A DNA stretch of 64,000 nucleotides from positions 186,001 to 250,000 of the forward strand of contig JABSOM010000004.1 in assembly GCA_013215945.1 (NCBI GenBank), given 5' to 3'. Of the stretch, positions 1 to 64,000 are shown in pieces; position 1 is the stretch's first letter; the number at the start of each line of letters is the position of its first letter. This DNA comes from Campylobacteraceae bacterium (GTDB lineage: Bacteria; Campylobacterota; Campylobacteria; Campylobacterales; Arcobacteraceae). Made by a program: the position numbers and the translations under genes. Under the pieces are notes generated by a model, which saw only the letters and a list, made by a program, of their open reading frames with translations, was not told the origin of the DNA and searched no databases.

Positions 1-1730
1 GGACCTCTTCCTTTTTCAATAGTAGCTTCAACAACAGCAGCTTTTGCTTTACCAGTAGGATCTGCTTGTAATTCTAGAATTTCTGCTTGAATTAAAATAT
101 TTTCTAATAAATCATCAATTCCTTTACCTGTTAGTGCAGAAACTCCAATAAATTCAACATCTCCACCCCAATCAGCAGGTGTTAAATCTTTTTCTGCCAT
201 TTGAGCTTTAACCATATCCATATTAGCAGCTTCTTTATCCATTTTGTTAACAGCAACTATAATAGGACAACCACTTGCTTTAGCATGTGAAATTACTTCT
301 TCAGTTTGAGGTTTAACCCCATCATCAGCAGCAACAACAATTACAATAATATCAGTAATGGCTGCTCCTCTAGCTCTCATAGCTGAGAAAGCAGCATGTC
401 CTGGAGTATCAACAAAAGTAATTTTTTCATTATTTTGTGTAATTGTATAAGCCGTAATATGTTGAGTAATACCACCTGCTTCAGAAGCAGCAACTTTTGC
501 AGATCTGATTTTATCCAATAAAGATGTTTTACCATGATCAACATGACCCATTATAGTAACCACTGGTGGTCTTGTTACAAAGTTTGTTGCATCAATTTCT
601 TCTGCATAATCTTCAATATAATTTACATCTTCTAATGCATCTTTAACAGTAACTTCAATACCAAATTCTTCACCAAGTATTTCTAATTCGTCTTGTTTTA
701 AAAAGTCATTTTTAGTAACTAACATTCCTAAACCAAATAAAACAGTAATAACTTCAGAAGCGGATTTTCCACAAGCTTCAGCAAATTCGTAAACTCTTAC
801 ATCTTCAGGAATAGTAACAGCTGTAATATCTTCAATTATTTCTTCTCTTGTATATCTTTTTTTACGTTTACCACGTCTTAAACCTCTAGGTCTGTTACCA
901 AAAGCAGAAGGTCTTGTAGTTCTTAGTTGTTGTGCTTGTTGTTGTTTTTTTCTTTCATCTTCAAATAATTTTGAAGTATCAGATAAATCCATATCTAATA
1001 AAACAACTTCTTCACCTAATAATGAAGAAGTAGAATTATTAAATTCATTAGCATGATTTTGATTGTTATTGATATGCATAACTTTACCATGCTCATGAGC
1101 TTTTGCACTAACTCTCTTTTTTTCTTTTCTTACTCTTTGAGCTTGTGCTACTTTATTATCATCTGAATTATTTCCAAGTATTTCACTTAAAGATTTCATT
1201 TGTTTTTTTGATGAAGAGAAGTTATTAAATACTTCTTCTTTTACAACAGGTGCTGGTTTTGCTTTTTTAACAATTTTTAAACCTCTACGTTTTGGAACAA
1301 TTCTTCTTGAATCAGAGGCATTCTTTACAGGTTCACTTACAACTGGTTTAGCTGTAACTTCAACTTTAACTTCAACTTTTGCCTCAGTGTGTTCAACTTT
1401 TGCAACTTCTGTTTCAGTTTTAGGACTTTCGTCTTTTTTAACTTCTGATGTTTTTTCTTCTGTTGTAGAAACTTCAGTTTTTTCTTCTTCTTTTTTTTCT
1501 ACGATTTTCATTGCTCTTTTAACAGGTACTTTTTTCTCTTCTACTTTTTGTGGTAGTTTTGAACTTTTACCCGTCATTATATAATTTGCAATTTCTTCCG
1601 CATCTGCATATGAAACTGCGCTCTGAGGTGATTTTAGTTCAATCCCTAAATCTTTTGCTTTCGTAATAACATCATTGCTACTAGCTCCAGCCTCTTCAGC
1701 TATTTCATAAACTCTTACTTTTTCTGACAT
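1..1730 (-). CDS. infB: Translation initiation factor IF-2 (3' part outside window)
   Basis: Delivers initiator fMet-tRNA to the 30S subunit and hydrolyses GTP on subunit joining, in the cytoplasm. About 576 N-terminal codons are visible and the C-terminal part lies beyond base 1. The N-terminus ([15 protein letters not shown]) is the usual IF2_N start. A long linker rich in Lys, Glu, Val and Thr follows, then a second IF2_N-like segment. The G domain has GHVDHGKT at about residues 395-402, then DTPGH and NKMD. The ATG at 1728-1730 lies inside the end of ylxR (26 bp overlap), so the two are probably translationally coupled. It ends a minus-strand operon with thrB and ylxR. The family assignment is certain. 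Confidence 0.98.
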
Positions 1731-2007
1731 GCGTTAATATCTCCTTAAGTTGTACAAGGTACTCATCTTTATTTTTACACTCTCTAAAAAGTGATTTTTC
1801 TAGTTTTTTTATACTTTTTAGATTTTTTGTTTCATCTGTAACATCGAAACATACATCTAAGCATTGGTTACAAATATAAAAACTTCTGCCATAGTTATTG
1901 TATGGTACAAGTTTTTTATTTTCACACCTTAGCCTTAATAAATCAACTTTTTCAAGTTTACTTCTACAGACAATACACGTTCTTAAACACTTTTTTAAAT
2001 TTGCCAA
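1705..2007 (-). CDS. YlxR/RnpM family RNA-binding protein (DUF448)
   Basis: A 100-residue basic protein encoded directly before infB, the classic place for YlxR (DUF448). The family is a small nucleic-acid-binding fold; the Bacillus member has been linked to RNase P. The CIVCR segment at residues 11-15 and the GRSFYIC segment at 41-46 match the family's N-terminal Cys/Arg motif and its GRGAYVC-like motif. Further cysteines at 49 and 53 could bind metal, which is inference. It follows thrB by 35 bp and overlaps infB by 26 bp. The family call is sound; the exact role is not settled. Confidence 0.88.
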
Positions 2008-2042
2008 TCATTATATCCAAATATTACTTAATTCAATACGGC

Positions 2043-2924
2043 TTAGTTTTCTATAGCTAAACCAGTATTGTCAAAACCAGAAATAAACACTTTAAAATGT
2101 GGAAATTTCTTTCTTAAAGCCGTTTCTATTCTTTTCGCATCACCTGCATGAGTAATTGAAAATAAAGTAGATCCAGAACCAGAAAGCGTTGACATTAAAG
2201 CACCTGTTTTTAATGCAACTTTTTGTACTTCAAAAAGTTCGGGCATTAATTTCATTCTGTATTGTTGATGAAAAGTATCTAAAGATGCTGTTCTTAACAT
2301 ATCCCAATTTTCACTCATAAAAGCAGCCGTTAATAAAGACGAATGTGAAATATTAAAGGTTGCATCTTCTTTTGAATATTTATAAGGAAGGGCTTTTCTT
2401 GAAAGATTTGTAGACATTGGTCTTGAAGGAACAACAATTACAGCAGATAAATTTTTTGGTAAATCTTTTTTAATGTATTGAACTTCATTGTCTTTTACTG
2501 TTGCTACACAAAAACCACCCATAACGGCTGGTGTAATATTATCAGGATGTGCTTCATAAGAAAGAGCCATATTCAAAAGTTTGTCTTTACTTAATTCAAG
2601 TCCTTCAATAGCATAAGCAGAAGCAATTGCAGAAACAATTACAGCAGAGGAAGACCCAAGTCCACGAGATAGTGGAATTTGGTTTTCAAATTCAAATCTA
2701 AAATGTTTTCTTCTTTGTGTCAAATTAAAATAAAAATCATTAAAAATGGAAACAAACATATTATTGTCTTTTAACATTGGGTTTTTTGAACCCTCACCTT
2801 TTAGTGAAACAGAATGAAACTTAGCTGGTTTTATGATAACTTGGTTTTTTAACTTAATTGCTAAACCTAAAGTATCAAAGCCAGGGCCTAAGTTTGCAGA
2901 TGTTGCTGGTACCGTTATTCTCAA
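2043..2924 (-). CDS. thrB: Homoserine kinase
   Basis: Phosphorylates homoserine to O-phosphohomoserine, the step before threonine synthase. It is a 293-residue GHMP kinase. The N-terminus (MRITVPATSANLGPGFDTLG) is the family signature, the ATP-binding glycine/serine loop PLSRGLGSSSAV is at residues 84-95, and a C-terminal LSGSGSTLF motif is present. Length is normal. It lies between the tsaB-like gene (10 bp gap) and ylxR, on the same strand in what looks like one operon. Confidence 0.97.
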   Translation of the reverse strand: MRITVPATSANLGPGFDTLGLAIKLKNQVIIKPAKFHSVSLKGEGSKNPMLKDNNMFVSIFNDFYFNLTQRRKHFRFEFENQIPLSRGLGSSSAVIVSAIASAYAIEGLELSKDKLLNMALSYEAHPDNITPAVMGGFCVATVKDNEVQYIKKDLPKNLSAVIVVPSRPMSTNLSRKALPYKYSKEDATFNISHSSLLTAAFMSENWDMLRTASLDTFHQQYRMKLMPELFEVQKVALKTGALMSTLSGSGSTLFSITHAGDAKRIETALRKKFPHFKVFISGFDNTGLAIEN

Positions 2925-2934
2925 TTATCTTCCT

Positions 2935-3387
2935 TTATACTGCTGGTAAATTATATATGGGCAAAGTATTTTTACTAAATAATTTTGTATTTAATACTTT
3001 TGGTAATAAAAATTGCGCAATTGTACACTCTTTATGCAAAAAGTCTGTAATAATTTCATTATTTTTATAAAAAAAGTATTTTTTCCCTAAAGCTTTTATG
3101 GGTGAGTTCTCATTAAAATGAAAACCAAAACTCGCAAAAAACTCAATATCTTTAACAATACAAAGTGTTTTTAAAAAAACATAAGCAACTTTTATAGCCA
3201 TATAAGAACCAGGAGAATTAACATAATATATTTCATTAATATCATATTTTTTGAAAATTGATTTTAAGGAAGAAGGTAAAATATCAGAACTTTTACCTTC
3301 CTCATCATAGGTCTTAATTAAATTATAGTTTTCATATAAACCAATTTGTATTGGTTTTGCTATTGAAATAACGAATACTTGATACAA
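2935..3387 (-). CDS. tsaB: Short TsaB-like protein (tRNA t6A synthesis partner)
   Basis: TsaB is a catalytically inactive partner of TsaD in making threonylcarbamoyladenosine (t6A37) on ANN-decoding tRNAs. This protein has only about 150 residues against roughly 220-230 in E. coli. The N-terminal ASKHA-like strand is kept, and the segment YYVNSPGSYMAIKVAYVF corresponds to the family's GPGSFTGLR motif. The second half is strongly reduced. The position between lpxC and thrB matches the short TsaB-like gene I recall from Campylobacter. It ends 10 bp before thrB and begins 2 bp after lpxC. The assignment rests on one motif and context, so confidence is moderate. Confidence 0.72.
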   Translation of the reverse strand: MYQVFVISIAKPIQIGLYENYNLIKTYDEEGKSSDILPSSLKSIFKKYDINEIYYVNSPGSYMAIKVAYVFLKTLCIVKDIEFFASFGFHFNENSPIKALGKKYFFYKNNEIITDFLHKECTIAQFLLPKVLNTKLFSKNTLPIYNLPAV

Positions 3388-3389
3388 AA

Positions 3390-4301
3390 CTACTCTTTAT
3401 TATTAGATGTTGCATAAGCAAGTTCAAAAACACGGCTTTCTTCTTGCGCAAGTTCTAAATCAATTATTTCATAAGCACTTTTATCTGCTAAAAGTTTTTT
3501 GGTTAATAAATGATTTAAGTGATGAGATCCTGCATGTGCAGTATATTCACCAATAATTGTATATTCTAATAAACTCATGTCCCCAATAGCATCCAAGATT
3601 TTATGTCTTACAAATTCATCGTGGTATCTTAGACCTTCTGGATTAATTACTTTATTATCATCAATAGCTATCACATTATCCAAAGAAACACCTTGGGCAA
3701 GACCTACTGCTTGAAGGGATTGTAAATCATGTAAAAAACCAAAAGTTCTTGCTCTTGAAATATTCTCTTTATATTCTTCAAGCGAATAATCCAATCTGTA
3801 GGCTTGTTTTCCAATAACAGGATGTTCAAAATCAATAGAAAAATCATAAATAATATGAGAAGAAGGTTTTAAACATACTCTTTTACCTTCAGGTGTTGTA
3901 ACTTCTACTTCTTTTTTTATCTTAATTACTTTTTTTGAAACATCCAGTTCTTTAATACCTGCTTCATCTAATAACATACAGTACCCAGAAGAGCTTCCAT
4001 CAAGTGCAGGCATTTCATCATTATCTACAATAATTCTTAAATTATCAATTCCATAAGCATAAATTGCTGATAATAAGTGTTCAATGGTGGAAATTACAAC
4101 ACCTTCTTTTCCGATAACCGTTGCCATTTTTGTATCCACAACATTTTCTACTTTTAAAGGAATAGAAACACCTTTATCGCTGCGATAAAATACAATTCCC
4201 ATATCTGCATCTAATGGTTCTAGAATCATTTTTACGGCAACACCTTTGTGTAAACCAATTCCTACTATTTCTACTTTTCGCCCTATTGTTCTTTGTCTCA
4301 T
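3390..4301 (-). CDS. lpxC: UDP-3-O-acyl-N-acetylglucosamine deacetylase
   Basis: Zinc enzyme for the committed step of lipid A synthesis, removing acetate from UDP-3-O-acyl-GlcNAc. The 303-residue length is typical. Zinc ligands are visible: His75 in STIEHLLSA, and His233 and Asp237 in VRHKILDAIGD. The catalytic-region His260 is in HAGSHHLNH. It overlaps the upstream M23 peptidase gene by 4 bp (ATGA), implying coupled translation of two cell-envelope genes. It shows the organism is Gram-negative with lipid A. Confidence 0.98.
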   Translation of the reverse strand: MRQRTIGRKVEIVGIGLHKGVAVKMILEPLDADMGIVFYRSDKGVSIPLKVENVVDTKMATVIGKEGVVISTIEHLLSAIYAYGIDNLRIIVDNDEMPALDGSSSGYCMLLDEAGIKELDVSKKVIKIKKEVEVTTPEGKRVCLKPSSHIIYDFSIDFEHPVIGKQAYRLDYSLEEYKENISRARTFGFLHDLQSLQAVGLAQGVSLDNVIAIDDNKVINPEGLRYHDEFVRHKILDAIGDMSLLEYTIIGEYTAHAGSHHLNHLLTKKLLADKSAYEIIDLELAQEESRVFELAYATSNNKE

Positions 4302-5671
4302 TTATTATTTATCACTTTCTTTGCTTCATCAATTACATCAAAAATTCTACTTTTCATCCAAGTTTTGTCCATCCACTCTAAAGGATTAACTTCAATACCT
4401 TGAACTAAAACTCCAAAATGTAAATGATCACCTAATACAGCACCTGTGGTTCCTGTATTAGCTATTTGCTCACCTGCTTGGATATAATCACCTACATTAA
4501 CATTTGTAGCACTTGTATGTGCATATAAGGTTTGTAAACCTAAAATATGGTCAATTATAACAGTATTTCCGTAAATTCCTAAATAATCATTAAAAATCAC
4601 GCGTCCAGGATTTGATATTTTAATAGGAGCTCTTTTATATGAAGCCCAATCCATACCTAAATGCCAAGCTTCATCAATTTTTTGCCCATCCAAATAATAA
4701 TGCCGTCTGTTTGCAAAACCTGCAGCAGTTGCTGAGTTTTTTAAGCGTTTAAATGCTTTTAACTCTATTTTAGAAATCATTTCTTTATTCATATATTTTC
4801 TAGAAACATCTTCAATGCTTTTTACATTGCTAGCTCTTAAAATATTATTACCTTCTACAAAAATTTCTTCTAAAGAACTTGGAACATTATAAGAACTCGT
4901 TTCTAATACATTTACCGTTACATTTTTAATAAAAGAGGAAGAAATATTTATCTTTGAATCTTTCATTTTTAATTTTCTTATATATAGAGGAATTTTTGTT
5001 TTTACAAGATTATTTGCTTTATCACTTGCAACTAATGTAACTTTTGTAAATTCTTTTACATCTACAGGCCAAGCAATTAAAGCTATATAATATCCTTCTT
5101 TATAAAAAGGAATTAATTCAAAACGTTTTTGATTTGAAAAAGAGATATAAGCATCTTTTAAATTTTCATCATTAACTTGGGCAATAACAATAGCAGAACC
5201 ACCTCTTCTAATGGCATAAGAATTTGAAATAATATTAACCTGAGGTCTTTTTTTATCAATATTAACAGTAAACTCTTTAATACTTTTATTTCCCTCTAAA
5301 AAATTCCATTTAGAATCATCAATGGCTTCAACTAAAATTTTTACAACTTTTCCTTTAAAAAACATATCTAAAGCAGGAGGTGCGATTTTTAGATTTAATA
5401 TTTTTTCAGGATTTTGCAATACTTTATTAAAAAGTACAATTTCATTGTCTTTGTCTTTATAAGTAACTTTATAAAATTTAATACCACTTTCATCTTTTAA
5501 TTGTAAATCTAAAGAGTCTTTTAAATTCCAATAAATTCCATCTTTAAAAGTAATTGTAGGTACTTTTTTTTCAAAAGTAGGAGAAATATAAATAAATACA
5601 CCTGCACATACTGCTGCTATTGTTATTAAATAAAATACAACTTTTCCAAATCCACTTTTATTATTTCTCAC
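4298..5671 (-). CDS. M23-family zinc metallopeptidase, membrane-anchored
   Basis: A predicted periplasmic peptidoglycan endopeptidase of 457 residues. An N-terminal membrane anchor (about residues 10-30) is followed by a beta-rich region without recognised motifs and a C-terminal LytM/M23 domain. The zinc and catalytic residues are all present: His337 and Asp341 in HLGMDWA, His385 in LYAHTS, and His416 and His418 in GDHLHFG. An intact set suggests an active enzyme rather than an EnvC-type activator. It overlaps nrnA by 11 bp and lpxC by 4 bp. The position next to lpxC matches C. jejuni Cj0131 as I remember it. The exact substrate bond (for example cell-shape trimming) cannot be told from sequence. 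Confidence 0.92.
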   Translation of the reverse strand: MRNNKSGFGKVVFYLITIAAVCAGVFIYISPTFEKKVPTITFKDGIYWNLKDSLDLQLKDESGIKFYKVTYKDKDNEIVLFNKVLQNPEKILNLKIAPPALDMFFKGKVVKILVEAIDDSKWNFLEGNKSIKEFTVNIDKKRPQVNIISNSYAIRRGGSAIVIAQVNDENLKDAYISFSNQKRFELIPFYKEGYYIALIAWPVDVKEFTKVTLVASDKANNLVKTKIPLYIRKLKMKDSKINISSSFIKNVTVNVLETSSYNVPSSLEEIFVEGNNILRASNVKSIEDVSRKYMNKEMISKIELKAFKRLKNSATAAGFANRRHYYLDGQKIDEAWHLGMDWASYKRAPIKISNPGRVIFNDYLGIYGNTVIIDHILGLQTLYAHTSATNVNVGDYIQAGEQIANTGTTGAVLGDHLHFGVLVQGIEVNPLEWMDKTWMKSRIFDVIDEAKKVINNK

Positions 5672-6644
5672 TTATTTCCTTTAATACTAATTCTTTTGCT
5701 TTATATATATCAAGTGTATCTATTGCACAACCTGCTGCATTAAAATGGCCACCACCACCAAATATTGCTGCTATTTTAGAAACATCAATATTATCTTTTG
5801 AACGAAGAGAAACTCTAACTTTTTCATTTACTATTCTAAAATATACTGCAATTTTAACTATACTCATAGAAAAAATCATATCAAGTGCTACTTCTGTTTC
5901 ATGATATACAGCACCCGTTTGTTTAAACCATAAAGGTAAAGCGTAAATACTAGCGACTTCTCCTTCTTCATGTAATTCCAAAGAATCAAATATTTTTGGC
6001 AAAATTCTATATTTTGCCAAAGAATCTCGTCTTATTAATAAAGAAGCAATTAATGAGGGATCTGCCCCACATTTAACTAAAAAGTTAATTTTTTCATAAG
6101 TACCTTCATCACACCTAGAAGAAGTAAATGCCAATGAATCTTCATAAATACCTACATACAATGCACTTGCCGTATTTTTTGTAATATATAAACCATTAAA
6201 TTTAAAAAAGTCATATACCACTTCTGCTGTAGAAGATTTATTCTCATCTACTAAATTTACTGTTCCAAAACCATCATTGGATTTATGATGGTCAAAATTA
6301 ATTAAAGGAATATCCTTAGGTATTGGTATTCCCAAACGTGATCTTGCCCCACAATCCACAGAAATCATCAAATCAAAGGTTTTTGGTAATTCTTGAACAA
6401 TTTTATCAAAACGATGCAAAAAATCAAGCCTTGAAGGAATATCTGCTGTTCGTACATTAAATACTTTATGATTGATTTTATTTTCACTAAAATAAGAAGA
6501 TAAAGCTAAAGCAGATGAAATAGTATCAGCGTCTGGATTAATATGACTTACAATAACTATATATCGTGCTTTTGAAATCAAAGAAAGTGCTTCTGCAAAA
6601 AACGAACTATCAAGTTTATTGTTCAGTATAAAATCTTTTTTCAA
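5661..6644 (-). CDS. DHH/DHHA1 phosphoesterase, NrnA-like nanoRNase/pAp phosphatase
   Basis: A 327-residue two-domain DHH phosphoesterase. The first motif SHINPDADT gives His34, Asp38 and Asp40; the second is VDCGA with Asp97; the third is NFDHH with Asp118, His119 and His120. The C-terminal DHHA1 domain carries GGGGHFNAAG. This layout fits NrnA enzymes, which degrade 2-5 nt RNAs and dephosphorylate pAp in the cytoplasm. It is the first gene of the minus-strand run reaching infB, and its start overlaps the ribosome-binding region of nothing upstream; the ERIC-like element lies 107 bp away. Other DHH activities cannot be fully excluded. Confidence 0.88.
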   Translation of the reverse strand: MKKDFILNNKLDSSFFAEALSLISKARYIVIVSHINPDADTISSALALSSYFSENKINHKVFNVRTADIPSRLDFLHRFDKIVQELPKTFDLMISVDCGARSRLGIPIPKDIPLINFDHHKSNDGFGTVNLVDENKSSTAEVVYDFFKFNGLYITKNTASALYVGIYEDSLAFTSSRCDEGTYEKINFLVKCGADPSLIASLLIRRDSLAKYRILPKIFDSLELHEEGEVASIYALPLWFKQTGAVYHETEVALDMIFSMSIVKIAVYFRIVNEKVRVSLRSKDNIDVSKIAAIFGGGGHFNAAGCAIDTLDIYKAKELVLKEISEK

Positions 6645-6750
6645 AATAAGTCCTTATTCCTAATGTAATTTCACCATTAAAATAATTTTCGTAATTATAG
6701 CAGAGTTCTAATAACAATTAATTAATAAAAAAGAATTCTAACAATCATAG

Positions 6751-6897
6751 TAAAATAGAGGGAGAAATTATTGAATTTTTTTTCTAATCAAGGATGAGTT
6801 AGAATTTTTCCCGCAGTGTACATTAGTACATGAGGACAAAAATTATATCTCAGACGAAGAGTAGGAGAAAAAGGCAATAAGTTATACCTCTATTTTA
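6751..6897. repeat. ERIC/IRU-like palindromic element, copy A (degenerate)
   Basis: An imperfect palindrome. Perfect 11-bp terminal arms TAAAATAGAGG (6751-6761) and CCTCTATTTTA (6887-6897) enclose TTATTG/CAATAA, a T-run/A-run pair, and a 14-bp stem (6796-6809 with 6838-6851) with two mismatches. The core is a small hairpin TGTAC-ATTA-GTACA (6817-6830). The flanks ATCAAGGATGAG and CAGACGAAG match the two other copies in this window. The right arm contains the TAA stop of nadC (6895-6897), so on the minus-strand transcript the element is the 3' untranslated region of nadC. Confidence 0.8.
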
Positions 6898-7716
6898 GTC
6901 GAATTTCATTGAGAAGTCTAACCACGTTGCTTGATGAATCATTGAACCCGAACTCAAAGCATCAACCCCAGATAAAGCATACTCTCTAACAGTCTCCAAA
7001 GAAATGTTTCCAGAAGCTTCAATTAATATATGAGAATGATTTTCATCTCTGTATTTTATAACTTCTTTGATTTCTTGGGGTTTCATATTATCACACATTA
7101 TAATATCAGCTCCTGCATGCATAGCTGTTTCTACTTGTGCAAAGGTCTCACATTCAATTTCTATTTTAGTAACCCAAGAAATTCGTTTACGCGCTTTTTT
7201 TATAAATTCTTCTAAATTATCAATAGTTCTTAAGTGAGTATCTTTAATCATTAAACAATCATCTAATCCTAAGCGGTGATTAATAGCTCCACCCACTCTA
7301 GTTGCATATTTTTCAAATTCTCTTAATTGTGGTCTTGTTTTTCTAGTATCTAACATAACTACGTCTAAATCTTCTATTTTTTTAACATAAGAATTTGCCA
7401 TAGTAGCAATGCCACTTGCATGTTGTAAAAGATTTAAAAAAGTACGTTCGCTTGAAAGTAAAACAGAAGCTTTACCTTCTAACTCAGCAATGATATCCCC
7501 TTTTTTGAGAACATCCCCATCGTGTTTTAAAAACTTACAGTCAAATCTTTCTGTTCTTGCTAATACTTTTGCATACTTAACACCCGCCAAAATTCCATCT
7601 GCTTTTGCTATTGCTCTTGCTTTAAAACGTCCTTTTGGGGCAATATCAAAGAATAAATCACCTCGCCCATTGTCTTCTATAATTGCGTTTTTAACGAATT
7701 TTTTTATGTGAATCAT
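6895..7716 (-). CDS. nadC: Nicotinate-nucleotide diphosphorylase (carboxylating)
   Basis: Converts quinolinate plus PRPP into nicotinate mononucleotide, CO2 and pyrophosphate in de novo NAD synthesis. It has 273 residues, normal for the family. The signature LDTRKTRPQLREFEKYA and GGAINHRLGLDD are present, as are the C-terminal EASGNIS and GVDALSSG segments that shape the phosphate-binding barrel end. Its start overlaps the end of nadA by 4 bp, so quinolinate maker and user are co-translated. An ERIC-like repeat begins at its stop codon. Confidence 0.97.
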   Translation of the reverse strand: MIHIKKFVKNAIIEDNGRGDLFFDIAPKGRFKARAIAKADGILAGVKYAKVLARTERFDCKFLKHDGDVLKKGDIIAELEGKASVLLSSERTFLNLLQHASGIATMANSYVKKIEDLDVVMLDTRKTRPQLREFEKYATRVGGAINHRLGLDDCLMIKDTHLRTIDNLEEFIKKARKRISWVTKIEIECETFAQVETAMHAGADIIMCDNMKPQEIKEVIKYRDENHSHILIEASGNISLETVREYALSGVDALSSGSMIHQATWLDFSMKFD

Positions 7717-8708
7717 ACTTCAAACATCCTTTCTAATGCTACTCTTGCCCATTTTATTACGTCTTTATCTACAAAAACTTCATTTTCTTTTTTAACCGTA
7801 TCGTTTTTAATATCAAGCAATACTTTATATACTTCTTCAAGTGTTGTTTCATTCATTGTTGGACACTCAGGTTTAGTTGAGCTTAAAATATAGGTATTTT
7901 TAGTTCGTAAACGTGAAACCATATTGTATTCAGTACCCACTGCTACTTTTTGCTCAATTGGTAATTCTTTAATATATTTAATTAACTGTGAAGTGGAACC
8001 TACAAAATCAGCCAAATCACAAATTGAGGGATCACATTCAGGATGGACTGCTATTAAGATACCAGGATATTTTTCTCTATAAAACTCAATATCATCTACT
8101 GAAAACAATTGATGAACCGAACAAAAACCATTGTAACAAATAACATCAGCATCTTGTAAATTTTCATCTTCGCCAATTACTGCTGATTTTAGATTCATTT
8201 GTTTGGCAAAGTTTTGCCCCAAACAGCGATCAGGTAAAAAAAGAATCTTTTTTCCCGATTTCAGACCTTTTTCTATTATTTTATAAGCATTAGAAGAAGT
8301 ACATACCAATCCACCCATTTCACCCACACGTGCTTTTACAGCTGCACTTGAGTTAATATACGTAATAGGCAAAATATCTTCTTTTTTTATTCCAGCTTTT
8401 CTAAGTGTTTCTATACTTTCATCATAATACAACTCATCAATCATTCTAGCCATTGCACAACAGGCAACTTTTGGCATGATTACTCTTTTATGAGGTGCTA
8501 ATACTTTTACACTCTCACCCATAAAACCAACCCCACAAAATACAATATTGTGAGCATCTGTTTCTACTGCTTTTTTTGCAAGTTCTAAAGAATCACCTGT
8601 TATATCACCAATATCAAAGACTTCATCTCTTTGATAAAAGTGAGCAACAATAGTTACATCTAATTCTTCTTTTAAAGCCAATACTTTTTGTTTTAAATTC
8701 AATTCCAA
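7713..8708 (-). CDS. nadA: Quinolinate synthase
   Basis: A [4Fe-4S] enzyme that condenses iminoaspartate with dihydroxyacetone phosphate to quinolinate. It has 331 residues. Conserved segments include VAHFYQRDEV near the N-terminus, VFCGVGFMGES, VCTSSNA, HPECDPSICDLADFVGST and TKPECPTMNETT. The three cluster cysteines typical of NadA lie in these segments. It is the first gene of the nadA-nadC pair. Its promoter must lie in 8709-8894, shared with the divergent plsY. I see no nadB nearby. Confidence 0.97.
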   Translation of the reverse strand: MELNLKQKVLALKEELDVTIVAHFYQRDEVFDIGDITGDSLELAKKAVETDAHNIVFCGVGFMGESVKVLAPHKRVIMPKVACCAMARMIDELYYDESIETLRKAGIKKEDILPITYINSSAAVKARVGEMGGLVCTSSNAYKIIEKGLKSGKKILFLPDRCLGQNFAKQMNLKSAVIGEDENLQDADVICYNGFCSVHQLFSVDDIEFYREKYPGILIAVHPECDPSICDLADFVGSTSQLIKYIKELPIEQKVAVGTEYNMVSRLRTKNTYILSSTKPECPTMNETTLEEVYKVLLDIKNDTVKKENEVFVDKDVIKWARVALERMFEV

Positions 8709-8785
8709 CCTTTGCGCTTAAAATTATTCATTTTTCTAAGCCTTAAGTAATACTATTTTATATGCGAATATAACTAAATTTTTGT

Positions 8786-8791
8786 TATAAT
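8786..8791 (+). promoter_or_regulatory. Predicted -10 box of plsY
   Basis: TATAAT at 8786-8791 is preceded by TTTTTG, the extended T-rich pattern seen before -10 boxes in Campylobacterota sigma-70 promoters. It would start transcription near 8798 and leave a leader of about 95 nt before plsY. No clear -35 box is visible, which is normal for this phylum. Confidence 0.6.
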
Positions 8792-8894
8792 CCTTTTAAA
8801 TTATAAAAAATTACTTTAAAATTTAATATTACTTTGAATGTTACGTATATATAAGGTCATCATTTTATAAAAGATTGTTTGAAAGAAGGTTTGT

Positions 8895-9515
8895 ATGGAT
8901 TTTATAAATGAAAATCTGTTTTTTTATTTATTGGCGTATTTAGTTGGTTCTATTCCTTTTGGTTTACTAATAGCGAAAACATTTGCAGGGGTTAATATCA
9001 AAGAATTGGGAAGTAAATCTATTGGAGCAACAAACGTTTTAAGAGTAGTAAAAGAAATTAATCCTTCTTTGGCTAAAAAACTTGCAGGGGCTACTTTGGT
9101 TCTTGATGCTATTAAAGGTACTATTATTTTATTAATTGCTTCTGCTTATGGATTAAGTATGGAAAGTTTATGGGCTGTAGCAGTATTATCAATTATTGGG
9201 CATTGTTACAGCATATATTTAGGGCTGGAAGGTGGAAAAGGAGTGGCTACTGGATTGGGTGTATTTTTAGTACTTCTTCCTATTCCTACTTTAATAGGAG
9301 GTCTTGTATGGGGCTTTTGTGCAAAAGTACTTAAAATCTCATCAATCTCATCTCTACTAGGTTTATTAGCCGTAGTAATAGCTGCACTAGTCTTAAACAA
9401 TGGTTTAGAAATAAACTCAAATGTACCTATGTATTTAATTATGTTTATCATATATTATAAACACATACCTAATATTGTTAGATTGTTTAAAGGGGAAGAG
9501 AAAAAAGCTATCTAA
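8895..9515 (+). CDS. plsY: Glycerol-3-phosphate acyltransferase (acyl-phosphate dependent)
   Basis: Inner-membrane enzyme that moves an acyl group from acyl-phosphate to glycerol-3-phosphate, the first step of phospholipid synthesis. The 206-residue polytopic protein keeps the three family motifs: GSIPFGLLIAK with GSKSIGATNV, and the glycine-rich LEGGKGVATGLGVFL. Length is normal. An AAAGAAGG ribosome binding site precedes the ATG. Its last codons and stop lie inside a terminator hairpin. It is divergent from nadA. Confidence 0.97.
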   Translation: MDFINENLFFYLLAYLVGSIPFGLLIAKTFAGVNIKELGSKSIGATNVLRVVKEINPSLAKKLAGATLVLDAIKGTIILLIASAYGLSMESLWAVAVLSIIGHCYSIYLGLEGGKGVATGLGVFLVLLPIPTLIGGLVWGFCAKVLKISSISSLLGLLAVVIAALVLNNGLEINSNVPMYLIMFIIYYKHIPNIVRLFKGEEKKAI

Positions 9516-9607
9516 CATAGCTTTTTTCTCTGAGTAAAAGAAAGGCCATATAAATGGCGTTTTTCTTCTGAGTAAAAAAAGGCGATCTGCTGATTTTTTC
9601 TCTGAGT
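9501..9607 (+). repeat. Three tandem terminator-like units after plsY
   Basis: Unit 1 is a strong hairpin, AAAAAAGCTAT (9501-9511), CTAAC loop holding the plsY stop, ATAGCTTTTTT (9517-9527). Unit 2 has GCCAT (9545-9549) and ATGGC (9554-9558) with T-run. Unit 3 (about 9574-9600) is an A-run, a GC-containing middle and a T-run with only a weak stem. Each unit ends with the same TCTGAGT heptamer (9529-9535, 9567-9573, 9601-9607), spaced 38 and 34 bp. Unit 1 is a convincing intrinsic terminator. The others look like diverged duplicates of it. Confidence 0.75.
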
Positions 9608-9682
9608 CTAACCTTCAACAACCCCTTCCAAATAAATTCACAAAATACAAAAAATCCCACCATATATATACAAGGACTAAAA

Positions 9683-9994
9683 ATGAAAATACAAATCAAA
9701 GAACTAAGCTTCAACTGCATCATAGGAATACTTCCAATAGAAAGAATAAAAGAACAAAAAGTAATCATCAACGCATCCTTTATTTATACTTATCAAAAAG
9801 ATTCTTTCATTGATTATTCCCTCGTTGCTAATGATATAAAAAACATCATGATAAATAAAAAATTTGAATTACTTGAAGATGCCCTACTTTTCATCAAAAA
9901 TGATTTAGAGACATCTTACAAGATGAAAAAACTCAGATTAAAAATCACAAAACCGGATATTCTTCCTGATTGTTTTGTATCAGTTTCATTATAA
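9683..9994 (+). CDS. folB: Dihydroneopterin aldolase
   Basis: Cleaves dihydroneopterin to hydroxymethyl-dihydropterin and glycolaldehyde in folate synthesis. It has 103 residues against about 120 in most FolB proteins, as is common in this phylum. The start (MKIQIKELSFNCIIGILPIER) shows the family's I-x-G-x-x-x-x-ER pattern, with the terminal region KLRLKITKP matching the last strand. An AAGGACTAAAA ribosome binding site precedes the ATG. It stands alone after the plsY terminator, and the porin leader follows. Confidence 0.88.
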   Translation: MKIQIKELSFNCIIGILPIERIKEQKVIINASFIYTYQKDSFIDYSLVANDIKNIMINKKFELLEDALLFIKNDLETSYKMKKLRLKITKPDILPDCFVSVSL

Positions 9995-10057
9995 AAACAA
10001 AAAAAAACCTATTAATATTCTATAAATAGTACATTTTGTATAGCATTTTCTTAAATT

Positions 10058-10073
10058 TGGCAAAAATTTGGCA
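10058..10073 (+). promoter_or_regulatory. Possible sigma-54-like promoter or direct repeat upstream of the porin
   Basis: The sequence TGGCAAAAATTTGGCA has GG at 10059-10060 and GC at 10071-10072, exactly the spacing of the -24/-12 elements of sigma-54 promoters. It would start transcription near 10084 and leave a leader of about 148 nt. It is also simply a 10-bp direct repeat (AATTTGGCAA), so the match may be fortuitous. Confidence 0.35.
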
Positions 10074-10231
10074 AATTTACATCTCGTTTAAGTTAAATTT
10101 AAAAATATTCCTTGTAGTATTTTCTCAACGGTCTTTCAGGAAAGTCTTTTTATGCCAAGCAATTGGAAAAAAGGCAGTTCGCGCGCCCTGATTACTGATT
10201 AAAAATAAATTTCGAAATTTTAGGAGAACAA

Positions 10232-11320
10232 ATGAAAAAAATCGCAAAAATGAGTTTAGTAGCTGCATTGGCTATATCTGGATTAACATCTGCATCTGCA
10301 GTTGATTTAACTGAAGCAATCAAAGGTGTTAAAGTATCTGGATTTGTATCTTACACTATGGAAAAAGTAAACAACAGTAACAAAGCAACTGCTGATAAAG
10401 ATGGTCAACATGATCTTGATATAAGAATCCAAGCTGTTATTCCTGTTAACGATATGGTTACTGCGACAATCAGATTAGATGAAAAAGAAGATGATGATGA
10501 AAAAGAAGATGGTGTAGATTCTTCTTCTTTATCTTTAGAGGTAGATAGAGCTTACTTTACATACAAAAACTCTATGTTTACTACAAATTTTGGTTTAATG
10601 TCAGCTCCATTAACTGATGGTTCAAATGCAGATGGAATCTCTTTCTCTAAAGACTTTGGAGCTATTGCATTAACTGCTGGTTACGCATACTCAAATGCTA
10701 CAACTGCTAATGGTGCAGATGATTTAGCATACATTACTGCAAATGGTTCAATTGATCCTGTATCATATTATGTAACTTATGTTGCACAAATTGGTACTGT
10801 AGGTACTGCTAAAACTGATGCAAACTTCTTAGCTTTAGGTCTATCTGGAAATATTGAAATGATTTCTTTAGGTTTAGATTATGCTCAAATGACTGGTTTA
10901 GACGGTACTAAAGATCAAAATCAAGTTAAAGTATCTATTGGTGCTGATTTAGGTATGGTTTCTTTAGGTTTAGCTTATGCAGCTAATGATAAAGATGGTG
11001 GAGAAACTACTGTTAGTCAAGATGATACTGCTGCATCAAATATTTCTGTAGCTGGTATTGAATTACAAGATCATGCTGATGCTTCTGCTATTCAAGCAAG
11101 TATTGCTTTTGATATCAATGCAACTAACAATGTTAAATTAACATATGTTTCTTTAGACCAAGATGTATCTGGTACTAATGATATGACTGCATATAAATTA
11201 ACTTATACAAATAAAATGTCTTCAAACTTCTCAGTTTATGCAAACTATGAGTCAACTGACATAGATAATACAAATAATGATAAATCAGAATTAACTTTAG
11301 GTGCTAAATACTCTTTCTAG
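10232..11320 (+). CDS. Campylobacterota-type major outer-membrane porin
   Basis: A 362-residue predicted beta-barrel porin. A clear signal peptide (MKKIAKMSLVAALAISGLTS, cut after ASA) is followed by amphipathic alternating strands, Gly/Thr/Asp-rich loops and a C-terminal aromatic residue (GAKYSF) as needed for barrel insertion. An acidic stretch DEKEDDDEKEDG near residues 85-97 probably forms a loop or the pore constriction. A strong AGGAGAACAA ribosome binding site, a structured leader of over 100 nt and its own terminator fit a highly expressed single gene. Pore selectivity cannot be read from the sequence. Confidence 0.88.
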   Translation: MKKIAKMSLVAALAISGLTSASAVDLTEAIKGVKVSGFVSYTMEKVNNSNKATADKDGQHDLDIRIQAVIPVNDMVTATIRLDEKEDDDEKEDGVDSSSLSLEVDRAYFTYKNSMFTTNFGLMSAPLTDGSNADGISFSKDFGAIALTAGYAYSNATTANGADDLAYITANGSIDPVSYYVTYVAQIGTVGTAKTDANFLALGLSGNIEMISLGLDYAQMTGLDGTKDQNQVKVSIGADLGMVSLGLAYAANDKDGGETTVSQDDTAASNISVAGIELQDHADASAIQASIAFDINATNNVKLTYVSLDQDVSGTNDMTAYKLTYTNKMSSNFSVYANYESTDIDNTNNDKSELTLGAKYSF

Positions 11321-11347
11321 TATTTTTTACTTAATTGTTAAAATATT

Positions 11348-11379
11348 AAAAGCCTGAGGATTTTCCTTAGGCTTTTTTT
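11348..11379 (+). terminator. Intrinsic terminator of the porin gene
   Basis: A 12-bp stem AAAAGCCTGAGG (11348-11359) and CCTTAGGCTTTT (11365-11376), loop ATTTT, followed by three more T. It lies 27 bp past the porin stop. Confidence 0.92.
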
Positions 11380-11417
11380 ATTTGTTATATGCTATTATCC
11401 TAGCCAAAGGATAATTA

Positions 11418-12041
11418 ATGATCAAAAATAAAACTCTTAAATTTTTACTTCTATCACTTTTAGCTACTAGCAGTTTATATGCTCAACAAACCTTATGTTA
11501 TAAAGAAAATTTAACATCCATCTCACAAATTGAATATGTCAATCTAGATGGTGGCCTATGTAAGGGTGAAAAAAATCTTCAAGATATGAAAAATGACTCA
11601 TGGATAATTGATGATGTTAAAATAAATCCTAATAATGGAACATATTCTTTTACTTATATTTTTAAAAAATACAATCAACAAAATGTCTCTAGTGACAATA
11701 TTGATGAAAAAATCAATAAAATATTAGCCCAAAGAAAAGTAAAAGCAAAAAAAGAAAGAAAAGCAAAAATACTTCTTGCAAAAAAACAAAGAGTAATTGA
11801 TGGAAAAACCTTATATGAAAGTAAATGTTCAACCTGTCATGGTATTGATGGAAATAAACGATCAAGGTTTTATGATAAATTATCAGAAATTCATGAGTTT
11901 ACCTATTTTCAGCAAATGAAAGCTTATGGTGTAGGAGCTGTAAAATCTCCTCTTGCTTATCAAATGAATTCTGTTTCTCAATTTTTGAGCGATAAAGAAA
12001 TAACCAATATTTATTTATATCTTAGAACATTAAAGAACTAA
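11418..12041 (+). CDS. Periplasmic c-type cytochrome with N-terminal extension
   Basis: A 207-residue protein with a signal peptide (cleavage after about residue 22, LYA). Residues 25-90 form a domain I do not recognise with two cysteines (27 and 48). A very Lys/Arg-rich helical linker follows (about 95-125), and then a single class I cytochrome c domain with heme site CSTCH at 137-141. A methionine in the [10 protein letters not shown] segment is the likely second heme ligand. Redox partner and role are unknown. It ends 1 bp before the prfB start codon, which is unusual company for a respiratory protein. Confidence 0.88.
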
Positions 12042-12042
12042 T

Positions 12043-13137
12043 TTGGATGCTTATGAATACAGAGAGCTTTTAAAAAAACTCAATACTAAAGTGAGTAATA
12101 TTCAGGGGATTTTAAAACCCGATGAGATTGAAGCTAGGCTTAATGAAATACAAACAGATGAAGCACAACAAGAGTTTTGGAGCGATGTTGAAAATGCTAC
12201 AAAAATTGGTATTGAAAAAAACAGGCTTTTATCTAAATTGGCTAAGTATAAAAAAGCCTACGAAGCAATTGAAGGAACAAATGAATTATTTGAACTTGCT
12301 AGTGAAGAAAAAGACGAAGATACCTTCGAGCTTCTTTATGAAGAAGCTCCCTCTTTGCAAGAACTCATCTTAAAAATAGAAATTGAAGTCATGTTAAGTA
12401 ATCCTGATGATGCGTCTAATGCTATTGTTACTATTCATCCAGGCGCAGGTGGAACTGAGAGTCAAGACTGGGCTGAGATGTTGTACAGAATGTATTTAAG
12501 ATGGGCTGAGAGGCAAAACTATAAGATTGAACTACTTGACTACCAAAAAGGTGATGAAGCCGGAATTAAAGATGTATCCTTTATTATTAAAGGCGAAAAT
12601 GCTTACGGGTATTTAAAAGCGGAAAATGGAATTCACCGTTTGGTTCGTATTTCTCCTTTTGATTCTAATTCAAAAAGACATACCTCTTTTTCTTCTGTGA
12701 TGGTTAGCCCTGAGGTTGATGATGATATTGATATTGTAATTGAAGACAAAGATATTAGAATTGATACCTATAGAGCAAGTGGAGCAGGAGGGCAACACGT
12801 TAATAAAACGGAGTCAGCCATACGAATTACTCATATAGCTACAAACGTTGTTGTACAGTGTCAAAATGACCGCTCACAGCACAAAAATAAAGCAAGTGCA
12901 ATGAAGATGTTAAAATCTCGTTTATATGAACTAGAATTAGAAGAACAACAAGCCTTAAAAGATGGGGTTGAAAAATCAGAAATTGGTTGGGGTCATCAAA
13001 TAAGATCGTATGTTATGCAACCTTACCAACAAGTAAAAGATACCCGCTCAAATATTGCTTATTCCAATATTGATGCAATATTAGATGGAGATATAACAAA
13101 AATAATAGAAGATGTATTAATAGCAACTGCAAAATAA
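12043..13137 (+). CDS. prfB: Peptide chain release factor 2
   Basis: Recognises UGA and UAA stop codons and triggers peptide release on the ribosome. It has 364 residues in one continuous frame. The stop-codon-reading tripeptide is in RISPFDS, and the catalytic GGQ is in [13 protein letters not shown]. There is no internal UGA near codon 25, so the +1 frameshift autoregulation known from E. coli is absent. The only in-frame start is TTG at 12043, one base after the cytochrome stop, with a weak AAAGAA upstream. Translation therefore probably depends on coupling. Confidence 0.96.
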
Positions 13138-13158
13138 TAGTTTTTTTCAAAAATAATT

Positions 13159-13182
13159 AGAGGATAAAGATATTTATCCTCT
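13159..13182. terminator. Bidirectional terminator between prfB and addB
   Basis: A perfect 10-bp stem AGAGGATAAA (13159-13168) and TTTATCCTCT (13173-13182) with loop GATA lies between two convergent genes, 3 bp from the addB stop. U-tracts are poor on both sides, so efficiency is uncertain. Confidence 0.7.
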
Positions 13183-13184
13183 AT

Positions 13185-15527
13185 TTATCGTTTACAAATT
13201 GTTTTATAATCACAGTATAAACAGGTAGCTTTTTCTTCACATTTTGTAAAATTAACACTTGTGGTTTTAAACCCTTCTAAATGGGCGTACAAAAGCTGTA
13301 GTTTTTCATCCAATACCACTTCTTCTAATAGTTTCATTTTACTTAAGTCATAATAAAAAACATTTATATTTTTATTTTTATAAAGCTCTCTCATTGCCAA
13401 ATAATAAAACTCTAATTGAAAATCCTTGCTTTTTGCATACGTTTTCAAGGTATCTACTTTTAATGATGAAGAGGTTTTATAATCAAGTACTTCATAAGAA
13501 TCATCTAATTCATCTACTCTATCAATCACTCCACTTAAAGTAATGCCATCAACTTGAATTGAGAATTTTTTCTCCAAGTGTAACACTTTTCTTTTATTTT
13601 GAAATCTTCTTAACTCAAGCTCAACAAAATCTTTTAGTTTTTCTCTCCATACTTCTAATTCAAAACTCAAAAAGGCATTTTTTGCTTTGTGTTTATTAAA
13701 TACTTGCATTAAACTTTGATAAGAAATATCATTGTTGTTGGTATAAAAATCTTCCAGGGTTTCATGAATAATGGAACCCAATTCATAACCTTTTGGTTTT
13801 AAAGAAATATCGTGTTCTTTTAGATGGGCAATATATTTTAAATAATACTTTCGTTTACATTCCAAATACACTTTTAAAGAAGTAGATGACCAGCTTTGTT
13901 TTGATAAATCAATATCTAGAAATATTTCTTTATCAAAATGCTGTATTTTATTGTTTGTATATAAAATACTTTTATATTTTTCATCTTGAACGTAAGGCGA
14001 AATTTTAAAATCAAAGAGTTCTTGAGCAAAACGTGAAATGCTAGAGCTTTCATTAGAAACAAAAGAAATATATACGTTTTTAGCTTTCTCTATTACGCGT
14101 TTGTAATAATACTTTTGTAAGTTTTGCCTGTCTATATTCGTAGGAAGTTTTGCTAAGGCTTTTACAGTAGTTGATAAGAATTTATCTTTAACAGAGCGTT
14201 TGGGAATAAAACTTTCATTAAAATCCACAATAATCAAACCCTCAAAACTAACATATCGGCTTTCTAATAAACCTAAAACGGTAATTTTCCCCGAATTAAC
14301 ATCATCCGTACTTAAAGCAGCTATTTTTTGAAAAAGAATTTTGAAAACATCTTTAAACAAAAGTTTTTCATCATAAGTAAACAATAATTTATACAGTTTA
14401 TACACACATTCATTATAGCGTTCATTAATATCTTCGTTTGTTTCTTCACTTTTAAGATATAAAACTACCGTTTCAAAAGTACTTAAAGAAATTTTTTCAT
14501 TCCACAAAACTAAAAACTGTTCTTTTATCTCTTTTTCTTCTAATTTTAAATAGTGTAAGTTTTCAATGTTTTTTGAAGACTGTTCTTTTATATACTCATA
14601 AATTGCGTAGGTTTTTTTGTACAAAGAAGAGTCATAAATATCAAGACCCATGGCATAGTTAAAATAGCCTTCTGTATCAAATAAGCGCATAGAACTTGCA
14701 AATGACTCATCGGGCAGTATTAAAGCTATATTTGACGCTTCTATCCCATCATTTATCATAGTAGTAATACTTTTTTTGATATAAGCAATTTGATTGACTC
14801 TGGTATTAAAAGCACAAAGCTCAATATTTTTATTAGAAGATATATATTCTTTTTTTTCTAGTATTGTTTTTGCATTAAAATCTAGAATATAATCATAATT
14901 TTCTTCCAAATCAAAACCAACAAAACACTCCAAAGATTTATGATTGTATTCATTGGCATTTAAATGAATAATAATATTTTGATGTTTTGAAATATTTTTT
15001 ATAATATCAAACTCAACTTTTGTAAAATATCCTTCAAAATACAAATCAATTTTTTTGTATTTTTTTACATAATTCTCATTAATACTATACGAAGCAGCTA
15101 AATTAATTTTATCAACGGCTAAGTTTTCATCTAAGATGTTTAGGTAGTTTTTATAAATATTTTTTAATATGCTTAAATGTTTTTCATAAAACTCATAAGT
15201 ATCTACACTTGAAATTTCATCAATGGATACTTTTTCACTGGAAATCTCTTGAAAAAATCTAAAAATATAATCGCTTTGATGAATAAAAGATGAGAAATCT
15301 TTAGCAATTCCCAACGCTTCAAAATTATCCACATTTATAGCTTCTTTTAAATACAGCAAACGCTGTTCTTCATCAATATAGTTTTTATTATTTATTTGAA
15401 TGGATTTTTTAAAAAAATCATCGATAGTAAGAAAAGTAGGCAATAGTCTATCGTTTTGTTCTGTTTTAATAAACTCTCTTATTGCTCTACTTGTAGGAAA
15501 TACTTTTAGTTCTTGGTTAAATTGCAT
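13185..15527 (-). CDS. addB: AddB-like PD-(D/E)XK nuclease/helicase-fold protein
   Basis: A 780-residue protein of the AddB/RexB type, the non-ATPase partner in double-strand-break end resection. The C-terminal nuclease domain begins near LECKRKYYLKYI, contains the GSIIHETLEDF helix and the catalytic GVIDRVDE and EVLDYKTSS motifs, and ends with CLYCDYKTICKR. The first Cys plus the last three are the expected [4Fe-4S] ligands. The N-terminal half resembles a degenerate UvrD-like fold without a Walker A motif. It follows the FixH-like gene with an 11 bp overlap. The AddA helicase gene that follows addB in Campylobacter is not here. Confidence 0.85.
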   Translation of the reverse strand: MQFNQELKVFPTSRAIREFIKTEQNDRLLPTFLTIDDFFKKSIQINNKNYIDEEQRLLYLKEAINVDNFEALGIAKDFSSFIHQSDYIFRFFQEISSEKVSIDEISSVDTYEFYEKHLSILKNIYKNYLNILDENLAVDKINLAASYSINENYVKKYKKIDLYFEGYFTKVEFDIIKNISKHQNIIIHLNANEYNHKSLECFVGFDLEENYDYILDFNAKTILEKKEYISSNKNIELCAFNTRVNQIAYIKKSITTMINDGIEASNIALILPDESFASSMRLFDTEGYFNYAMGLDIYDSSLYKKTYAIYEYIKEQSSKNIENLHYLKLEEKEIKEQFLVLWNEKISLSTFETVVLYLKSEETNEDINERYNECVYKLYKLLFTYDEKLLFKDVFKILFQKIAALSTDDVNSGKITVLGLLESRYVSFEGLIIVDFNESFIPKRSVKDKFLSTTVKALAKLPTNIDRQNLQKYYYKRVIEKAKNVYISFVSNESSSISRFAQELFDFKISPYVQDEKYKSILYTNNKIQHFDKEIFLDIDLSKQSWSSTSLKVYLECKRKYYLKYIAHLKEHDISLKPKGYELGSIIHETLEDFYTNNNDISYQSLMQVFNKHKAKNAFLSFELEVWREKLKDFVELELRRFQNKRKVLHLEKKFSIQVDGITLSGVIDRVDELDDSYEVLDYKTSSSLKVDTLKTYAKSKDFQLEFYYLAMRELYKNKNINVFYYDLSKMKLLEEVVLDEKLQLLYAHLEGFKTTSVNFTKCEEKATCLYCDYKTICKR

Positions 15528-16080
15528 TAGACTTTATAAAAAAATACCCTTTTTTACCTGTTTTAGTTTCAACAAAACCAGTTATATTTAAGTTCCCTGC
15601 TTTGTCTATTTTTACTATTGTACTATAAGTATTGTTTTTTTGTTCTAAAGAAGCATTATCATAGTTTAAATCTGAATAAGAATTAGTCGCTCGTGATATA
15701 TTAAACTTGATTTTTATACTTTGTGTTTCTTGTGTTTTTTTATTTTTAACAAAAAACAGTATTTTATTATCTCCCACTTTGTATAAATCTTTGTGCAAAG
15801 ATTTTTTATCAAGTACACGTTGGGAATAATACACATCTTGAATATCCAGCTTAAGTTTTTGGGAATTAATACTCAAAACAAAATCATACTCTTTTAAAAA
15901 ATCATGATTAGATTCTACAATTTTATTAAAATCTCTGTCTAAATTATGATAAGAAATTAAAAAACTCTCATCTTCATGAACAGGTGTTTTAATCGCTGAA
16001 CTTATAGTCCAGAAAATCATGCCAAGTGTAAAGGTAAAAATGCCAATAAAAAATAATGGCCAATAATTTCTAGTTTTCAT
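15517..16080 (-). CDS. FixH-like membrane protein of the cbb3 oxidase cluster
   Basis: A 187-residue protein with one N-terminal membrane helix (about residues 8-28) and a beta-rich periplasmic domain. The layout (short cytoplasmic tail, YWPLFFIGIF helix, then an Ig-like domain ending in GFVETKTGKKGYFF) resembles FixH/CcoH, a small protein needed to assemble or stabilise cbb3 oxidase. It lies downstream of ccoNOQP and overlaps addB by 11 bp. The similarity is weak, so the name rests mainly on topology and position. Confidence 0.6.
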   Translation of the reverse strand: MKTRNYWPLFFIGIFTFTLGMIFWTISSAIKTPVHEDESFLISYHNLDRDFNKIVESNHDFLKEYDFVLSINSQKLKLDIQDVYYSQRVLDKKSLHKDLYKVGDNKILFFVKNKKTQETQSIKIKFNISRATNSYSDLNYDNASLEQKNNTYSTIVKIDKAGNLNITGFVETKTGKKGYFFIKSNAI

Positions 16081-16081
16081 A

Positions 16082-16708
16082 TTATTTCTTTTTTGAACGT
16101 AAAACGATAATTGTGTAAGCTATTATTCCAAAAAGCACCAAGGAGTACATTAATACTCTCCAAATTGCAGAAAAAGTTCTTCCCGAATCTCCAAGAGCAG
16201 AATCAAGTTTTTCTATTCCCTTAAAACTAACTATTTGAGCTGCAATTTCATCATATCCATTTAATACAGCCGCGCTTACTTTTGCAAGCGTTGAATTTTT
16301 GTCTTTGGAAGCCAATAAAGGAATAACATAAGAATCAAGAATATCATCTTTATCAAGTGCTTTTAATAAGTCTTTAGATCTTAATAAATTAACATGGGTT
16401 TGATCCAAAGAAAAAGTCAATACCACATAAGGTTTTTCTAGGTTTTGCACTAATCTTTGTTCATACTCTTTTATAAAAGCAATTTTTTCTTTTGTTGTAA
16501 TATTAGTTTTCATGCCAAAATTATTTTTAACATGAACATAAATACTTATCTGTGTTTTACTTTTGAGTTCATTTCCAATTTCGTTGATTTTAATAACGGT
16601 TCTTTTATCTATTAAAGAACCCGAATCTAAGGTAAAATCATTAGCAGCAATTAAAGAACTTGTGCCAATAAAAAATCCTAAGAATAAGAGCCTTATAAAC
16701 TTAACCAA
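16082..16708 (-). CDS. TPM-domain-like membrane protein in the cbb3 cluster
   Basis: A TPM-like protein of about 208 residues: signal peptide, an extracytoplasmic domain resembling TPM (an LDSGSLIDKRTVIKINEIG start, then a KTQISIYVHVK strand), and one C-terminal membrane helix (VLMYSLVLFGIIAYTIIVL) with a basic tail. I chose TTG at 16706-16708 because AAGGG lies 6-7 nt before it and it gives a clean signal peptide (MVKFIRLLFLGFF). A TTG at 16727-16729 is also open but has no good ribosome binding site. It overlaps the 30-residue gene upstream by 8 bp. Function is unknown; cluster position suggests a link to oxidase assembly. Confidence 0.68.
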   Translation of the reverse strand: MVKFIRLLFLGFFIGTSSLIAANDFTLDSGSLIDKRTVIKINEIGNELKSKTQISIYVHVKNNFGMKTNITTKEKIAFIKEYEQRLVQNLEKPYVVLTFSLDQTHVNLLRSKDLLKALDKDDILDSYVIPLLASKDKNSTLAKVSAAVLNGYDEIAAQIVSFKGIEKLDSALGDSGRTFSAIWRVLMYSLVLFGIIAYTIIVLRSKKK

Positions 16709-16793
16709 TAAAAACCCTTGTACTATCAAAAAATGATTGGTAAATAGTAATTATTGCAGTAATTCCTAATAAAATCCATATAATCTTATCCAT
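16701..16793 (-). CDS. Small single-pass membrane protein, 30 residues, in the cbb3 cluster
   Basis: ATG at 16791-16793 opens a 30-codon frame ending in TAA at 16701-16703. The protein is MDKIIWILLGITAIITIYQS followed by FFDSTRVFIG: one hydrophobic helix with a short polar tail. A strong AAGGGAG ribosome binding site lies 6-7 nt upstream. The ATG overlaps the DUF4006 stop as TAATG, and the end overlaps the start of the TPM-like gene. This packing, and a position like that of CcoS/CcoQ-type small subunits, supports a real gene. I do not recognise a family. Confidence 0.7.
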   Translation of the reverse strand: MDKIIWILLGITAIITIYQSFFDSTRVFIG

Positions 16794-17035
16794 TATTCAC
16801 TCCCTTTTTTACCAACTAAAGTATAATGTTTGTAATTGTCTTTGCTATTAAACTTAATCGCATTAATATCTTGATTTATTTTATAATAATTTTGGGCTTC
16901 ATTTTGCTGTACAATTATTGCATAATATGTAAGAACACCTAAAATACTTAATAACAATACAACAGCAATTAACATACCTGTTAATCCATGCAGTTTAAAA
17001 ATTCCACGTTCACTTTCATCCATTGAAGACTTCAT
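16793..17035 (-). CDS. DUF4006 family small membrane protein
   Basis: An 80-residue protein with one strong membrane helix (about residues 18-42) and a soluble tail. Its sequence (GIFKLHGLTGMLIAVVLLL) fits DUF4006, a family I know only from Campylobacterota, next to cbb3 oxidase genes. It starts 1 bp after ccoP and its stop overlaps the start of the 30-residue protein. It is probably an oxidase accessory subunit or assembly helper, by inference from position. Confidence 0.82.
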   Translation of the reverse strand: MKSSMDESERGIFKLHGLTGMLIAVVLLLSILGVLTYYAIIVQQNEAQNYYKINQDINAIKFNSKDNYKHYTLVGKKGSE

Positions 17036-17036
17036 T

Positions 17037-17927
17037 TTATTCTCCTAAACTTCGAATATAAGCAGCAAGTGCTTTTTCTTGTGTATTACTTAGTCTGCCT
17101 CTAAAACTAGGCATTGCACCGATTTCTGCTTTTTTACCATCCAATAAAACAGCATGCATTAAAGCATCATCATAAGCTAAGATATTTGGAGCAACATATT
17201 CCATACCCTTACCATCAATTCCATGACAAGAAGCACATGCTTCATATGCTGCAGGAGCTTGTCCTTTAAAACCATTTGCGACATAGCTTGAAACTTCATC
17301 TATTTCTTTTTCATCGCTTAACATCATAGCTGGCATTCCACCTGGGTAGGCAGTTTTGAAATTATTTGCACCATTTTTAATAATATATTTGACAGAAGAC
17401 TTTAACACTCTTTTTGTTAAATCCTGAGCTTTTCCATTAATGCCTTCAGCATCAACACCATGACAAGGAGCACACTGCACTAAATACAAAGATTCACCCA
17501 TAGATTGCAAAGTTTCTTCATCTGCATTGTGCCATTTTTTCTCAAATTTTTCTTTATACTCCAGCGTTTCTTCATTCCACTGTCCAAGTTGAGAATACTG
17601 ATTCGTTGGATATCCAAGAAGTAAATACCAAATAGCCCAAACAATGGTTCCAATATAAGCCAAAGCCCAACCTTTTGGAACATCATTTTTATATTCACCA
17701 ATACCATCCCACGATTCATTTGCAAGCTCGCCACTTGCTTTATCGTTTTTGATTTGATTAATATATTTAATAGCTGTAAAAACAGTAATTGCAATAATTG
17801 CAAAAGCCCCAAGCATAGTTAAATTATTAATATAATCATCCGTAATAAATGCATCTCCAGCAACAAAATATGTTCCACCCATTAATGCAATAATAAGAAT
17901 AATTCCACCTATAACCATAGATTTCAT
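17037..17927 (-). CDS. ccoP: cbb3-type cytochrome c oxidase, diheme subunit III
   Basis: Brings electrons from periplasmic cytochromes c to CcoO/CcoN. It has 296 residues, two N-terminal membrane helices (about 3-25 and 35-55) and a third hydrophobic stretch (about 87-105), then two cytochrome c domains with CAPCH at 152-156 and CASCH at 231-235. The PGGMPAMM segment gives the methionine ligand of the first heme. An AGGAGA-type site precedes the ATG, 1 bp after ccoQ. Confidence 0.97.
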   Translation of the reverse strand: MKSMVIGGIILIIALMGGTYFVAGDAFITDDYINNLTMLGAFAIIAITVFTAIKYINQIKNDKASGELANESWDGIGEYKNDVPKGWALAYIGTIVWAIWYLLLGYPTNQYSQLGQWNEETLEYKEKFEKKWHNADEETLQSMGESLYLVQCAPCHGVDAEGINGKAQDLTKRVLKSSVKYIIKNGANNFKTAYPGGMPAMMLSDEKEIDEVSSYVANGFKGQAPAAYEACASCHGIDGKGMEYVAPNILAYDDALMHAVLLDGKKAEIGAMPSFRGRLSNTQEKALAAYIRSLGE

Positions 17928-17928
17928 T

Positions 17929-18147
17929 TTAACTCTCCTTCTTTTCTTGTTTTAACTCTCTGTTTTCAAGAGGCTGTGAATGTATTGAATCATCATGAAC
18001 CAAGTTTGAATATTTTTCATAATCACGCTCACCACTTTTATCTCTTTTATAAATTGAATATGCATACGAATAAAAAACAATACAAACAACAAGTAATAAA
18101 AAAAACTTCACATAACCTTGCAAATCAACCAATTCTTGATGTGTCAT
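17929..18147 (-). CDS. ccoQ: cbb3-type oxidase small subunit CcoQ/FixQ
   Basis: A 72-residue protein with one membrane helix (about residues 14-34) followed by SIYKRDKSGERDYEKYSNLV, the usual YxxxxGERDYEKY-like motif of Campylobacterota CcoQ. CcoQ stabilises the cbb3 complex. It lies between ccoO (9 bp) and ccoP (1 bp). Confidence 0.9.
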   Translation of the reverse strand: MTHQELVDLQGYVKFFLLLVVCIVFYSYAYSIYKRDKSGERDYEKYSNLVHDDSIHSQPLENRELKQEKKES

Positions 18148-18156
18148 TACAAATCC

Positions 18157-18840
18157 TTATTTTAAAGAATTTAAATAAGCAATTAATGCAACAATTTCAG
18201 GAATTTTTCCTGCATTCACGGCATCTTTTATTGCTTGATTTTTCATATCAGCAGTAATACCTTTTGCTTCAATAAGAGCTTGTTTCATTGCTTCTTCATA
18301 CGTTCCTAAAGGAATATCAATTTTTCCATCTCCATTAATATCTACATCATAAGGCGTAGCAAATACATGTTTAATAGTATACGCTTCTCCATAAGAAGTA
18401 TCCATATCTGTTATATTTGTAAACATATGAGGGTAAGCAGGCATTACAGTACCAGGGACCACAGAAGCAGGATCCATCATATGATTTTCATGCCAATCCG
18501 TAGTTCTGTAGTTTCCAACTCTCATTAAATCCGGACCTGTTCTTTTTGATCCCCATAAAAAAGGTCTATCATAGGCATATTCTCCTGATAAAGAATACAT
18601 ACCATATCGGTCAGTTTCAGATTTAAAAGGTCGAATCAATTGTGAATGACACGAGTTACATGAATCTTTAATATAAATATTTCTACCTGCTAATTCTAAA
18701 ACGGTATAAGGTTTAGTACCAACTGTAGGACGTGATTGTTTTGCAAAATCGGGAATAATTTCAATTATTCCAGCGAATGAAATAAAAATAAACACCAATA
18801 CTGCAAAAAAGAACGGTCTTTGTTCAAACCAATGAAACAT
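18157..18840 (-). CDS. ccoO: cbb3-type cytochrome c oxidase, monoheme subunit II
   Basis: A 227-residue subunit with one N-terminal membrane helix (about 9-28) and a periplasmic monoheme cytochrome domain. The heme site is CNSCH at residues 61-65, followed by the family's SQLIRPF and RYGMYSLSGEYAYDRPFLWGSKRTGPDL region. It passes electrons to the CcoN heme/copper site. It begins 13 bp after ccoN. Confidence 0.98.
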   Translation of the reverse strand: MFHWFEQRPFFFAVLVFIFISFAGIIEIIPDFAKQSRPTVGTKPYTVLELAGRNIYIKDSCNSCHSQLIRPFKSETDRYGMYSLSGEYAYDRPFLWGSKRTGPDLMRVGNYRTTDWHENHMMDPASVVPGTVMPAYPHMFTNITDMDTSYGEAYTIKHVFATPYDVDINGDGKIDIPLGTYEEAMKQALIEAKGITADMKNQAIKDAVNAGKIPEIVALIAYLNSLK

Positions 18841-18853
18841 AATTCTTCCTTTC

Positions 18854-20320
18854 TTAAGCTGCTACAGGAGTAGCATTAGTAGGTTCTTTTTCAAGAACTT
18901 CACCAGCGGTTGCTGTTTTATACATATTGTATGAGAACAAAAGAAAACCTACTAAGTATAATAAACCACCAACTGCTCTGATTGTATAATAAGGCTGTAA
19001 AACAGTAACCGTATCAATAAAAGAGTAAACCAATGAACCATATTCATCGTAAGCTCTCCACATCATTCCTTGCGTAATTCCAGCAATCCACATTGAAGTA
19101 AAATATAAAACAATACCCGTTGTTTGTAACCAAAACTGAGTATCCATTAAAGACTTAGAATAAATCTTTCTTTTATACATTCTTGGTGCCATATGAAATA
19201 AACCTGCCATAATCATAAATACAACCCAACCAAGTGTTCCATCATGTACATGTCCAGGAATCCAATCTGTAAAGTGAGCAATAGCATTTACTGATTTTAT
19301 AGCTTGAATAGGTCCTTCAATAGTTGATAACATATAAAAAGTAGAAGCTAAAATCATAAACTTAATTAAAGTATTGTTTTGTAATTGAGCCCATTGTCCT
19401 TTCATTGTTAAAAGCATATTAATAGCAGATCCCCATGAAGGAAGTATTAAAATAACAGACATTACAGAACCCATAGTTTGCATCCAATCAGGAACGGTTG
19501 AATAAATCAAATGATGACCACCCGCCCAAAGGTATACAAATAATAAACCCCAAAAAGATAAGATAGATAATTTATATGAATAAATATTTTGTCCCGATTC
19601 TTTAGGAAGAAAATAATATACCATTGCAATAATAGGAACAGTTAATACAAATGCAACCGCATTATGCCCATACCACCACTGAACTAATGCATCATTTGTT
19701 CCAGAATACATAGAAACAGAATGCATCCATGAACCGTAACCTGAATATAAAGCAGTTGGAACTTCCATTGAATTAAATAGATGAAGCATTGCAATAGCTA
19801 AAAAAGATGCTATAAAATACCAAATCGAAATATACAGAGTTCTCTCACGTCTAATACCAATTAAACCAAAAATACCAACTCCCCATAAAAGCCAAAATAC
19901 AGTAATTAATATATCTAAAGGCCATTCTAATTCAGCGTATTCTTTTGATGTTGTATATCCTGCTAAAAGCGTACCTACAGCTAATAACATAGTAATTAAA
20001 TATACTGCAAAATGTAATTTTGCAACTATCATTAAAAAAGGTGACTCATTTAATGAAACCTTTAATACTCTTTGAGCAATATAATACCAACAGGCAAAAA
20101 TACCACTTAATGTAAAACCAAAAATGGCTCCACTTGTATGGATTGGTCGTAATCTACCAAATGTACCGTATTCACCCGCTAAATTGTTTAAATCAGGATA
20201 TGCCAGTTGAAAAGCAATAATAACACCTACTAACATAGCAATAATTCCAAATAATATAGCGGTAAAAGTAAATGCTTTTGCTACGCTATAGTCATATTCA
20301 ATAATTGTATCGTTGGACAC
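18854..20320 (-). CDS. ccoN: cbb3-type cytochrome c oxidase, catalytic subunit I
   Basis: The heme b/heme b3-CuB subunit that reduces oxygen with high affinity and pumps protons. It has 488 residues and about 12 membrane helices. Metal-binding histidines are visible in RPIHTSGAIFGF, WWYGHNAVAF, GGHHLIYS and the HVHDGTLGW/GLFHMAPRMY region. It leads the ccoNOQP run. Upstream is a 508-bp intergenic region with an FNR-type site, fitting control by oxygen limitation, as expected for a microaerophile. Confidence 0.98.
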   Translation of the reverse strand: MSNDTIIEYDYSVAKAFTFTAILFGIIAMLVGVIIAFQLAYPDLNNLAGEYGTFGRLRPIHTSGAIFGFTLSGIFACWYYIAQRVLKVSLNESPFLMIVAKLHFAVYLITMLLAVGTLLAGYTTSKEYAELEWPLDILITVFWLLWGVGIFGLIGIRRERTLYISIWYFIASFLAIAMLHLFNSMEVPTALYSGYGSWMHSVSMYSGTNDALVQWWYGHNAVAFVLTVPIIAMVYYFLPKESGQNIYSYKLSILSFWGLLFVYLWAGGHHLIYSTVPDWMQTMGSVMSVILILPSWGSAINMLLTMKGQWAQLQNNTLIKFMILASTFYMLSTIEGPIQAIKSVNAIAHFTDWIPGHVHDGTLGWVVFMIMAGLFHMAPRMYKRKIYSKSLMDTQFWLQTTGIVLYFTSMWIAGITQGMMWRAYDEYGSLVYSFIDTVTVLQPYYTIRAVGGLLYLVGFLLFSYNMYKTATAGEVLEKEPTNATPVAA

Positions 20321-20828
20321 AATGGACTCCTTTAGTTTTTCTTAAGCTCTTGCTTTTGAATCTTTAGTAACAATATAACTCAATTAAAATGAAATTAACC
20401 TTAACAATTGATTATTTTTTTTAAGGTTAAATTAATATATCTACATTTCGTTATTTATTTAGGCTTATAGTAACAAAATATATTCTGAATTTCATTGATG
20501 AATATCAAGACACATAACACATATATTATTTATTAAGTACTGTATAAAGTCTATACAAGACAAATATTGTCCTATTTTATTTTATTCTAAATTTACGATG
20601 TAGTCGTATTTAATTTTATATTAAGTAATTATTTTATTTCTAAAAACATTAGTTTAATAATAAATACAGTTATTAAAGATAATTATGTAGCTCACAAATA
20701 TAAGTATAACTAATATTCGAATTAATATATAATTTTATATTTAATTAATAAATAATTTTTAGTAAATTTTGAAAGTTTTTAAAAAAATAAGTGATTCGAT
20801 AGTAGTGTAAATGGGATTGGAAATAAAA
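20321..20828. other. 508-bp AT-rich intergenic region upstream of ccoN
   Basis: It separates the ccoN start from the smpB stop on the same strand. It holds the predicted ccoN promoter and FNR-type site (about 20457-20508) and the smpB end hairpin (20815-20840). Between them (about 20510-20810) I see only very AT-rich sequence with no open frame, RNA gene or clear repeat. Confidence 0.7.
20464..20508 (-). promoter_or_regulatory. FNR/CRP-type box and -10 of the ccoN promoter
   Basis: TTGATGAATATCAA at 20495-20508 is a perfect TTGAT-N4-ATCAA palindrome, the canonical FNR half-sites. On the minus strand a -10 candidate (TACTATAAG, 20464-20472) follows. A start at about 20457-20460 puts the box centre (20501.5) near -41.5 to -44, the class II activator position. 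The leader to ccoN would be about 137 nt. The box is seen; its regulator and use are inferred. Confidence 0.75.
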
Positions 20829-20840
20829 CTATTTCCAATC
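20815..20840 (-). terminator. Hairpin at the smpB stop codon
   Basis: An 11-bp perfect inverted repeat: GATTGGAAATA (20815-20825), loop AAAC, TATTTCCAATC (20830-20840). The right arm encodes the last residues (DWK) and part of the TAG stop of smpB. No good U-tract follows, so it may act as a 3' end stabiliser as well as a terminator. Confidence 0.6.
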
Positions 20841-21302
20841 TTTTAGTGCTATTTGTGTTTCTCTTTTTAGTGTTCGCTCTTTTAGGTCATTTCTTTTATC
20901 ATAAAGTTTTTTACCCTCAGCCGTAGCTATTTGCATTTTTAACATATTTCGTTTATTAAAGTAGAGTTTTAATGGCACAATAGTAAGACCATCTTTCATA
21001 ACTCTTTCATGAATCTTATTAATCTCTTTTCTATGAAGTAATAGTTTTCGTTCACGACGTTCGTCTGGTCGATAAGAAGCATGAGCAGTGCTTAAGTGAG
21101 TAATATGCATATTAAAAACAAAAAGCTCATTTTTAACTACTCTAATATGAGAATCTTTTAAATTAACTCTTCCTTCTCGTATTGCTTTTACTTCAGAACC
21201 TTGAAGCTCAATTCCTGCTTCATATGTTTCTAGAATATTAAAATCATGCCAGGCTTTTTTATTCTTAAACGATAGTATTTTTTTAACTTTATCTTTTGCC
21301 AT
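20829..21302 (-). CDS. smpB: SsrA-binding protein SmpB
   Basis: Binds tmRNA and brings it to stalled ribosomes for trans-translation. The chosen ATG at 21300-21302 gives 157 residues ([20 protein letters not shown]), the family's normal length, and has TAAGG 7 nt upstream. A longer reading from 21359 adds 19 unrelated residues inside ispE. Family motifs include [20 protein letters not shown] and the C-terminal [15 protein letters not shown] tail that enters the ribosomal A site. It overlaps ispE by 14 bp. The tmRNA gene itself is not in the window. Confidence 0.96.
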
Positions 21303-22059
21303 TCTTAACCTTAAAAAAAGTACTTCCAGAACCTGAGAAGTACCAATTATTTTTTTCATTTTCTTTTAAAGAAGGATAAAGCGTATATGCAGCTTGATAT
21401 AAATCATTCGCTTCTTTTATATCCATAATTTTTAATACATCTATTGACTTCATAGACATTAGTTTATTTTTTTCTTCAAGTGATACTGCACGATAAAAAT
21501 CTGCCCTGTACTTTTGATAGATTTTTACAGTATTACAAGAAATTGAAGGAGTGTAAGTTTCTATCTCTAAAGATTCTTCTTTATACTCTTCTACAACTTC
21601 ACCTATACCACTGACATTTGCACTGTCATATTCATAAACAAAAAAAGCAACATCTGCCCCTATTTTAGAGCCAATGTTAGCCAGTTCATCTTTTCTTAAG
21701 TTTAAAGAAAAATACTCATTACACATATTTAAAAAACACGCACAATTTGAGCTTCCTCCCCCTAAACCAGCAAATTCTGGAATATTTTTTTCTACTTTGA
21801 CCTTAATAGTTTTAAATTCTTCTTCTAAAAAAGAAAAACGTTCTTTTAAGAGAAAGTAAGCTTTGTAAATGGTATTTTGAGAAGTTTCACAGCCAAAATT
21901 CCCTTCCAAGGTAAATGTTTTATTTTTGGCAGGAATAAAAGAAATAAAATCATATAAATTCTTTACTCGTACAAAACGAGAAGCCAATTCATGATAGTTT
22001 CCTCTTTTTCCTGTAATTTTTAAAAAAATATTTACTTTTGCATAGGATTTTTTTTGCAC
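21289..22059 (-). CDS. ispE: 4-diphosphocytidyl-2-C-methyl-D-erythritol kinase
   Basis: Phosphorylates CDP-methylerythritol in the non-mevalonate isoprenoid pathway; dxs of the same pathway is at 46659-48461. It has 256 residues, a little shorter than the 280 of E. coli. The GHMP ATP loop is [17 protein letters not shown], the N-terminal [15 protein letters not shown] is typical, and SGSGSTFF is the third motif. It shares one base with the end of truB and overlaps smpB by 14 bp. Confidence 0.96.
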
Positions 22060-22907
22060 TATAATAAAACCTTATTTAACAAATATTTAACTTCTTTGTT
22101 TTCTATTTGAATTATACTAAAAAAGTCATCAAAAACAATCAAGTATTTACCTTCATCTTTTATTTCCAAATAATCAAGAGCTATTTTTTTACCAAAGTCT
22201 AACCATTCTTTAGTCCCCGTATATTTATTTCTTGGGATATCCAAATAATCCAAAGGATTTAAATCTTTTTCATTATCATAAAAAAACTTCCCTTCATTTA
22301 ATCTCTCTAAATAAGATAACGTTCCTACACGATCAAGCTTTTTTAATAATTCTTGTGCAAGAGAACGAATATATGAACCTTCGGATACTGTTGCTTCAAA
22401 AGTAAGAAAAGGATGAGAATAAGATAAAAATTTAGTATCAACAATAGTCATAGTTGATTCTTTCATTTTAACATCAATTCCTGCACGTGCTAAATCATAA
22501 GCACGTTTCCCATCTATTTTTTTAGCCGAGTATTTAGGAGGAAAATAAGTAATATCACCTATTAAGTTTTTGATTTCTTCTTTTATTAACGCTTCACTTA
22601 CTATTTCACATTCTTCATTTGAGTGAATATTCTCTAAATCCAAAGATTCAGAGCTTGCCCCTAACCAAATAGTAGTACGATACGATTTAGGTGTTTTTTC
22701 CAAATAATTAAAAAGTTTAGAATATTGCCCAAAAGCAACAATCAAACACCCTTTTGCAAAAGGATCTAATGTTCCAGAAAAACCTGCTTTTTTATTCTTA
22801 TATTTTCTCTTAATTCTATTCAAATAAGAATTAGAAGACATAAACATAGGTTTTTTAACTACCACTAATTTGTTCAAAGGTTCTTTATCATAAAGTCGTT
22901 TTTGCAT
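22059..22907 (-). CDS. truB: tRNA pseudouridine-55 synthase
   Basis: Makes pseudouridine 55 in the T-loop of tRNAs. It has 282 residues. The catalytic aspartate lies in GFSGTLDPFAKGCL, with the later KYSAKKIDGKRAYDLAR and SEGSYIRSLAQEL motifs of the family. It heads a truB-ispE-smpB run with overlaps at each join. Its upstream region (22908-23100) contains ERIC-like copy B. Confidence 0.96.
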   Translation of the reverse strand: MQKRLYDKEPLNKLVVVKKPMFMSSNSYLNRIKRKYKNKKAGFSGTLDPFAKGCLIVAFGQYSKLFNYLEKTPKSYRTTIWLGASSESLDLENIHSNEECEIVSEALIKEEIKNLIGDITYFPPKYSAKKIDGKRAYDLARAGIDVKMKESTMTIVDTKFLSYSHPFLTFEATVSEGSYIRSLAQELLKKLDRVGTLSYLERLNEGKFFYDNEKDLNPLDYLDIPRNKYTGTKEWLDFGKKIALDYLEIKDEGKYLIVFDDFFSIIQIENKEVKYLLNKVLL

Positions 22908-22962
22908 TAATCTACTTTTTATTTTTTAATATTAATTTAATTTTTTATTTAAAATGTTCTTT

Positions 22963-23107
22963 AAAATAGGGGAAGAAAGGGATAGATTTTGTCATAAATC
23001 AAGGCGGAGATATAAATTCATGAGAAGCTTACACTAGTAAGTGCCGATTGAATTTATATCTCCAACGCAGAGTTAGGGCAGAAGCTAGCGCTTTATTACC
23101 CTATTTT
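22963..23107. repeat. ERIC/IRU-like palindromic element, copy B (best preserved)
   Basis: Outer arms AAAATAGGG (22963-22971) and CCCTATTTT (23099-23107). The core has ATCAAGGCGGAG, a perfect 15-bp stem GGAGATATAAATTCA (23006-23020) with its complement (23049-23063), a central hairpin CTTAC-ACTA-GTAAG (23028-23041), and CCAACGCAGAGTTAGGGC. The TAG stop of the UvrD-like gene (23101-23103) is inside the right arm. Core words match, from memory, the enterobacterial ERIC consensus (AAGGCGG; GAGCTTAC/GTAAGTGA; CCAACGCA). Confidence 0.85.
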
Positions 23108-25155
23108 TTTTCTACGAAAGAGGAAAGTATGTCTCTCTTGCTTCCACCAAAGTTAATCGTCAACTTATACTCTTTACCAACTTTATTACTCTTCTCCACC
23201 CTACCCATTCCAAATATTTTATGAGTAACCATATCGCCTTTTCTAAAATCCGAGCGTCTCTCAATTTTTAATGAGCCTTTTATCAAGCCAGATTCACTTA
23301 AGAACCTCGATTTTGTAAGCATTGCACGTTTACCTTTATAAAATCGAGAGTGAACAAAAGACAAAGTCAAAGTATCCATTGCTCTTGTAAATGCAACATA
23401 TCCTAAGCGTCTTTCTTCTTCAAGATTACTTCCATCCCCAATAAGAGGAAAAAATCCTTCTTCAAGCCCTATTACAAAAAGATGTTTGTATTCTAAACCT
23501 TTTGAAGCATGAATACTCATCATTGAAACTGCTTCATTAAAAAGTTTATCTTGTTCCGATTCTAAAGAAATTTCATTTAAAAAATCTTCTAAATTTAAAT
23601 GTGGATTTTGCATAAAATAATCTCTAATAAAACCTGAAAATTCATCAATATTTGCCTGTCTATCCATACCATCTGGAGCATTATCATAAGATGAACGGTA
23701 ATCAAATATCTCTTCAAAAGCGTCTAAAAATCTCATTTTAGATTCTTCTAATACATCTTTTAAATCCAAAACTGAAGCAATAAATACTTTTAAAGTACGG
23801 CTGTTCTTTTTTCCAACCAGCAGAATTAATTCTTCTGGGCTTAAATCATCAATAAGTTTAAAAATTGGTTTTTTATCTTGAATTGATCTGGCGTCTAGTT
23901 TATCTATTGTTGTTTTTCCTATTCCACGTTTTGGTTTATTTACTATTCGTTTAAAAGAAAAATTATCAGTTGGATTGGTAAGTATTCTAAAATAAGCGAT
24001 TAAATCTTTAATCTCAGCTCTTTCATAAAACTTCATTCCACCAACTAATTTATAAGGAAGTCCTGCTTTATTAAACCCTTCTTCAAGCGATCGTGAAAGC
24101 GCATTCACTCTAAATAAAATTGCAATATCACTGGCACACTCACCTGCTAATAGGAGTTTTTTTATATCATCAACTAATTTTCTTGTTTCTTCATTTTCAT
24201 CATGAGATTCATAAAGTTTAACTGAATCTCCTTTATGTCGTGTTCCTCTTAAATTTTTACCTAATCTGTTTCTGTTATGTTCAATTAACTGATTGGCATG
24301 ATTTAAAATAGTATCTGTTGAGCGATAATTTTCTTCAAGTTTTATAACTACTGTATCTTTAAAGTGTTCCGTAAAATTTAAAATATTTTTAATCGTTGCA
24401 CCTCTCCAGCCGTAAATACTTTGATCATCATCACCAACTACACAAAGGTTATTATGAGTACAACATAAAGCACGTAATAACTTGTATTGTAATTCATTTG
24501 TATCTTGATACTCATCAACCATGATATATTGATATTTTGCAGATACTTCTTTTGCTAGTTCTTTATTTTTATCCATAATTTTATAAGGCAATAATAATAA
24601 ATCATCAAAATCAACTAGATTATTTTTTAATAAATATGCTTCATATTTTTCATAAATATCTGCGATTTGAGTATAAAGTTTTAGTTGTGCACTTTGTTTT
24701 ACTTCAAAGGGAGATAAAATACTGTTTTTATATTTTGAAATTTCATTTGCCATTAAAGCAGTCGTTATTTCTTTATCAATACTTCTTAAAATTCTTTTTT
24801 TATCGTCTGTATCAATAATAATAAAATTATTTTTTCTATCCAATACTTGCATATGCAGTTTTAAAAATAACAAACCAAATTTATGAAAAGTACATAATAA
24901 AGGAGGAGTATTAATAAGATTTGGGTCAATCAAAGAAAAAGCACGTTCTCTCATTTCTTTTGCTGATTTATTTGTAAATGTCAGGGTTAAAATAGAGCTA
25001 GGATCAATTCCAATAGAAATTAAATAAGCCAGTCTTGTGGTTATTGTTTTTGTTTTACCAGAACCTGCACCTGCTAAAATAAGCAAAGGTCCATCAATAT
25101 GCTGTGAGGCTTTTTGTTGAGATTCATTTAAAGTAGCTAAAAAATTTTCTGACAT
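23101..25155 (-). CDS. UvrD/PcrA/Rep-family 3'-5' DNA helicase
   Basis: A superfamily 1 helicase of 684 residues with all motifs: Walker A LAGAGSGKTKTIT, motif Ia TFTNKSAKEM, motif II DEYQDTNELQ, motif III VVGDDDQSIYGWRGA, motif IV ENYRST, motif V SIHASKGLEYKHLFV and motif VI RLGYVAFTRA. There is no C-terminal nuclease domain, so it is not AddA or RecB. It probably serves repair or clearing of replication forks. Whether it is UvrD, PcrA or Rep cannot be told here. It stands alone; ERIC-like copy B starts at its stop. Confidence 0.95.
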   Translation of the reverse strand: MSENFLATLNESQQKASQHIDGPLLILAGAGSGKTKTITTRLAYLISIGIDPSSILTLTFTNKSAKEMRERAFSLIDPNLINTPPLLCTFHKFGLLFLKLHMQVLDRKNNFIIIDTDDKKRILRSIDKEITTALMANEISKYKNSILSPFEVKQSAQLKLYTQIADIYEKYEAYLLKNNLVDFDDLLLLPYKIMDKNKELAKEVSAKYQYIMVDEYQDTNELQYKLLRALCCTHNNLCVVGDDDQSIYGWRGATIKNILNFTEHFKDTVVIKLEENYRSTDTILNHANQLIEHNRNRLGKNLRGTRHKGDSVKLYESHDENEETRKLVDDIKKLLLAGECASDIAILFRVNALSRSLEEGFNKAGLPYKLVGGMKFYERAEIKDLIAYFRILTNPTDNFSFKRIVNKPKRGIGKTTIDKLDARSIQDKKPIFKLIDDLSPEELILLVGKKNSRTLKVFIASVLDLKDVLEESKMRFLDAFEEIFDYRSSYDNAPDGMDRQANIDEFSGFIRDYFMQNPHLNLEDFLNEISLESEQDKLFNEAVSMMSIHASKGLEYKHLFVIGLEEGFFPLIGDGSNLEEERRLGYVAFTRAMDTLTLSFVHSRFYKGKRAMLTKSRFLSESGLIKGSLKIERRSDFRKGDMVTHKIFGMGRVEKSNKVGKEYKLTINFGGSKRDILSSFVEKK

Positions 25156-25345
25156 TTATACTCCATTTAGCGCAGATTATATCATATTATTTATAAAAAA
25201 TTAATTTCTTTTTTAGATTTAATTCTATTTTACAAAGTAAGAGAATATACTAAAAATAAATATCTTTTTAATTTTAAGAAGAATAACACAAGGAGTAGAA
25301 AAGAAAGGAAATATAATAATTAATAATTATTTAAAAAGCATAAAT

Positions 25346-25377
25346 AAAAATAGCTTTAAATTTTTAAAGCTATTTTT
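25346..25377 (-). terminator. Terminator of purF
   Basis: A stem of TAGCTTTAAA (25351-25360) and TTTAAAGCTA (25363-25372) is flanked by A and T runs, so it works on either strand; only purF ends here. The arm sequence AAGCTATTTTTTTA recurs at 25387-25400 across the purF stop codon, so the left arm could also pair there. Confidence 0.82.
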
Positions 25378-25389
25378 TTATGTTTGAAG

Positions 25390-26733
25390 CTATTTTTTTA
25401 CGAAATAATCTCCATCAAAACTTTCCAATCCATAATTTCTATCCCCAATAGCATTGGTCAAGTCTTTAATAGATAAATACTCCAACGTATCAGCACCAAT
25501 ATATGCACAAACTTCATCTTTTGTCATACCAGCAGAAATAAGTTCATCTTTATTAGGTGTATCAATTCCATAAAAACAAGGAAATTTTATTTCAGGACTT
25601 GCTACTCTAAAATGTACTTCTTTAGCCCCTGCTTCTTTTAACATTCTTACTATTCTTTTTGAAGTAGTTCCTCGGACAATTGAATCATCAATAACTAATA
25701 AAGACTTCCCTTCTATTAATGATCTCATTGGGGAAAGTTTCATTTTTACTTTTAACGCTCTCATTTCTTGAGTAGGTTCAATAAAAGTACGTCCAACATA
25801 ATGATTTCTGATAATCCCATATTTAAAAGGAATACCACTTTCATCCGCATAACCTAGTGCTGCTGGAACACCTGAATCAGGAACAGGTACAACCATATCT
25901 ACTTTAATTTGATTGTTTTTATCATTTAAAGCTAAAGTTTTACCCATTTTTTCTCTGGTAGAATAAACTGTTTTTCCGTCAATTACAGAATCAGGTCGTG
26001 CAAAATATACGTATTCAAAAGCACAAGGTCTAAATTCAGGTTCAAATATTTGAAGTGACTCAGGTTCTTTTCCTTCTGCAAAAATCAACATTTCACCTGG
26101 ATTTATATCTCTAATAAACTCAGCATCTACTAATTCAAAAGCACAGGTTTCTGAAGATACAATATAACCACCTGTTTTTATTTTTCCTAAAGACAAGGGT
26201 CTAATACCGTATCTGTCTCTAATAACAAACTGTTTTGAACGAGATTGTATAATAAAACAAAATGCACCAATAGTTTTTTCTAAAGCTTCTTTAATTCTGT
26301 CTCTTAATTTATCTTTTGAAGATTTTGCAATTAAATGCACTAAGTTTTCAGAATCAAGCCCAGATTGGAAAATAGCTCCATCATCAATTAACTCTTGCCG
26401 TACTTCATCTTTATTAATTAAATTACCATTATGAACTATAGAGATTTCACCCAATTTATATCTTGCGAAAATAGGTTGAGTATCATCTAGTGTATCCCCA
26501 CCAGCAGTTGAATACCTATTATGACCAATTGCCATAGAACCTTCTAATAAAGCAAGGGTATCTTCTTTAAAAACTTCAGATACCAAACCTCTTTTTTTGT
26601 AGGTTTTAATTTTATTATTGTTTGAAGAAGAAATACCACTTGCCTCTTGACCTCTGTGTTGCATTGAAAACAAAGCTAAAGAAGCCATTCTTGCTGCATT
26701 TTCATTTCCGTAAATTCCAACTATTGCGCACAT
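25390..26733 (-). CDS. purF: Amidophosphoribosyltransferase
   Basis: First step of purine synthesis: PRPP plus glutamine gives phosphoribosylamine. It has 447 residues. Cys2 in MCAIVGIYG is the glutaminase nucleophile, exposed by Met removal with no propeptide. The PRPP loop is LLVIDDSIVRGTT. Two cysteines at the places of Bacillus iron-sulfur ligands remain (RPCAFEYVYFARPDS and FPCFYGID). The C-terminal CxxC pair is replaced (NYGLESFDGDYF), so a [4Fe-4S] cluster is unlikely. It stands as a single gene. Confidence 0.96.
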   Translation of the reverse strand: MCAIVGIYGNENAARMASLALFSMQHRGQEASGISSSNNNKIKTYKKRGLVSEVFKEDTLALLEGSMAIGHNRYSTAGGDTLDDTQPIFARYKLGEISIVHNGNLINKDEVRQELIDDGAIFQSGLDSENLVHLIAKSSKDKLRDRIKEALEKTIGAFCFIIQSRSKQFVIRDRYGIRPLSLGKIKTGGYIVSSETCAFELVDAEFIRDINPGEMLIFAEGKEPESLQIFEPEFRPCAFEYVYFARPDSVIDGKTVYSTREKMGKTLALNDKNNQIKVDMVVPVPDSGVPAALGYADESGIPFKYGIIRNHYVGRTFIEPTQEMRALKVKMKLSPMRSLIEGKSLLVIDDSIVRGTTSKRIVRMLKEAGAKEVHFRVASPEIKFPCFYGIDTPNKDELISAGMTKDEVCAYIGADTLEYLSIKDLTNAIGDRNYGLESFDGDYFVKK

Positions 26734-26778
26734 TTATTTTACCCTTTAAAATGAAAACAAAAAGTGAACGTTATGCAC

Positions 26779-26798
26779 GTTTATAAAAGATTATAAAC
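26779..26798. promoter_or_regulatory. Inverted repeat between dapB and purF
   Basis: GTTTATAA-AAGA-TTATAAAC is a perfect 8-bp inverted repeat with its centre about 55 bp upstream of the purF ATG and 80 bp past the dapB stop. It could be a purF operator or a weak dapB terminator. Nothing in the sequence decides between them. Confidence 0.4.
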
Positions 26799-26868
26799 AA
26801 AATATCTTTTTATTTTCATTGCTATTTATTCTAGTGTTTAAAACGAAGTATACCCTAAATAACTAAAT

Positions 26869-27642
26869 TTATAGTCCAAGACAATCATTAATTGAATATA
26901 ATCCTGCTTCTTGTGTAATCAACCATTTAGCAGCTTTTATAGCACCTTTTGAAAAGGTATTTCTAGTAGTTGCTGTATGATGTAATTCAATAAATTCTCC
27001 ATCATTATATAATCCAACAGTATGACGCCCAACTATATCACCACCTCTTAAACTCATAACGCCAATCTCATCTTTTGTACGTACGCCAATATCTCCATCA
27101 CGTCCAGAAACTCTAACCTTATCTAGGTCTAAACCTCTAGCATTAGCTGCTGAATGAGCAAGTGTTAAAGCAGTTCCAGAAGGAGAATCTACTTTATATC
27201 TGTGATGTTGTTCCACTACTTCAATATCAAAATCGCCCAAAGATTTAGAAGCAAGAGACACTAATTTATTTAAAACAGCCACTCCCAAACTCATATTTGA
27301 AGCATATAAAACAGGTACAAGTTTGCTGGCTTCTAATAAAAGATTTTGCTGATGTTTGGAAAAACCAGTTGTTGCAATAACCAAAGGTTTTCTAAGACCA
27401 TTCTCTACAATTTGTGTTAACAAGTCTTCGGTAGCTTCTGGTTTTGAAAAATCAATAATAATATCAGAACTTTCGCATAAAGTCTTCATATCATTTGTAA
27501 TAACAGTACCTTCTGGCACTGTTTTATCTAATTTATTTTGAACATAACAAGCCGAAACTTTTGCTTCTTTATCAGTAGATAAATCATCAATTAATAAAGA
27601 GCCAACACGTCCTGTACTTCCTAAGATTCCTATGTTTATCAT
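26869..27642 (-). CDS. dapB: 4-hydroxy-tetrahydrodipicolinate reductase
   Basis: NAD(P)H-dependent step of the diaminopimelate/lysine pathway; lysA, the last lysine step, is at 50684-51892. It has 257 residues. The N-terminal Rossmann loop is GILGSTGRVGSLL, and the catalytic signature is EQHHRYKVDSPSGTAL. It begins 3 bp after trxB, so both are probably on one transcript. Confidence 0.97.
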   Translation of the reverse strand: MINIGILGSTGRVGSLLIDDLSTDKEAKVSACYVQNKLDKTVPEGTVITNDMKTLCESSDIIIDFSKPEATEDLLTQIVENGLRKPLVIATTGFSKHQQNLLLEASKLVPVLYASNMSLGVAVLNKLVSLASKSLGDFDIEVVEQHHRYKVDSPSGTALTLAHSAANARGLDLDKVRVSGRDGDIGVRTKDEIGVMSLRGGDIVGRHTVGLYNDGEFIELHHTATTRNTFSKGAIKAAKWLITQEAGLYSINDCLGL

Positions 27643-27645
27643 GTA

Positions 27646-28581
27646 TTATCCTAAATATTCAATAATATTAATGGCTGCTGTTGAACCATCTCCAGCTGCA
27701 CAAACAACTTGTTTAGATGCTTCAATTCGAACATCTCCTGCTGCATATAAACCAGGAACATTTGTTCTCATTCCTAAATCAACAACAATTTCACCTGCTT
27801 TATTTGTAGCACATAAAAAAGTTCCATCATCTTGTTTTAAAGAAGTATTTAATACATCCCGTCCTACAAAAACAAAAACACCTGGGGTTGGAAGATCTCT
27901 GATTTCACCTGTGATTTTAGATTTAACTTTTAAACCTACAACACCCATAGCGTCTCCATATACTTCTTCAATATCATGGTTTGTAACTTCTTCTAAGTTT
28001 TCTAATGCTTTCATATGAGCAATAGTACTGGGAGCTGCTCTATACGTATCACGTCTGTGTACTAAATATACTTTTTTACACATTTTTGCTAAATAAATTG
28101 CTTCTTCAATAGCAGTATCTCCACCCCCAATTACAGCTACTTCTTTTCCTTTATAGAAAAAACCATCACAAGTAGCACAAGTAGATACACCTTTTCCAAA
28201 TAAAGCATCTTCGCCTTTAAAACCAGCACGTCTAGGAACAGAACCTGTTGCTAATAATACAGCTCTTGCTTCTTGTGTTTTTTTATCTGCTGTAGTAATA
28301 GTAAATATATCACCTTCTTTAGTAACTTTTGTAACTTCATTCATTTCATGTTTTAAACCAAATTGTTTACATTGTTCGGGCCATTCTTCCATTAGTGCCA
28401 TTCCTGTAACAACTTCTTTTTGTCCTGGATAATTTTCAATTTCTGATGAAGTAATAATTTGTCCACCAGGAAGTCCAAGTTCAAACATTGTTACATTGTC
28501 TAATCCACCTCTAGTTGCATAAAGTCCTGCAGTAAGTCCTGCAGGTCCTCCTCCGATAATTGCTAAATCTAACATATACAT
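27646..28581 (-). CDS. trxB: Thioredoxin reductase
   Basis: FAD- and NADPH-dependent enzyme that keeps thioredoxin reduced. It has 311 residues: FAD loop [15 protein letters not shown] at the N-terminus, redox pair CATC at 135-138, NADPH loop [12 protein letters not shown], and the C-terminal AAGDVR motif. It sits directly before dapB. Two short palindromes upstream may be operator sites. Confidence 0.96.
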
Positions 28582-28617
28582 TCCTTCTTTTGGTTTATCC
28601 TAAATGAAAATATACTT

Positions 28618-28646
28618 TATTCAATGAATATTTTGTGAATATATTC
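28618..28646 (-). promoter_or_regulatory. Paired palindromes upstream of trxB
   Basis: TATTCAATGAATA (28618-28630, perfect 6-1-6) and GAATATATTC (28637-28646, perfect 5-5) lie 37-65 bp upstream of the trxB ATG. Longer imperfect arms (AAATGAAAATATA and the reverse at 28642-28655) surround them. The size and place fit a redox or metal regulator site of the PerR/Fur type, but no consensus match is claimed. Confidence 0.4.
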
Positions 28647-28718
28647 TCATTTAGAATAGGCGTAATAATACTCAAATTTAATTAAGCCTTTGTTTAATTT
28701 CTTTAAAGAAAAAGTCAT

Positions 28719-28739
28719 AAAGGATAATTTTTATCCTTT
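28719..28739 (-). terminator. Hairpin after the response-regulator gene
   Basis: AAAGGATAA-TTT-TTATCCTTT is a perfect 9-bp inverted repeat 92 bp past the response-regulator stop. On the minus strand it is followed by ATGACTTTTT, a modest U-tract. Confidence 0.6.
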
Positions 28740-28830
28740 GATAATATTTATCGTATTAAACAAGAATATTGCTTTTACTTTGCTTTAATTTAAAAACAAG
28801 AAAATAAACTTATATTTACTTAAGAAATTA

Positions 28831-29487
28831 CTATACAATTTCAACGCTTTTATTTAAAGAATAACCATAACCTTTTACAATAGTAATACTCTCATAGGGG
28901 ATTTTTTTTCTAAGCCTCTTGATAAGTGCTCTTATATTTGTTAAGTTGGTACTTTCGCCTTCCCAGACATACTCTTCAATTTCACTGTAGGTAGCTATAT
29001 GATGTAAATTACTAGCAAATAATTCCAGAAAAAGTATTTCTTTTTTGGTTAATTCTACTTCTTCTTTATTGTGAAATAAAACTTTTTTTGAATAATCGTA
29101 TTTATACTCTTCATTTAAAACAAGAACACTTTTTGTATTTACACATAATTTATTAACTTTTTGAATAAGCTCAAAGATAAAAAAGGGTTTTTTAATATAA
29201 TCATCGCAGCCATATTCATAAGATCTACGTATATGATCTAAATCATGATTAGAAGAAATAATCATGCAAGGAATATGTTTATGATTAATTCTAATATATT
29301 CTAAAACAGAAATACCATCCATTCCAGGAACATTTATATCTAAAATAAAACACGAATAACCATTTCCAATTGAACCTAGGGCATCTTCTCCATTGTAAAA
29401 GTTATCTACTTCATAAGCTTCTTTTTTCAAAGCCTGTTTAATTAACTTTGCCAAACGTACATTGTCTTCTAATACTAGTATTTTCAA
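28831..29487 (-). CDS. OmpR/PhoB-type response regulator
   Basis: A 218-residue two-domain regulator. The receiver domain has acidic residues near the start (LVLEDN), the phosphorylated Asp50 in FILDINVPGMDG and Lys in YIKKPF. The C-terminal winged helix has ELTKKEILFLELFA and VRGY-like KGYGYSL. It overlaps the sensor kinase gene by 4 bp, so kinase and regulator are translated together and surely form a pair. Target genes are unknown. Confidence 0.95.
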   Translation of the reverse strand: MKILVLEDNVRLAKLIKQALKKEAYEVDNFYNGEDALGSIGNGYSCFILDINVPGMDGISVLEYIRINHKHIPCMIISSNHDLDHIRRSYEYGCDDYIKKPFFIFELIQKVNKLCVNTKSVLVLNEEYKYDYSKKVLFHNKEEVELTKKEILFLELFASNLHHIATYSEIEEYVWEGESTNLTNIRALIKRLRKKIPYESITIVKGYGYSLNKSVEIV

Positions 29488-31640
29488 ATTATTTGTCCTA
29501 TTTTAATAGTAAAACATGCACCATCATTGATATTCTCAACCTTTATAGAGCCTGCCATTTTATCTTCTATAATCACTTTCGCCATATATAAACCCAAACC
29601 ATGCCCTGTAACTTTTGTGGAAAAATAAGGCTCAAATATTTTTTTTATGTCTTTGTCTTTTATTCCGCCTGCATTATCTTGTACTTTTATAACTACATAA
29701 TCTTTTTCATTGTATATATTGATATTGATATTTCTTTTTTTAAAATCATTTTTAAGTAAAACATCTCTGGCATTATTAATTATATTTAAAAAACTCTGCA
29801 TAAATTCATTTTTAAATCCAAGAACCTCATCATTGGTATTTTTGTCTACCTCAATAGTAATATTAATATAATTAAAAACGATATTATGATTCATAATTTC
29901 AAGCATTGATCCAATCGCTTCTTTAACCGAGAAAATATGTTTAGAATAAGAAGGTTTTATGAATTCTTGAAACTCATTCATAGTATCATTCATATATTTT
30001 ACTTGTTTAAAGATTTCTCCCACATAAGATTCTCTTTCATTTGTATCATTTTTAGAACTTGTGGGAGAGGAATAAAAGAGTTCTTGTGCAATAGTAGTTA
30101 TTTCTACTAAAGGTGCTTTCCATTGATGAGCAATAGATGAAAAGATTTCACCCAATTCTGCAAGTTTTGATTGTTGTAAAATAAATTGTTGGTTTCTTTT
30201 TCTCTCAATTGCAATAGCTCTCTCAGCTGTAATATCCGTAAAAATACTAACCACTCCCGAAGAGCCTGTTTTTTTATCAAAGTATTTTTTTTGTTTTATG
30301 AGATAAATTTTATCATCCAAGTCTTTATCGCTGTATCTAAAGATAAAGTCTTTTCCTCGTTGTTTTTTATTCTCTTCTAAAAAATCCATTACTATATTTA
30401 CTTTTTTATTTTTTTTAAAATCTTTTAATTTTTTATGCTGCAATTTTTTTAATTTTATATCAATCAAAGTACAAAACTTTATATTTGCATCTATAATTCT
30501 TTCATTTTCATCTTGCCAAAAAATAGGACTCTCAATTGCATTTAACATTACATTATCAAAATGTATTCTGGCTTTTAATTTCTTTTCTAATTCAAAACGT
30601 CTGTAAATATTTAAAACCAAAGCAAAAATTAGAATCATTAATAAAGGAGATAAAATGAATACATAATTAATCAAAGCTCTGTATTTATCAAAAAAGTTTT
30701 CATTTTTATTAATCAAAGTATAGTCTTTGATACTAAGAATAGGAAATAAATCAAAACGTAGAAGTTCTTGATAATTAAATATAATTTTACTGTCCCTAGA
30801 AAGTTTCACAACACTCTGCTCTTTTTTGATTATATCCAAAGCAAGTCTGCCTGAATTTTTTCCAAAAAGTTCTAAAGACAATACTTTTCCACCCAAGGCT
30901 CCTTTTCTTATAAAAAGTGAGTTATTGATAAATACGGGTAATAAAGAGTTTTTCAAAATCTTAGTTATTTTATTGTTATTAACTTCATTTTTTTTGTTCT
31001 TAGAAAGTTTTATAAAGAATACTGCTGCATTCTTTTCTTTTTTGGAGAGTATTTTTGCTAGCTCCTTTGTATTGTTTATTGACAAGTACTTTATATTTTG
31101 AATTGTATTTTTTAAAAAGAGTTTATTGTTTTTATTGCCTAAAGTGCTGTCTATTATATATAAAGTTTTAAGCCTTGGAATTAAGGTTTTAATTATTTGA
31201 ACATTTTCACTCATGTTTTTTTTGATTAAATATACAGAGACTTTGTTTTGAAGCTTGAGTTTTTTAAGTTCTTCTTTTTTGTAAGAAAACAGTCCCAAAG
31301 CCAGTATTTTTTCACTTGTAAAAAAGTACTTATAGTTTTTTATAATAAATTTATACGCAAAATCATCAAGGGTAATAACTAAATCATACTGCCTGTTCTT
31401 CATCTGCACGGAATAGAGTTCTTTTAATTTATCAAAATACTCCGGCGAAACAATACGTTTAGAATCCATATACAAAACACTTATATCTGTATTCTTATCT
31501 TTACTGAGTATATTTTCAATTGCTTCAATGATTACATCGCTTTTAGTATAACCCTTATGATAAGAGTTTACAATCAAGATAGAAGTATTTGCAGATAAAT
31601 AGCTAATAAAAACAGAAAAAATGAGAAAAAACCTAAACAT
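29484..31640 (-). CDS. Sensor histidine kinase with periplasmic ABC-substrate-binding-like sensor
   Basis: A 718-residue membrane kinase. A signal peptide leads to a periplasmic domain (about 20-320) that resembles the ABC_sub_bind family (TSILIVNSYHKGYTKSD start). A membrane helix (about 327-350), a PAS domain (about 360-480), the phosphoacceptor His505 in SIAHQWKAPL and an HATPase domain (NIINNARD near 620, QDNAGGI, GHGLGLYMAK) follow. The AHQWK-type H-box is the form common in Campylobacterota. The ligand is unknown. It partners with the overlapping response regulator. Confidence 0.93.
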   Translation of the reverse strand: MFRFFLIFSVFISYLSANTSILIVNSYHKGYTKSDVIIEAIENILSKDKNTDISVLYMDSKRIVSPEYFDKLKELYSVQMKNRQYDLVITLDDFAYKFIIKNYKYFFTSEKILALGLFSYKKEELKKLKLQNKVSVYLIKKNMSENVQIIKTLIPRLKTLYIIDSTLGNKNNKLFLKNTIQNIKYLSINNTKELAKILSKKEKNAAVFFIKLSKNKKNEVNNNKITKILKNSLLPVFINNSLFIRKGALGGKVLSLELFGKNSGRLALDIIKKEQSVVKLSRDSKIIFNYQELLRFDLFPILSIKDYTLINKNENFFDKYRALINYVFILSPLLMILIFALVLNIYRRFELEKKLKARIHFDNVMLNAIESPIFWQDENERIIDANIKFCTLIDIKLKKLQHKKLKDFKKNKKVNIVMDFLEENKKQRGKDFIFRYSDKDLDDKIYLIKQKKYFDKKTGSSGVVSIFTDITAERAIAIERKRNQQFILQQSKLAELGEIFSSIAHQWKAPLVEITTIAQELFYSSPTSSKNDTNERESYVGEIFKQVKYMNDTMNEFQEFIKPSYSKHIFSVKEAIGSMLEIMNHNIVFNYINITIEVDKNTNDEVLGFKNEFMQSFLNIINNARDVLLKNDFKKRNININIYNEKDYVVIKVQDNAGGIKDKDIKKIFEPYFSTKVTGHGLGLYMAKVIIEDKMAGSIKVENINDGACFTIKIGQII

Positions 31641-31722
31641 ATATGAATATCCTTTATAGTATTAAACGTAAGTATATAATATTTATCTATAAGCTTTTCT
31701 ACATGCTATAGAACAAGGCTTC

Positions 31723-31743
31723 ATAAGAAATATTATTTCTTAT
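31723..31743. promoter_or_regulatory. Palindrome between the sensor kinase and alaS
   Basis: ATAAGAAAT-ATT-ATTTCTTAT is a perfect 9-bp inverted repeat in the 185-bp divergent gap, 83 bp from the kinase ATG and 83 bp from the alaS ATG. It could be an operator for either. Purely a sequence observation. Confidence 0.35.
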
Positions 31744-31825
31744 ATTTGCACTAATTATACTTAAATGCTTATTTAGGTAAAATATCCAACTTAAAAAAAG
31801 ATTAGATAAGAGATGGGATAAAAGA

Positions 31826-34381
31826 ATGGATATTAGAAAAGAGTTTTTAGATTATTTTGAAAATAAAGGACACAAGGTTATTTCTTCTATGCCTTTGGCC
31901 CCAAATGATCCGACATTAATGTTTGTTAATGCTGGTATGGTTCAATTTAAAGATATTTTTACAGGCGCTGTTCCAAGACCTGAAAATCCGAGAGCTACTT
32001 CATGTCAACTGTGTTTACGAGCGGGTGGAAAACACAATGATTTAGAAAATGTTGGTTATACAGCAAGACATCATACACTTTTTGAAATGCTTGGAAATTT
32101 TTCTTTTGGAGATTATTTTAAAGAAGAAGCAATAAAAAATGCTTGGGAATTTATTACCATTAATTTAGAACTGCCTATTGAAAAACTATGGGTTACTGTT
32201 CATGACAGTGATGATGAAGCCTATGACTTATGGAAAAAACACATAAGTGAAGATAGAATTATTAAATTTGGAGATAAAGACAATTTCTGGTCTATGGGAG
32301 ATACGGGTGCCTGTGGTCCATGTTCTGAAATCTTTTATGACCAAGGAGAAGAACATTTCAACGGCCCAGAAGATAAAATGGGTGGTGAAGGTGATAGATT
32401 CTTAGAAATTTGGAACTTAGTATTTATGCAATACGAAAGAAGCAAAGACGGAACATTAACGCCTCTACCAAAACCTTCTATTGATACAGGTATGGGATTA
32501 GAGAGAGTTATTGCTATTAAAGAAGGTGTATTAAATAATTTTGATTCATCAAACTTTTTGCCTTTAATTAACAAACTAGAAGAACTTGTAGGTAAAAAAA
32601 CCACCAAAAAAACCATTGCTTCATACAGAGTAATAGCAGATCATTTAAGAGCAAGTGCTTTTATGTTATCTCAAGGAATACTTTTTGATAAAGAAGGAAA
32701 AGGGTATGTTTTAAGAAGAATTTTAAGACGTGCTGTAAGACATGGTTATTTACTTGGTTTTAGAAAACCATATATGGCAGACCTATATGATACATTAGCA
32801 AATATTTTAGGCGATCACTATACAGAGCTTAAAGAAAATGCTGCTTATGTAAAAGAACAACTTACGCTAGAAGAAGCAAGATTCTTTAAAACAATTGATT
32901 TGGGTATGACTTTATTTAATGCCGAACTTAAAAATACGAAAGATGTTTTTTCAGGAGAAGTATCTTTTAAACTTTACGATACTTATGGTTTTCCCCTAGA
33001 CCTTACACAAGATATGTTAAGAGATGATTCTATAAAAGTAGACATAGAAAAATTTGACAGCTTAATGAGTGCACAAAAAATAAAAGCAAAAGCTTCTTGG
33101 AAGGGTGCTGTTGATTCTTCTTCAAGTGGAGATTTTAAAGCTTTATTAGAAAAGTATGGAGAAAATGAATTTGTTGGTTATGACAAAATTTCAAATGAAA
33201 CAAAAATTCTTGCAATTTTAGATGAAAACTATAAAGAAGTATCTGTTTTAACAAAAGGACAAATAGCTTATGTTCTTTTAGAAAAAACACCATTTTATGC
33301 TACTTCTGGGGGACAAAATGGAGACATCGGTTTCTTGAAAAATAAAGAAGTATTAGCAGAAGTATTAAGTACTTCTAAATATTTCGGACTTAATTTATCT
33401 AAAATTCTTGTAAAAGCTGAAAATCTTAAACAAGGTCAAACAATAAATGCAAGTGTAATAAACAGAAATGAAGTTGAAAAACATCACAGTGCTACTCACC
33501 TTTTACAAAGTGCCCTAAAAACAGTTCTTGGAAAAACGGTTTCGCAAGCGGGTTCTTTAAATGATGCAGTTCGTTTAAGATTTGACTTTACCTACCCAAA
33601 AGCCATGAGCAGTTCTGAACTAAATGAAGTTGAAAACTTAGTAAATACTATGATTGCAGATGCTATTTCAGGAAATATTGAAGAATTACCTATAGAAGAA
33701 GCCAAAAACAAAGGTGCTATTGCTATGTTTGGTGAAAAATATGGGAAAAGTGTAAGAGTGGTTTCTTTTGAAGATGCCTCTGTTGAGTTTTGTGGGGGTA
33801 CGCATGTAAACAATACAGCTGAGATTGGTTCTTTTTATATTGTTAAAGAATCAGGTGTTAGTGCGGGGGTACGGCGTATAGAAGCCGTATGTTCATTAGC
33901 AGCTGTTAAATATGCAAAAAACATTATTTCCAAAATGAATGAAGTACAAAAAGAAGTAAAAAACATTGATGTTCTTCAAGGAATAACAAAATTAAAAGAT
34001 CAAATAAAAGCACTTAAAACAGAAGTAAATGAAGCCTTAAGCGCAGGTGCATCACCCTTAAAAGAAGAACTTGTTGGAGATGTTAAAGTTGTTGTAGATA
34101 TTGTTACAACAGGTGATATTAAAAAAATAGTAGATGATTTAAAAAATGCCAATGATAAACTTGCTGTTCTTTTAATTCAAGCAAAAGGGGATAAAGTAAT
34201 GTTGGTTGCTGGAAGTAAAAATACTTCTATTAAAGCAGGCGATTGGATTAAACTTATTGCTCCTATTGTTGGTGGTGGTGGCGGTGGTCGTCCTGATTTT
34301 GCACAAGCAGGTGGAAAAGATGTTAGTAAAATAGAAGAAGCAAAAATTGCTGCTTTAGCCTATGCAAAAGAAAAACTTTAG
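31826..34381 (+). CDS. alaS: Alanine-tRNA ligase
   Basis: Charges tRNA-Ala and edits mischarged Ser/Gly. It has 851 residues. The catalytic N-terminus is [17 protein letters not shown] with [10 protein letters not shown]; the editing domain carries [14 protein letters not shown] and [14 protein letters not shown] (zinc/catalytic His and Cys). The C-terminal glycine-rich [15 protein letters not shown] is present. A possible -10 (TAAAAT, 31778-31783) lies 43 bp upstream. It is the first of three plus-strand genes. Confidence 0.98.
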
Positions 34382-34386
34382 TACAT

Positions 34387-34866
34387 ATGAGTGATGTCTT
34401 TTCTTCTTTTTTAACTCAAATCGTATTTCTACATGTAATCTCTGCCATTATATGGTTAGGAGGAATGATAGTCTTACGATACGCAGTTCATTTCTCTATG
34501 CAAGAAATTCTTGAGCCCAAAATAAAAATAGAGAGAAGTTTACAAAACCTCAATAATTTTTTTAAATTACTAATTCCTTCTATAGTTCTTTTATTTATAT
34601 CTGCACTTATTCTTATTTATACACTTGCTTTAAATCAAAGTACTTTATATTCCACTATAATACTTAAAGAAGTTATTTTTACTCTTATGACGGGAGTATT
34701 TATTTTGGTTTATATTAAAACAAAACAAGCCAAAAAAGCTTTTCTTATGGGTGAAATGTTAAAAACAAAAAACACCCTAATACTCATATCAAAATATTTA
34801 ATTCCTTTAAATATTTTTTTAGGATTAATAGCTGTTTATTTAGGAGTAGTTCTAAGAGCTATTTAA
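34387..34866 (+). CDS. Small four-helix membrane protein, CopD-like
   Basis: A 159-residue hydrophobic protein with about four membrane helices (roughly 10-30, 54-76, 85-105, 135-157). The opening helix FLHVISAIIWLGGMI resembles the heme- or copper-binding helix of the CopD superfamily. The similarity covers only that segment, so the function is open. It starts 5 bp after alaS and precedes the lipoprotein gene by 13 bp. Confidence 0.6.
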   Translation: MSDVFSSFLTQIVFLHVISAIIWLGGMIVLRYAVHFSMQEILEPKIKIERSLQNLNNFFKLLIPSIVLLFISALILIYTLALNQSTLYSTIILKEVIFTLMTGVFILVYIKTKQAKKAFLMGEMLKTKNTLILISKYLIPLNIFLGLIAVYLGVVLRAI

Positions 34867-34879
34867 TAAAAGAGGTAAG

Positions 34880-35383
34880 ATGAAAAAAACATTTTTTTTA
34901 TTAATTTGTGTAAGTTTTCTTTTTATATCTTGTACTTCTACGCAAACAAAACAAATAACAGCTCCTAAAAAATTCTATACAAAACTAACTTATCAAAATA
35001 ACAATATTTCAAGAGCTTTATTAGCCTATTTTAATACTCACAGAGATATTTCTTATAAACTAGGTGGTAATACAAACAAAGTACAAGACTGTTCTTCTTT
35101 TGTTCAAAAAGCCTTTAAACAAAGTCTTGATATATCACTACCGCGAACAACATATTATCAAGCCAAAAGAGGTTTTTTTGTCAATAAAAGGGACTTACAA
35201 ACAGGGGATTTGGTTTTTTTCAAGCCTTCTCAAAAATACCGTCATGTAGGAATTTATTTAAAAAATAAAAAATTCATGCATATTAGTTCTTCAAAAGGTG
35301 TTATTATTTCTTCTTTAGACAATGTATACTGGGCCAAATATTATTGGAAAAGCAAAAGAGTTATTCCCTCAAGCACTAAATAA
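34880..35383 (+). CDS. NlpC/P60-family cell-wall peptidase lipoprotein
   Basis: A 167-residue lipoprotein. The signal peptide ends in lipobox LFISC, so Cys18 is lipidated. The NlpC/P60 domain has the catalytic Cys in QDCSSFVQKAF, the catalytic His in RHVGIYL and a third polar residue in MHISSS. Such enzymes cut peptide stems in peptidoglycan. The conserved GDLVFF strand supports an active enzyme. It is convergent with the FosA-like gene and overlaps its end by 8 bp. Confidence 0.92.
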   Translation: MKKTFFLLICVSFLFISCTSTQTKQITAPKKFYTKLTYQNNNISRALLAYFNTHRDISYKLGGNTNKVQDCSSFVQKAFKQSLDISLPRTTYYQAKRGFFVNKRDLQTGDLVFFKPSQKYRHVGIYLKNKKFMHISSSKGVIISSLDNVYWAKYYWKSKRVIPSSTK

Positions 35384-35777
35384 AATATTCTAAGTTTTCA
35401 AAATCCTCTTCTTTAAGCGATTTTAATCTGCTTTGCAAAGAACCCACATGTATTTCTATTTTATGCAAATCAGGATCTAAAAGATATAAAGATTTCCCTT
35501 CAGAGGAATTTTCTTTCCATAAATGAACTTTTTTTTCTAAAAGAAAAGTAACATATTTATCATAATCTTCCTCTTTTATATCAAAAGCAATATGAGAATA
35601 ATCTCCTCTTGAATCAACGTCATCTGTATTCAAACAAAACCACAAATCACCTATTGATAAATAAGCACCTTTTTTCCATTTTGCATGTGCTTTAAAACCC
35701 AAGATATTAACATAAAAATAAAAGGACTTATCAAGATTGGATACAGCTAAAGTAATATGATTAAGGCCTTGTAACAT
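35376..35777 (-). CDS. FosA-like VOC-family thiol transferase (possible fosfomycin resistance)
   Basis: A 133-residue single VOC-domain protein that looks like FosA along its whole length. The metal ligands His7 (GLNHITLAV), His62 (DYSHIAF) and Glu108 (IEIHVG) are present, as are Thr9, the potassium loop SSEGKSLYLLDPD (91-103) and Arg117 (LQSRL). FosA inactivates fosfomycin by adding glutathione through the metal centre. The match from memory is strong for FosA itself, but relatives with other substrates exist and activity is unproven. It starts 8 bp after the diguanylate cyclase gene and may share its transcript. Confidence 0.8.
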   Translation of the reverse strand: MLQGLNHITLAVSNLDKSFYFYVNILGFKAHAKWKKGAYLSIGDLWFCLNTDDVDSRGDYSHIAFDIKEEDYDKYVTFLLEKKVHLWKENSSEGKSLYLLDPDLHKIEIHVGSLQSRLKSLKEEDFENLEYFI

Positions 35778-35785
35778 AGACTCTC

Positions 35786-38269
35786 CTAAGCAATTATGGT
35801 TTTATTTTTACCTTCACTTTTGGCTTTATATAGGGCATTATCTACTCTTTTAAAAATACTATTAATACTGTCTTCTTTTGTGAACTGTGTTAAACCTAAA
35901 GAAATAGTTTGCTTTTCCACTTCTTCAAAATATTCTTTTTCTATTATCTTTCTAATATTTTCTGCAATAATATACGATTTTGCTGTATTCGTATGCTCAC
36001 ACACAATAATAAATTCTTCTCCACCCCATCTGGCAACTATATCAGATATTCTAACATTATCTTTTAATATTTTTGCAATATGTACTAAAACTTTATCTCC
36101 CACATCATGTCCATATTCATCATTAACACATTTGAAATTATCAATATCAATCATAATAATTGAAAAATCAACTTGATACCTATTAAATTCTTCTATTTTT
36201 AGTATCATTAATTCATCAAATTTATTTCTATTATATAAACCTGTTAGTTTGTCTTTTAAAGAAAGTGCTTCCAGTCTTTTTTTATCTGTAATATCTTGAC
36301 AAATCGAGCGATAACCAATTTTTACTTTTTTATTGTAAATAGCTTCAATATAAATAGTAAATTCTTTTGTTTCTTTATTTTTTGTATAGTTTTTAATCTC
36401 ACCAACAAAAGATTTCCCTTCTCTAAGAGTATTCCACATTTTTTTTGTAAATTCTCTAGTGGTACTTTCATGTTTTATTAAAACATGATTTTTTCCTAAA
36501 AGCTCTGCTTCTTTATATCCCAAACACAAAGAATAGGCTTTATTTAGATGGGTAATATTTCCTCTTAAATCTGTATTTAATATCAGTACATATTTATCTA
36601 CCATTTCTTGTTTATCTTTAATTTCCATATTAGCAAGTATGAGTTTTCCATTAATACTTTTAACCGATCTGTTTTTATAAAAAATTGAAGATAAAATTAT
36701 CAAAAAAACAACAGATAGTTGAGTAATCATTGTGTAATCAACAGCATTTTGATAATTAACTGAAATCCACTTATTGTTAATAGCTGTTTTTTCTTTTTCG
36801 GAAATATCTGCTATTATTTTGTTAAAAATATCATTTAAAAGAGTTTCATCATTTCTACTACCAATACTTAGTTTCCATTTTTCATCAAATTTTCCTGATA
36901 TTTTTAAATTTTCGATATATTTATTTTGGATTACATAAGCAACCGAATATAAAGAACCTATATATCCAAATATTTCGCCATCTTTTACTTTTTCCAGCCC
37001 ATCTTCAACACTTGAAACTTCGATTAATTCTAAAGAAGGATACTTTTCTTTTAATATATTAGCATATGCATAGTTTTTCGTAATTCCTATTTTTTCTTTA
37101 GGAATATCAGCTATTTTATTAATAAACCCTTGATTAAATCTGGTTGCTATGATTAAAGGAACCTCTAAAAATACTTTTGAAAAATTAAGATATTCTGATC
37201 TCTCTTTGGTATCCATAATTAAAGGAAACATATCACATCTTCTTTTTTTTGCATATTCTAAAGAATTGCTCCAGGAAGACGTTTTAATTAGTTTTAAGGG
37301 AATGGGAAGGTGATTTTGAAAAAGTTTTATGTAATCTGAGGATATTCCAATATGTTTGTTATTATCGATTTTTTCATAAGGCATCCAATCCGGATCAATA
37401 CAAAAATTAATTCTTTGTTTATTTGTTAAAAATTGCCTTTCTTTATTTGTGAAAAACTCTTTTTGTTCTTTTACTTTGTTAACATTCATCCATTTTAATT
37501 TTAAATTTTGTAACTTTGTATAACCTACTTCTTTTTGTGCTTTTTCAAGAATATTTTTTAATATATTGTCTTTCTTAACACCCATTTTTAAAGCTGTATT
37601 ATTGGGTAAAGAAAAATCACTCGCATTTACAATTTTCAAATTACTTAACCAAGAGTTTTCCATGTAATAAGAAAGTGAAGGCATACTTCCAATTGCAACA
37701 TCTGCTTTTCCTAAAGAAACTGCTTCAACTGCTTTTTTTGTAGAAACAGTCAAAATTAAGCGAATCAATGGAAAATTTTTCTTCAAATATTCATGTAAAA
37801 AAGTACCACGGGTAAGAGCTAATTTTTTATTCTCTAAATCTTTCATCTTACTTATCTTTATACTTTTTTTAAGTAAAAAACCGGTGCTGTAACTTATATA
37901 ATCAAAAGAAGTAAAATCAATATATTCTTTTCTTTTAGGTGTTACTGCTATATAAGGAATAACATCTATAGAGTTTGTTTTTAGCATGTCTAGATATTGA
38001 GACCATGAATAATTAAATATAAACTTAGGTTCTAAACCAATTTTTTGGGACAATAAACGTATGTATTCAACAGAATAACCTTTTGCTTCATTGTATTTAG
38101 TAAATCCAAAAGGGGGGAAATCATTTAAATGAGCAATTTTAAGATATTTTTTGTTTTTAAGATATTTTTTTTCTTCTTCGTTTAAAACTAAGTCTAAAGA
38201 ATATAAATTATTTCCTAGAAAAATAAAGGCAATAATAAAAAATAATTTTCTTAAAATATAAGTACTCAT
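35786..38269 (-). CDS. Diguanylate cyclase with two periplasmic SBP_bac_3 domains and PAS
   Basis: An 827-residue membrane sensor that probably makes c-di-GMP. It has a signal peptide, two tandem solute-binding (SBP_bac_3-like) domains (about 30-260 and 275-510), a membrane helix (about 518-536), a PAS domain (about 550-665) and a GGDEF domain. The active loop is GGEEF at 749-753. The inhibitory I-site RISD is at 740-743, five residues before it, so product inhibition is likely. Ligands of the two binding domains are unknown, probably amino acids or similar small molecules. Confidence 0.93.
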   Translation of the reverse strand: MSTYILRKLFFIIAFIFLGNNLYSLDLVLNEEEKKYLKNKKYLKIAHLNDFPPFGFTKYNEAKGYSVEYIRLLSQKIGLEPKFIFNYSWSQYLDMLKTNSIDVIPYIAVTPKRKEYIDFTSFDYISYSTGFLLKKSIKISKMKDLENKKLALTRGTFLHEYLKKNFPLIRLILTVSTKKAVEAVSLGKADVAIGSMPSLSYYMENSWLSNLKIVNASDFSLPNNTALKMGVKKDNILKNILEKAQKEVGYTKLQNLKLKWMNVNKVKEQKEFFTNKERQFLTNKQRINFCIDPDWMPYEKIDNNKHIGISSDYIKLFQNHLPIPLKLIKTSSWSNSLEYAKKRRCDMFPLIMDTKERSEYLNFSKVFLEVPLIIATRFNQGFINKIADIPKEKIGITKNYAYANILKEKYPSLELIEVSSVEDGLEKVKDGEIFGYIGSLYSVAYVIQNKYIENLKISGKFDEKWKLSIGSRNDETLLNDIFNKIIADISEKEKTAINNKWISVNYQNAVDYTMITQLSVVFLIILSSIFYKNRSVKSINGKLILANMEIKDKQEMVDKYVLILNTDLRGNITHLNKAYSLCLGYKEAELLGKNHVLIKHESTTREFTKKMWNTLREGKSFVGEIKNYTKNKETKEFTIYIEAIYNKKVKIGYRSICQDITDKKRLEALSLKDKLTGLYNRNKFDELMILKIEEFNRYQVDFSIIMIDIDNFKCVNDEYGHDVGDKVLVHIAKILKDNVRISDIVARWGGEEFIIVCEHTNTAKSYIIAENIRKIIEKEYFEEVEKQTISLGLTQFTKEDSINSIFKRVDNALYKAKSEGKNKTIIA

Positions 38270-38334
38270 GCAACAGTCTACTGAATTTAATTATATTTAT
38301 TCTTAAATTAAAATAAATAATTTTTAAAACATTA

Positions 38335-39264
38335 TTAAAAACCACCATATAAATAAACAAAGAAAGGAATACTAAGTACAGATACAAGGGTTGAGAGAAA
38401 GACAGTTAAAGCAGTTTTTTCTGGTTTTGCATTTAATAATACGGCTAAAGTAACTGAATTTCCAGCAAGGGGAACAATAGAGAATAAAAATAAAACCTTA
38501 TATAAGTCATTGTTTAAAATTTGTAAAAATGTTTTATCTATATATATAAAAAACAACATTGCAAGTGGCCAAAAAATAAATTTTATAATAAAAGTAATGG
38601 TAATAAATTTTTTATCCCAGTTGTCTTCATTTCCTTTTAACCCAATAAGGCCCATTCCTAACATCATCATTCCTAAGATTCCATACGCCCCTTTAAACTG
38701 CGAAGTATAAGCACTCAATGTTTCTGGAATTTCTAAACCAATAATATTTAAACACAGTCCTAAAACAAAAGCATATAAAATGGGCAGTTTTGATATTTTA
38801 ACAAGAGATTCTTTAACCGTGAAATTTCCTTTTGCTGTTACATAAAAACCAGTAGTACTCTCATACAATAAAGAAGCAAGAACAGCAAAAATATAAATAT
38901 CAGCTAAAGCAGGAGGAAAAAAAATAACAGCAAGAGGAATACCGAAATAACCAGTATTTCCCGTACCTGCAGAAAAAGCCAAAATATTTCCTGTGGGATT
39001 ATTCCAAGATTTTCCCCATATAAATAAAGCTAAAAAAGCGATTAAAGAACAAAAAATATATAAAAAAATGGGAATCATTGCAATTGCAAAATTAATTTTC
39101 ACAGAAAGTGTTGCAGAAAAAACAACTATAGGTCCCAAAATATAGATCAATAAAGTGGCAATAGATTCTCGTTGTACCTGCAGTGATTTAGCAGCAACAT
39201 AACCTAAAATGACATTAAGGTATAAGGGAAATATTTTAAGTAAGATTATAAAAAATAAAGACAT
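38335..39264 (-). CDS. AEC-family auxin-efflux-carrier-like transporter
   Basis: A 309-residue protein with about ten membrane helices in two five-helix halves. The segments LGYVAAK, NTGYFGIPLA and PLAGNSVTLAVLLNA fit the AEC family (malonate/malate and other organic-acid permeases). Substrate is unknown. It precedes the diguanylate cyclase gene by 65 bp on the same strand. Confidence 0.85.
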   Translation of the reverse strand: MSLFFIILLKIFPLYLNVILGYVAAKSLQVQRESIATLLIYILGPIVVFSATLSVKINFAIAMIPIFLYIFCSLIAFLALFIWGKSWNNPTGNILAFSAGTGNTGYFGIPLAVIFFPPALADIYIFAVLASLLYESTTGFYVTAKGNFTVKESLVKISKLPILYAFVLGLCLNIIGLEIPETLSAYTSQFKGAYGILGMMMLGMGLIGLKGNEDNWDKKFITITFIIKFIFWPLAMLFFIYIDKTFLQILNNDLYKVLFLFSIVPLAGNSVTLAVLLNAKPEKTALTVFLSTLVSVLSIPFFVYLYGGF

Positions 39265-39614
39265 TGAAAATCCTAGGTAAGTAATAAAGCTTATTATAAC
39301 CTAGATTAGTTGAATAGAAGTAAATACGAAATCATTATATAAAAAGTATAGGGAGAAAGGATATGATTTATATGATTAAAAAATAATCGTATAATCGCTT
39401 TATTTAAATTAATATAAAAGGAGTTCATAAAAATATCAAATAAAACAACTCGTGTTTACTTCAACTGCTGAAATTATAATAAAGCTAAATGAACTAAAAG
39501 TGACATTTCAAAAAAAAAGAAAATATATAATATTTACTTCTTTTCTTTAATTTAAGTTTTTACTTATTATTTTATGATTATAATTCTCAGTATTAATCAT
39601 AGGAGCTTGAATAC
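39265..39614. other. 350-bp divergent intergenic region
   Basis: Lies between the AEC transporter (minus) and the ECF sigma gene (plus) and must carry both promoters. The 27 bp at 39574-39600 form a Fur-like palindrome next to the sigma-gene start. A stretch near 39440-39555 is open in one frame for about 39 codons but has no convincing start or family match. The rest is AT-rich and unremarkable. Confidence 0.6.
39574..39600 (+). promoter_or_regulatory. Fur-like palindrome before the ECF sigma gene
   Basis: ATGATTA (39574-39580) and TAATCAT (39594-39600) frame TAATTCTCAGTAT. It lies 14 bp before the ATG. A related word (AATTCTCATAATCATTA) precedes the TonB receptor gene. Both fit degenerate Fur boxes, and fecI-type sigma genes are commonly Fur-controlled. 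Confidence 0.5.
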
Positions 39615-40097
39615 ATGTTATCGTATTATAAAGAATTATATTTTTATATTCAAAAAATTGTACGAGACAAAGAATATGCTAAAGATATCACACAAGAAAC
39701 CTATGCCAGAGCGTTAGAATCTCATCCTAACACTCCTATTTTAAATAAACGTGCTTTTTTATATAGAGTAGCAAAAAATATTATTATTGACCAAGCAAGA
39801 AAAAATAATAAAAATCATCTTATTAATTTTGAAGAAGAACGTTTTATCTCAGAAGATAAACAAGCAGAAGAAAAAATACTGCAAATAAATGAAAATCAGT
39901 TTTTATTAGAAGAAATCCAAAAATTACCAAAAAAAAGAAAACAAGCTTTTGTTTTACATGTTGTTGAGGGTTACTCAAGAAAAGAAATTGCTGTTTTACT
40001 TAATATAAGCGTAAGTGCTGTTGAAAAACATATATCAAGAGCTTCTTTGCAAATAAAAGAAAGTTTAGAAAACAATAAGGATGTAGTGTATGAATAA
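39615..40097 (+). CDS. FecI-like ECF sigma factor
   Basis: A 160-residue ECF sigma-70 factor with region 2 (DITQETYARALE, ending in FLYRVAKNIIIDQARKN, the -10-binding part) and region 4 (LPKKRKQAFVLHVVEGYSRKE then EIAVLLNISVSAVEKHISRA, the -35-binding helix-turn-helix). The family responds to iron-siderophore signals from an outer-membrane receptor. It overlaps the fecR-like gene by 8 bp, and a Fur-like box lies just upstream. An AGGAGCTTGAATAC site precedes the ATG. Confidence 0.94.
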   Translation: MLSYYKELYFYIQKIVRDKEYAKDITQETYARALESHPNTPILNKRAFLYRVAKNIIIDQARKNNKNHLINFEEERFISEDKQAEEKILQINENQFLLEEIQKLPKKRKQAFVLHVVEGYSRKEIAVLLNISVSAVEKHISRASLQIKESLENNKDVVYE

Positions 40098-41091
40098 AAG
40101 ACTTTCAATACAAGAACAAGCCTGTATTTGGTTGAGTTTACAAGATGAAAAACACTCAAGCTTTAAACAAGAGGCATTATTATCATGGTTAAATGAAAAA
40201 GAAGAACATTATTTTGCTTTTGAAAAAGAAAAAAGTTTAAAAAGAAAAATTAAAAATTTATCAAAGGATATACTAAAAGAATTAAGCCAAGAAATATTTG
40301 AAGAACTTAAAATTGAGAAAAAAAGAAAGAATTTATTCAAAACCATACTACCCTACACAATTGCTGCTTCTTTACTTTTATTATTGTCTTCTGGAATATT
40401 CACTTATTATAAAAAAGAAGAAATATTATTTCAAAGAAGTTATATGAGCCAACAAAAAGTTATTAAGAATATACTTTTAAAAGATCAATCTATTATTTCT
40501 TTAGATTCTAATACAAAACTGAGTATTAAATATTACAAAAACACAAGAGAAGTCAATTTAGAGCAAGGGAGGGTTGTTTTTTCTGTACATTCTAATAAAA
40601 GTCGCCCTTTTATTATAAAAACAAATCATACTAGTATTGAAGTCCTTGGAACAACATTTGAAGTTAGCAATATTAATGGTTTTGTGAATATAAAAGTAAA
40701 AGAAGGAAAAGTAAAAATCGCTAAAATTTACAATATTAATAAAGAAGGAAAAATTTTAGCTCTTTTAAAAAAAGGAGAAAAAATATCCTTAAATAAACAA
40801 GGAGATGTACTTAAACTTACCCATCTAGATGTCAATACCATCGCTTTATGGGAACAAGGAAAATTAATATTTGAGCAAACTCCTTTAAAAGAAGTTATGA
40901 ATGAATTTGCAAAATATTTGGATATTAAAATTAATTTTGAAAACACTTTACTCGAATCTTATTTGATTTCTGGAGAATTTGATGTTAATGGTTTTGATAA
41001 TTTATTAACAACCCTTCCTTTAATTCACCCCATACATATAAGAAAAAATAAAAATATTGTCTACATAAAAAACAAATTTCAAAATAAATAG
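40090..41091 (+). CDS. FecR-like anti-sigma/sigma-regulator
   Basis: A 333-residue single-pass membrane regulator. A cytoplasmic N-terminal part (about 1-105, with an ACIWLSLQDE helix resembling DUF4880) binds the sigma factor. A membrane helix (about 107-128) leads to the periplasmic FecR domain (INLEQGRVVFSVHS-like segment, VLGTTFEV) and a C-terminal STN-contacting region. It carries the receptor signal to the ECF sigma factor encoded just before it. The genes overlap by 8 bp. Confidence 0.92.
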   Translation: MNKRLSIQEQACIWLSLQDEKHSSFKQEALLSWLNEKEEHYFAFEKEKSLKRKIKNLSKDILKELSQEIFEELKIEKKRKNLFKTILPYTIAASLLLLLSSGIFTYYKKEEILFQRSYMSQQKVIKNILLKDQSIISLDSNTKLSIKYYKNTREVNLEQGRVVFSVHSNKSRPFIIKTNHTSIEVLGTTFEVSNINGFVNIKVKEGKVKIAKIYNINKEGKILALLKKGEKISLNKQGDVLKLTHLDVNTIALWEQGKLIFEQTPLKEVMNEFAKYLDIKINFENTLLESYLISGEFDVNGFDNLLTTLPLIHPIHIRKNKNIVYIKNKFQNK

Positions 41092-41135
41092 ATTTTTTTG
41101 TCTGTTTTTTTTTACTTTCACGTCTTCCTTTCTAA

Positions 41136-41158
41136 GAGAACAATTCTCATAATCATTA
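41136..41158 (+). promoter_or_regulatory. Fur-like site before the TonB receptor gene
   Basis: The sequence contains GAGAA-CAA-TTCTC (41136-41148) and AATTCTCATAATCATTA. It shares AATTCTCA with the box before the sigma gene. It lies 12-34 bp upstream of the receptor ATG, in the 78-bp gap after fecR, so the receptor can have its own promoter. Confidence 0.45.
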
Positions 41159-41169
41159 CAAGGATATAA

Positions 41170-43623
41170 ATGAATCTATTTAAAAGCTCTGTGATTGCTC
41201 CTGGTCTTGCTTTATTACTGTATGCAAATACCTTAAGCGCGCAATCATATACTACAAATACCTCTTCTTTAAAAGAAGCTATTCAAGAAATCTCTAAAAT
41301 TGCTAAAATACCTTATTTAGTAGATAGCAGTATTTTAGAAAACAAAGTAAGCAAAAAAATCACCAAAGTAGAAGGTTTAAAAAATGCTTTAGATCTCTTA
41401 TTAAAAAACAGTGGTTTAGAAGCAATAATTAAAGACAATACAATAGTTATTAGAAAAAAACTACTCCCTACTAGTTCAAAAGCAGACATTACTCATGAAG
41501 TCTTGTCTTATGAAGAAAATGCCTATGAAAACATAAAAGGCTATATTGCAAGGAAAAGTTCTACAGGTTCTAAAATGAACATGGATATAAACAAAATACC
41601 ACAAAGTGTAGCCGTTATTACCAGTGATTTAATGAGAAGTAGAAATGCTCAAACCATTAATAATGCAGTATCTTATACCTCTGGAATTTCACAAGAGTAC
41701 GGTGAAAATGGAGATATAAGGAGAAACACAGATACAATAAGAGCCTCAGGGATGTTGGCCTCTTCTACTTTTTTAGATGCTTTACAAGTACCTTTTTTGG
41801 GATATTTTGGAAGAATAACAGATATTTATTCTTTGCAAAAAGTTGAAGTTTTAAAAGGACCTTCTTCTGTATTGTATGGAGCAAGTTCACCTGGTGGTTT
41901 ATTAAATATGCAAAGTAAAAAACCAAACCTTGAGGATAAAAATGAAGTGGGAATAGCAAACGGCTCATTTAATTCAAAATCTATTTTTGCAGATTTAAAC
42001 ACATCTCTTAATAAAAATATTCTCTTTAGACTCACCGGAAAATACAAAAAATCCAAAGGAGAAGTTGATTTTGTAGAAAATACAAACTATTTTATAAACC
42101 CTGCTTTTACTTTTTATATTAATGATAATACGACGTTAGATGTTTTAACTTCTTTTTCAAAGAATAATATGTTAGCCGCTTCCTATTTATCAGGAAATAC
42201 AGGAGAATTAGTATTCCACAAAAATATATTAAAACATTATTCCCATGTACAAACAAGTGCGGACTCATTAAACAATGCAAATCTTTCTAGCCGTATGTAC
42301 TTAGGAGATGCAAAAGATGATAAATTAAAAAGAAGTACTCAAAGTATTACTACTTTATTAAAGCATAAAATCAATGATTCTTTAAGCATTAATTCTAATC
42401 TTAGAATAGAAAAAAACAAAGGTGAATATATTCAATCCAGACTTGATAACAATTATTTACCTACCATGATTGGAACTGCAAATTTAAGTACCATTAGAAT
42501 GACAAAAGATAAAGAGCTTAGTTCTTTAGACAGTATTTCTTTTGACAATAATATTCAATATTCTTGGCAAACAAAAGATATAACGAATCAATCTATGATT
42601 GGAATAGATTATCATCATCAAAAACTTGAACTGGAAGGTTATGAGGATATCTTATTTTTAGTTGATTTGTTTAATCCTTACAGCACTCAAAACATTGCAA
42701 AAAATTCTCAAATAGATAAAAAAGAGACAGAAAGTATTAATAAATTAGCTTTCTATGCACAAAATCAAGCCATTATTAATGACAGAATCATTTTATCCAC
42801 AGCACTAAGATATGACAAAATCAAGCAAATAAACGATGATACTTTTAATGATACAAAACAAAAACAAAAAGATACAAATCTTTCAGGTAGGATTGGATTA
42901 GCATATGCTTTTGATAATGGGTTTAGCCCTTATATTTCCTACTCTACATCTTTTGTAACCAACCCAGGGACGAATAAACAGAAAAAACAATATGTGCCTT
43001 CACTTGGAAAACAAATAGAAATAGGGGCTAAATATAAACCTAAAAATATTGATGCTTTACTCTCTTTCTCTTTTTATAATATCAAAGAAGAAAATATTCT
43101 AAGCTCTGATCCTACAAACAGTACAAGTGAAAGTTTTCAAATACAAGATTCAAGCTCAGATATAAAAGGAATAGAAATAGACTTATCTTTTCAAACCAGT
43201 AAAAATACCAATATTATTTTTTCATTATCTAAAATATCTGCAAAACAAAGAGATACTACTAATGCAGAACATGAAGGCAGAGATATGGAGAGAATTCCAG
43301 ATTTAAGTCTTTCTTTATGGGCAGATTACACCTTGAAAAATACAGCACTTGGAAATATAACCCTTGCTTCTGGAATAAAATACATTGGTAATATCAAACA
43401 CTATATTACAGATTCTTTTGATCCTTTAAAAAAAGAAGATACTATTGTCTCTGACTCTTATTTGCTTGTAGACAGTAGAATCTCAAGCCAATACAAAGAT
43501 TTTAATTTAAGTTTTGCCGTAAACAATGTTTTTGATAAAACCCCAGAAATTGATCCAACTATTGTACGAAGCACTTTTTTACAAGGAAGAACCTATAATA
43601 TAGCTATGACTTACAAATTCTAA
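41170..43623 (+). CDS. TonB-dependent siderophore transducer (FecA/FpvA type)
   Basis: An 817-residue outer-membrane receptor. A signal peptide (cleavage after about residue 24, LSA) is followed by an N-terminal STN signalling domain (about 28-100: LKEAIQEISKIAKIPYLVD and GLKNALDLLLKNSGLEAII). The plug (from IPQSVAVITSDLM) and a 22-strand barrel with terminal YNIAMTYKF follow. The STN domain marks it as a transducer that switches on the adjacent FecR and sigma factor when loaded. The plug motifs fit hydroxamate or catecholate siderophore receptors. No transport genes for the inner membrane lie next to it. Confidence 0.94.
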   Translation: MNLFKSSVIAPGLALLLYANTLSAQSYTTNTSSLKEAIQEISKIAKIPYLVDSSILENKVSKKITKVEGLKNALDLLLKNSGLEAIIKDNTIVIRKKLLPTSSKADITHEVLSYEENAYENIKGYIARKSSTGSKMNMDINKIPQSVAVITSDLMRSRNAQTINNAVSYTSGISQEYGENGDIRRNTDTIRASGMLASSTFLDALQVPFLGYFGRITDIYSLQKVEVLKGPSSVLYGASSPGGLLNMQSKKPNLEDKNEVGIANGSFNSKSIFADLNTSLNKNILFRLTGKYKKSKGEVDFVENTNYFINPAFTFYINDNTTLDVLTSFSKNNMLAASYLSGNTGELVFHKNILKHYSHVQTSADSLNNANLSSRMYLGDAKDDKLKRSTQSITTLLKHKINDSLSINSNLRIEKNKGEYIQSRLDNNYLPTMIGTANLSTIRMTKDKELSSLDSISFDNNIQYSWQTKDITNQSMIGIDYHHQKLELEGYEDILFLVDLFNPYSTQNIAKNSQIDKKETESINKLAFYAQNQAIINDRIILSTALRYDKIKQINDDTFNDTKQKQKDTNLSGRIGLAYAFDNGFSPYISYSTSFVTNPGTNKQKKQYVPSLGKQIEIGAKYKPKNIDALLSFSFYNIKEENILSSDPTNSTSESFQIQDSSSDIKGIEIDLSFQTSKNTNIIFSLSKISAKQRDTTNAEHEGRDMERIPDLSLSLWADYTLKNTALGNITLASGIKYIGNIKHYITDSFDPLKKEDTIVSDSYLLVDSRISSQYKDFNLSFAVNNVFDKTPEIDPTIVRSTFLQGRTYNIAMTYKF

Positions 43624-43645
43624 AGCATATTTATTTAATTATTAC

Positions 43646-43678
43646 AAACTTTATTTTTACTGTTTAAAAATAAAGTTT
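43646..43678. terminator. Bidirectional terminator between the TonB receptor and panE-like gene
   Basis: AAACTTTATTTTT (43646-43658), loop ACTGTTT, AAAAATAAAGTTT (43666-43678): a perfect 13-bp stem between convergent genes, with T runs available on both strands. Confidence 0.85.
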
Positions 43679-43704
43679 TGTATTTCAGATTTATATATTT
43701 TGAA

Positions 43705-44652
43705 TTATTTCTGTCTTGTTTTATTGTATAAAAATTCTAAAACAGTAGAAATACTTCTTGTATAAGGGGCATCAAGGCCTTGTACTTCACAGTATTTAAT
43801 CACACTTCCACAAATTTCTTCTAATTCTAAATCTTTATTATTGTTTTTATCTATCCACATGGAGGGTTTAATTGAATCGAATTTTTTCATTAATTCAAAC
43901 ATTTCATCAACCTCTTTTTGTGTTATTCCTAAATTTAATGCTTTAGATGCAATTCCTGCTTCTTGCATTAATCCATATACAAGTTTAGAGGTTTTTTGGT
44001 TGTTTATTAAAACACCCGATTTCTCTTCTAAGAGTGCACAAGAAGCACTTACTCCATTATTAATAATTAGTTTAAGCCACAACTCTTTTATTATATTCTT
44101 TGAAAGTATTGTTTGAGTTGGCGTTTCATCTAATATTTTTTTTAAGTTATTTAGAAAAATTTGATTTTCCTTATTAGGTACTAATGCACCTAAAATAGTC
44201 TCCACTTCGCCTTGGGATTCTACTAATCCAGGCTTTACTATATGAGCGGCAATCAAACGTGTTAACCCACCAATAATAAACTCTTTTTTTATATTTGTAC
44301 TAAGTATATTCTCATTTTCAACCCCATTTTGTAAAGATACAATATAAGGAATTTTTACTGAGTCTTTAAACCAAGAAGACAATTCTAAAGAAATTTTTTC
44401 TGTTGACATAGATTTTGTTGTAAGAAAAATAACATCAATGTTTGAAAAGTCTTTTTTTATTAGCTCTTGCATTGAACAAACATTTATATTTTTTTCAATC
44501 CTAAATTTAGGATGATTTAATATGAGTGTATTATTTTGTAAATATTCTAGAGTTTGGCCTCTTGATACAAACTGTACCTGATGTTTTTGCTCTTGCAATA
44601 AAAGCCCATAAAAACTCCCAATACCACCTACTCCAATAACAACAATATTCAT
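43705..44652 (-). CDS. panE: Ketopantoate reductase family protein
   Basis: A 315-residue NADPH-dependent 2-dehydropantoate 2-reductase family protein. The Rossmann loop IVVIGVGGIGSFYGLLLQ starts the protein, TTKSMSTEK and QNGVENE follow, and ELWLKLIINNGVSA with a catalytic-type Lys lies mid-protein. The start at 44650-44652 follows from the family and avoids overlap with maf. A longer reading from 44784 adds 44 residues of no likeness. PanE makes pantoate for coenzyme A; many paralogues have other substrates, so the symbol is provisional. Confidence 0.85.
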   Translation of the reverse strand: MNIVVIGVGGIGSFYGLLLQEQKHQVQFVSRGQTLEYLQNNTLILNHPKFRIEKNINVCSMQELIKKDFSNIDVIFLTTKSMSTEKISLELSSWFKDSVKIPYIVSLQNGVENENILSTNIKKEFIIGGLTRLIAAHIVKPGLVESQGEVETILGALVPNKENQIFLNNLKKILDETPTQTILSKNIIKELWLKLIINNGVSASCALLEEKSGVLINNQKTSKLVYGLMQEAGIASKALNLGITQKEVDEMFELMKKFDSIKPSMWIDKNNNKDLELEEICGSVIKYCEVQGLDAPYTRSISTVLEFLYNKTRQK

Positions 44653-44696
44653 AAAAATCCTTGAATAATTTTTAAGTGTATTATATATAAATAGAG

Positions 44697-44702
44697 TATA
44701 AT
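44697..44702 (+). promoter_or_regulatory. Predicted -10 box of maf
   Basis: TATAAT at 44697-44702, preceded by an AT-rich tract, would start transcription near 44709 and leave a leader of about 14 nt holding only the AAAGG ribosome binding site. Confidence 0.55.
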
Positions 44703-44722
44703 TCAAATAAAAAAGGTAGATT

Positions 44723-45274
44723 TTGTTAAGACTTGGTTCAAACTCAATAACACGTGCAAATATATTAAACAGTTTTGATATCAATTTTGTTCAAAACGGT
44801 GGAAGTTTTGATGAAGATTCTATTAAAACTAAAGATCCAAAAAGTTTTGTTTACCAAGCAACACTAGGAAAATACAAAGAATTGTACGCTAAATATGGTG
44901 TTAATGATATGCCCCTTTTAGTTGCCGATTCAGTTGTAACAGCTAATGGGGAGTTATTAAGAAAAGCAAAAGATGAAACAGATGCAAGACGTATGTTAGA
45001 ACTTCAAAGTGGAAATAAAACGTCTGTAATTACTTGTATGATTTACAAATCAGAAGATATAGAAATTATTGATATTTCTATTACTACTTATACTTTTTCT
45101 ACTTTTGATAAAAAAGATATGGATGAATATATAAGCTCAGGAGAGTGTTTTGGAAAAGCTGGAGCTATAATGGTTGAAGGTTTTTGTAAACCTTATATAA
45201 AAGAAGTTAAGGGTTATGAATCCTGTGCCATGGGGTTATGCATTGAAAAACTTCTTCCTTTTTTGGAGAGTTAA
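44723..45274 (+). CDS. Maf-family nucleotide pyrophosphatase
   Basis: A 183-residue Maf protein that hydrolyses non-canonical or modified nucleoside triphosphates. The opening LRLGSNSITRANIL corresponds to the family's LaSxSPRRxxLL, and VADSVVTANGE to the ADTvV motif. The TTG start at 44723 has AAAAGG upstream. Variation at the first motif (SNSITR for SxSPRR) may affect activity. It overlaps nothing and precedes the DMT transporter by 4 bp. Confidence 0.86.
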   Translation: MLRLGSNSITRANILNSFDINFVQNGGSFDEDSIKTKDPKSFVYQATLGKYKELYAKYGVNDMPLLVADSVVTANGELLRKAKDETDARRMLELQSGNKTSVITCMIYKSEDIEIIDISITTYTFSTFDKKDMDEYISSGECFGKAGAIMVEGFCKPYIKEVKGYESCAMGLCIEKLLPFLES

Positions 45275-45278
45275 TACC

Positions 45279-46154
45279 ATGTCAAATAATCATTTAAGAG
45301 CTATTTTACTTACAGCACTTGGTATATTTATAATGAGTTTTGAATCTTTGTTAATTAAATTAACATCTATTTCTTCTTTAAGTTATTCTTTTTATATAGG
45401 AATTTTCATGTTTTTTTCTATGAATCTTTTATTATTTAAAAAAGAAAAGAAAAATTTTCTAAGTGCTTATACCAGCGGCTTTTTAATTATTTTACTTTGT
45501 GGTGCTTTTTTTGGTCTGTCCAATATCTTTTTCATATCTGCTATTAAAAATACCTCTGTTGCAAATACTGTTATGATATTAAGTGCCTCGCCTTTGTTTT
45601 CTTCTATATATGCTTATGTATTTTACAAAGAAAAAAGTACTAAAAATATTTATATTTCTTCCTTTTTTATTTTCCTTGGTCTTTTTGTAATATTTTATTC
45701 TCAAAATCAAGAAAGTACAATGATTGGAAATTTTTACGCATTTTTATGTGCCAACTTTTTTTCTTTGGCTTTTGTATTTTTATCAAGATATAAAAAAGTA
45801 AACAGACTTGCAGTAACCTCAAGTTCTGGATTTTTTACTTTTTTTATTGCTTTAGTTTTTGCTCAAAGTTTAGAAATAAATACAGATAATTTGTATATAT
45901 TAATCCTTGCAGGTTTATTAATTGCTCCTGCTTCTAGGCTTTTAATTGCCGTTGGAACAAAAACATTACCTGCTTCTGAAATAAGTTTATTAATGATAGT
46001 GGAGACCATAATGGCACCTATTTGGGTTTGGATGTTTTTAAATGAAGTTCCTGCTACTAATACTTTTATTGGTGGAGGAATTATTTTATTAACCCTTGTT
46101 CTTAACTCTTTATATTTAATTCGCATTAATAAAAAGAGTCTAACAACACTTTAA
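45279..46154 (+). CDS. EamA/DMT-family inner-membrane transporter
   Basis: A 291-residue protein with about ten membrane helices in two EamA repeats (ALGIFIMSFESLLIK first helix; FYAFLCANFFSLAFVFLSRY start of the second half). Such transporters export metabolites or amino acids; the substrate is unknown. I chose ATG at 45279 with GGAGAG upstream; an open reading from 45216 would run inside maf. Confidence 0.88.
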   Translation: MSNNHLRAILLTALGIFIMSFESLLIKLTSISSLSYSFYIGIFMFFSMNLLLFKKEKKNFLSAYTSGFLIILLCGAFFGLSNIFFISAIKNTSVANTVMILSASPLFSSIYAYVFYKEKSTKNIYISSFFIFLGLFVIFYSQNQESTMIGNFYAFLCANFFSLAFVFLSRYKKVNRLAVTSSSGFFTFFIALVFAQSLEINTDNLYILILAGLLIAPASRLLIAVGTKTLPASEISLLMIVETIMAPIWVWMFLNEVPATNTFIGGGIILLTLVLNSLYLIRINKKSLTTL

Positions 46155-46206
46155 AGCAGATTATTTTATCATAGAGAACAAATAATTATTTTTTAAAAGG
46201 ATATTT

Positions 46207-46590
46207 TTGAAAGAACAAGCAAAACAATTTTTTTCACAATATGGAAGTACTTTTGATTCTTGGGATATGGAAAAGTTTTCTTCTTTTTTTAATGAACCTT
46301 TTATTTCTGTACGAGGAGATGGTAAAAGCATCATTATGAATACTAACAATGATGCTAAAGTTTTTTTCACCTCTGTTTTAAGTAAATGGAAAAAAGATGG
46401 TTATGTTAAATTTTCTACAAAAGATTATGAAGTTATTAACTTAGGAATAAAAAGTATGTTGGTTACGTTTACTTGGCAAATGATGGGCAAAAATAATGTA
46501 GTAATCAAAGAATGGAAACAGTCTTATAATCTAATCAAAAAAGAGGATACTTGGAAAATAATTATGTCTACTTTTCATATTGAAAACTAA
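46207..46590 (+). CDS. NTF2/SnoaL-like small protein
   Basis: A 127-residue protein whose pattern (N-terminal helix, YGSTFDSWDMEKFSSFF, strands at the end with WKQSYNLIKKEDTWKIIMSTFH) fits the NTF2-like fold. Members include enzymes and binding proteins, so no function follows. It starts at TTG (46207) with AAAAGG 6 nt upstream, 52 bp after the transporter gene, possibly on the same transcript. Confidence 0.72.
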   Translation: MKEQAKQFFSQYGSTFDSWDMEKFSSFFNEPFISVRGDGKSIIMNTNNDAKVFFTSVLSKWKKDGYVKFSTKDYEVINLGIKSMLVTFTWQMMGKNNVVIKEWKQSYNLIKKEDTWKIIMSTFHIEN

Positions 46591-46649
46591 AAAAATTATT
46601 GTTAGGAAAGAGTAGTTTAAAATTTAAAATAAATATTCAAAACTACAAT

Positions 46650-46674
46650 AAAAAAGATTTATTTTATCTTTTTT
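46650..46674. terminator. Hairpin at the dxs stop codon
   Basis: AAAAAAGAT (46650-46658), loop TTATTTT, ATCTTTTTT (46666-46674). The right part codes for the last dxs residues and includes the stop. It can serve both the NTF2-like gene (plus) and dxs (minus), but the stem is mostly A-T. Confidence 0.5.
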
Positions 46675-48461
46675 ACCAGCTGGTGGGGAAGTAAACCTAA
46701 ACCTTCTTCTACATCAGGCGTATTCCCATGTTCAATAAAATAGTCTTCATACTCAAAAGAGGTAACTTTTGCTTGAACATTATCTTCATTTAAAAATTCT
46801 AAAATAGCTGAAGCAACCCCACCTTGTTTTTGAGAATCAGAAAACACATACCAATCATTGTATTTTAATGCTAGGTTTTTTAACATTTCTGTATCCAGTG
46901 GTTTTACAAAACGTAAATCTACTATTGCAATATCTTCTTCATGTAGTTTTTCAGTTTCACACGCTCTTCTAACACCTGCTCCATATCCAATAAAAAGTTT
47001 TTTACTTGTTCCGTCTTTTAATAATTGTGCTTGACCTAAAATATAAGGGTCATTGGGATATTCAAGGTTTTCAAAACTTCCTCTTGGGTATCTTAGTGCA
47101 CAGGGTTTATCAAGTGTATAAGAAAAATGAACAGCATCAATTAATGTTTTTTCATCTCTTGGTGCCATTATTATCATATTGGGTAAATATCTTAAATAAG
47201 AGATATCAAAAGCCCCTTGATGGGTTTCTCCATCAGCTCCAACCGTTCCAGCTCTATCAATTGCAAAAACAACAGGTAAAGCCATTAAACATACATCATG
47301 AATAATTTGATCAAAACCTCTTTGTAAAAAAGTAGAATAAATCGTAATAAAAGGTTTAAAACCCTCTTTAGCCATTGCTGCCATAGATGTAACGGCATGT
47401 TGCTCAGCAATTGATACATCCCAGAAACGCTCGGGAAACTTATCCATAAGTTTTGAAATTCCAGTACCGCCTGGCATTGCAGCGGTTACTCCAACTACAT
47501 TTCCATGTTTAGAAGCTAAATCACATAAAGCATCTGCAAAAATAGCAGTTGCACTTTTTGGTGCTGGTTTTTTAACAAACTCACCTGTTGTTTTATCAAA
47601 AGGACCTACTCCGTGCCATTTTTCTAATTGGCCTTCAGATATTTTGTATCCTTTTCCTTTTACTGTTCGTGCATGAACAATAACAGGTTTACCCAATGCT
47701 TTTGCAAGTTCTAGCGTATCAATAATCTCTGCTAAATCATGCCCATCAATGGGACCAATATAATCAATTCCCATTTCTTCAAATAAAATACCAGGTGTTA
47801 TTAGTTTTAAAGAAGCTTCCATTCTTTTAGCAATATAAGAAGTTCCTTCTGGCATATTATTTTTAATAAACGTATCTACCTTACCTTTAAAACTCTGATA
47901 GTATTTTCCAGCCAATAATTTTGATAAATGTTTTGAAATTGCACCAATAGGTTTAGCAATTGACATTTCATTGTCATTTAAAATAATAACAACAGGAAGT
48001 TTAATATCACCTAACTCATTTAAGGCTTCATAAACCATTCCAGCTGTCATGGACCCATCGCCTATCATTACAACAGGGATATTATCCACTTTTTTTAATT
48101 TAAAGGCTTTAGCAGCACCCACTGCTAAAGAAATAGAAGTAGAGCTATGTCCTGCTACAAAATAATCACTTTTATGTTCTTTTGGTTTTGTAAATCCAGA
48201 AAGTCCACCATATTGCCTTATGCTCTCAAATTCATCCCATCTGTCATTGATTAGTTTATGGGCATAACACTGATGAGATACATCATAAATAAAAGGATCT
48301 TTTTTTACATCGAATACTTTATGCATAGCAACTGTTAATTCAACAGCACCTAAAGTTGATGAAAAATGTCCACCTTTTCTTGATACAACATCAATAATTC
48401 TGTCTCTGATATCTTGACAAACTGTTTTTAGCTCTTCAAGCTCTTTATTTCTAATGTCCAT
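46659..48461 (-). CDS. dxs: 1-deoxy-D-xylulose-5-phosphate synthase
   Basis: Thiamine-diphosphate enzyme that makes DXP from pyruvate and glyceraldehyde-3-phosphate, the entry to isoprenoids. It has 600 residues. Visible motifs are the HCYAHKL-type SHQCYAHKLI, the ThDP fold GDGSMTAGMVYEALNELG, GPIDGHD, and the transketolase-like PAMPGGTGI/IAEQHAVT region. It starts 9 bp after hisC. In C. jejuni, as I recall, fliFGH lies between these two. Confidence 0.97.
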   Translation of the reverse strand: MDIRNKELEELKTVCQDIRDRIIDVVSRKGGHFSSTLGAVELTVAMHKVFDVKKDPFIYDVSHQCYAHKLINDRWDEFESIRQYGGLSGFTKPKEHKSDYFVAGHSSTSISLAVGAAKAFKLKKVDNIPVVMIGDGSMTAGMVYEALNELGDIKLPVVIILNDNEMSIAKPIGAISKHLSKLLAGKYYQSFKGKVDTFIKNNMPEGTSYIAKRMEASLKLITPGILFEEMGIDYIGPIDGHDLAEIIDTLELAKALGKPVIVHARTVKGKGYKISEGQLEKWHGVGPFDKTTGEFVKKPAPKSATAIFADALCDLASKHGNVVGVTAAMPGGTGISKLMDKFPERFWDVSIAEQHAVTSMAAMAKEGFKPFITIYSTFLQRGFDQIIHDVCLMALPVVFAIDRAGTVGADGETHQGAFDISYLRYLPNMIIMAPRDEKTLIDAVHFSYTLDKPCALRYPRGSFENLEYPNDPYILGQAQLLKDGTSKKLFIGYGAGVRRACETEKLHEEDIAIVDLRFVKPLDTEMLKNLALKYNDWYVFSDSQKQGGVASAILEFLNEDNVQAKVTSFEYEDYFIEHGNTPDVEEGLGLLPHQLVKKIK

Positions 48462-48470
48462 AAACTGTCT

Positions 48471-49583
48471 TTATACTGATTTTGTTTCTTCTAATACTTC
48501 TGTGAGTATTTTAAGAACTTTTTCATTTTGAGAAGTGGTACCAATAGTAATTCGAATAGCATTTAATCCATAAGCACTTAAATCTCTAATTATTATACCT
48601 CTTTGCAGTAAAGCTTGCGCTACATCTGATGAAATATATTTATTTTCGAATTTAAAAGTGATGAAATTAGTATACGATTCAATATAAGAAAAACCTTTTT
48701 CTTTGGCATATTCTTCATATTTTTTCATTTCAATAAAATTTTTAGCTATGCATTCATTTACAAACTCTTCGTCTTTTAACGCTTCAATACAAGCAAGTAA
48801 AGACAAAGTCGTAATATTAAAAGGAGGACGTAGTTTTAATAAAGCTTGAATGATTTCTTTTTGAGCAATACCATAACCCGTTCTCATTCCACCCAAAGAA
48901 TACGCTTTTGAAAAGGTTCCTAAATAAATACAATTAGGATATTTAGAAATTAAATCTTGAGCTTTTATTTCCTTTTTACTGTCTTTGAATGTTGCGAATT
49001 CTTGATAAGCTCCATCAATTACAACTAAAGTATCTGAAGAAATTTCATCTAAAAAAGTATATACATCATCTTTATCCAAACACTCACCTAAGGGATTATT
49101 AGGTAAACACAAAAAAATCAAAGAAGGTTTATGTTCTTTATATAAAGCTAAAAATTGATCTAGGTTATGTTCATCGTCTTTTGTTTGTATGATTTTACAA
49201 CCCGTTTGTTTTGCATAAATTCCATACATAGCAAAAGTAACTCGGCTCATTAGAACAGAAGAATTTTTATCACATTTTGCTTTTACACAAAAGTCCAAAA
49301 TTTGATCACTTCCTGCTCCAATAATAATATTTGAACTTTGTACATTAAATTTACTTGCTAATCCTTCTTTTAATTCATACATAGAATCATCTGGATACAT
49401 AAACATATTTTTTGCATGTTCTTGTACTTTTTTTACTACTTTTGGTGAAGTACCATAAGGATTTTCATTAGAAGCCAATTTGATAATATCTTTTAAATCA
49501 ATTCCATATTCACGAACTACCAATTCAATTGGTTTACCTGCTTCATATATTTTACATTCATCTAAAACTTTATTAAAATTCAT
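48471..49583 (-). CDS. hisC: Histidinol-phosphate aminotransferase
   Basis: PLP enzyme of histidine synthesis, also able to serve Phe/Tyr transamination. It has 370 residues. Conserved segments: [11 protein letters not shown] near the N-terminus, [18 protein letters not shown], and the PLP lysine in [17 protein letters not shown]. Being directly after pheA suggests a joint role in aromatic amino-acid transamination. It starts 13 bp past pheA. Confidence 0.96.
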
Positions 49584-49596
49584 TTATATTTCCCTT

Positions 49597-50664
49597 TTAA
49601 ATATCGTCAATTTCTTTTACATATGAGCCTAATAATTTTATATGCTCTCCATGTTTTTTAAAAATACCGCTTACATTTTCATCGTCTTTATGCCCATTAA
49701 AATCAAGAAAAAAGATTGATTGCCCATCAACAATATGCGATTTTATTTTGGTAATATTAATTCCTGCTGCATCAAAATCAGTTAAAAAACCTACCAATGC
49801 CCCAGGAGTATGTGGTAGTTTTGCTAAAACGCTTGTTTTATCATTTCCAGAACTTGCATTTTCAAAATCACTTACAATAAAAAATCGTGTTTTATTATTG
49901 TCTTTATCTTCAATATTTTCAAATAATATTGGTAAATTGTACATTTTTGCACCCACATGAGAACAAATTGCTGCACTATTTGCTTCAGTAAGAGCAAGTT
50001 TTGCAGCTTTAGTAGTTGATTCAATAGGTATATGCTCAACTTCATCCAATCCAAAGTTTTCTAAAAAACGTGCACATTGATCAAAAGCAATGTCTTTTGA
50101 ATAGATTTTTTTAATATCACTTACTTTATCACAAGTAGTTGCAAGCGTATGGTGAATATCTAAAACTACTTCTGCAATGATTTTTAAATCGTATTTATTT
50201 AAAGAAGAAATAGTATCTGATACTATTCCATTAGAAGAATTCTCAATAGGAATTACTCCAAATTTTGCTTTTTTGGTGCTTACTTCTCTGAAAACACCCT
50301 TAATAGAAGAAATAGAAATATAAGAACTCATAGCTCCAAACCTGGCTTCCGCCGCTTGATGAGTAAAAGAGCCTGCAGGCCCTAAATATGCAACGTTTTC
50401 TGGTAATTCTAGATTCCTAGAAATTGCAAATACTTCTAAAAACAATGCTTCTATGGCAGCTCTGTTTAATAAACCATCATTTAATTTATCCAACCTGTCT
50501 ATAATTGCTTTTTCACGTTCAGGGCGGTAAATTGAGCCACCACTTTTTGCTTTTAAGGTACCCACATCTTTTACAATTTGCATTCTTTCATTAAGTAATA
50601 TTAATAATTGATTATCTATTGAGTCCAGTTTGTCTCTTAAAATTATTAGTCCTGATTCATCCAT
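49597..50664 (-). CDS. pheA: Bifunctional chorismate mutase/prephenate dehydratase
   Basis: Converts chorismate to prephenate and then phenylpyruvate. It has 355 residues with three parts: an AroQ-type mutase (about 1-85: DSIDNQLLILLNERMQIV), the dehydratase domain (about 95-270: VAYLGPAGSFTHQAAEARFG and FGVIPIENSSNGIV, with TRFFIVSD), and a C-terminal ACT domain that senses Phe (ALVGFLTDFDAAGINITKI). It is between lysA and hisC. Confidence 0.97.
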   Translation of the reverse strand: MDESGLIILRDKLDSIDNQLLILLNERMQIVKDVGTLKAKSGGSIYRPEREKAIIDRLDKLNDGLLNRAAIEALFLEVFAISRNLELPENVAYLGPAGSFTHQAAEARFGAMSSYISISSIKGVFREVSTKKAKFGVIPIENSSNGIVSDTISSLNKYDLKIIAEVVLDIHHTLATTCDKVSDIKKIYSKDIAFDQCARFLENFGLDEVEHIPIESTTKAAKLALTEANSAAICSHVGAKMYNLPILFENIEDKDNNKTRFFIVSDFENASSGNDKTSVLAKLPHTPGALVGFLTDFDAAGINITKIKSHIVDGQSIFFLDFNGHKDDENVSGIFKKHGEHIKLLGSYVKEIDDI

Positions 50665-50683
50665 AAATATTCCTTAAATACTA

Positions 50684-51892
50684 TTAGTTAATAAATTCTT
50701 CTTCTAAAGCAATCAAATCATTAAAAGTTTCTCTTTTTCTTATTAATCGCTCTTTCCCATCTTCATATGCGATTTCAGCAACTCTACTTCTGGTATTGTA
50801 ATTAGAACTCATTGTAAAACAATACGCTCCTGCACTGTGTAAGAGTACTAAATCATCATGAGAAGTTTGTGGTAAATCAATATTTTTAGCAAAAAAGTCT
50901 CCACTTTCACAAATAGGACCTACTAAATTACAATCGCTTATGTTCGTATTGTCATTTAATACAGTGATTTTATGTTCAGCCCCATATAAAGCAGGTCTGA
51001 TTAAATCATTCATAGCTCCATCAACAATAACAAAACGTTTATTACCATTAACTTTTTCATACAAAACTTTAGTAACAAAAGTACCACAGTTTCCAACTAA
51101 AAATCTTCCTGGTTCCATTATTACTGTAATATCTAAACCAAAAAGTGCTTTCATTATCATTTGACCATATTCTTCTGTAGAAATTAGTTTTTCATCATCA
51201 TAAACAATTCCTAATCCTCCACCTACATCAAAAAATAAGATTTCCATATTAATTGCTTTTAGATTTCTTACTAAATCTGCCACTATATTAATAGATTCAG
51301 TTAAAGGTTCTAATTGTGTTAATTGAGAACCAATATGACAGTGAATTCCAACAGCAGTTAAACTCTTTGAGTTTTTACAACGAATATACATACGTTTTGC
51401 AGTATCTATATCTACACCAAATTTATTTTCATGTAAACCTGTTGAGATATAAGGATGGGTTTTAGGATCAATATTGGGATTAACACGAACAGAAATTCTA
51501 CAAATCTTATCCATTGAAGCTGCTATTTCTTCAATACGAATTAGTTCCGCTTCACTTTCTACATTAATCATTAATATATCTAATACAAGTGCTTCTTTGA
51601 TTTCAGAATCAATTTTACCAACCCCTGAAAAAATGATTTTATAAGGTTTTACACCTGCTTTTAATGCTCTATTAACTTCTCCAATAGAAACACAATCAGC
51701 TCCAGCTCCCAAAGTATTTAAATGTTTTATAACAGATAAATTTGAGTTCGCTTTTACAGCATAAGCAATTATTGATTTTCTTGCTTTAAAGGCCGCTTTT
51801 AATTCATTGTATTGCCCAGTAATATGGTCAAAATCATACACATAATATGGCGTTGCATATTTTTTACTTAATTCTTTGAAATCTATACTCAT
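50684..51892 (-). CDS. lysA: Diaminopimelate decarboxylase
   Basis: PLP enzyme making lysine from meso-diaminopimelate. It has 402 residues. PLP lysine in AYAVKANSNLSV, HCHIGSQLTQ, FDVGGGLGI, MEPGRFLVGNCG and the C-terminal GAYCFTMSSNYN are visible. It heads the lysA-pheA-hisC-dxs run. ERIC-like copy C lies in its upstream gap, belonging to the end of fabI. Confidence 0.97.
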   Translation of the reverse strand: MSIDFKELSKKYATPYYVYDFDHITGQYNELKAAFKARKSIIAYAVKANSNLSVIKHLNTLGAGADCVSIGEVNRALKAGVKPYKIIFSGVGKIDSEIKEALVLDILMINVESEAELIRIEEIAASMDKICRISVRVNPNIDPKTHPYISTGLHENKFGVDIDTAKRMYIRCKNSKSLTAVGIHCHIGSQLTQLEPLTESINIVADLVRNLKAINMEILFFDVGGGLGIVYDDEKLISTEEYGQMIMKALFGLDITVIMEPGRFLVGNCGTFVTKVLYEKVNGNKRFVIVDGAMNDLIRPALYGAEHKITVLNDNTNISDCNLVGPICESGDFFAKNIDLPQTSHDDLVLLHSAGAYCFTMSSNYNTRSRVAEIAYEDGKERLIRKRETFNDLIALEEEFIN

Positions 51893-51972
51893 AACTATCC
51901 TATACTTTTAAAATCTTTATTTTAAATTCATTAAATCCAAAATTAAAACTTTTTCTTATGCTTATAAATAGT

Positions 51973-52101
51973 CTCAAAGTGTGAGGTTTTTTTCAAGACC
52001 AAGGCGGAGTAAAAATCTAGGCAGGAGCGTACTTTCGTACGTGACTGTCTAGATTTTTAAGACAACGAAGGTATTGGTAAAAAGCTTACGCTTTGTGGCT
52101 A
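51973..52101. repeat. ERIC/IRU-like palindromic element, copy C
   Basis: Outer arms CAAAGTG (51975-51981) and CGCTTTG (52089-52095, one G-T pair). Inside are CCAA/TTGG, AAGGCGGAG, a 15-bp stem TAAAAATCTAGGCAG (52010-52024) with its complement at 52045-52059, a core hairpin CGTAC-TTTC-GTACG (52028-52041) and CAACGAAGG. The TAG stop of fabI (52099-52101) follows at once. The core word AGGAGCGTAC/GTACGTGACTG is close to the ERIC centre as I recall it. Confidence 0.83.
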
Positions 52102-52926
52102 TTTATCTGTGCCGTTCCATGCTATTCTTTGCTTCCCATTCTCATCAAATCTAGTTGCTGGCATACCCATAATATTGTAACCACAATCCACATAATGAAT
52201 TTCACCTGTAACAGCTGAGCTTAAATCAGATAATAAATACATACCAGAATTCCCAACCTCAGTAGTTGTTACATTTTTCTTCAAGGGTGCATGCGCTTCA
52301 TTCCACTTAAGCATGAATCTAAATTCACCAATTCCAGCAGCAGCTAGGGTTTTAATAGGACCTGCTGAAATAGCATTTACTCTAATACCATCTTTTCCTA
52401 AGTCTTCTGCTAAATATTTTGTAGTCATTTCTAAAGCAGCTTTAGCTATTCCCATTAAATTATAATTAGGAATATATTTAACTCCTCCATAATAAGTAAG
52501 CGTTAATACGGAACAAGAATCACTCATAATTGGTTTTAACTCTCGTACTACTTCTATTAAAGAATAAACAGATACATCCATTGCAATATCAAAAGAAGCT
52601 TTAGGAATATCATAAAATCTCCCTGTTAAACCATCTTTTGGAGCAAAAGCAATTGAATGTACAATAAAATCAATTTTTCCAAAGTCTTTTTCTAAAGAAA
52701 CTTTTAACGCTTTTATTTCATCTGGATTAGATACATCACATGGATAAACATAATCTTGGCTTCCAAATTCAGCAGCTATTGGCTCAACACGTTTTTTAAT
52801 TGCATCATTTACATAAGTAAAAGCAATTTCTGCGCCTTGATCTGCACATGCTTTTGCTATTCCATACGCAATAGATTTATTATTAGCAACCCCTAAGATT
52901 ACTCCTTTTTTGCCCTTCATAAACAT
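52099..52926 (-). CDS. fabI: Enoyl-[acyl-carrier-protein] reductase (NADH)
   Basis: Last step of each fatty-acid elongation cycle. It has 275 residues. The atypical SDR cofactor loop is GVILGVANNKSIAYGIA, and the catalytic YxxxxxxK is in PNYNLMGIAKAAL. IRVNAISAGPIKTLAA follows. This is the triclosan-target type. It ends the gap-pgk-tpiA-fabI run, 10 bp past tpiA. Confidence 0.97.
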   Translation of the reverse strand: MFMKGKKGVILGVANNKSIAYGIAKACADQGAEIAFTYVNDAIKKRVEPIAAEFGSQDYVYPCDVSNPDEIKALKVSLEKDFGKIDFIVHSIAFAPKDGLTGRFYDIPKASFDIAMDVSVYSLIEVVRELKPIMSDSCSVLTLTYYGGVKYIPNYNLMGIAKAALEMTTKYLAEDLGKDGIRVNAISAGPIKTLAAAGIGEFRFMLKWNEAHAPLKKNVTTTEVGNSGMYLLSDLSSAVTGEIHYVDCGYNIMGMPATRFDENGKQRIAWNGTDK

Positions 52927-52936
52927 CGTTGATCCT

Positions 52937-53635
52937 TTATTTTGTTAATTCTATAATTTTTGTAAAATCTTCTTTTATCCAAGAAGCCGTACCTATTAAT
53001 GCACCATCTACATTAGCTAAAGAACAAATTTCTTTTGCATTTGATACTTTAACAGAACCACCATATAAAAGAGGTTTTTTAATATTCTTTTTAATAGCAT
53101 CATGAACATTTGTAATATCACTAATAGTAGCAGTAACTCCCGTTCCAATTGCCCAAACAGGTTCATACGCTAAGATTAGATTTTCATAAGAAGTATCAAT
53201 GCCTTCTAACTGAGAATAAACATATTCTAATGTTTTATCAAGTCCTTCTTCTTTTACTTCTAAAGGCTCTCCAATACAATAAATAATAGTATATCCCAAT
53301 TCCATATAGTATTTATATTTTTCTACAATCAAACTTTGAGACTCACCAAGTACATGTCTTCGTTCGCTATGACCTATTAAAATTGTTTTGATATTAAACT
53401 CATCCAAGTGAATGGTTCCAATTTCACCAGTATATGATCCTGCTTTTGTTGTATAAGCATTTTGAACACCTATGTGTAAATTGTCTTTTTTATCAAATGT
53501 ATCTAAAGATGTAGCTGATGGGAAGATATACACTTCACTTGAACTATTATCTTCTAAATAATCATTTACAAAAGATACAAATTCTTTTGTAGATTTTCTT
53601 GTATGATTTGTTTTAAAATTTGCCGCTATTATCAT
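52937..53635 (-). CDS. tpiA: Triose-phosphate isomerase
   Basis: Interconverts the two triose phosphates. It has 232 residues, about 20 fewer than most TpiA, as in related Campylobacterota. Catalytic residues are visible: Lys in ANFKTNHT, His in LIGHSERRH, Glu in AYEPVWAIGTG, and the phosphate loop LYGGSV. The first residue follows the pgk stop directly. Confidence 0.96.
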   Translation of the reverse strand: MIIAANFKTNHTRKSTKEFVSFVNDYLEDNSSSEVYIFPSATSLDTFDKKDNLHIGVQNAYTTKAGSYTGEIGTIHLDEFNIKTILIGHSERRHVLGESQSLIVEKYKYYMELGYTIIYCIGEPLEVKEEGLDKTLEYVYSQLEGIDTSYENLILAYEPVWAIGTGVTATISDITNVHDAIKKNIKKPLLYGGSVKVSNAKEICSLANVDGALIGTASWIKEDFTKIIELTK

Positions 53636-54832
53636 TTATTCTCCTATTACTAATGCTTTTACACCAGGCAGTATTTTACCTTCTATTAATTCTAAAGAAG
53701 CTCCCCCACCTGTTGATATAAAAGTCATTTCATCTTCATCGCCTGTAATTCTTACTAAGTCAGCAGTATCACCACCTCCAACAACTGTTGTTGCAAAAGA
53801 AGAAGCAACAGCATGCGAAAGTTTCATAGATCCTTTCATAAACTTGTCCATTTCATAAACACCCATTGGACCATTCCATAAAATAGTATTTGCATCTTGA
53901 ATAGCTAAATTAAATAAAGAAGCAGTTGCAGGTCCTACATCTAGAGCCATCCATTTTTTAGGAATTTCTTGTATAGTTGTTACTTTTGCAATAGCTTCTG
54001 CATCAAAAGCTTCCGCAACTACAACATCTACTGGTAAATAAAATTTAACACCTAATTCTTTTGCTTTTTCCATAATTCTTAAAGCATCTGGAATTAGATC
54101 ATCTTCTACTAAAGATTTACCAATTTCGTGTCCTTGAGCTTTAAGAAAAGTAAAAGCCATTCCTCCACCAATAATAATCTTATCTACTTTGGTAATTAAG
54201 TTATGTAAAGCTTCTAATTTTCCAGATATTTTAGAACCTCCAACAATAGATACAAAAGGACGTTTTGGTTCATTTACAATATGGTGAAAAAATTTAATTT
54301 CTTTTGCAAGTAAAAATCCAGCCGCTTTATGTTCTTTATCAAAGTATTTTGTAATAGCTTCTACAGAAGCATGAGCTCTGTGAGATACACCAAAAGCATC
54401 ATTGATATAAACATCTGCCATTGAAGCTAATGTGCTTGCGAATTCTTCATCATTACTTATTTCACCCGGATTGTAACGTACATTTTCAAGTAATAATATT
54501 TCACCTGCTTGTAGGTTTTTTGCAATTTCCAAAGTATCAGGCTGAATAACATTTTTTGCCATTTTGATTTCTTGTTTTAAAAGTGTATGCAAACGTTTAG
54601 CAATAGGTTTTAAAGAATATCTTTCATCATATTTATCTTTTGGTCTTCCAAAATGTGAAGCCAAAATAACAGCACAATCATTGTCAATACAATATCGAAT
54701 TGTATTTAATGCCGATTTAATTCGCCTGTCATCTGTAATATTAAAATATTCATCCATAGGAACATTAAAATCACATCTAATAAATATCTTTTTTCCTGCT
54801 ATATCTAAGCTTTTAATTTCTTGTAATTTCAT
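53636..54832 (-). CDS. pgk: Phosphoglycerate kinase
   Basis: Makes ATP from 1,3-bisphosphoglycerate (or runs in reverse in gluconeogenesis). It has 398 residues. Signature [21 protein letters not shown], the Lys/Gly hinge [26 protein letters not shown] and the ATP loop [10 protein letters not shown] are present. It lies 7 bp after gap. Confidence 0.97.
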
Positions 54833-54839
54833 ACTAAAC

Positions 54840-55841
54840 CTATTTTTTAGCTACAAACATAGCCATGTCAATAAGTCTTGAAGAATAACCCCACTCATTG
54901 TCATACCACGCCATTATTTTAATCATGTCATCACCAATTACTTGTGTTAAATCAGAAGCAATAATAGTAGAATTTGTATTTCCTATTAAATCACTAGAAA
55001 CCATCATATCATTGTCAACAGCTACAATTCCAGGTAAGTCTTTTACTTTTGATTCAAATAACGCATTAATTTCTTCTTTTGTTGTTTTTTTAGAAACCAC
55101 AAAGTTTACATCTACCATAGAAACATTAGGTGTTGGTACTCTTACGCTTTGTCCATGAATTTTACCATCTAAATGAGGCATAATTAATTTCATAGCTTTT
55201 GCAGCTCCTGTAGAGGTAGGAATCATATTTTGAGCCCCTGCTCTAGCTCTTCTTTTATCTTTTGAATGTTTTACATCTAAAATATTTTGATCATTTGTAT
55301 AAGAATGAATAGTTGTCATTAACGCTTTCTCAATCCCAAAAGCATCATCAATAATTTTAGCAACAGGTCCAAGACAATTGGTTGTACAAGAAGCATTAGA
55401 AACAATGTTTTGCCCCTTATACTCATGCTCATTTACTCCAATAACAAAAGTAGGTGTATCATCTTTTGCAGGTGCAGACATAACTACTTTAGAAGCTCCA
55501 TTATCTATATGAACTTGACATGCTTCTTGTGTTAAATAAGCACCTGTACATTCTAAAATAACTTCGGCTCCACAATCTTTAGCAAAAGACAGTTCTTTGG
55601 CATTTCTGGTTGAATATAATTTTGCATTTACATTTCCCATTTTTAAATACCCATTTTCTACTTTAACATCACCATCAAATGTTCCATGAACTGTATCATA
55701 TTTTGTAATATATTCTAACATAGACAGCTCTGCTGTGTCGTTTATAGCAACTAACTCAATATCATTTCGTTTTGCTATTATTCTAGCAACACATCTACCT
55801 ATTCTTCCAAAACCGTTAATTGCGACTTTAATAGCCATCAT
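54840..55841 (-). CDS. gap: Glyceraldehyde-3-phosphate dehydrogenase
   Basis: Phosphorylating, NAD(P)-dependent triose-phosphate dehydrogenase. It has 333 residues. NAD loop [14 protein letters not shown], catalytic Cys in [13 protein letters not shown], and [12 protein letters not shown] near the end are visible. It is the first gene of the gap-pgk-tpiA-fabI run, so its promoter lies in 55842-56023 shared with divergent nadD. Confidence 0.97.
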
Positions 55842-55910
55842 GTCCCTTTATTTAATGCAATATTATCAATAAGCACTGTATAATTTTGAGATATTTTATC
55901 CAAAAGTTGC

Positions 55911-55916
55911 TATAAT
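55911..55916 (+). promoter_or_regulatory. Predicted -10 box of nadD
   Basis: TATAAT at 55911-55916, preceded by AAAAGTTGC, would give a start near 55923 and a leader of about 100 nt. No -35 box is clear. Confidence 0.5.
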
Positions 55917-56023
55917 AAACGTTAAGTAATATTGTAAGTTTAAATTATATATTTCCTAAGCTAAAAAAAGAAAAATTCTTTCTTAGTTTTTGCAAAAAAT
56001 AATTTAAAAGAAGGATTAGATAA

Positions 56024-56581
56024 GTGAAAATTGGTATTTTTGGCGGTAGTTTTGACCCTCCTCATATAGGGCATAAAAAAATCGTTAAAAAAGCGCTCAA
56101 AAAATTAGATCTTGATTTATTGATTGTTGTACCAACTTTTTTAAATCCTTTAAAAAACACATCATTTTTGGATGCATATTCTAGATTGGACTTACTAAAA
56201 ACCATCTTTTCTAAAAAAAAGAAGGTTTTAATAAGTGATTATGAAATTAATCAAAATCGGCCTGTTTATTCATTAGAAACAATTAAGTATTTAAAACATA
56301 AATACAAAAGCTGCCAAATCTATTTGATTATTGGCGCTGATAATTATAATTCTTTTGGTAAATGGAAAGATCATGAAAAAATCAAAGAACTTTGCACCCT
56401 AGTTGTTGCAAGTAGAAATACTTATGAAACAAAAAAAGATGATGATGTTAAAAAACTAAAAGTGGACATTGACATTAGCTCAAGTGACATTAGAGGTTTT
56501 TTAAATCTTAAATATATTCCTAAAAAAATAAGAAAAAAAGTCAAAAAAATTTGGCAAAAAAAAGGCTTAAGCATTGAATAG
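56024..56581 (+). CDS. nadD: Nicotinate-nucleotide adenylyltransferase
   Basis: Adenylates nicotinate mononucleotide in NAD synthesis, after NadA and NadC encoded at 6895-8708. It has 185 residues. The nucleotidyltransferase motif is IGIFGGSFDPPHIGHKKIV, and the C-terminal ISSSDIRGFLN is the second motif. The start is GTG with GAAGGATTAGATAA upstream. It overlaps rsfS by 8 bp. Confidence 0.96.
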   Translation: MKIGIFGGSFDPPHIGHKKIVKKALKKLDLDLLIVVPTFLNPLKNTSFLDAYSRLDLLKTIFSKKKKVLISDYEINQNRPVYSLETIKYLKHKYKSCQIYLIIGADNYNSFGKWKDHEKIKELCTLVVASRNTYETKKDDDVKKLKVDIDISSSDIRGFLNLKYIPKKIRKKVKKIWQKKGLSIE

Positions 56582-56897
56582 ATGTGATCAAATAGTAAAC
56601 GTATTAAACGAAAAAAAAGCAGAAGATATTGAAGTTATTGATTTAAGATCAAAAAACTATATTGTTGATTATGTGGTTATTGCAACTACATTAAATAATA
56701 AACATGCCTACTCATTATTGAATTACTTAAAAACAGATGTAAAATCTGATACTGAAGATTTTGTAAGAGTTGATGAAGATGATGATTGGACTGTTGTTGA
56801 TTTGGGAGATGTTCTTATTCATTTAATGAGTGAAAAGTACAGAAAAAAATACACTCTTGAAGAATTTTTATCACAACTGAATGATAAAGAAGTATAA
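56574..56897 (+). CDS. rsfS: Ribosome silencing factor RsfS
   Basis: A 107-residue RsfS/Iojap protein that binds ribosomal protein L14 and blocks subunit joining when nutrients are short. Family pattern: KKAEDIEVIDLRSKNYIVDY, then WTVVDLGDVLIHLMSEKYR. It starts at TTG (56574-56576) inside the end of nadD, so it depends on coupling. The nadD-rsfS pairing is widely conserved. Confidence 0.94.
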   Translation: MNRCDQIVNVLNEKKAEDIEVIDLRSKNYIVDYVVIATTLNNKHAYSLLNYLKTDVKSDTEDFVRVDEDDDWTVVDLGDVLIHLMSEKYRKKYTLEEFLSQLNDKEV

Positions 56898-56899
56898 AT

Positions 56900-56915
56900 A
56901 AAAGGCTAGCCTTTT
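56900..56915. terminator. Short hairpin after rsfS
   Basis: AAAAGG-CTAG-CCTTTT followed by ATTT, 2 bp past the rsfS stop and overlapping the 3' end of the convergent small gene. A weak bidirectional terminator. Confidence 0.55.
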
Positions 56916-57039
56916 ATTTACTACTTGGGTTTAATAAAACCTTAGAATAATTAGAGGTGGCGTTTTTAGCTCCACCCATATTATCTGTCAAAATTGCGTA
57001 TCCAACGCCTACAGCTACTAGAATTAAAAACCATTTCAT
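56914..57039 (-). CDS. Small single-pass membrane protein, 41 residues, after argS
   Basis: ATG at 57037-57039 overlaps the argS stop as TAATG. The frame runs 41 codons to TAA at 56914-56916. The protein opens MKWFLILVAVGVGYAILTDN, one membrane helix, and continues with a polar, Asn/Ser-rich tail (MGGAKNATSNYSKVLLNPSSK is 21 long, so only its character is given here: Gly, Ala, Asn, Ser and Lys). An AAAGGA ribosome binding site lies 9 nt upstream. No family is recognised. Tight coupling and the binding site support a real gene. Confidence 0.65.
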   Translation of the reverse strand: MKWFLILVAVGVGYAILTDNMGGAKNATSNYSKVLLNPSSK

Positions 57040-58628
57040 TACATTACATCCTTTGCTTTAATACCTAATAAATGAAGCCCCAGTTTAATACTTAAAGCCA
57101 CCATAGATAACATTTTTAAATATTCATCTTGTTCTTTACTGTCAATAATTCTGTGTTCATTATAAAATTTATGTACAGAAGCAGCCAAACCATGTAAATA
57201 GTCAGTAATCTTTTGCATATCTCTTTTAATAAATCCCTCTTCTAAAATAGCAGGTAATAAAAGTGCCTCATATAATAAATTAAGCGCATCTTGGTTGATA
57301 TTTGTAAATTCAACATCTTTCACATCACTAGGCGTTTTATTTGCTTTTTTAAACAACTGATTAATTCTAGCATGAGCATAGTTAATATAAAAAGTTGGGT
57401 TTGAAGAGTCATGATTTTTCAAAGAATCCAAATCAAATTCTAAGTGAGTATCTGATTTTTTAGTTAAAAAGATAAATCTTAGTGCATCAGCCCCAATTTC
57501 TTTTGTTATATCAGACATTAAAATAACTGTTCCCGCTCGTTTAGACATTTTGTACGGTTTTCCACCTTGTAATAAAGAAACCAACTGAGATAAAATAATC
57601 TCTAATTTAGAAGAATCATAACCAGAAAATTCAACACTAGATTTCACTCTTTTAATATATCCATGGTGATCTGCACCCCAAATATTAATACAAGTATCGT
57701 ATTTTCTATCAAACTTATTTTTATGATAAATAATATCTCCTGCTAAATAAGTAGGCATTCCATTGTCACGTACAACTACACGATCAGAATCATCTCCATG
57801 TTCAGTAGATTTAAGATAGATTTTTTTATCTTTTGTATATAAAGCACCTTTAGCTTCTAAAGAAACTTTTGTTTCATCCCATTTAGAATATAACTCAGAC
57901 TCATAAACAAAAGAATCAAATTCAATATCTAAGTCTTTTAAATCTTTTACAATAATATCTAATACTAAATCTTTTGCAAAAATAGCAATTTTTCTGTGAT
58001 TTTTTTCATCATAAAAAATATCTTTTCCAAATTTAGCTTCTACTTTTTCAGAGATTTCAAAAAGATATTCTCCTCGATAAAATGTTTCTGGGAATTCTAC
58101 AACTTCATTATAAAGATATTCTTTTGCACATAAACAAATTGATAAACCCAACATATCCATTTGAGAACCTGCATCATTTACGTAATACTCACGTGTTACA
58201 TCATAACCAATATGATTACCAACTCGTGTTAGGGTATCTCCTAAGATAGCACCTCGTGCATGTCCAATATGTAAAGGTCCCGTAGGATTTGCAGAAACAT
58301 ATTCTAGAAGAATTTTTTCTTTTTTTTCACTTATTTTTCCAAAATCAAAGTTCTCTTTTAAAGCTTTATTGCTCAAATCAAAAAGAAAATCTTTAGACAA
58401 TCTAAAGTTAATAAAACCCTTAATAGCACTTACTTCTTCAAACATTGAACAAGCATCAAATTCTTTTGCTAAATCTTGCGCAATTTGCATAGGATTTTTT
58501 CTTAGCTCTTTTGCCAAAGAAAAAGCAACAGGTGTTGCATAATGTCCAAAAGAAATATCTTTAGGTTTTTCTAATACTACTTCTCTTTTTAAAATTTTTT
58601 CAATAAAACTTTTAACTAACTTTTGCAA
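57039..58628 (-). CDS. argS: Arginine-tRNA ligase
   Basis: Charges tRNA-Arg. It has 529 residues. The class I HIGH motif is in SANPTGPLHIGHARGAILGD, and the KMSKS-like site is in PYKMSKRAGTV. The C-terminal anticodon-binding domain ends ALSIKLGLHLLGIKA. It lies 8 bp after tatA and ends overlapping the 41-residue gene. Confidence 0.98.
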   Translation of the reverse strand: MQKLVKSFIEKILKREVVLEKPKDISFGHYATPVAFSLAKELRKNPMQIAQDLAKEFDACSMFEEVSAIKGFINFRLSKDFLFDLSNKALKENFDFGKISEKKEKILLEYVSANPTGPLHIGHARGAILGDTLTRVGNHIGYDVTREYYVNDAGSQMDMLGLSICLCAKEYLYNEVVEFPETFYRGEYLFEISEKVEAKFGKDIFYDEKNHRKIAIFAKDLVLDIIVKDLKDLDIEFDSFVYESELYSKWDETKVSLEAKGALYTKDKKIYLKSTEHGDDSDRVVVRDNGMPTYLAGDIIYHKNKFDRKYDTCINIWGADHHGYIKRVKSSVEFSGYDSSKLEIILSQLVSLLQGGKPYKMSKRAGTVILMSDITKEIGADALRFIFLTKKSDTHLEFDLDSLKNHDSSNPTFYINYAHARINQLFKKANKTPSDVKDVEFTNINQDALNLLYEALLLPAILEEGFIKRDMQKITDYLHGLAASVHKFYNEHRIIDSKEQDEYLKMLSMVALSIKLGLHLLGIKAKDVM

Positions 58629-58636
58629 TTATTTTC

Positions 58637-58867
58637 CTAAGCGTTTTTTGTTTCGTCTTTTTTACTTGACGTTTCTTTATTTTCATTCTTTTCAAGTTCT
58701 TCATTTTTAGTAACTTCAACTGTTTCATCATCTTCTTTAACAGCTTTTTTGAAGTTCTTAATTCCTGAACCCAAACCCTTCATTAATTCTGGTATCTTCT
58801 TTCCACCAAAAAGTAACAATACTACAAATGCAATTAAAATCCATTCTACACCACCTGGCATTCCCAT
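58637..58867 (-). CDS. tatA: Sec-independent translocase subunit TatA
   Basis: A 76-residue TatA: one N-terminal helix (about 8-22), the hinge [14 protein letters not shown], an amphipathic helix, and a Glu/Lys-rich tail. It oligomerises to pass folded proteins across the inner membrane. It precedes argS, the same order I remember from Campylobacter. No other tat gene is in the window. Confidence 0.94.
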
Positions 58868-58985
58868 TTGACACTCCTGCGTTATTTTTATTTTGAAGTA
58901 TTATATCGGCTTAATGCTTAAAAAAAATATTGAGTCAAATAATATTGACTAAAAGAAAATCTTCTTTAACTAGCAATTTTTACTT

Positions 58986-59366
58986 TTATTTTAGAAAAAA
59001 ATGAAAAATCTTATATCCAGAAGCTGCTGCTAAAATAGAACCACATACATTAAATAAAACATTTGCAAGGCCTAGGAAAAAAGATGTTTCAAGAAGGAAA
59101 AAACTTTCAATTGCAAAAGTAGAGTAAGTGGTAAAAGCACCTAAAAACCCTGTGCTCAAAAAAGATTTACTTTCTGTAGAGAAGTTTTGTACAGCAAAAA
59201 GTGCAAATAAACAACCAATTAAAAAAGAGCCAAGAAGATTTACCCCTAAAATTCCATAAGGAAAATCACTTGCAAATGTTTTATTAGATAAATGCACTAT
59301 ATAAGCGCGTGCAATAGCACCCAAAAAACCGCCAAGTCCTACAGCTAATATAGTAGAACCCGTCAT
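58986..59366 (-). CDS. crcB: CrcB/Fluc fluoride ion channel
   Basis: A 126-residue four-helix membrane protein that exports fluoride as a dimer. Conserved residues: GGFLGAIARAY, the pore Asn in GVNLLGSFLIG, and the phenylalanine box GFLGAFTTYSTFAIE. It starts 1 bp after plsC. No fluoride riboswitch is visible upstream, since plsC adjoins it. Confidence 0.95.
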   Translation of the reverse strand: MTGSTILAVGLGGFLGAIARAYIVHLSNKTFASDFPYGILGVNLLGSFLIGCLFALFAVQNFSTESKSFLSTGFLGAFTTYSTFAIESFFLLETSFFLGLANVLFNVCGSILAAASGYKIFHFFLK

Positions 59367-59367
59367 T

Positions 59368-60051
59368 TTATGCCTTTTTTAATTCGTTTTGTAAAACTTC
59401 ATTCATTAAGGTTTCAGTATCTTCAAACCAAGTGGTTTTTCTTTTTGCTTGTACAGGTTTTAAATAAATGACTTTAACCGTGCCAGCGTTTACTTTGAAG
59501 TTTTGAGAATCTAAGATAGCTCTTGTATTAAGTAAAATAATAGGCTGGACTCTTAGTTCTAGTTTAGAAGCCACCATTGAAGATCCCGCTTTAAATGTTA
59601 AAAGTTGTTCACCATTTGAGCGTGTTCCTTCTGGAAACATAGCAATAGGACGACCTTTTCCTATTCTGTCTTTAGAATCCTTGATTAATTTTATTAAACC
59701 CGATTTATTTTCTCTATCAATACTTATCATTTCAGGCATTTTCATAATATGTCCAAAAAAGAATAAATCAGTAATCTCTTTTTTTCCGACCCAAGCTAGG
59801 TGTCTTGAGTGAAGATGTTCCATAATAATAATATCTAACATACTTTGATGATTCATGATTATCATATCACAAGATTCGTCCAGTTTTCCTACTTCAACAA
59901 TTTTTATTCCCAAACATAAAATTTGGAATTTCATCCATATTTTAATTATTCTGTGAATTTTATTTTTAAAGCAGAACATAGCAACAATAACTATTCCTAC
60001 CGTCAAAGAAAATTGTATTGCTATAAATAATGCTTTAATTCTTGCTAACAT
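59368..60051 (-). CDS. plsC: 1-acyl-sn-glycerol-3-phosphate acyltransferase
   Basis: Makes phosphatidic acid from lysophosphatidic acid, following PlsY. With the chosen ATG at 60049-60051 it has 227 residues, preceded by AAGGA 5 nt upstream. A reading from 60072 adds 7 residues and lacks such a site. N-terminal membrane helices, the catalytic NHQSMLDI (NHx4D) and FPEGTRS are present. It overlaps the end of the upstream periplasmic-protein gene by 17 bp. Confidence 0.95.
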   Translation of the reverse strand: MLARIKALFIAIQFSLTVGIVIVAMFCFKNKIHRIIKIWMKFQILCLGIKIVEVGKLDESCDMIIMNHQSMLDIIIMEHLHSRHLAWVGKKEITDLFFFGHIMKMPEMISIDRENKSGLIKLIKDSKDRIGKGRPIAMFPEGTRSNGEQLLTFKAGSSMVASKLELRVQPIILLNTRAILDSQNFKVNAGTVKVIYLKPVQAKRKTTWFEDTETLMNEVLQNELKKA

Positions 60052-61294
60052 TGTTTTCCTTAATCCAACCAATTATTTCAGTACTTTTATCATTCGTATT
60101 AAATAAAACCTTATAAAAACCAGCTTTATGGTTTAGTATTTCTACCAGTTGTTCTTTTTGTGTTTTAAAAAAAACAGTTGAGTTTTTTGTCGGCAAAATA
60201 TAAATAATTACATCTTTTTGTATAATAGCTGTTTTATTTGGCATTACATATAAAATAAGTAATATAACAAAAACAAGGGTTATTATAAGATAAATCAATT
60301 TTCGTTTCCACAAAGTAATAATAAGAAAGAAAAACAAAAAAGCTGAAATTGCTATTTTTTTATAAAACTCAAAATTTGAATTATTTGGGTTTAAATCACT
60401 TTGAGTAGAAATCAACTCGTTTTCTAAGATAATAGGTAAATTAATACTTATAAAAGAGTTTGTTTTAAGACTGTAATAATTAAAAGTAATCTTTTTTGTA
60501 TGAATAGGAACAATTACATGGTAAATAAGATTTTGTGAAGGATAATCTTGATCAAAAGAGGTAGAACCTTGCTCAAGGTATTCAAGTCCTAGAGTAAAAT
60601 CTTCTAGGTTACCTTCTTGGGCTGATAAGTCTAATACCGTTAATAGTTCTTTATTATTGTACTGTTTGGTTTTATAATTATTTACTATTAATTCTTTTGC
60701 AATTACATTTGAAAACCTTTTATTTCCATTTGCTAAGTGAGTGAATTCAAGTTTTAAAGCATCTAAATATTGGGTTTCTTGAAGCATTCCATTATTATAA
60801 AGCAGAATTTGAATACGAGGCATTACAAAATCAGAAGAACTTACTTTAAAATAAAATTTATTTTCATATTCTTGTTCTTCTTTTTCACTCCAAAGGGAAT
60901 CTTTATTTAAAACACTTACATTTAATGCATCAAGAAAACGTATATCAATTTTTTCATAATTATCTCTTGCTACTATTACTTTAAGATCAATAGCAAAGGT
61001 TTGTTTTTGATAAATAACATCTGGAAATTTTTGATAAGAGAGGTAAAGCGTTTTAGCTTGTGAAAAAGTATCATCAAGTAAAAAAACCTCTTTACTGTAA
61101 TCTATTATTTCTTTTTTTGGTGTTTGAAAAGAAGTACTTTCTTTTATTTCAAGTAAAGTCGTTTCTTTTATAACTTGTGTATTTTCTACCTCTTCACTTA
61201 TAGCAGGGGAAGAGAAAACAGAGACTTCTTTATTTTGAAGTTCACTGGAAAAAAGAATTTGCGTGAATAAAAAAAGAGCGAGTATATAGTTCAT
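60035..61294 (-). CDS. Membrane-anchored periplasmic protein, unknown function
   Basis: A 419-residue protein with a signal peptide (first about 18 residues), a large beta-rich periplasmic part with no family I can name, two adjacent hydrophobic helices (about 312-328 and 332-351), and a C-terminal stretch resembling an SH3b-like fold (VEILNHKAGFYKVLF then EIIGWIKENNV). It lies between purQ and plsC, the place of C. jejuni Cj0515 as I recall. It may have an envelope role, by context only. Confidence 0.8.
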   Translation of the reverse strand: MNYILALFLFTQILFSSELQNKEVSVFSSPAISEEVENTQVIKETTLLEIKESTSFQTPKKEIIDYSKEVFLLDDTFSQAKTLYLSYQKFPDVIYQKQTFAIDLKVIVARDNYEKIDIRFLDALNVSVLNKDSLWSEKEEQEYENKFYFKVSSSDFVMPRIQILLYNNGMLQETQYLDALKLEFTHLANGNKRFSNVIAKELIVNNYKTKQYNNKELLTVLDLSAQEGNLEDFTLGLEYLEQGSTSFDQDYPSQNLIYHVIVPIHTKKITFNYYSLKTNSFISINLPIILENELISTQSDLNPNNSNFEFYKKIAISAFLFFFLIITLWKRKLIYLIITLVFVILLILYVMPNKTAIIQKDVIIYILPTKNSTVFFKTQKEQLVEILNHKAGFYKVLFNTNDKSTEIIGWIKENNVSKN

Positions 61295-61321
61295 ATCTGT
61301 CCTTGTATAAGCAGCAAAAAG

Positions 61322-61999
61322 CTACTTATTTAAAAAACCTTCTAACATTTTGATTCCATGGGTAGAACCTAAAATTTCTTCTAATGCACGTTCAGGATGT
61401 GGCATTAATGCAAAAATGTTTTTTTCTTTATTACAAATTCCAGCAATATTTGAAACAGAACCATTTAAGTTAATTTCTTCTGCTTCTTCATTACAATATC
61501 TTAAAAGAATTTGATCATTTTTTATTAACTCTTCTAAACCAGCTTCATCAATAAAATAATTACCATCATGGTGGGCAACTGGAATATTAAGAGTTTCACC
61601 AACTTCAAGTTTTTGTAAAAAAGTATTGTTATTTGATACTACTTTTAAAGGAACAATTTTAGAAATAAAATGTAATTTATCATTTCTTTTCATAGCACCT
61701 GGTAATAAACCAGCTTCTAAAAGAATTTGAAAACCATTACAAATTCCTAAAATTTTTCCACCCTTAGAAGCATATTCTTGAACTGCATCCATAATAGTAG
61801 CAAATCTAGCAATAGCTCCAGAGCGTAAATAATCTCCATAAGAAAATCCACCAGGAATTACTAAAAGATCAGTATTTGAAGGTAATGTTGTTTCTTTATG
61901 CCATATAATACTTACATTGCATCCAAGTTTTTCAAAAGCATACTGTGTATCGTACTCACAGTTTGTTCCAGGGAATTGTAATACTGATACGTTCATCAC
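61322..61999 (-). CDS. purQ: Phosphoribosylformylglycinamidine synthase, glutaminase subunit
   Basis: Glutaminase subunit of FGAM synthase, supplying ammonia to PurL with PurS. It has 225 residues. Nucleophile Cys87 is in LGICNGFQILLE, and the catalytic His/Glu are in MPHPERALEE. It abuts purS. PurL, the synthase subunit, is not in the window. Confidence 0.97.
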   Translation of the reverse strand: MMNVSVLQFPGTNCEYDTQYAFEKLGCNVSIIWHKETTLPSNTDLLVIPGGFSYGDYLRSGAIARFATIMDAVQEYASKGGKILGICNGFQILLEAGLLPGAMKRNDKLHFISKIVPLKVVSNNNTFLQKLEVGETLNIPVAHHDGNYFIDEAGLEELIKNDQILLRYCNEEAEEINLNGSVSNIAGICNKEKNIFALMPHPERALEEILGSTHGIKMLEGFLNK

Positions 62000-62245
62000 T
62001 TAGCCTATGATTTCTATTGAATAATCTTCAATTACAGTATTTGCGAGTAGTTTTTCACACATTTTTGTAACTTCAGTTCTTGCATCTTCTTCATTTGAAG
62101 CATTTAACTCAATAATAATTTGTTTACCAATTCTTACATCTTTAACAATATCTTTAAAACCTAAAGTATCTAAAGCATGGTGAGTTGCTTTTCCTTGGTC
62201 ATCTAATACACCTTTTTTTAATCCAATGTTTACAATTGCTTTCAT
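62000..62245 (-). CDS. purS: Phosphoribosylformylglycinamidine synthase subunit PurS
   Basis: An 81-residue PurS that links PurQ and PurL. The opening KAIVNIGLKKGVLDDQGKA and GFKDIVKDVRIGK are the family pattern. It directly precedes purQ with no gap. Together they imply a small-type PurL elsewhere in the genome. Confidence 0.95.
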   Translation of the reverse strand: MKAIVNIGLKKGVLDDQGKATHHALDTLGFKDIVKDVRIGKQIIIELNASNEEDARTEVTKMCEKLLANTVIEDYSIEIIG

Positions 62246-62328
62246 TTATTACCTTCATATATATTTTTGCGATTATATCTAAAAGAGCTTTATATCACTT
62301 TTAGATACGTCTTAACTGTTTTTTAATA

Positions 62329-63282
62329 CTATTTATTTAGTCTTTTCTCAATCATTGAGTAAGCACTTAAAATACCTTGCGTAATTGAAGAAGGAACTTC
62401 TACGTCTAGTTTTTCACCCACTTTTAAACTCTTCGCTTTTTCTTTCCAAGAATTCTTTTTAGCAAAATCACGAAGAATTTGTTTATCCATTGAAAGATAA
62501 TTTCCAGCTTCAAAATTCTCACGAGCAATAAAACGTGAACTCTCAGGAGTTAATACTTCATCTCCAAGAACCCATTCACCTTTTTGATTAACAAAGATTT
62601 CAAACTTTGTATCCACAACTACAATACCATTGTCATGCGCATAAGAAGTAAAATCTTTAAACAGTTTTTCCATACTAGAAATAATCTCTGGGAAAACTTC
62701 TTGAACTTTAGCTGTATTTAAAGGTTCGTCTTTAATTCCTTTAGTTGTAGGAGTAAAAATTGCAGTCTCAAATTTATGCCATTGTTTTAAATCTTTTGAT
62801 AAATCCAAACCATAAGGATCATTTCCATTTTGACAGGCTTCAAATAATGAACCTGTTAAATAGTTTCTAAAAATGAACTCAAATTGTACAAGCTCACCAT
62901 CAATTACAGCTTCTAAGGGTTTACAAAGTTCCATTAATTGACATCTTGGAGCAATATCTAAGGAAGCATCAATTTTTTCATCTAAAATAGCTGTTCTAAT
63001 TCCTGATTCTTTAGCATATGCAGCACCATTATTTGAAATACTTGTTTGAGAAACGCCTTTTCCGATAATTTCAAGATTTAAAGGAATATCAAAAACAGAA
63101 CATCTGTCACTTCTTACTAATAATACTTTTTGATCTTTACCTGGGCAAGTATAAAGATCTGCATTTTTCCCAATATAAAATAAATTGTATCCTAAATCTT
63201 CAAGTTCATAAATACCTTTTTTTGAGGTAGTTTTTTTTGCTTCTGGCCAAAGTCCTAGTTCTACAATATCACTAATTTTCAT
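62329..63282 (-). CDS. purC: SAICAR synthetase, long divergent form
   Basis: Joins aspartate to CAIR in purine synthesis. It has 317 residues against about 236 in the short bacterial type. The motifs VRSDRCSVFDIPLNLEI, FEFIFRNYLTGSLFEA, FTPTTKGIKDEPL and VDTKFEI are those of the SAICAR synthetase fold, but the N-terminal GKVRDIY motif is replaced by a longer stretch with YIGKNADLYTCPGKD. The position before purS and purQ fits. The function is likely, with a divergent nucleotide loop. Confidence 0.9.
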   Translation of the reverse strand: MKISDIVELGLWPEAKKTTSKKGIYELEDLGYNLFYIGKNADLYTCPGKDQKVLLVRSDRCSVFDIPLNLEIIGKGVSQTSISNNGAAYAKESGIRTAILDEKIDASLDIAPRCQLMELCKPLEAVIDGELVQFEFIFRNYLTGSLFEACQNGNDPYGLDLSKDLKQWHKFETAIFTPTTKGIKDEPLNTAKVQEVFPEIISSMEKLFKDFTSYAHDNGIVVVDTKFEIFVNQKGEWVLGDEVLTPESSRFIARENFEAGNYLSMDKQILRDFAKKNSWKEKAKSLKVGEKLDVEVPSSITQGILSAYSMIEKRLNK

Positions 63283-63290
63283 TTACTCTC

Positions 63291-64000
63291 CTAATTCATT
63301 ATAATTAAACTTTTTAGAATATTAACACCTATGGTTAATTGATTGTCTAAAAGTAATTTTTCTTTTGTAATAATTGTTTTGTTTTCTTTTTCTTCTATTT
63401 TTTCTTTTATTTTTCCATCAACTTTTTCAAGTTCACTTTTTAAATGTTTTTTTAAATCTGCTTCTTTAATTTTAAAATCATTTTCTTTTTCACTTACTGA
63501 CTCACCTGCATAAGCAATAATATCTGGCGTTACTCCTACAGCTTGTATTGTTCTACCACTTGGTAAATAATATTTAGCAATAGTAATTTTAATACCTTCA
63601 CTTTTATCTTTAGTAATTGGTAATACTGCTTGAACAGAACCTTTTCCAAAAGTTTTATCTCCTACAATAATTGCTCGTTTATGATCTTGAAGCGATCCTG
63701 CAACAATTTCAGAAGCAGAAGCACTTCCAATATTTACAAGTACAACCAAAGGAGCTTTTGTTAACGTGGCTCGATAAGAAGCGGTAAACTTCTCTTCATC
63801 ATTAACATCTCTTCCTTTTTGTGAAACAATAACACCCTTGTCAACAAAAAGATCTGTAACTCCAATAGCTTGGTTTAACAAACCTCCAGGATTATTTCGT
63901 AAATCTAAAATAATTCCTTTGAATTTTTTATTTTCTTTAATGGCTTTACTTAAACCTTTTACTACTTTTCTATCAAAAGAACTCACTCGTAAATATAAAA
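63291..64000 (-). CDS. ctpA: S41 carboxy-terminal processing protease (N-terminal part outside window)
   Basis: About 236 C-terminal residues of a CtpA-type periplasmic serine protease; the start lies beyond base 64000. Visible: YLRVSSFDRK, DLRNNPGGLLNQAI, catalytic Ser in NIGSASASEIVAG and Lys in DKTFGKGSVQAV. After SGRTIQAVGVTPD there is a Lys/Glu-rich tail. A GTG at 63984-63986 is internal, not a start. The PDZ domain would be upstream. It precedes purC by 8 bp. Confidence 0.94.
   Translation of the reverse strand, partial: LYLRVSSFDRKVVKGLSKAIKENKKFKGIILDLRNNPGGLLNQAIGVTDLFVDKGVIVSQKGRDVNDEEKFTASYRATLTKAPLVVLVNIGSASASEIVAGSLQDHKRAIIVGDKTFGKGSVQAVLPITKDKSEGIKITIAKYYLPSGRTIQAVGVTPDIIAYAGESVSEKENDFKIKEADLKKHLKSELEKVDGKIKEKIEEKENKTIITKEKLLLDNQLTIGVNILKSLIIMN

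Follow-up and report, generated by a model that had tools for sequence, protein, structure and literature searches.

ERIC is among the best known of bacterial repeats and is the basis of ERIC-PCR typing. The element, also called IRU or RU-1, has been placed in the Enterobacteriaceae and Vibrionaceae (PMC10969869) and is elsewhere listed only in E. coli, Y. pestis, and V. cholerae (PMC2267715). Enteric ERIC makes a TA target duplication. Copies at gene 3' ends change transcript levels in Yersinia (PMC10969869, PMC2229807). The YPAL / RU-2 repeat of Yersinia is, like the elements described here, a palindromic miniature element near stop codons, but it is about 168 bp long and the core motifs are only partly recognizable, by eye only, in its printed sequence (PMC2759123). 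Integron attC sites share with our elements variable yet paired stems, a location at gene 3' ends, and a folded strand antisense to the gene; our elements, however, adjoin chromosomal housekeeping genes, not cassette arrays, and no R-box pair (RYYYAAC/GTTRRRY) was seen by eye; identity with attC was considered and dropped. Two Rfam families also show some likeness: V_AS5 (RF02818), a Vibrio antisense RNA, and sX9 (RF02228), a Xanthomonas sRNA listed third among the 20 most prevalent sRNAs of bacteria (PMC9029176).

We describe here a family of repeats represented three times in a stretch of 64,000 nucleotides, referred to as the window, from a member of the Arcobacteraceae (Campylobacterota).

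The window elements and their relation to ERIC

Three hairpin-forming repeats of 140-149 bp are present in the window. They are the three that a preliminary description, made from the sequence alone, had credited with one plan, and this claim held, the third being slightly longer than stated there (51966-52105 versus 51973-52101). Full extents were taken from folding; each copy forms a single long hairpin, and the z values below are relative to dinucleotide shuffles. A search of the window with R2, a multi-phylum covariance model of 80 rows (six of them enterobacterial-type), returned exactly three significant matches, which are these copies; the next best match had an E value of 0.39. The elements and the genes that they adjoin are as follows.

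6751-6899, + strand: copy 1, whole element; core 6785-6866; arms AAAATAGAGG...CCTCTATTTT; fold z -7.3; R2 E 1.9e-12
6895-7716, - strand: nadC; stop codon 6895-6897 within the right arm of copy 1; TIGR00078 (E 9.7e-89) plus open reading frame
22963-23108, + strand: copy 2, whole element; core 22996-23077; arms AAAATAGGG...CCCTATTTT; fold z -7.7; R2 E 1.6e-17
23000-23009, + strand: conserved CAAGGCGGAG box of copy 2, opposite CCAACGCAG in the fold
23027-23043, + strand: apical hairpin AGCTTACACTAGTAAGT of copy 2, flanked by the conserved internal loop
23101-25155, - strand: UvrD/PcrA/Rep-type helicase; stop codon 23101-23103 within the right arm of copy 2; PF00580/PF13361 plus open reading frame
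51966-52105, + strand: copy 3, whole element; core 51996-52077; arms AAATAG...CTATTT; fold z -11.2; R2 E 4e-19
52099-52926, - strand: fabI, enoyl-ACP reductase; stop codon 52099-52101 within the right arm of copy 3; NF006266 (E 8.3e-147) plus open reading frame

Each element consists of outer inverted arms enclosing CAAGGCGGAG, a 15-bp stem, a.TAC-N4-GTA. apical hairpin separated from the stem by a conserved internal loop, and AACGNAG, after which the second arm follows. AACGNAG and a set of common words had been claimed for all copies; this held only in part, since copies 2 and 3 carry AAGGCGGAG and AACGNAG whereas copy 1 carries AAGGATGAG and GACGAAG. Core spacings are fixed despite such letter changes (20 nt from GGAG to TAC, 24 nt from GTA to AACG). 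Allowing at most one mismatch, CAAGGCGGAG occurs four times in the window against 0.33 expected, and the two exact occurrences are those of copies 2 and 3. For the family as a whole, the core reads CAAGGCGGAG, a variable paired stem, GGAGC.TAC-N4/5-GTA.GTGA, the returning stem, and C.AACGC.G; the outer arms around it vary freely in their letters and are always paired. The internal loop is AAG / TGC in copy 2 and 5'-GAG / 5'-TGA (tandem G.A plus G.U) in most copies, its G.U pair being retained in 79 of the 80 copies of the multi-phylum alignment. The arms of copies 1-3 start and finish at TA, with no clean empty site for comparison.

We consider it very likely that ERIC and the window elements are branches of one family. 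Like ERIC (Enterobacterales, Vibrionaceae), the window elements are single long imperfect hairpins with inverted terminal arms, dispersed between genes, overlapping gene 3' ends, and carrying motifs in the order AAGGCG .. GGAGCTTAC-N4-GTAAGTGAC .. CCAACGCA; full enteric copies read AAGGCGGC..GGAGCTTAC-N4-GTAAGTGAC..CCAACGCA, with the same order and with spacings within about 2 nt. The differences lie in length (140-149 bp, or 142-143 bp in two recent bursts, versus about 125-127 bp), in stem letters that vary freely where ERIC has the conserved CCCCAG/CTGGGG of the ERIC-PCR primer sites (ERIC1R/ERIC2), in outer arms that are unrelated and site-specific, in a nearly fixed antisense orientation, and in the presence of the family in other phyla, some relatives having 3-4 bp duplications. 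Because the letters of the stem change from copy to copy and pairing is retained, we regard the window elements as a separate branch and not as ERIC itself.

Two covariance models bear on this relationship. R1, for which only five copies from this genome were used, matched 26 of 26 enteric loci: the E. coli ERIC (L026), located via the ERIC primer consensus, and another 25 of enterobacterial type. The latter had been pre-chosen by a motif common to both, so that a cleaner test is provided by four ERICs located independently with the Salmonella ERIC sequence printed in PMC2759123. On 120 kb of sequence these were the top four R1 matches (E 0.0013, 0.0017, 0.21, and 1.1), all on the expected strand; R2 matched them at E 4e-8 to 4.5e-5 and matched nothing else. 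If an ERIC-type superfamily is defined by the core plus a covarying stem as recognized by R2, the window copies belong to it (E 1.9e-12 to 4e-19). A match to a Salmonella plasmid ERIC (L276) was left out because it adjoins an effector gene.

The preliminary description had named two outcomes that would refute it, the lack of further copies in the genome and the lack of a covariance-model match to ERIC. Both checks were passed, the first with 17 copies at E below 1e-6 and with copies in 45 of 61 family genomes, the second with the four ERICs above. It had also offered a choice between wide horizontal spread and an older, broader family. Copies from Campylobacterota, non-enteric Gammaproteobacteria, Bacteroidota, and Nitrospirota have the core in common and lack the enteric stem letters and outer arms; since these are not shared, the window elements are not enteric ERICs that jumped, and the older, broader family is the likely alternative, in preference to spread from enterobacteria.

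Distribution and mobility

The 17 copies found by R1 in this genome lie on different contigs, giving about 17 dispersed elements. Within the Arcobacteraceae, the genomes with R1 copies represent 18 of 20 genera and carry up to 37 copies each. A single scan of about 85,000 species genomes for the exact core pattern yielded 61 loci, which fall in Arcobacteraceae, other Campylobacterota, Gammaproteobacteria MAGs (Lysobacterales, Chromatiales, Pseudohongiella, BD1-7, Pseudoalteromonas, and Erwinia), Bacteroidales, and one Nitrospirae MAG. Most of these loci also have CAACGC at the fixed distance and a complete paired fold, neither of which the pattern required. Pattern matches in Bacteriovorax and Odoribacteraceae had no model match and were set aside as chance.

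R2 was applied to draws of about 850 whole genomes from four groups and was positive in 71 of 298 Campylobacterota genomes (22 of 59 genera), 53 of 185 Gammaproteobacteria, 34 of 247 Bacteroidota, and 11 of 118 Nitrospirota. That most genomes in each draw have zero copies argues against a leaky model. Some genomes carry 20-90 copies, among them a Bacteroidales MAG (90), a Bacteroides-titled MAG (30), and two Lysobacterales MAGs (32 and 36). Gammaproteobacterial copies also occur in tandem, mostly about 125-141 bp apart (L083, L089, L115, L120, L128, L133).

A mobile origin of the family is likely. The features of a miniature inverted-repeat transposable element (MITE), that is, terminal inverted repeats (TIRs), a target duplication, no internal transposase gene, and recent dispersal, are met in two genomes and have not been shown for the window copies. 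One of these, G563 of the Bacteroidota draw, carries numerous 142-bp copies that are nearly identical, share the ends GGGCRCCTCTATTTATT, and have target duplications of 4 bp (ATAA, TAAA, TTTA). In the other, the gammaproteobacterium G773, copies of 143 and 166 bp share the ends AGAACCTGTTCACGATCT, and seven of eight are flanked by a TNA duplication. In G826 (Nitrospirota) the ends are different (ACGGC...GCCGT) and there is no clear duplication. Since the ends differ among the three genomes, the core travels inside unrelated ends; and because the duplications also differ by lineage (3 bp, 4 bp, none clear), a single mobilizing enzyme is not established. Subgroups of the IS5 family typically produce duplications of 2, 3, or 4 bp. 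Presence or absence of elements also differs between related genomes.

No autonomous partner was found in the form of an intact insertion sequence with the element ends, either in TIR scans of G563 and G773 or at PF01609 loci in six genomes. An IS5-like transposase tail adjoins arm-like sequence in G773 (L317), with tblastn E values of 0.009-0.1 that are weak and suggestive only, and this tail has no Pfam or NCBIfam match. Derivative forms were also seen. In the 166-bp form of G773 (L311-L315), 23 bp (CCTCGGTACCCCCTTGAGGGGTG) are inserted after the inner stem and before AACGCC, and both forms are multi-copy. In G563 the inner hairpin may be deleted, replaced (with TTTTGAACCACGAAA), or cut to a 43-bp palindrome of the ends (L265, L266, L267).

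Position, pairing, and strand at gene 3' ends

Campylobacterota elements keep to one position, antisense and on the stop codon of a gene. In a mixed set of 94 copies, 83 have as right neighbor an antisense gene whose end faces the core, mostly 12-31 nt away. A second, overlapping set was broken down by phylum for gene ends lying 5-45 nt from the core. In Campylobacterota a gene 3' end lies within this interval to the right of the core in 45 of 46 copies, with no gene starts; the corresponding counts are 7 of 7 in Nitrospirota and 14 of 23, against one gene start, in non-enteric Gammaproteobacteria. The preference is weak in Bacteroidota (11 versus 3 gene starts).

The adjoining genes are housekeeping genes, of fabI, GAPDH, nrdA/B, htpG, guaB, secF, uvrB, gyrB, lepA, and other types; their names come from sequence recognition, with formal annotation for window genes only. 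The 3' end of a GAPDH-type gene carries an element in ten gammaproteobacterial MAGs (L083, L100, L101, L102, L104, L108, L114, L119, L128, L129), and element-bearing htpG-type genes (L117, L130, L141) have a separate small palindrome across the stop codon (AGCTCTNTAAAAGAGCT). Stop codons are TAA or TAG at 72 of 73 element sites. In Campylobacterota this preference is uninformative, as TGA is rare there anyway (3 of 51 window genes); in Gammaproteobacteria TGA ends the gene at 1 of 19 element sites versus 26 of 101 in the background, a modest difference based on sites that are not independent.

The left arms match only their own site. When they are swapped between copies, pairs with the 3' UTR fall from 14.8 to 2.4, stop-codon pairs from 2.2 to 0.4, and coding-letter pairs from 9.0 to 4.5. 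Identity running through the stop codon into at least eight coding letters is found in 39% versus 10%, and at the carA site of G009 the coding end and the arm carry a matching change. In some copies pairing runs past the stop codon and takes in the final codons, which couples the structure to the host gene's 3' end. Most arms in Gammaproteobacteria and Bacteroidota end at or near the stop codon.

The claim that stems differ between copies and stay paired held beyond chance. Among five copies of this genome, both sides have changed at 16 of 24 pairs, and 90% of cells are paired versus 70.6% in shuffles. Over 80 copies there are 575 double-changed cells versus 178 +/- 12 in shuffles, both sides have changed at every variable-stem pair, and the covariation score is 0.698 versus 0.177 for shuffled alignments, with slid-structure controls at 0.01-0.15. 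The 80-copy alignment was fitted to structure; the five-copy count and the constant spacings are independent of that fitting.

Change in place can be followed by comparison with G043, a genome of the same genus whose flanking genes are 93-99% identical. Across eight shared sites, 30 double changes are compensated, 18 changes are one-sided, and 33 pairs are broken, 13 of the latter at one site. Copy 2 differs by a single G-C to A-T double change, whereas at the uvrB site the inner stem is wholly different and the outer arms are nearly identical. The suggestion of recent fold-back copying is neither shown nor excluded. Copies at the fabI site are present in many species with covarying stems and with site-specific letters (AGACCAAGG...GACAACG.AGGTATTG) common to several genera; they probably represent one inherited copy. 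The nadC and uvrD sites are filled in two of seven genomes (this one and G043) and empty in five relatives, and therefore record gain or loss of elements. In two same-genus genomes, G015 and G032, the fabI site holds just a terminator-like stem, AAAAACCTAGGCATTTTTGTCTAGGTTTTT, without the remainder of the element (L143, L145); the arms of this stem resemble the inner stem of copy 3, as would fit either decay to, or origin from, a plain terminator. The ortholog of copy 3 in G043 (L172) has arms partly masked as N.

The stem pairs are not symmetrical between strands. On the element strand, which is antisense to the adjoining gene, G.T outnumbers A.C by 52 to 6 and G.A outnumbers C.T by 43 to 2. 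In an unbiased set of 22 orthologs, fetched by gene homology and not by covariance model, this strand is the better folder in 22 of 22 (mean -54.3 versus -38.5 kcal/mol; background SD of the strand difference, 7.2), and the G.U count is 123 versus 43 (p 4e-10), about one G.U per copy being the conserved core pair. The G.U asymmetry is absent in gammaproteobacterial, Bacteroidota, and Nitrospirota copies; its absence from recent bursts in other phyla is expected of young palindromes. A search for an antisense-strand promoter found no positional peak upstream. Without transcript data, we lean towards selection on the antisense-strand fold in Campylobacterota, an inference held with limited confidence.

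Competing explanations

The reading that we prefer, with a probability of about 0.6, is that of an ancient multi-phylum, non-autonomous inverted-repeat family that includes ERIC and of which some old copies have been kept for their single-strand fold; that they are kept by selection is inferred. Copies would arrive via transposition supplied in trans, and antisense insertions exactly at the stop codon would do least harm and would be the ones retained. The persistence of many Campylobacterota copies through speciation would reflect the reading of the folded antisense strand by a cellular or mobile factor. This putative factor would recognize the core motifs and need a stem of any sequence, and its folded substrate may be a short antisense RNA or single-stranded DNA.

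A bolder version, which we think unlikely, is a pan-bacterial mobile element that is recognized when folded as a single strand, either antisense RNA or single-stranded DNA, through two conserved mismatch modules on interchangeable stems, that targets stop codons for insertion in a single orientation, and that is then kept as a cis-antisense regulator acting on gene 3' ends; ERIC, sX9, and V_AS5 would then be fragments of one system.

The strongest rival, itself improbable, is a purely selfish MITE, in which TIR-bounded copies are moved by a DDE transposase acting in trans (e.g., of IS5 type), the palindrome persists through template-switch repair or through conversion among arms and among copies rather than through function, and the orientation bias is a least-harm footprint. 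In its favor are the near-identical bursts with TIRs and 3-4 bp duplications, arm compensation that within a genus outpaces change in the flanking genes, the whole exchange of the uvrB inner stem between same-genus genomes while the outer arms stay, and, weakly, the IS5-like transposase tail that adjoins a copy of one arm. Arm-to-arm repair, however, restores Watson-Crick pairs without strand bias, yet G.U exceeds A.C on the element strand (in both counts above); internal mismatches are conserved across phyla, and copies stay at one site across genera.

A second rival, which fares considerably worse, is an mRNA 3'-end element, a hairpin in the sense transcript after the stop codon that governs decay of the mRNA or its termination, a role proposed for Yersinia ERIC. 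It is supported by the position on stop codons, by the altered transcript levels in Yersinia cited above, and by the terminator-like stem at the fabI site in two same-genus genomes. Against it, the mRNA strand folds more weakly (by the means given above), the conserved internal loop becomes C.U/U.C and A.C mismatches on that strand, and no intrinsic terminator (G+C stem followed by a U tract) was found at copy 2, the only copy examined. Convergence, by which any structured repeat with short motifs might come to resemble ERIC, draws on the shortness of the matched core and the low R1 scores of enteric ERICs (13.7-38.5 bits) but is very unlikely given four motifs in identical order at near-equal spacing, the four ERICs as top four matches in 120 kb, the 26 of 26 loci matched, and intermediates in many gammaproteobacteria.

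Under the preferred reading of an ancient family that includes ERIC, a four-phylum homologous family with covarying stems and a strand-specific fold would make ERIC one branch of a far older, structurally constrained class, and ERIC-PCR gains a possible real target outside the enterics. Genomes with recent bursts make the questions of ERIC mobilization and of fold reading testable.

At gathering score, Rfam gave no match to the window or to 15 relatives. Below that score, V_AS5 matches the E. coli ERIC on the element strand (E 1.7e-7), and sX9, which models only part of the element (the apical hairpin plus one core half, on the opposite strand), matches copies of the Bacteroidota draw in a relaxed search (E 0.0016-0.049). 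Both appear to be unrecognized members of the ERIC-type family; this suggests that two Rfam sRNA families, including one among the most often annotated (sX9; PMC9029176), are partly copies of a mobile repeat. The relaxed RF02228 and RF02818 matches lie in loci L246, L242, L231, L026, and L275.
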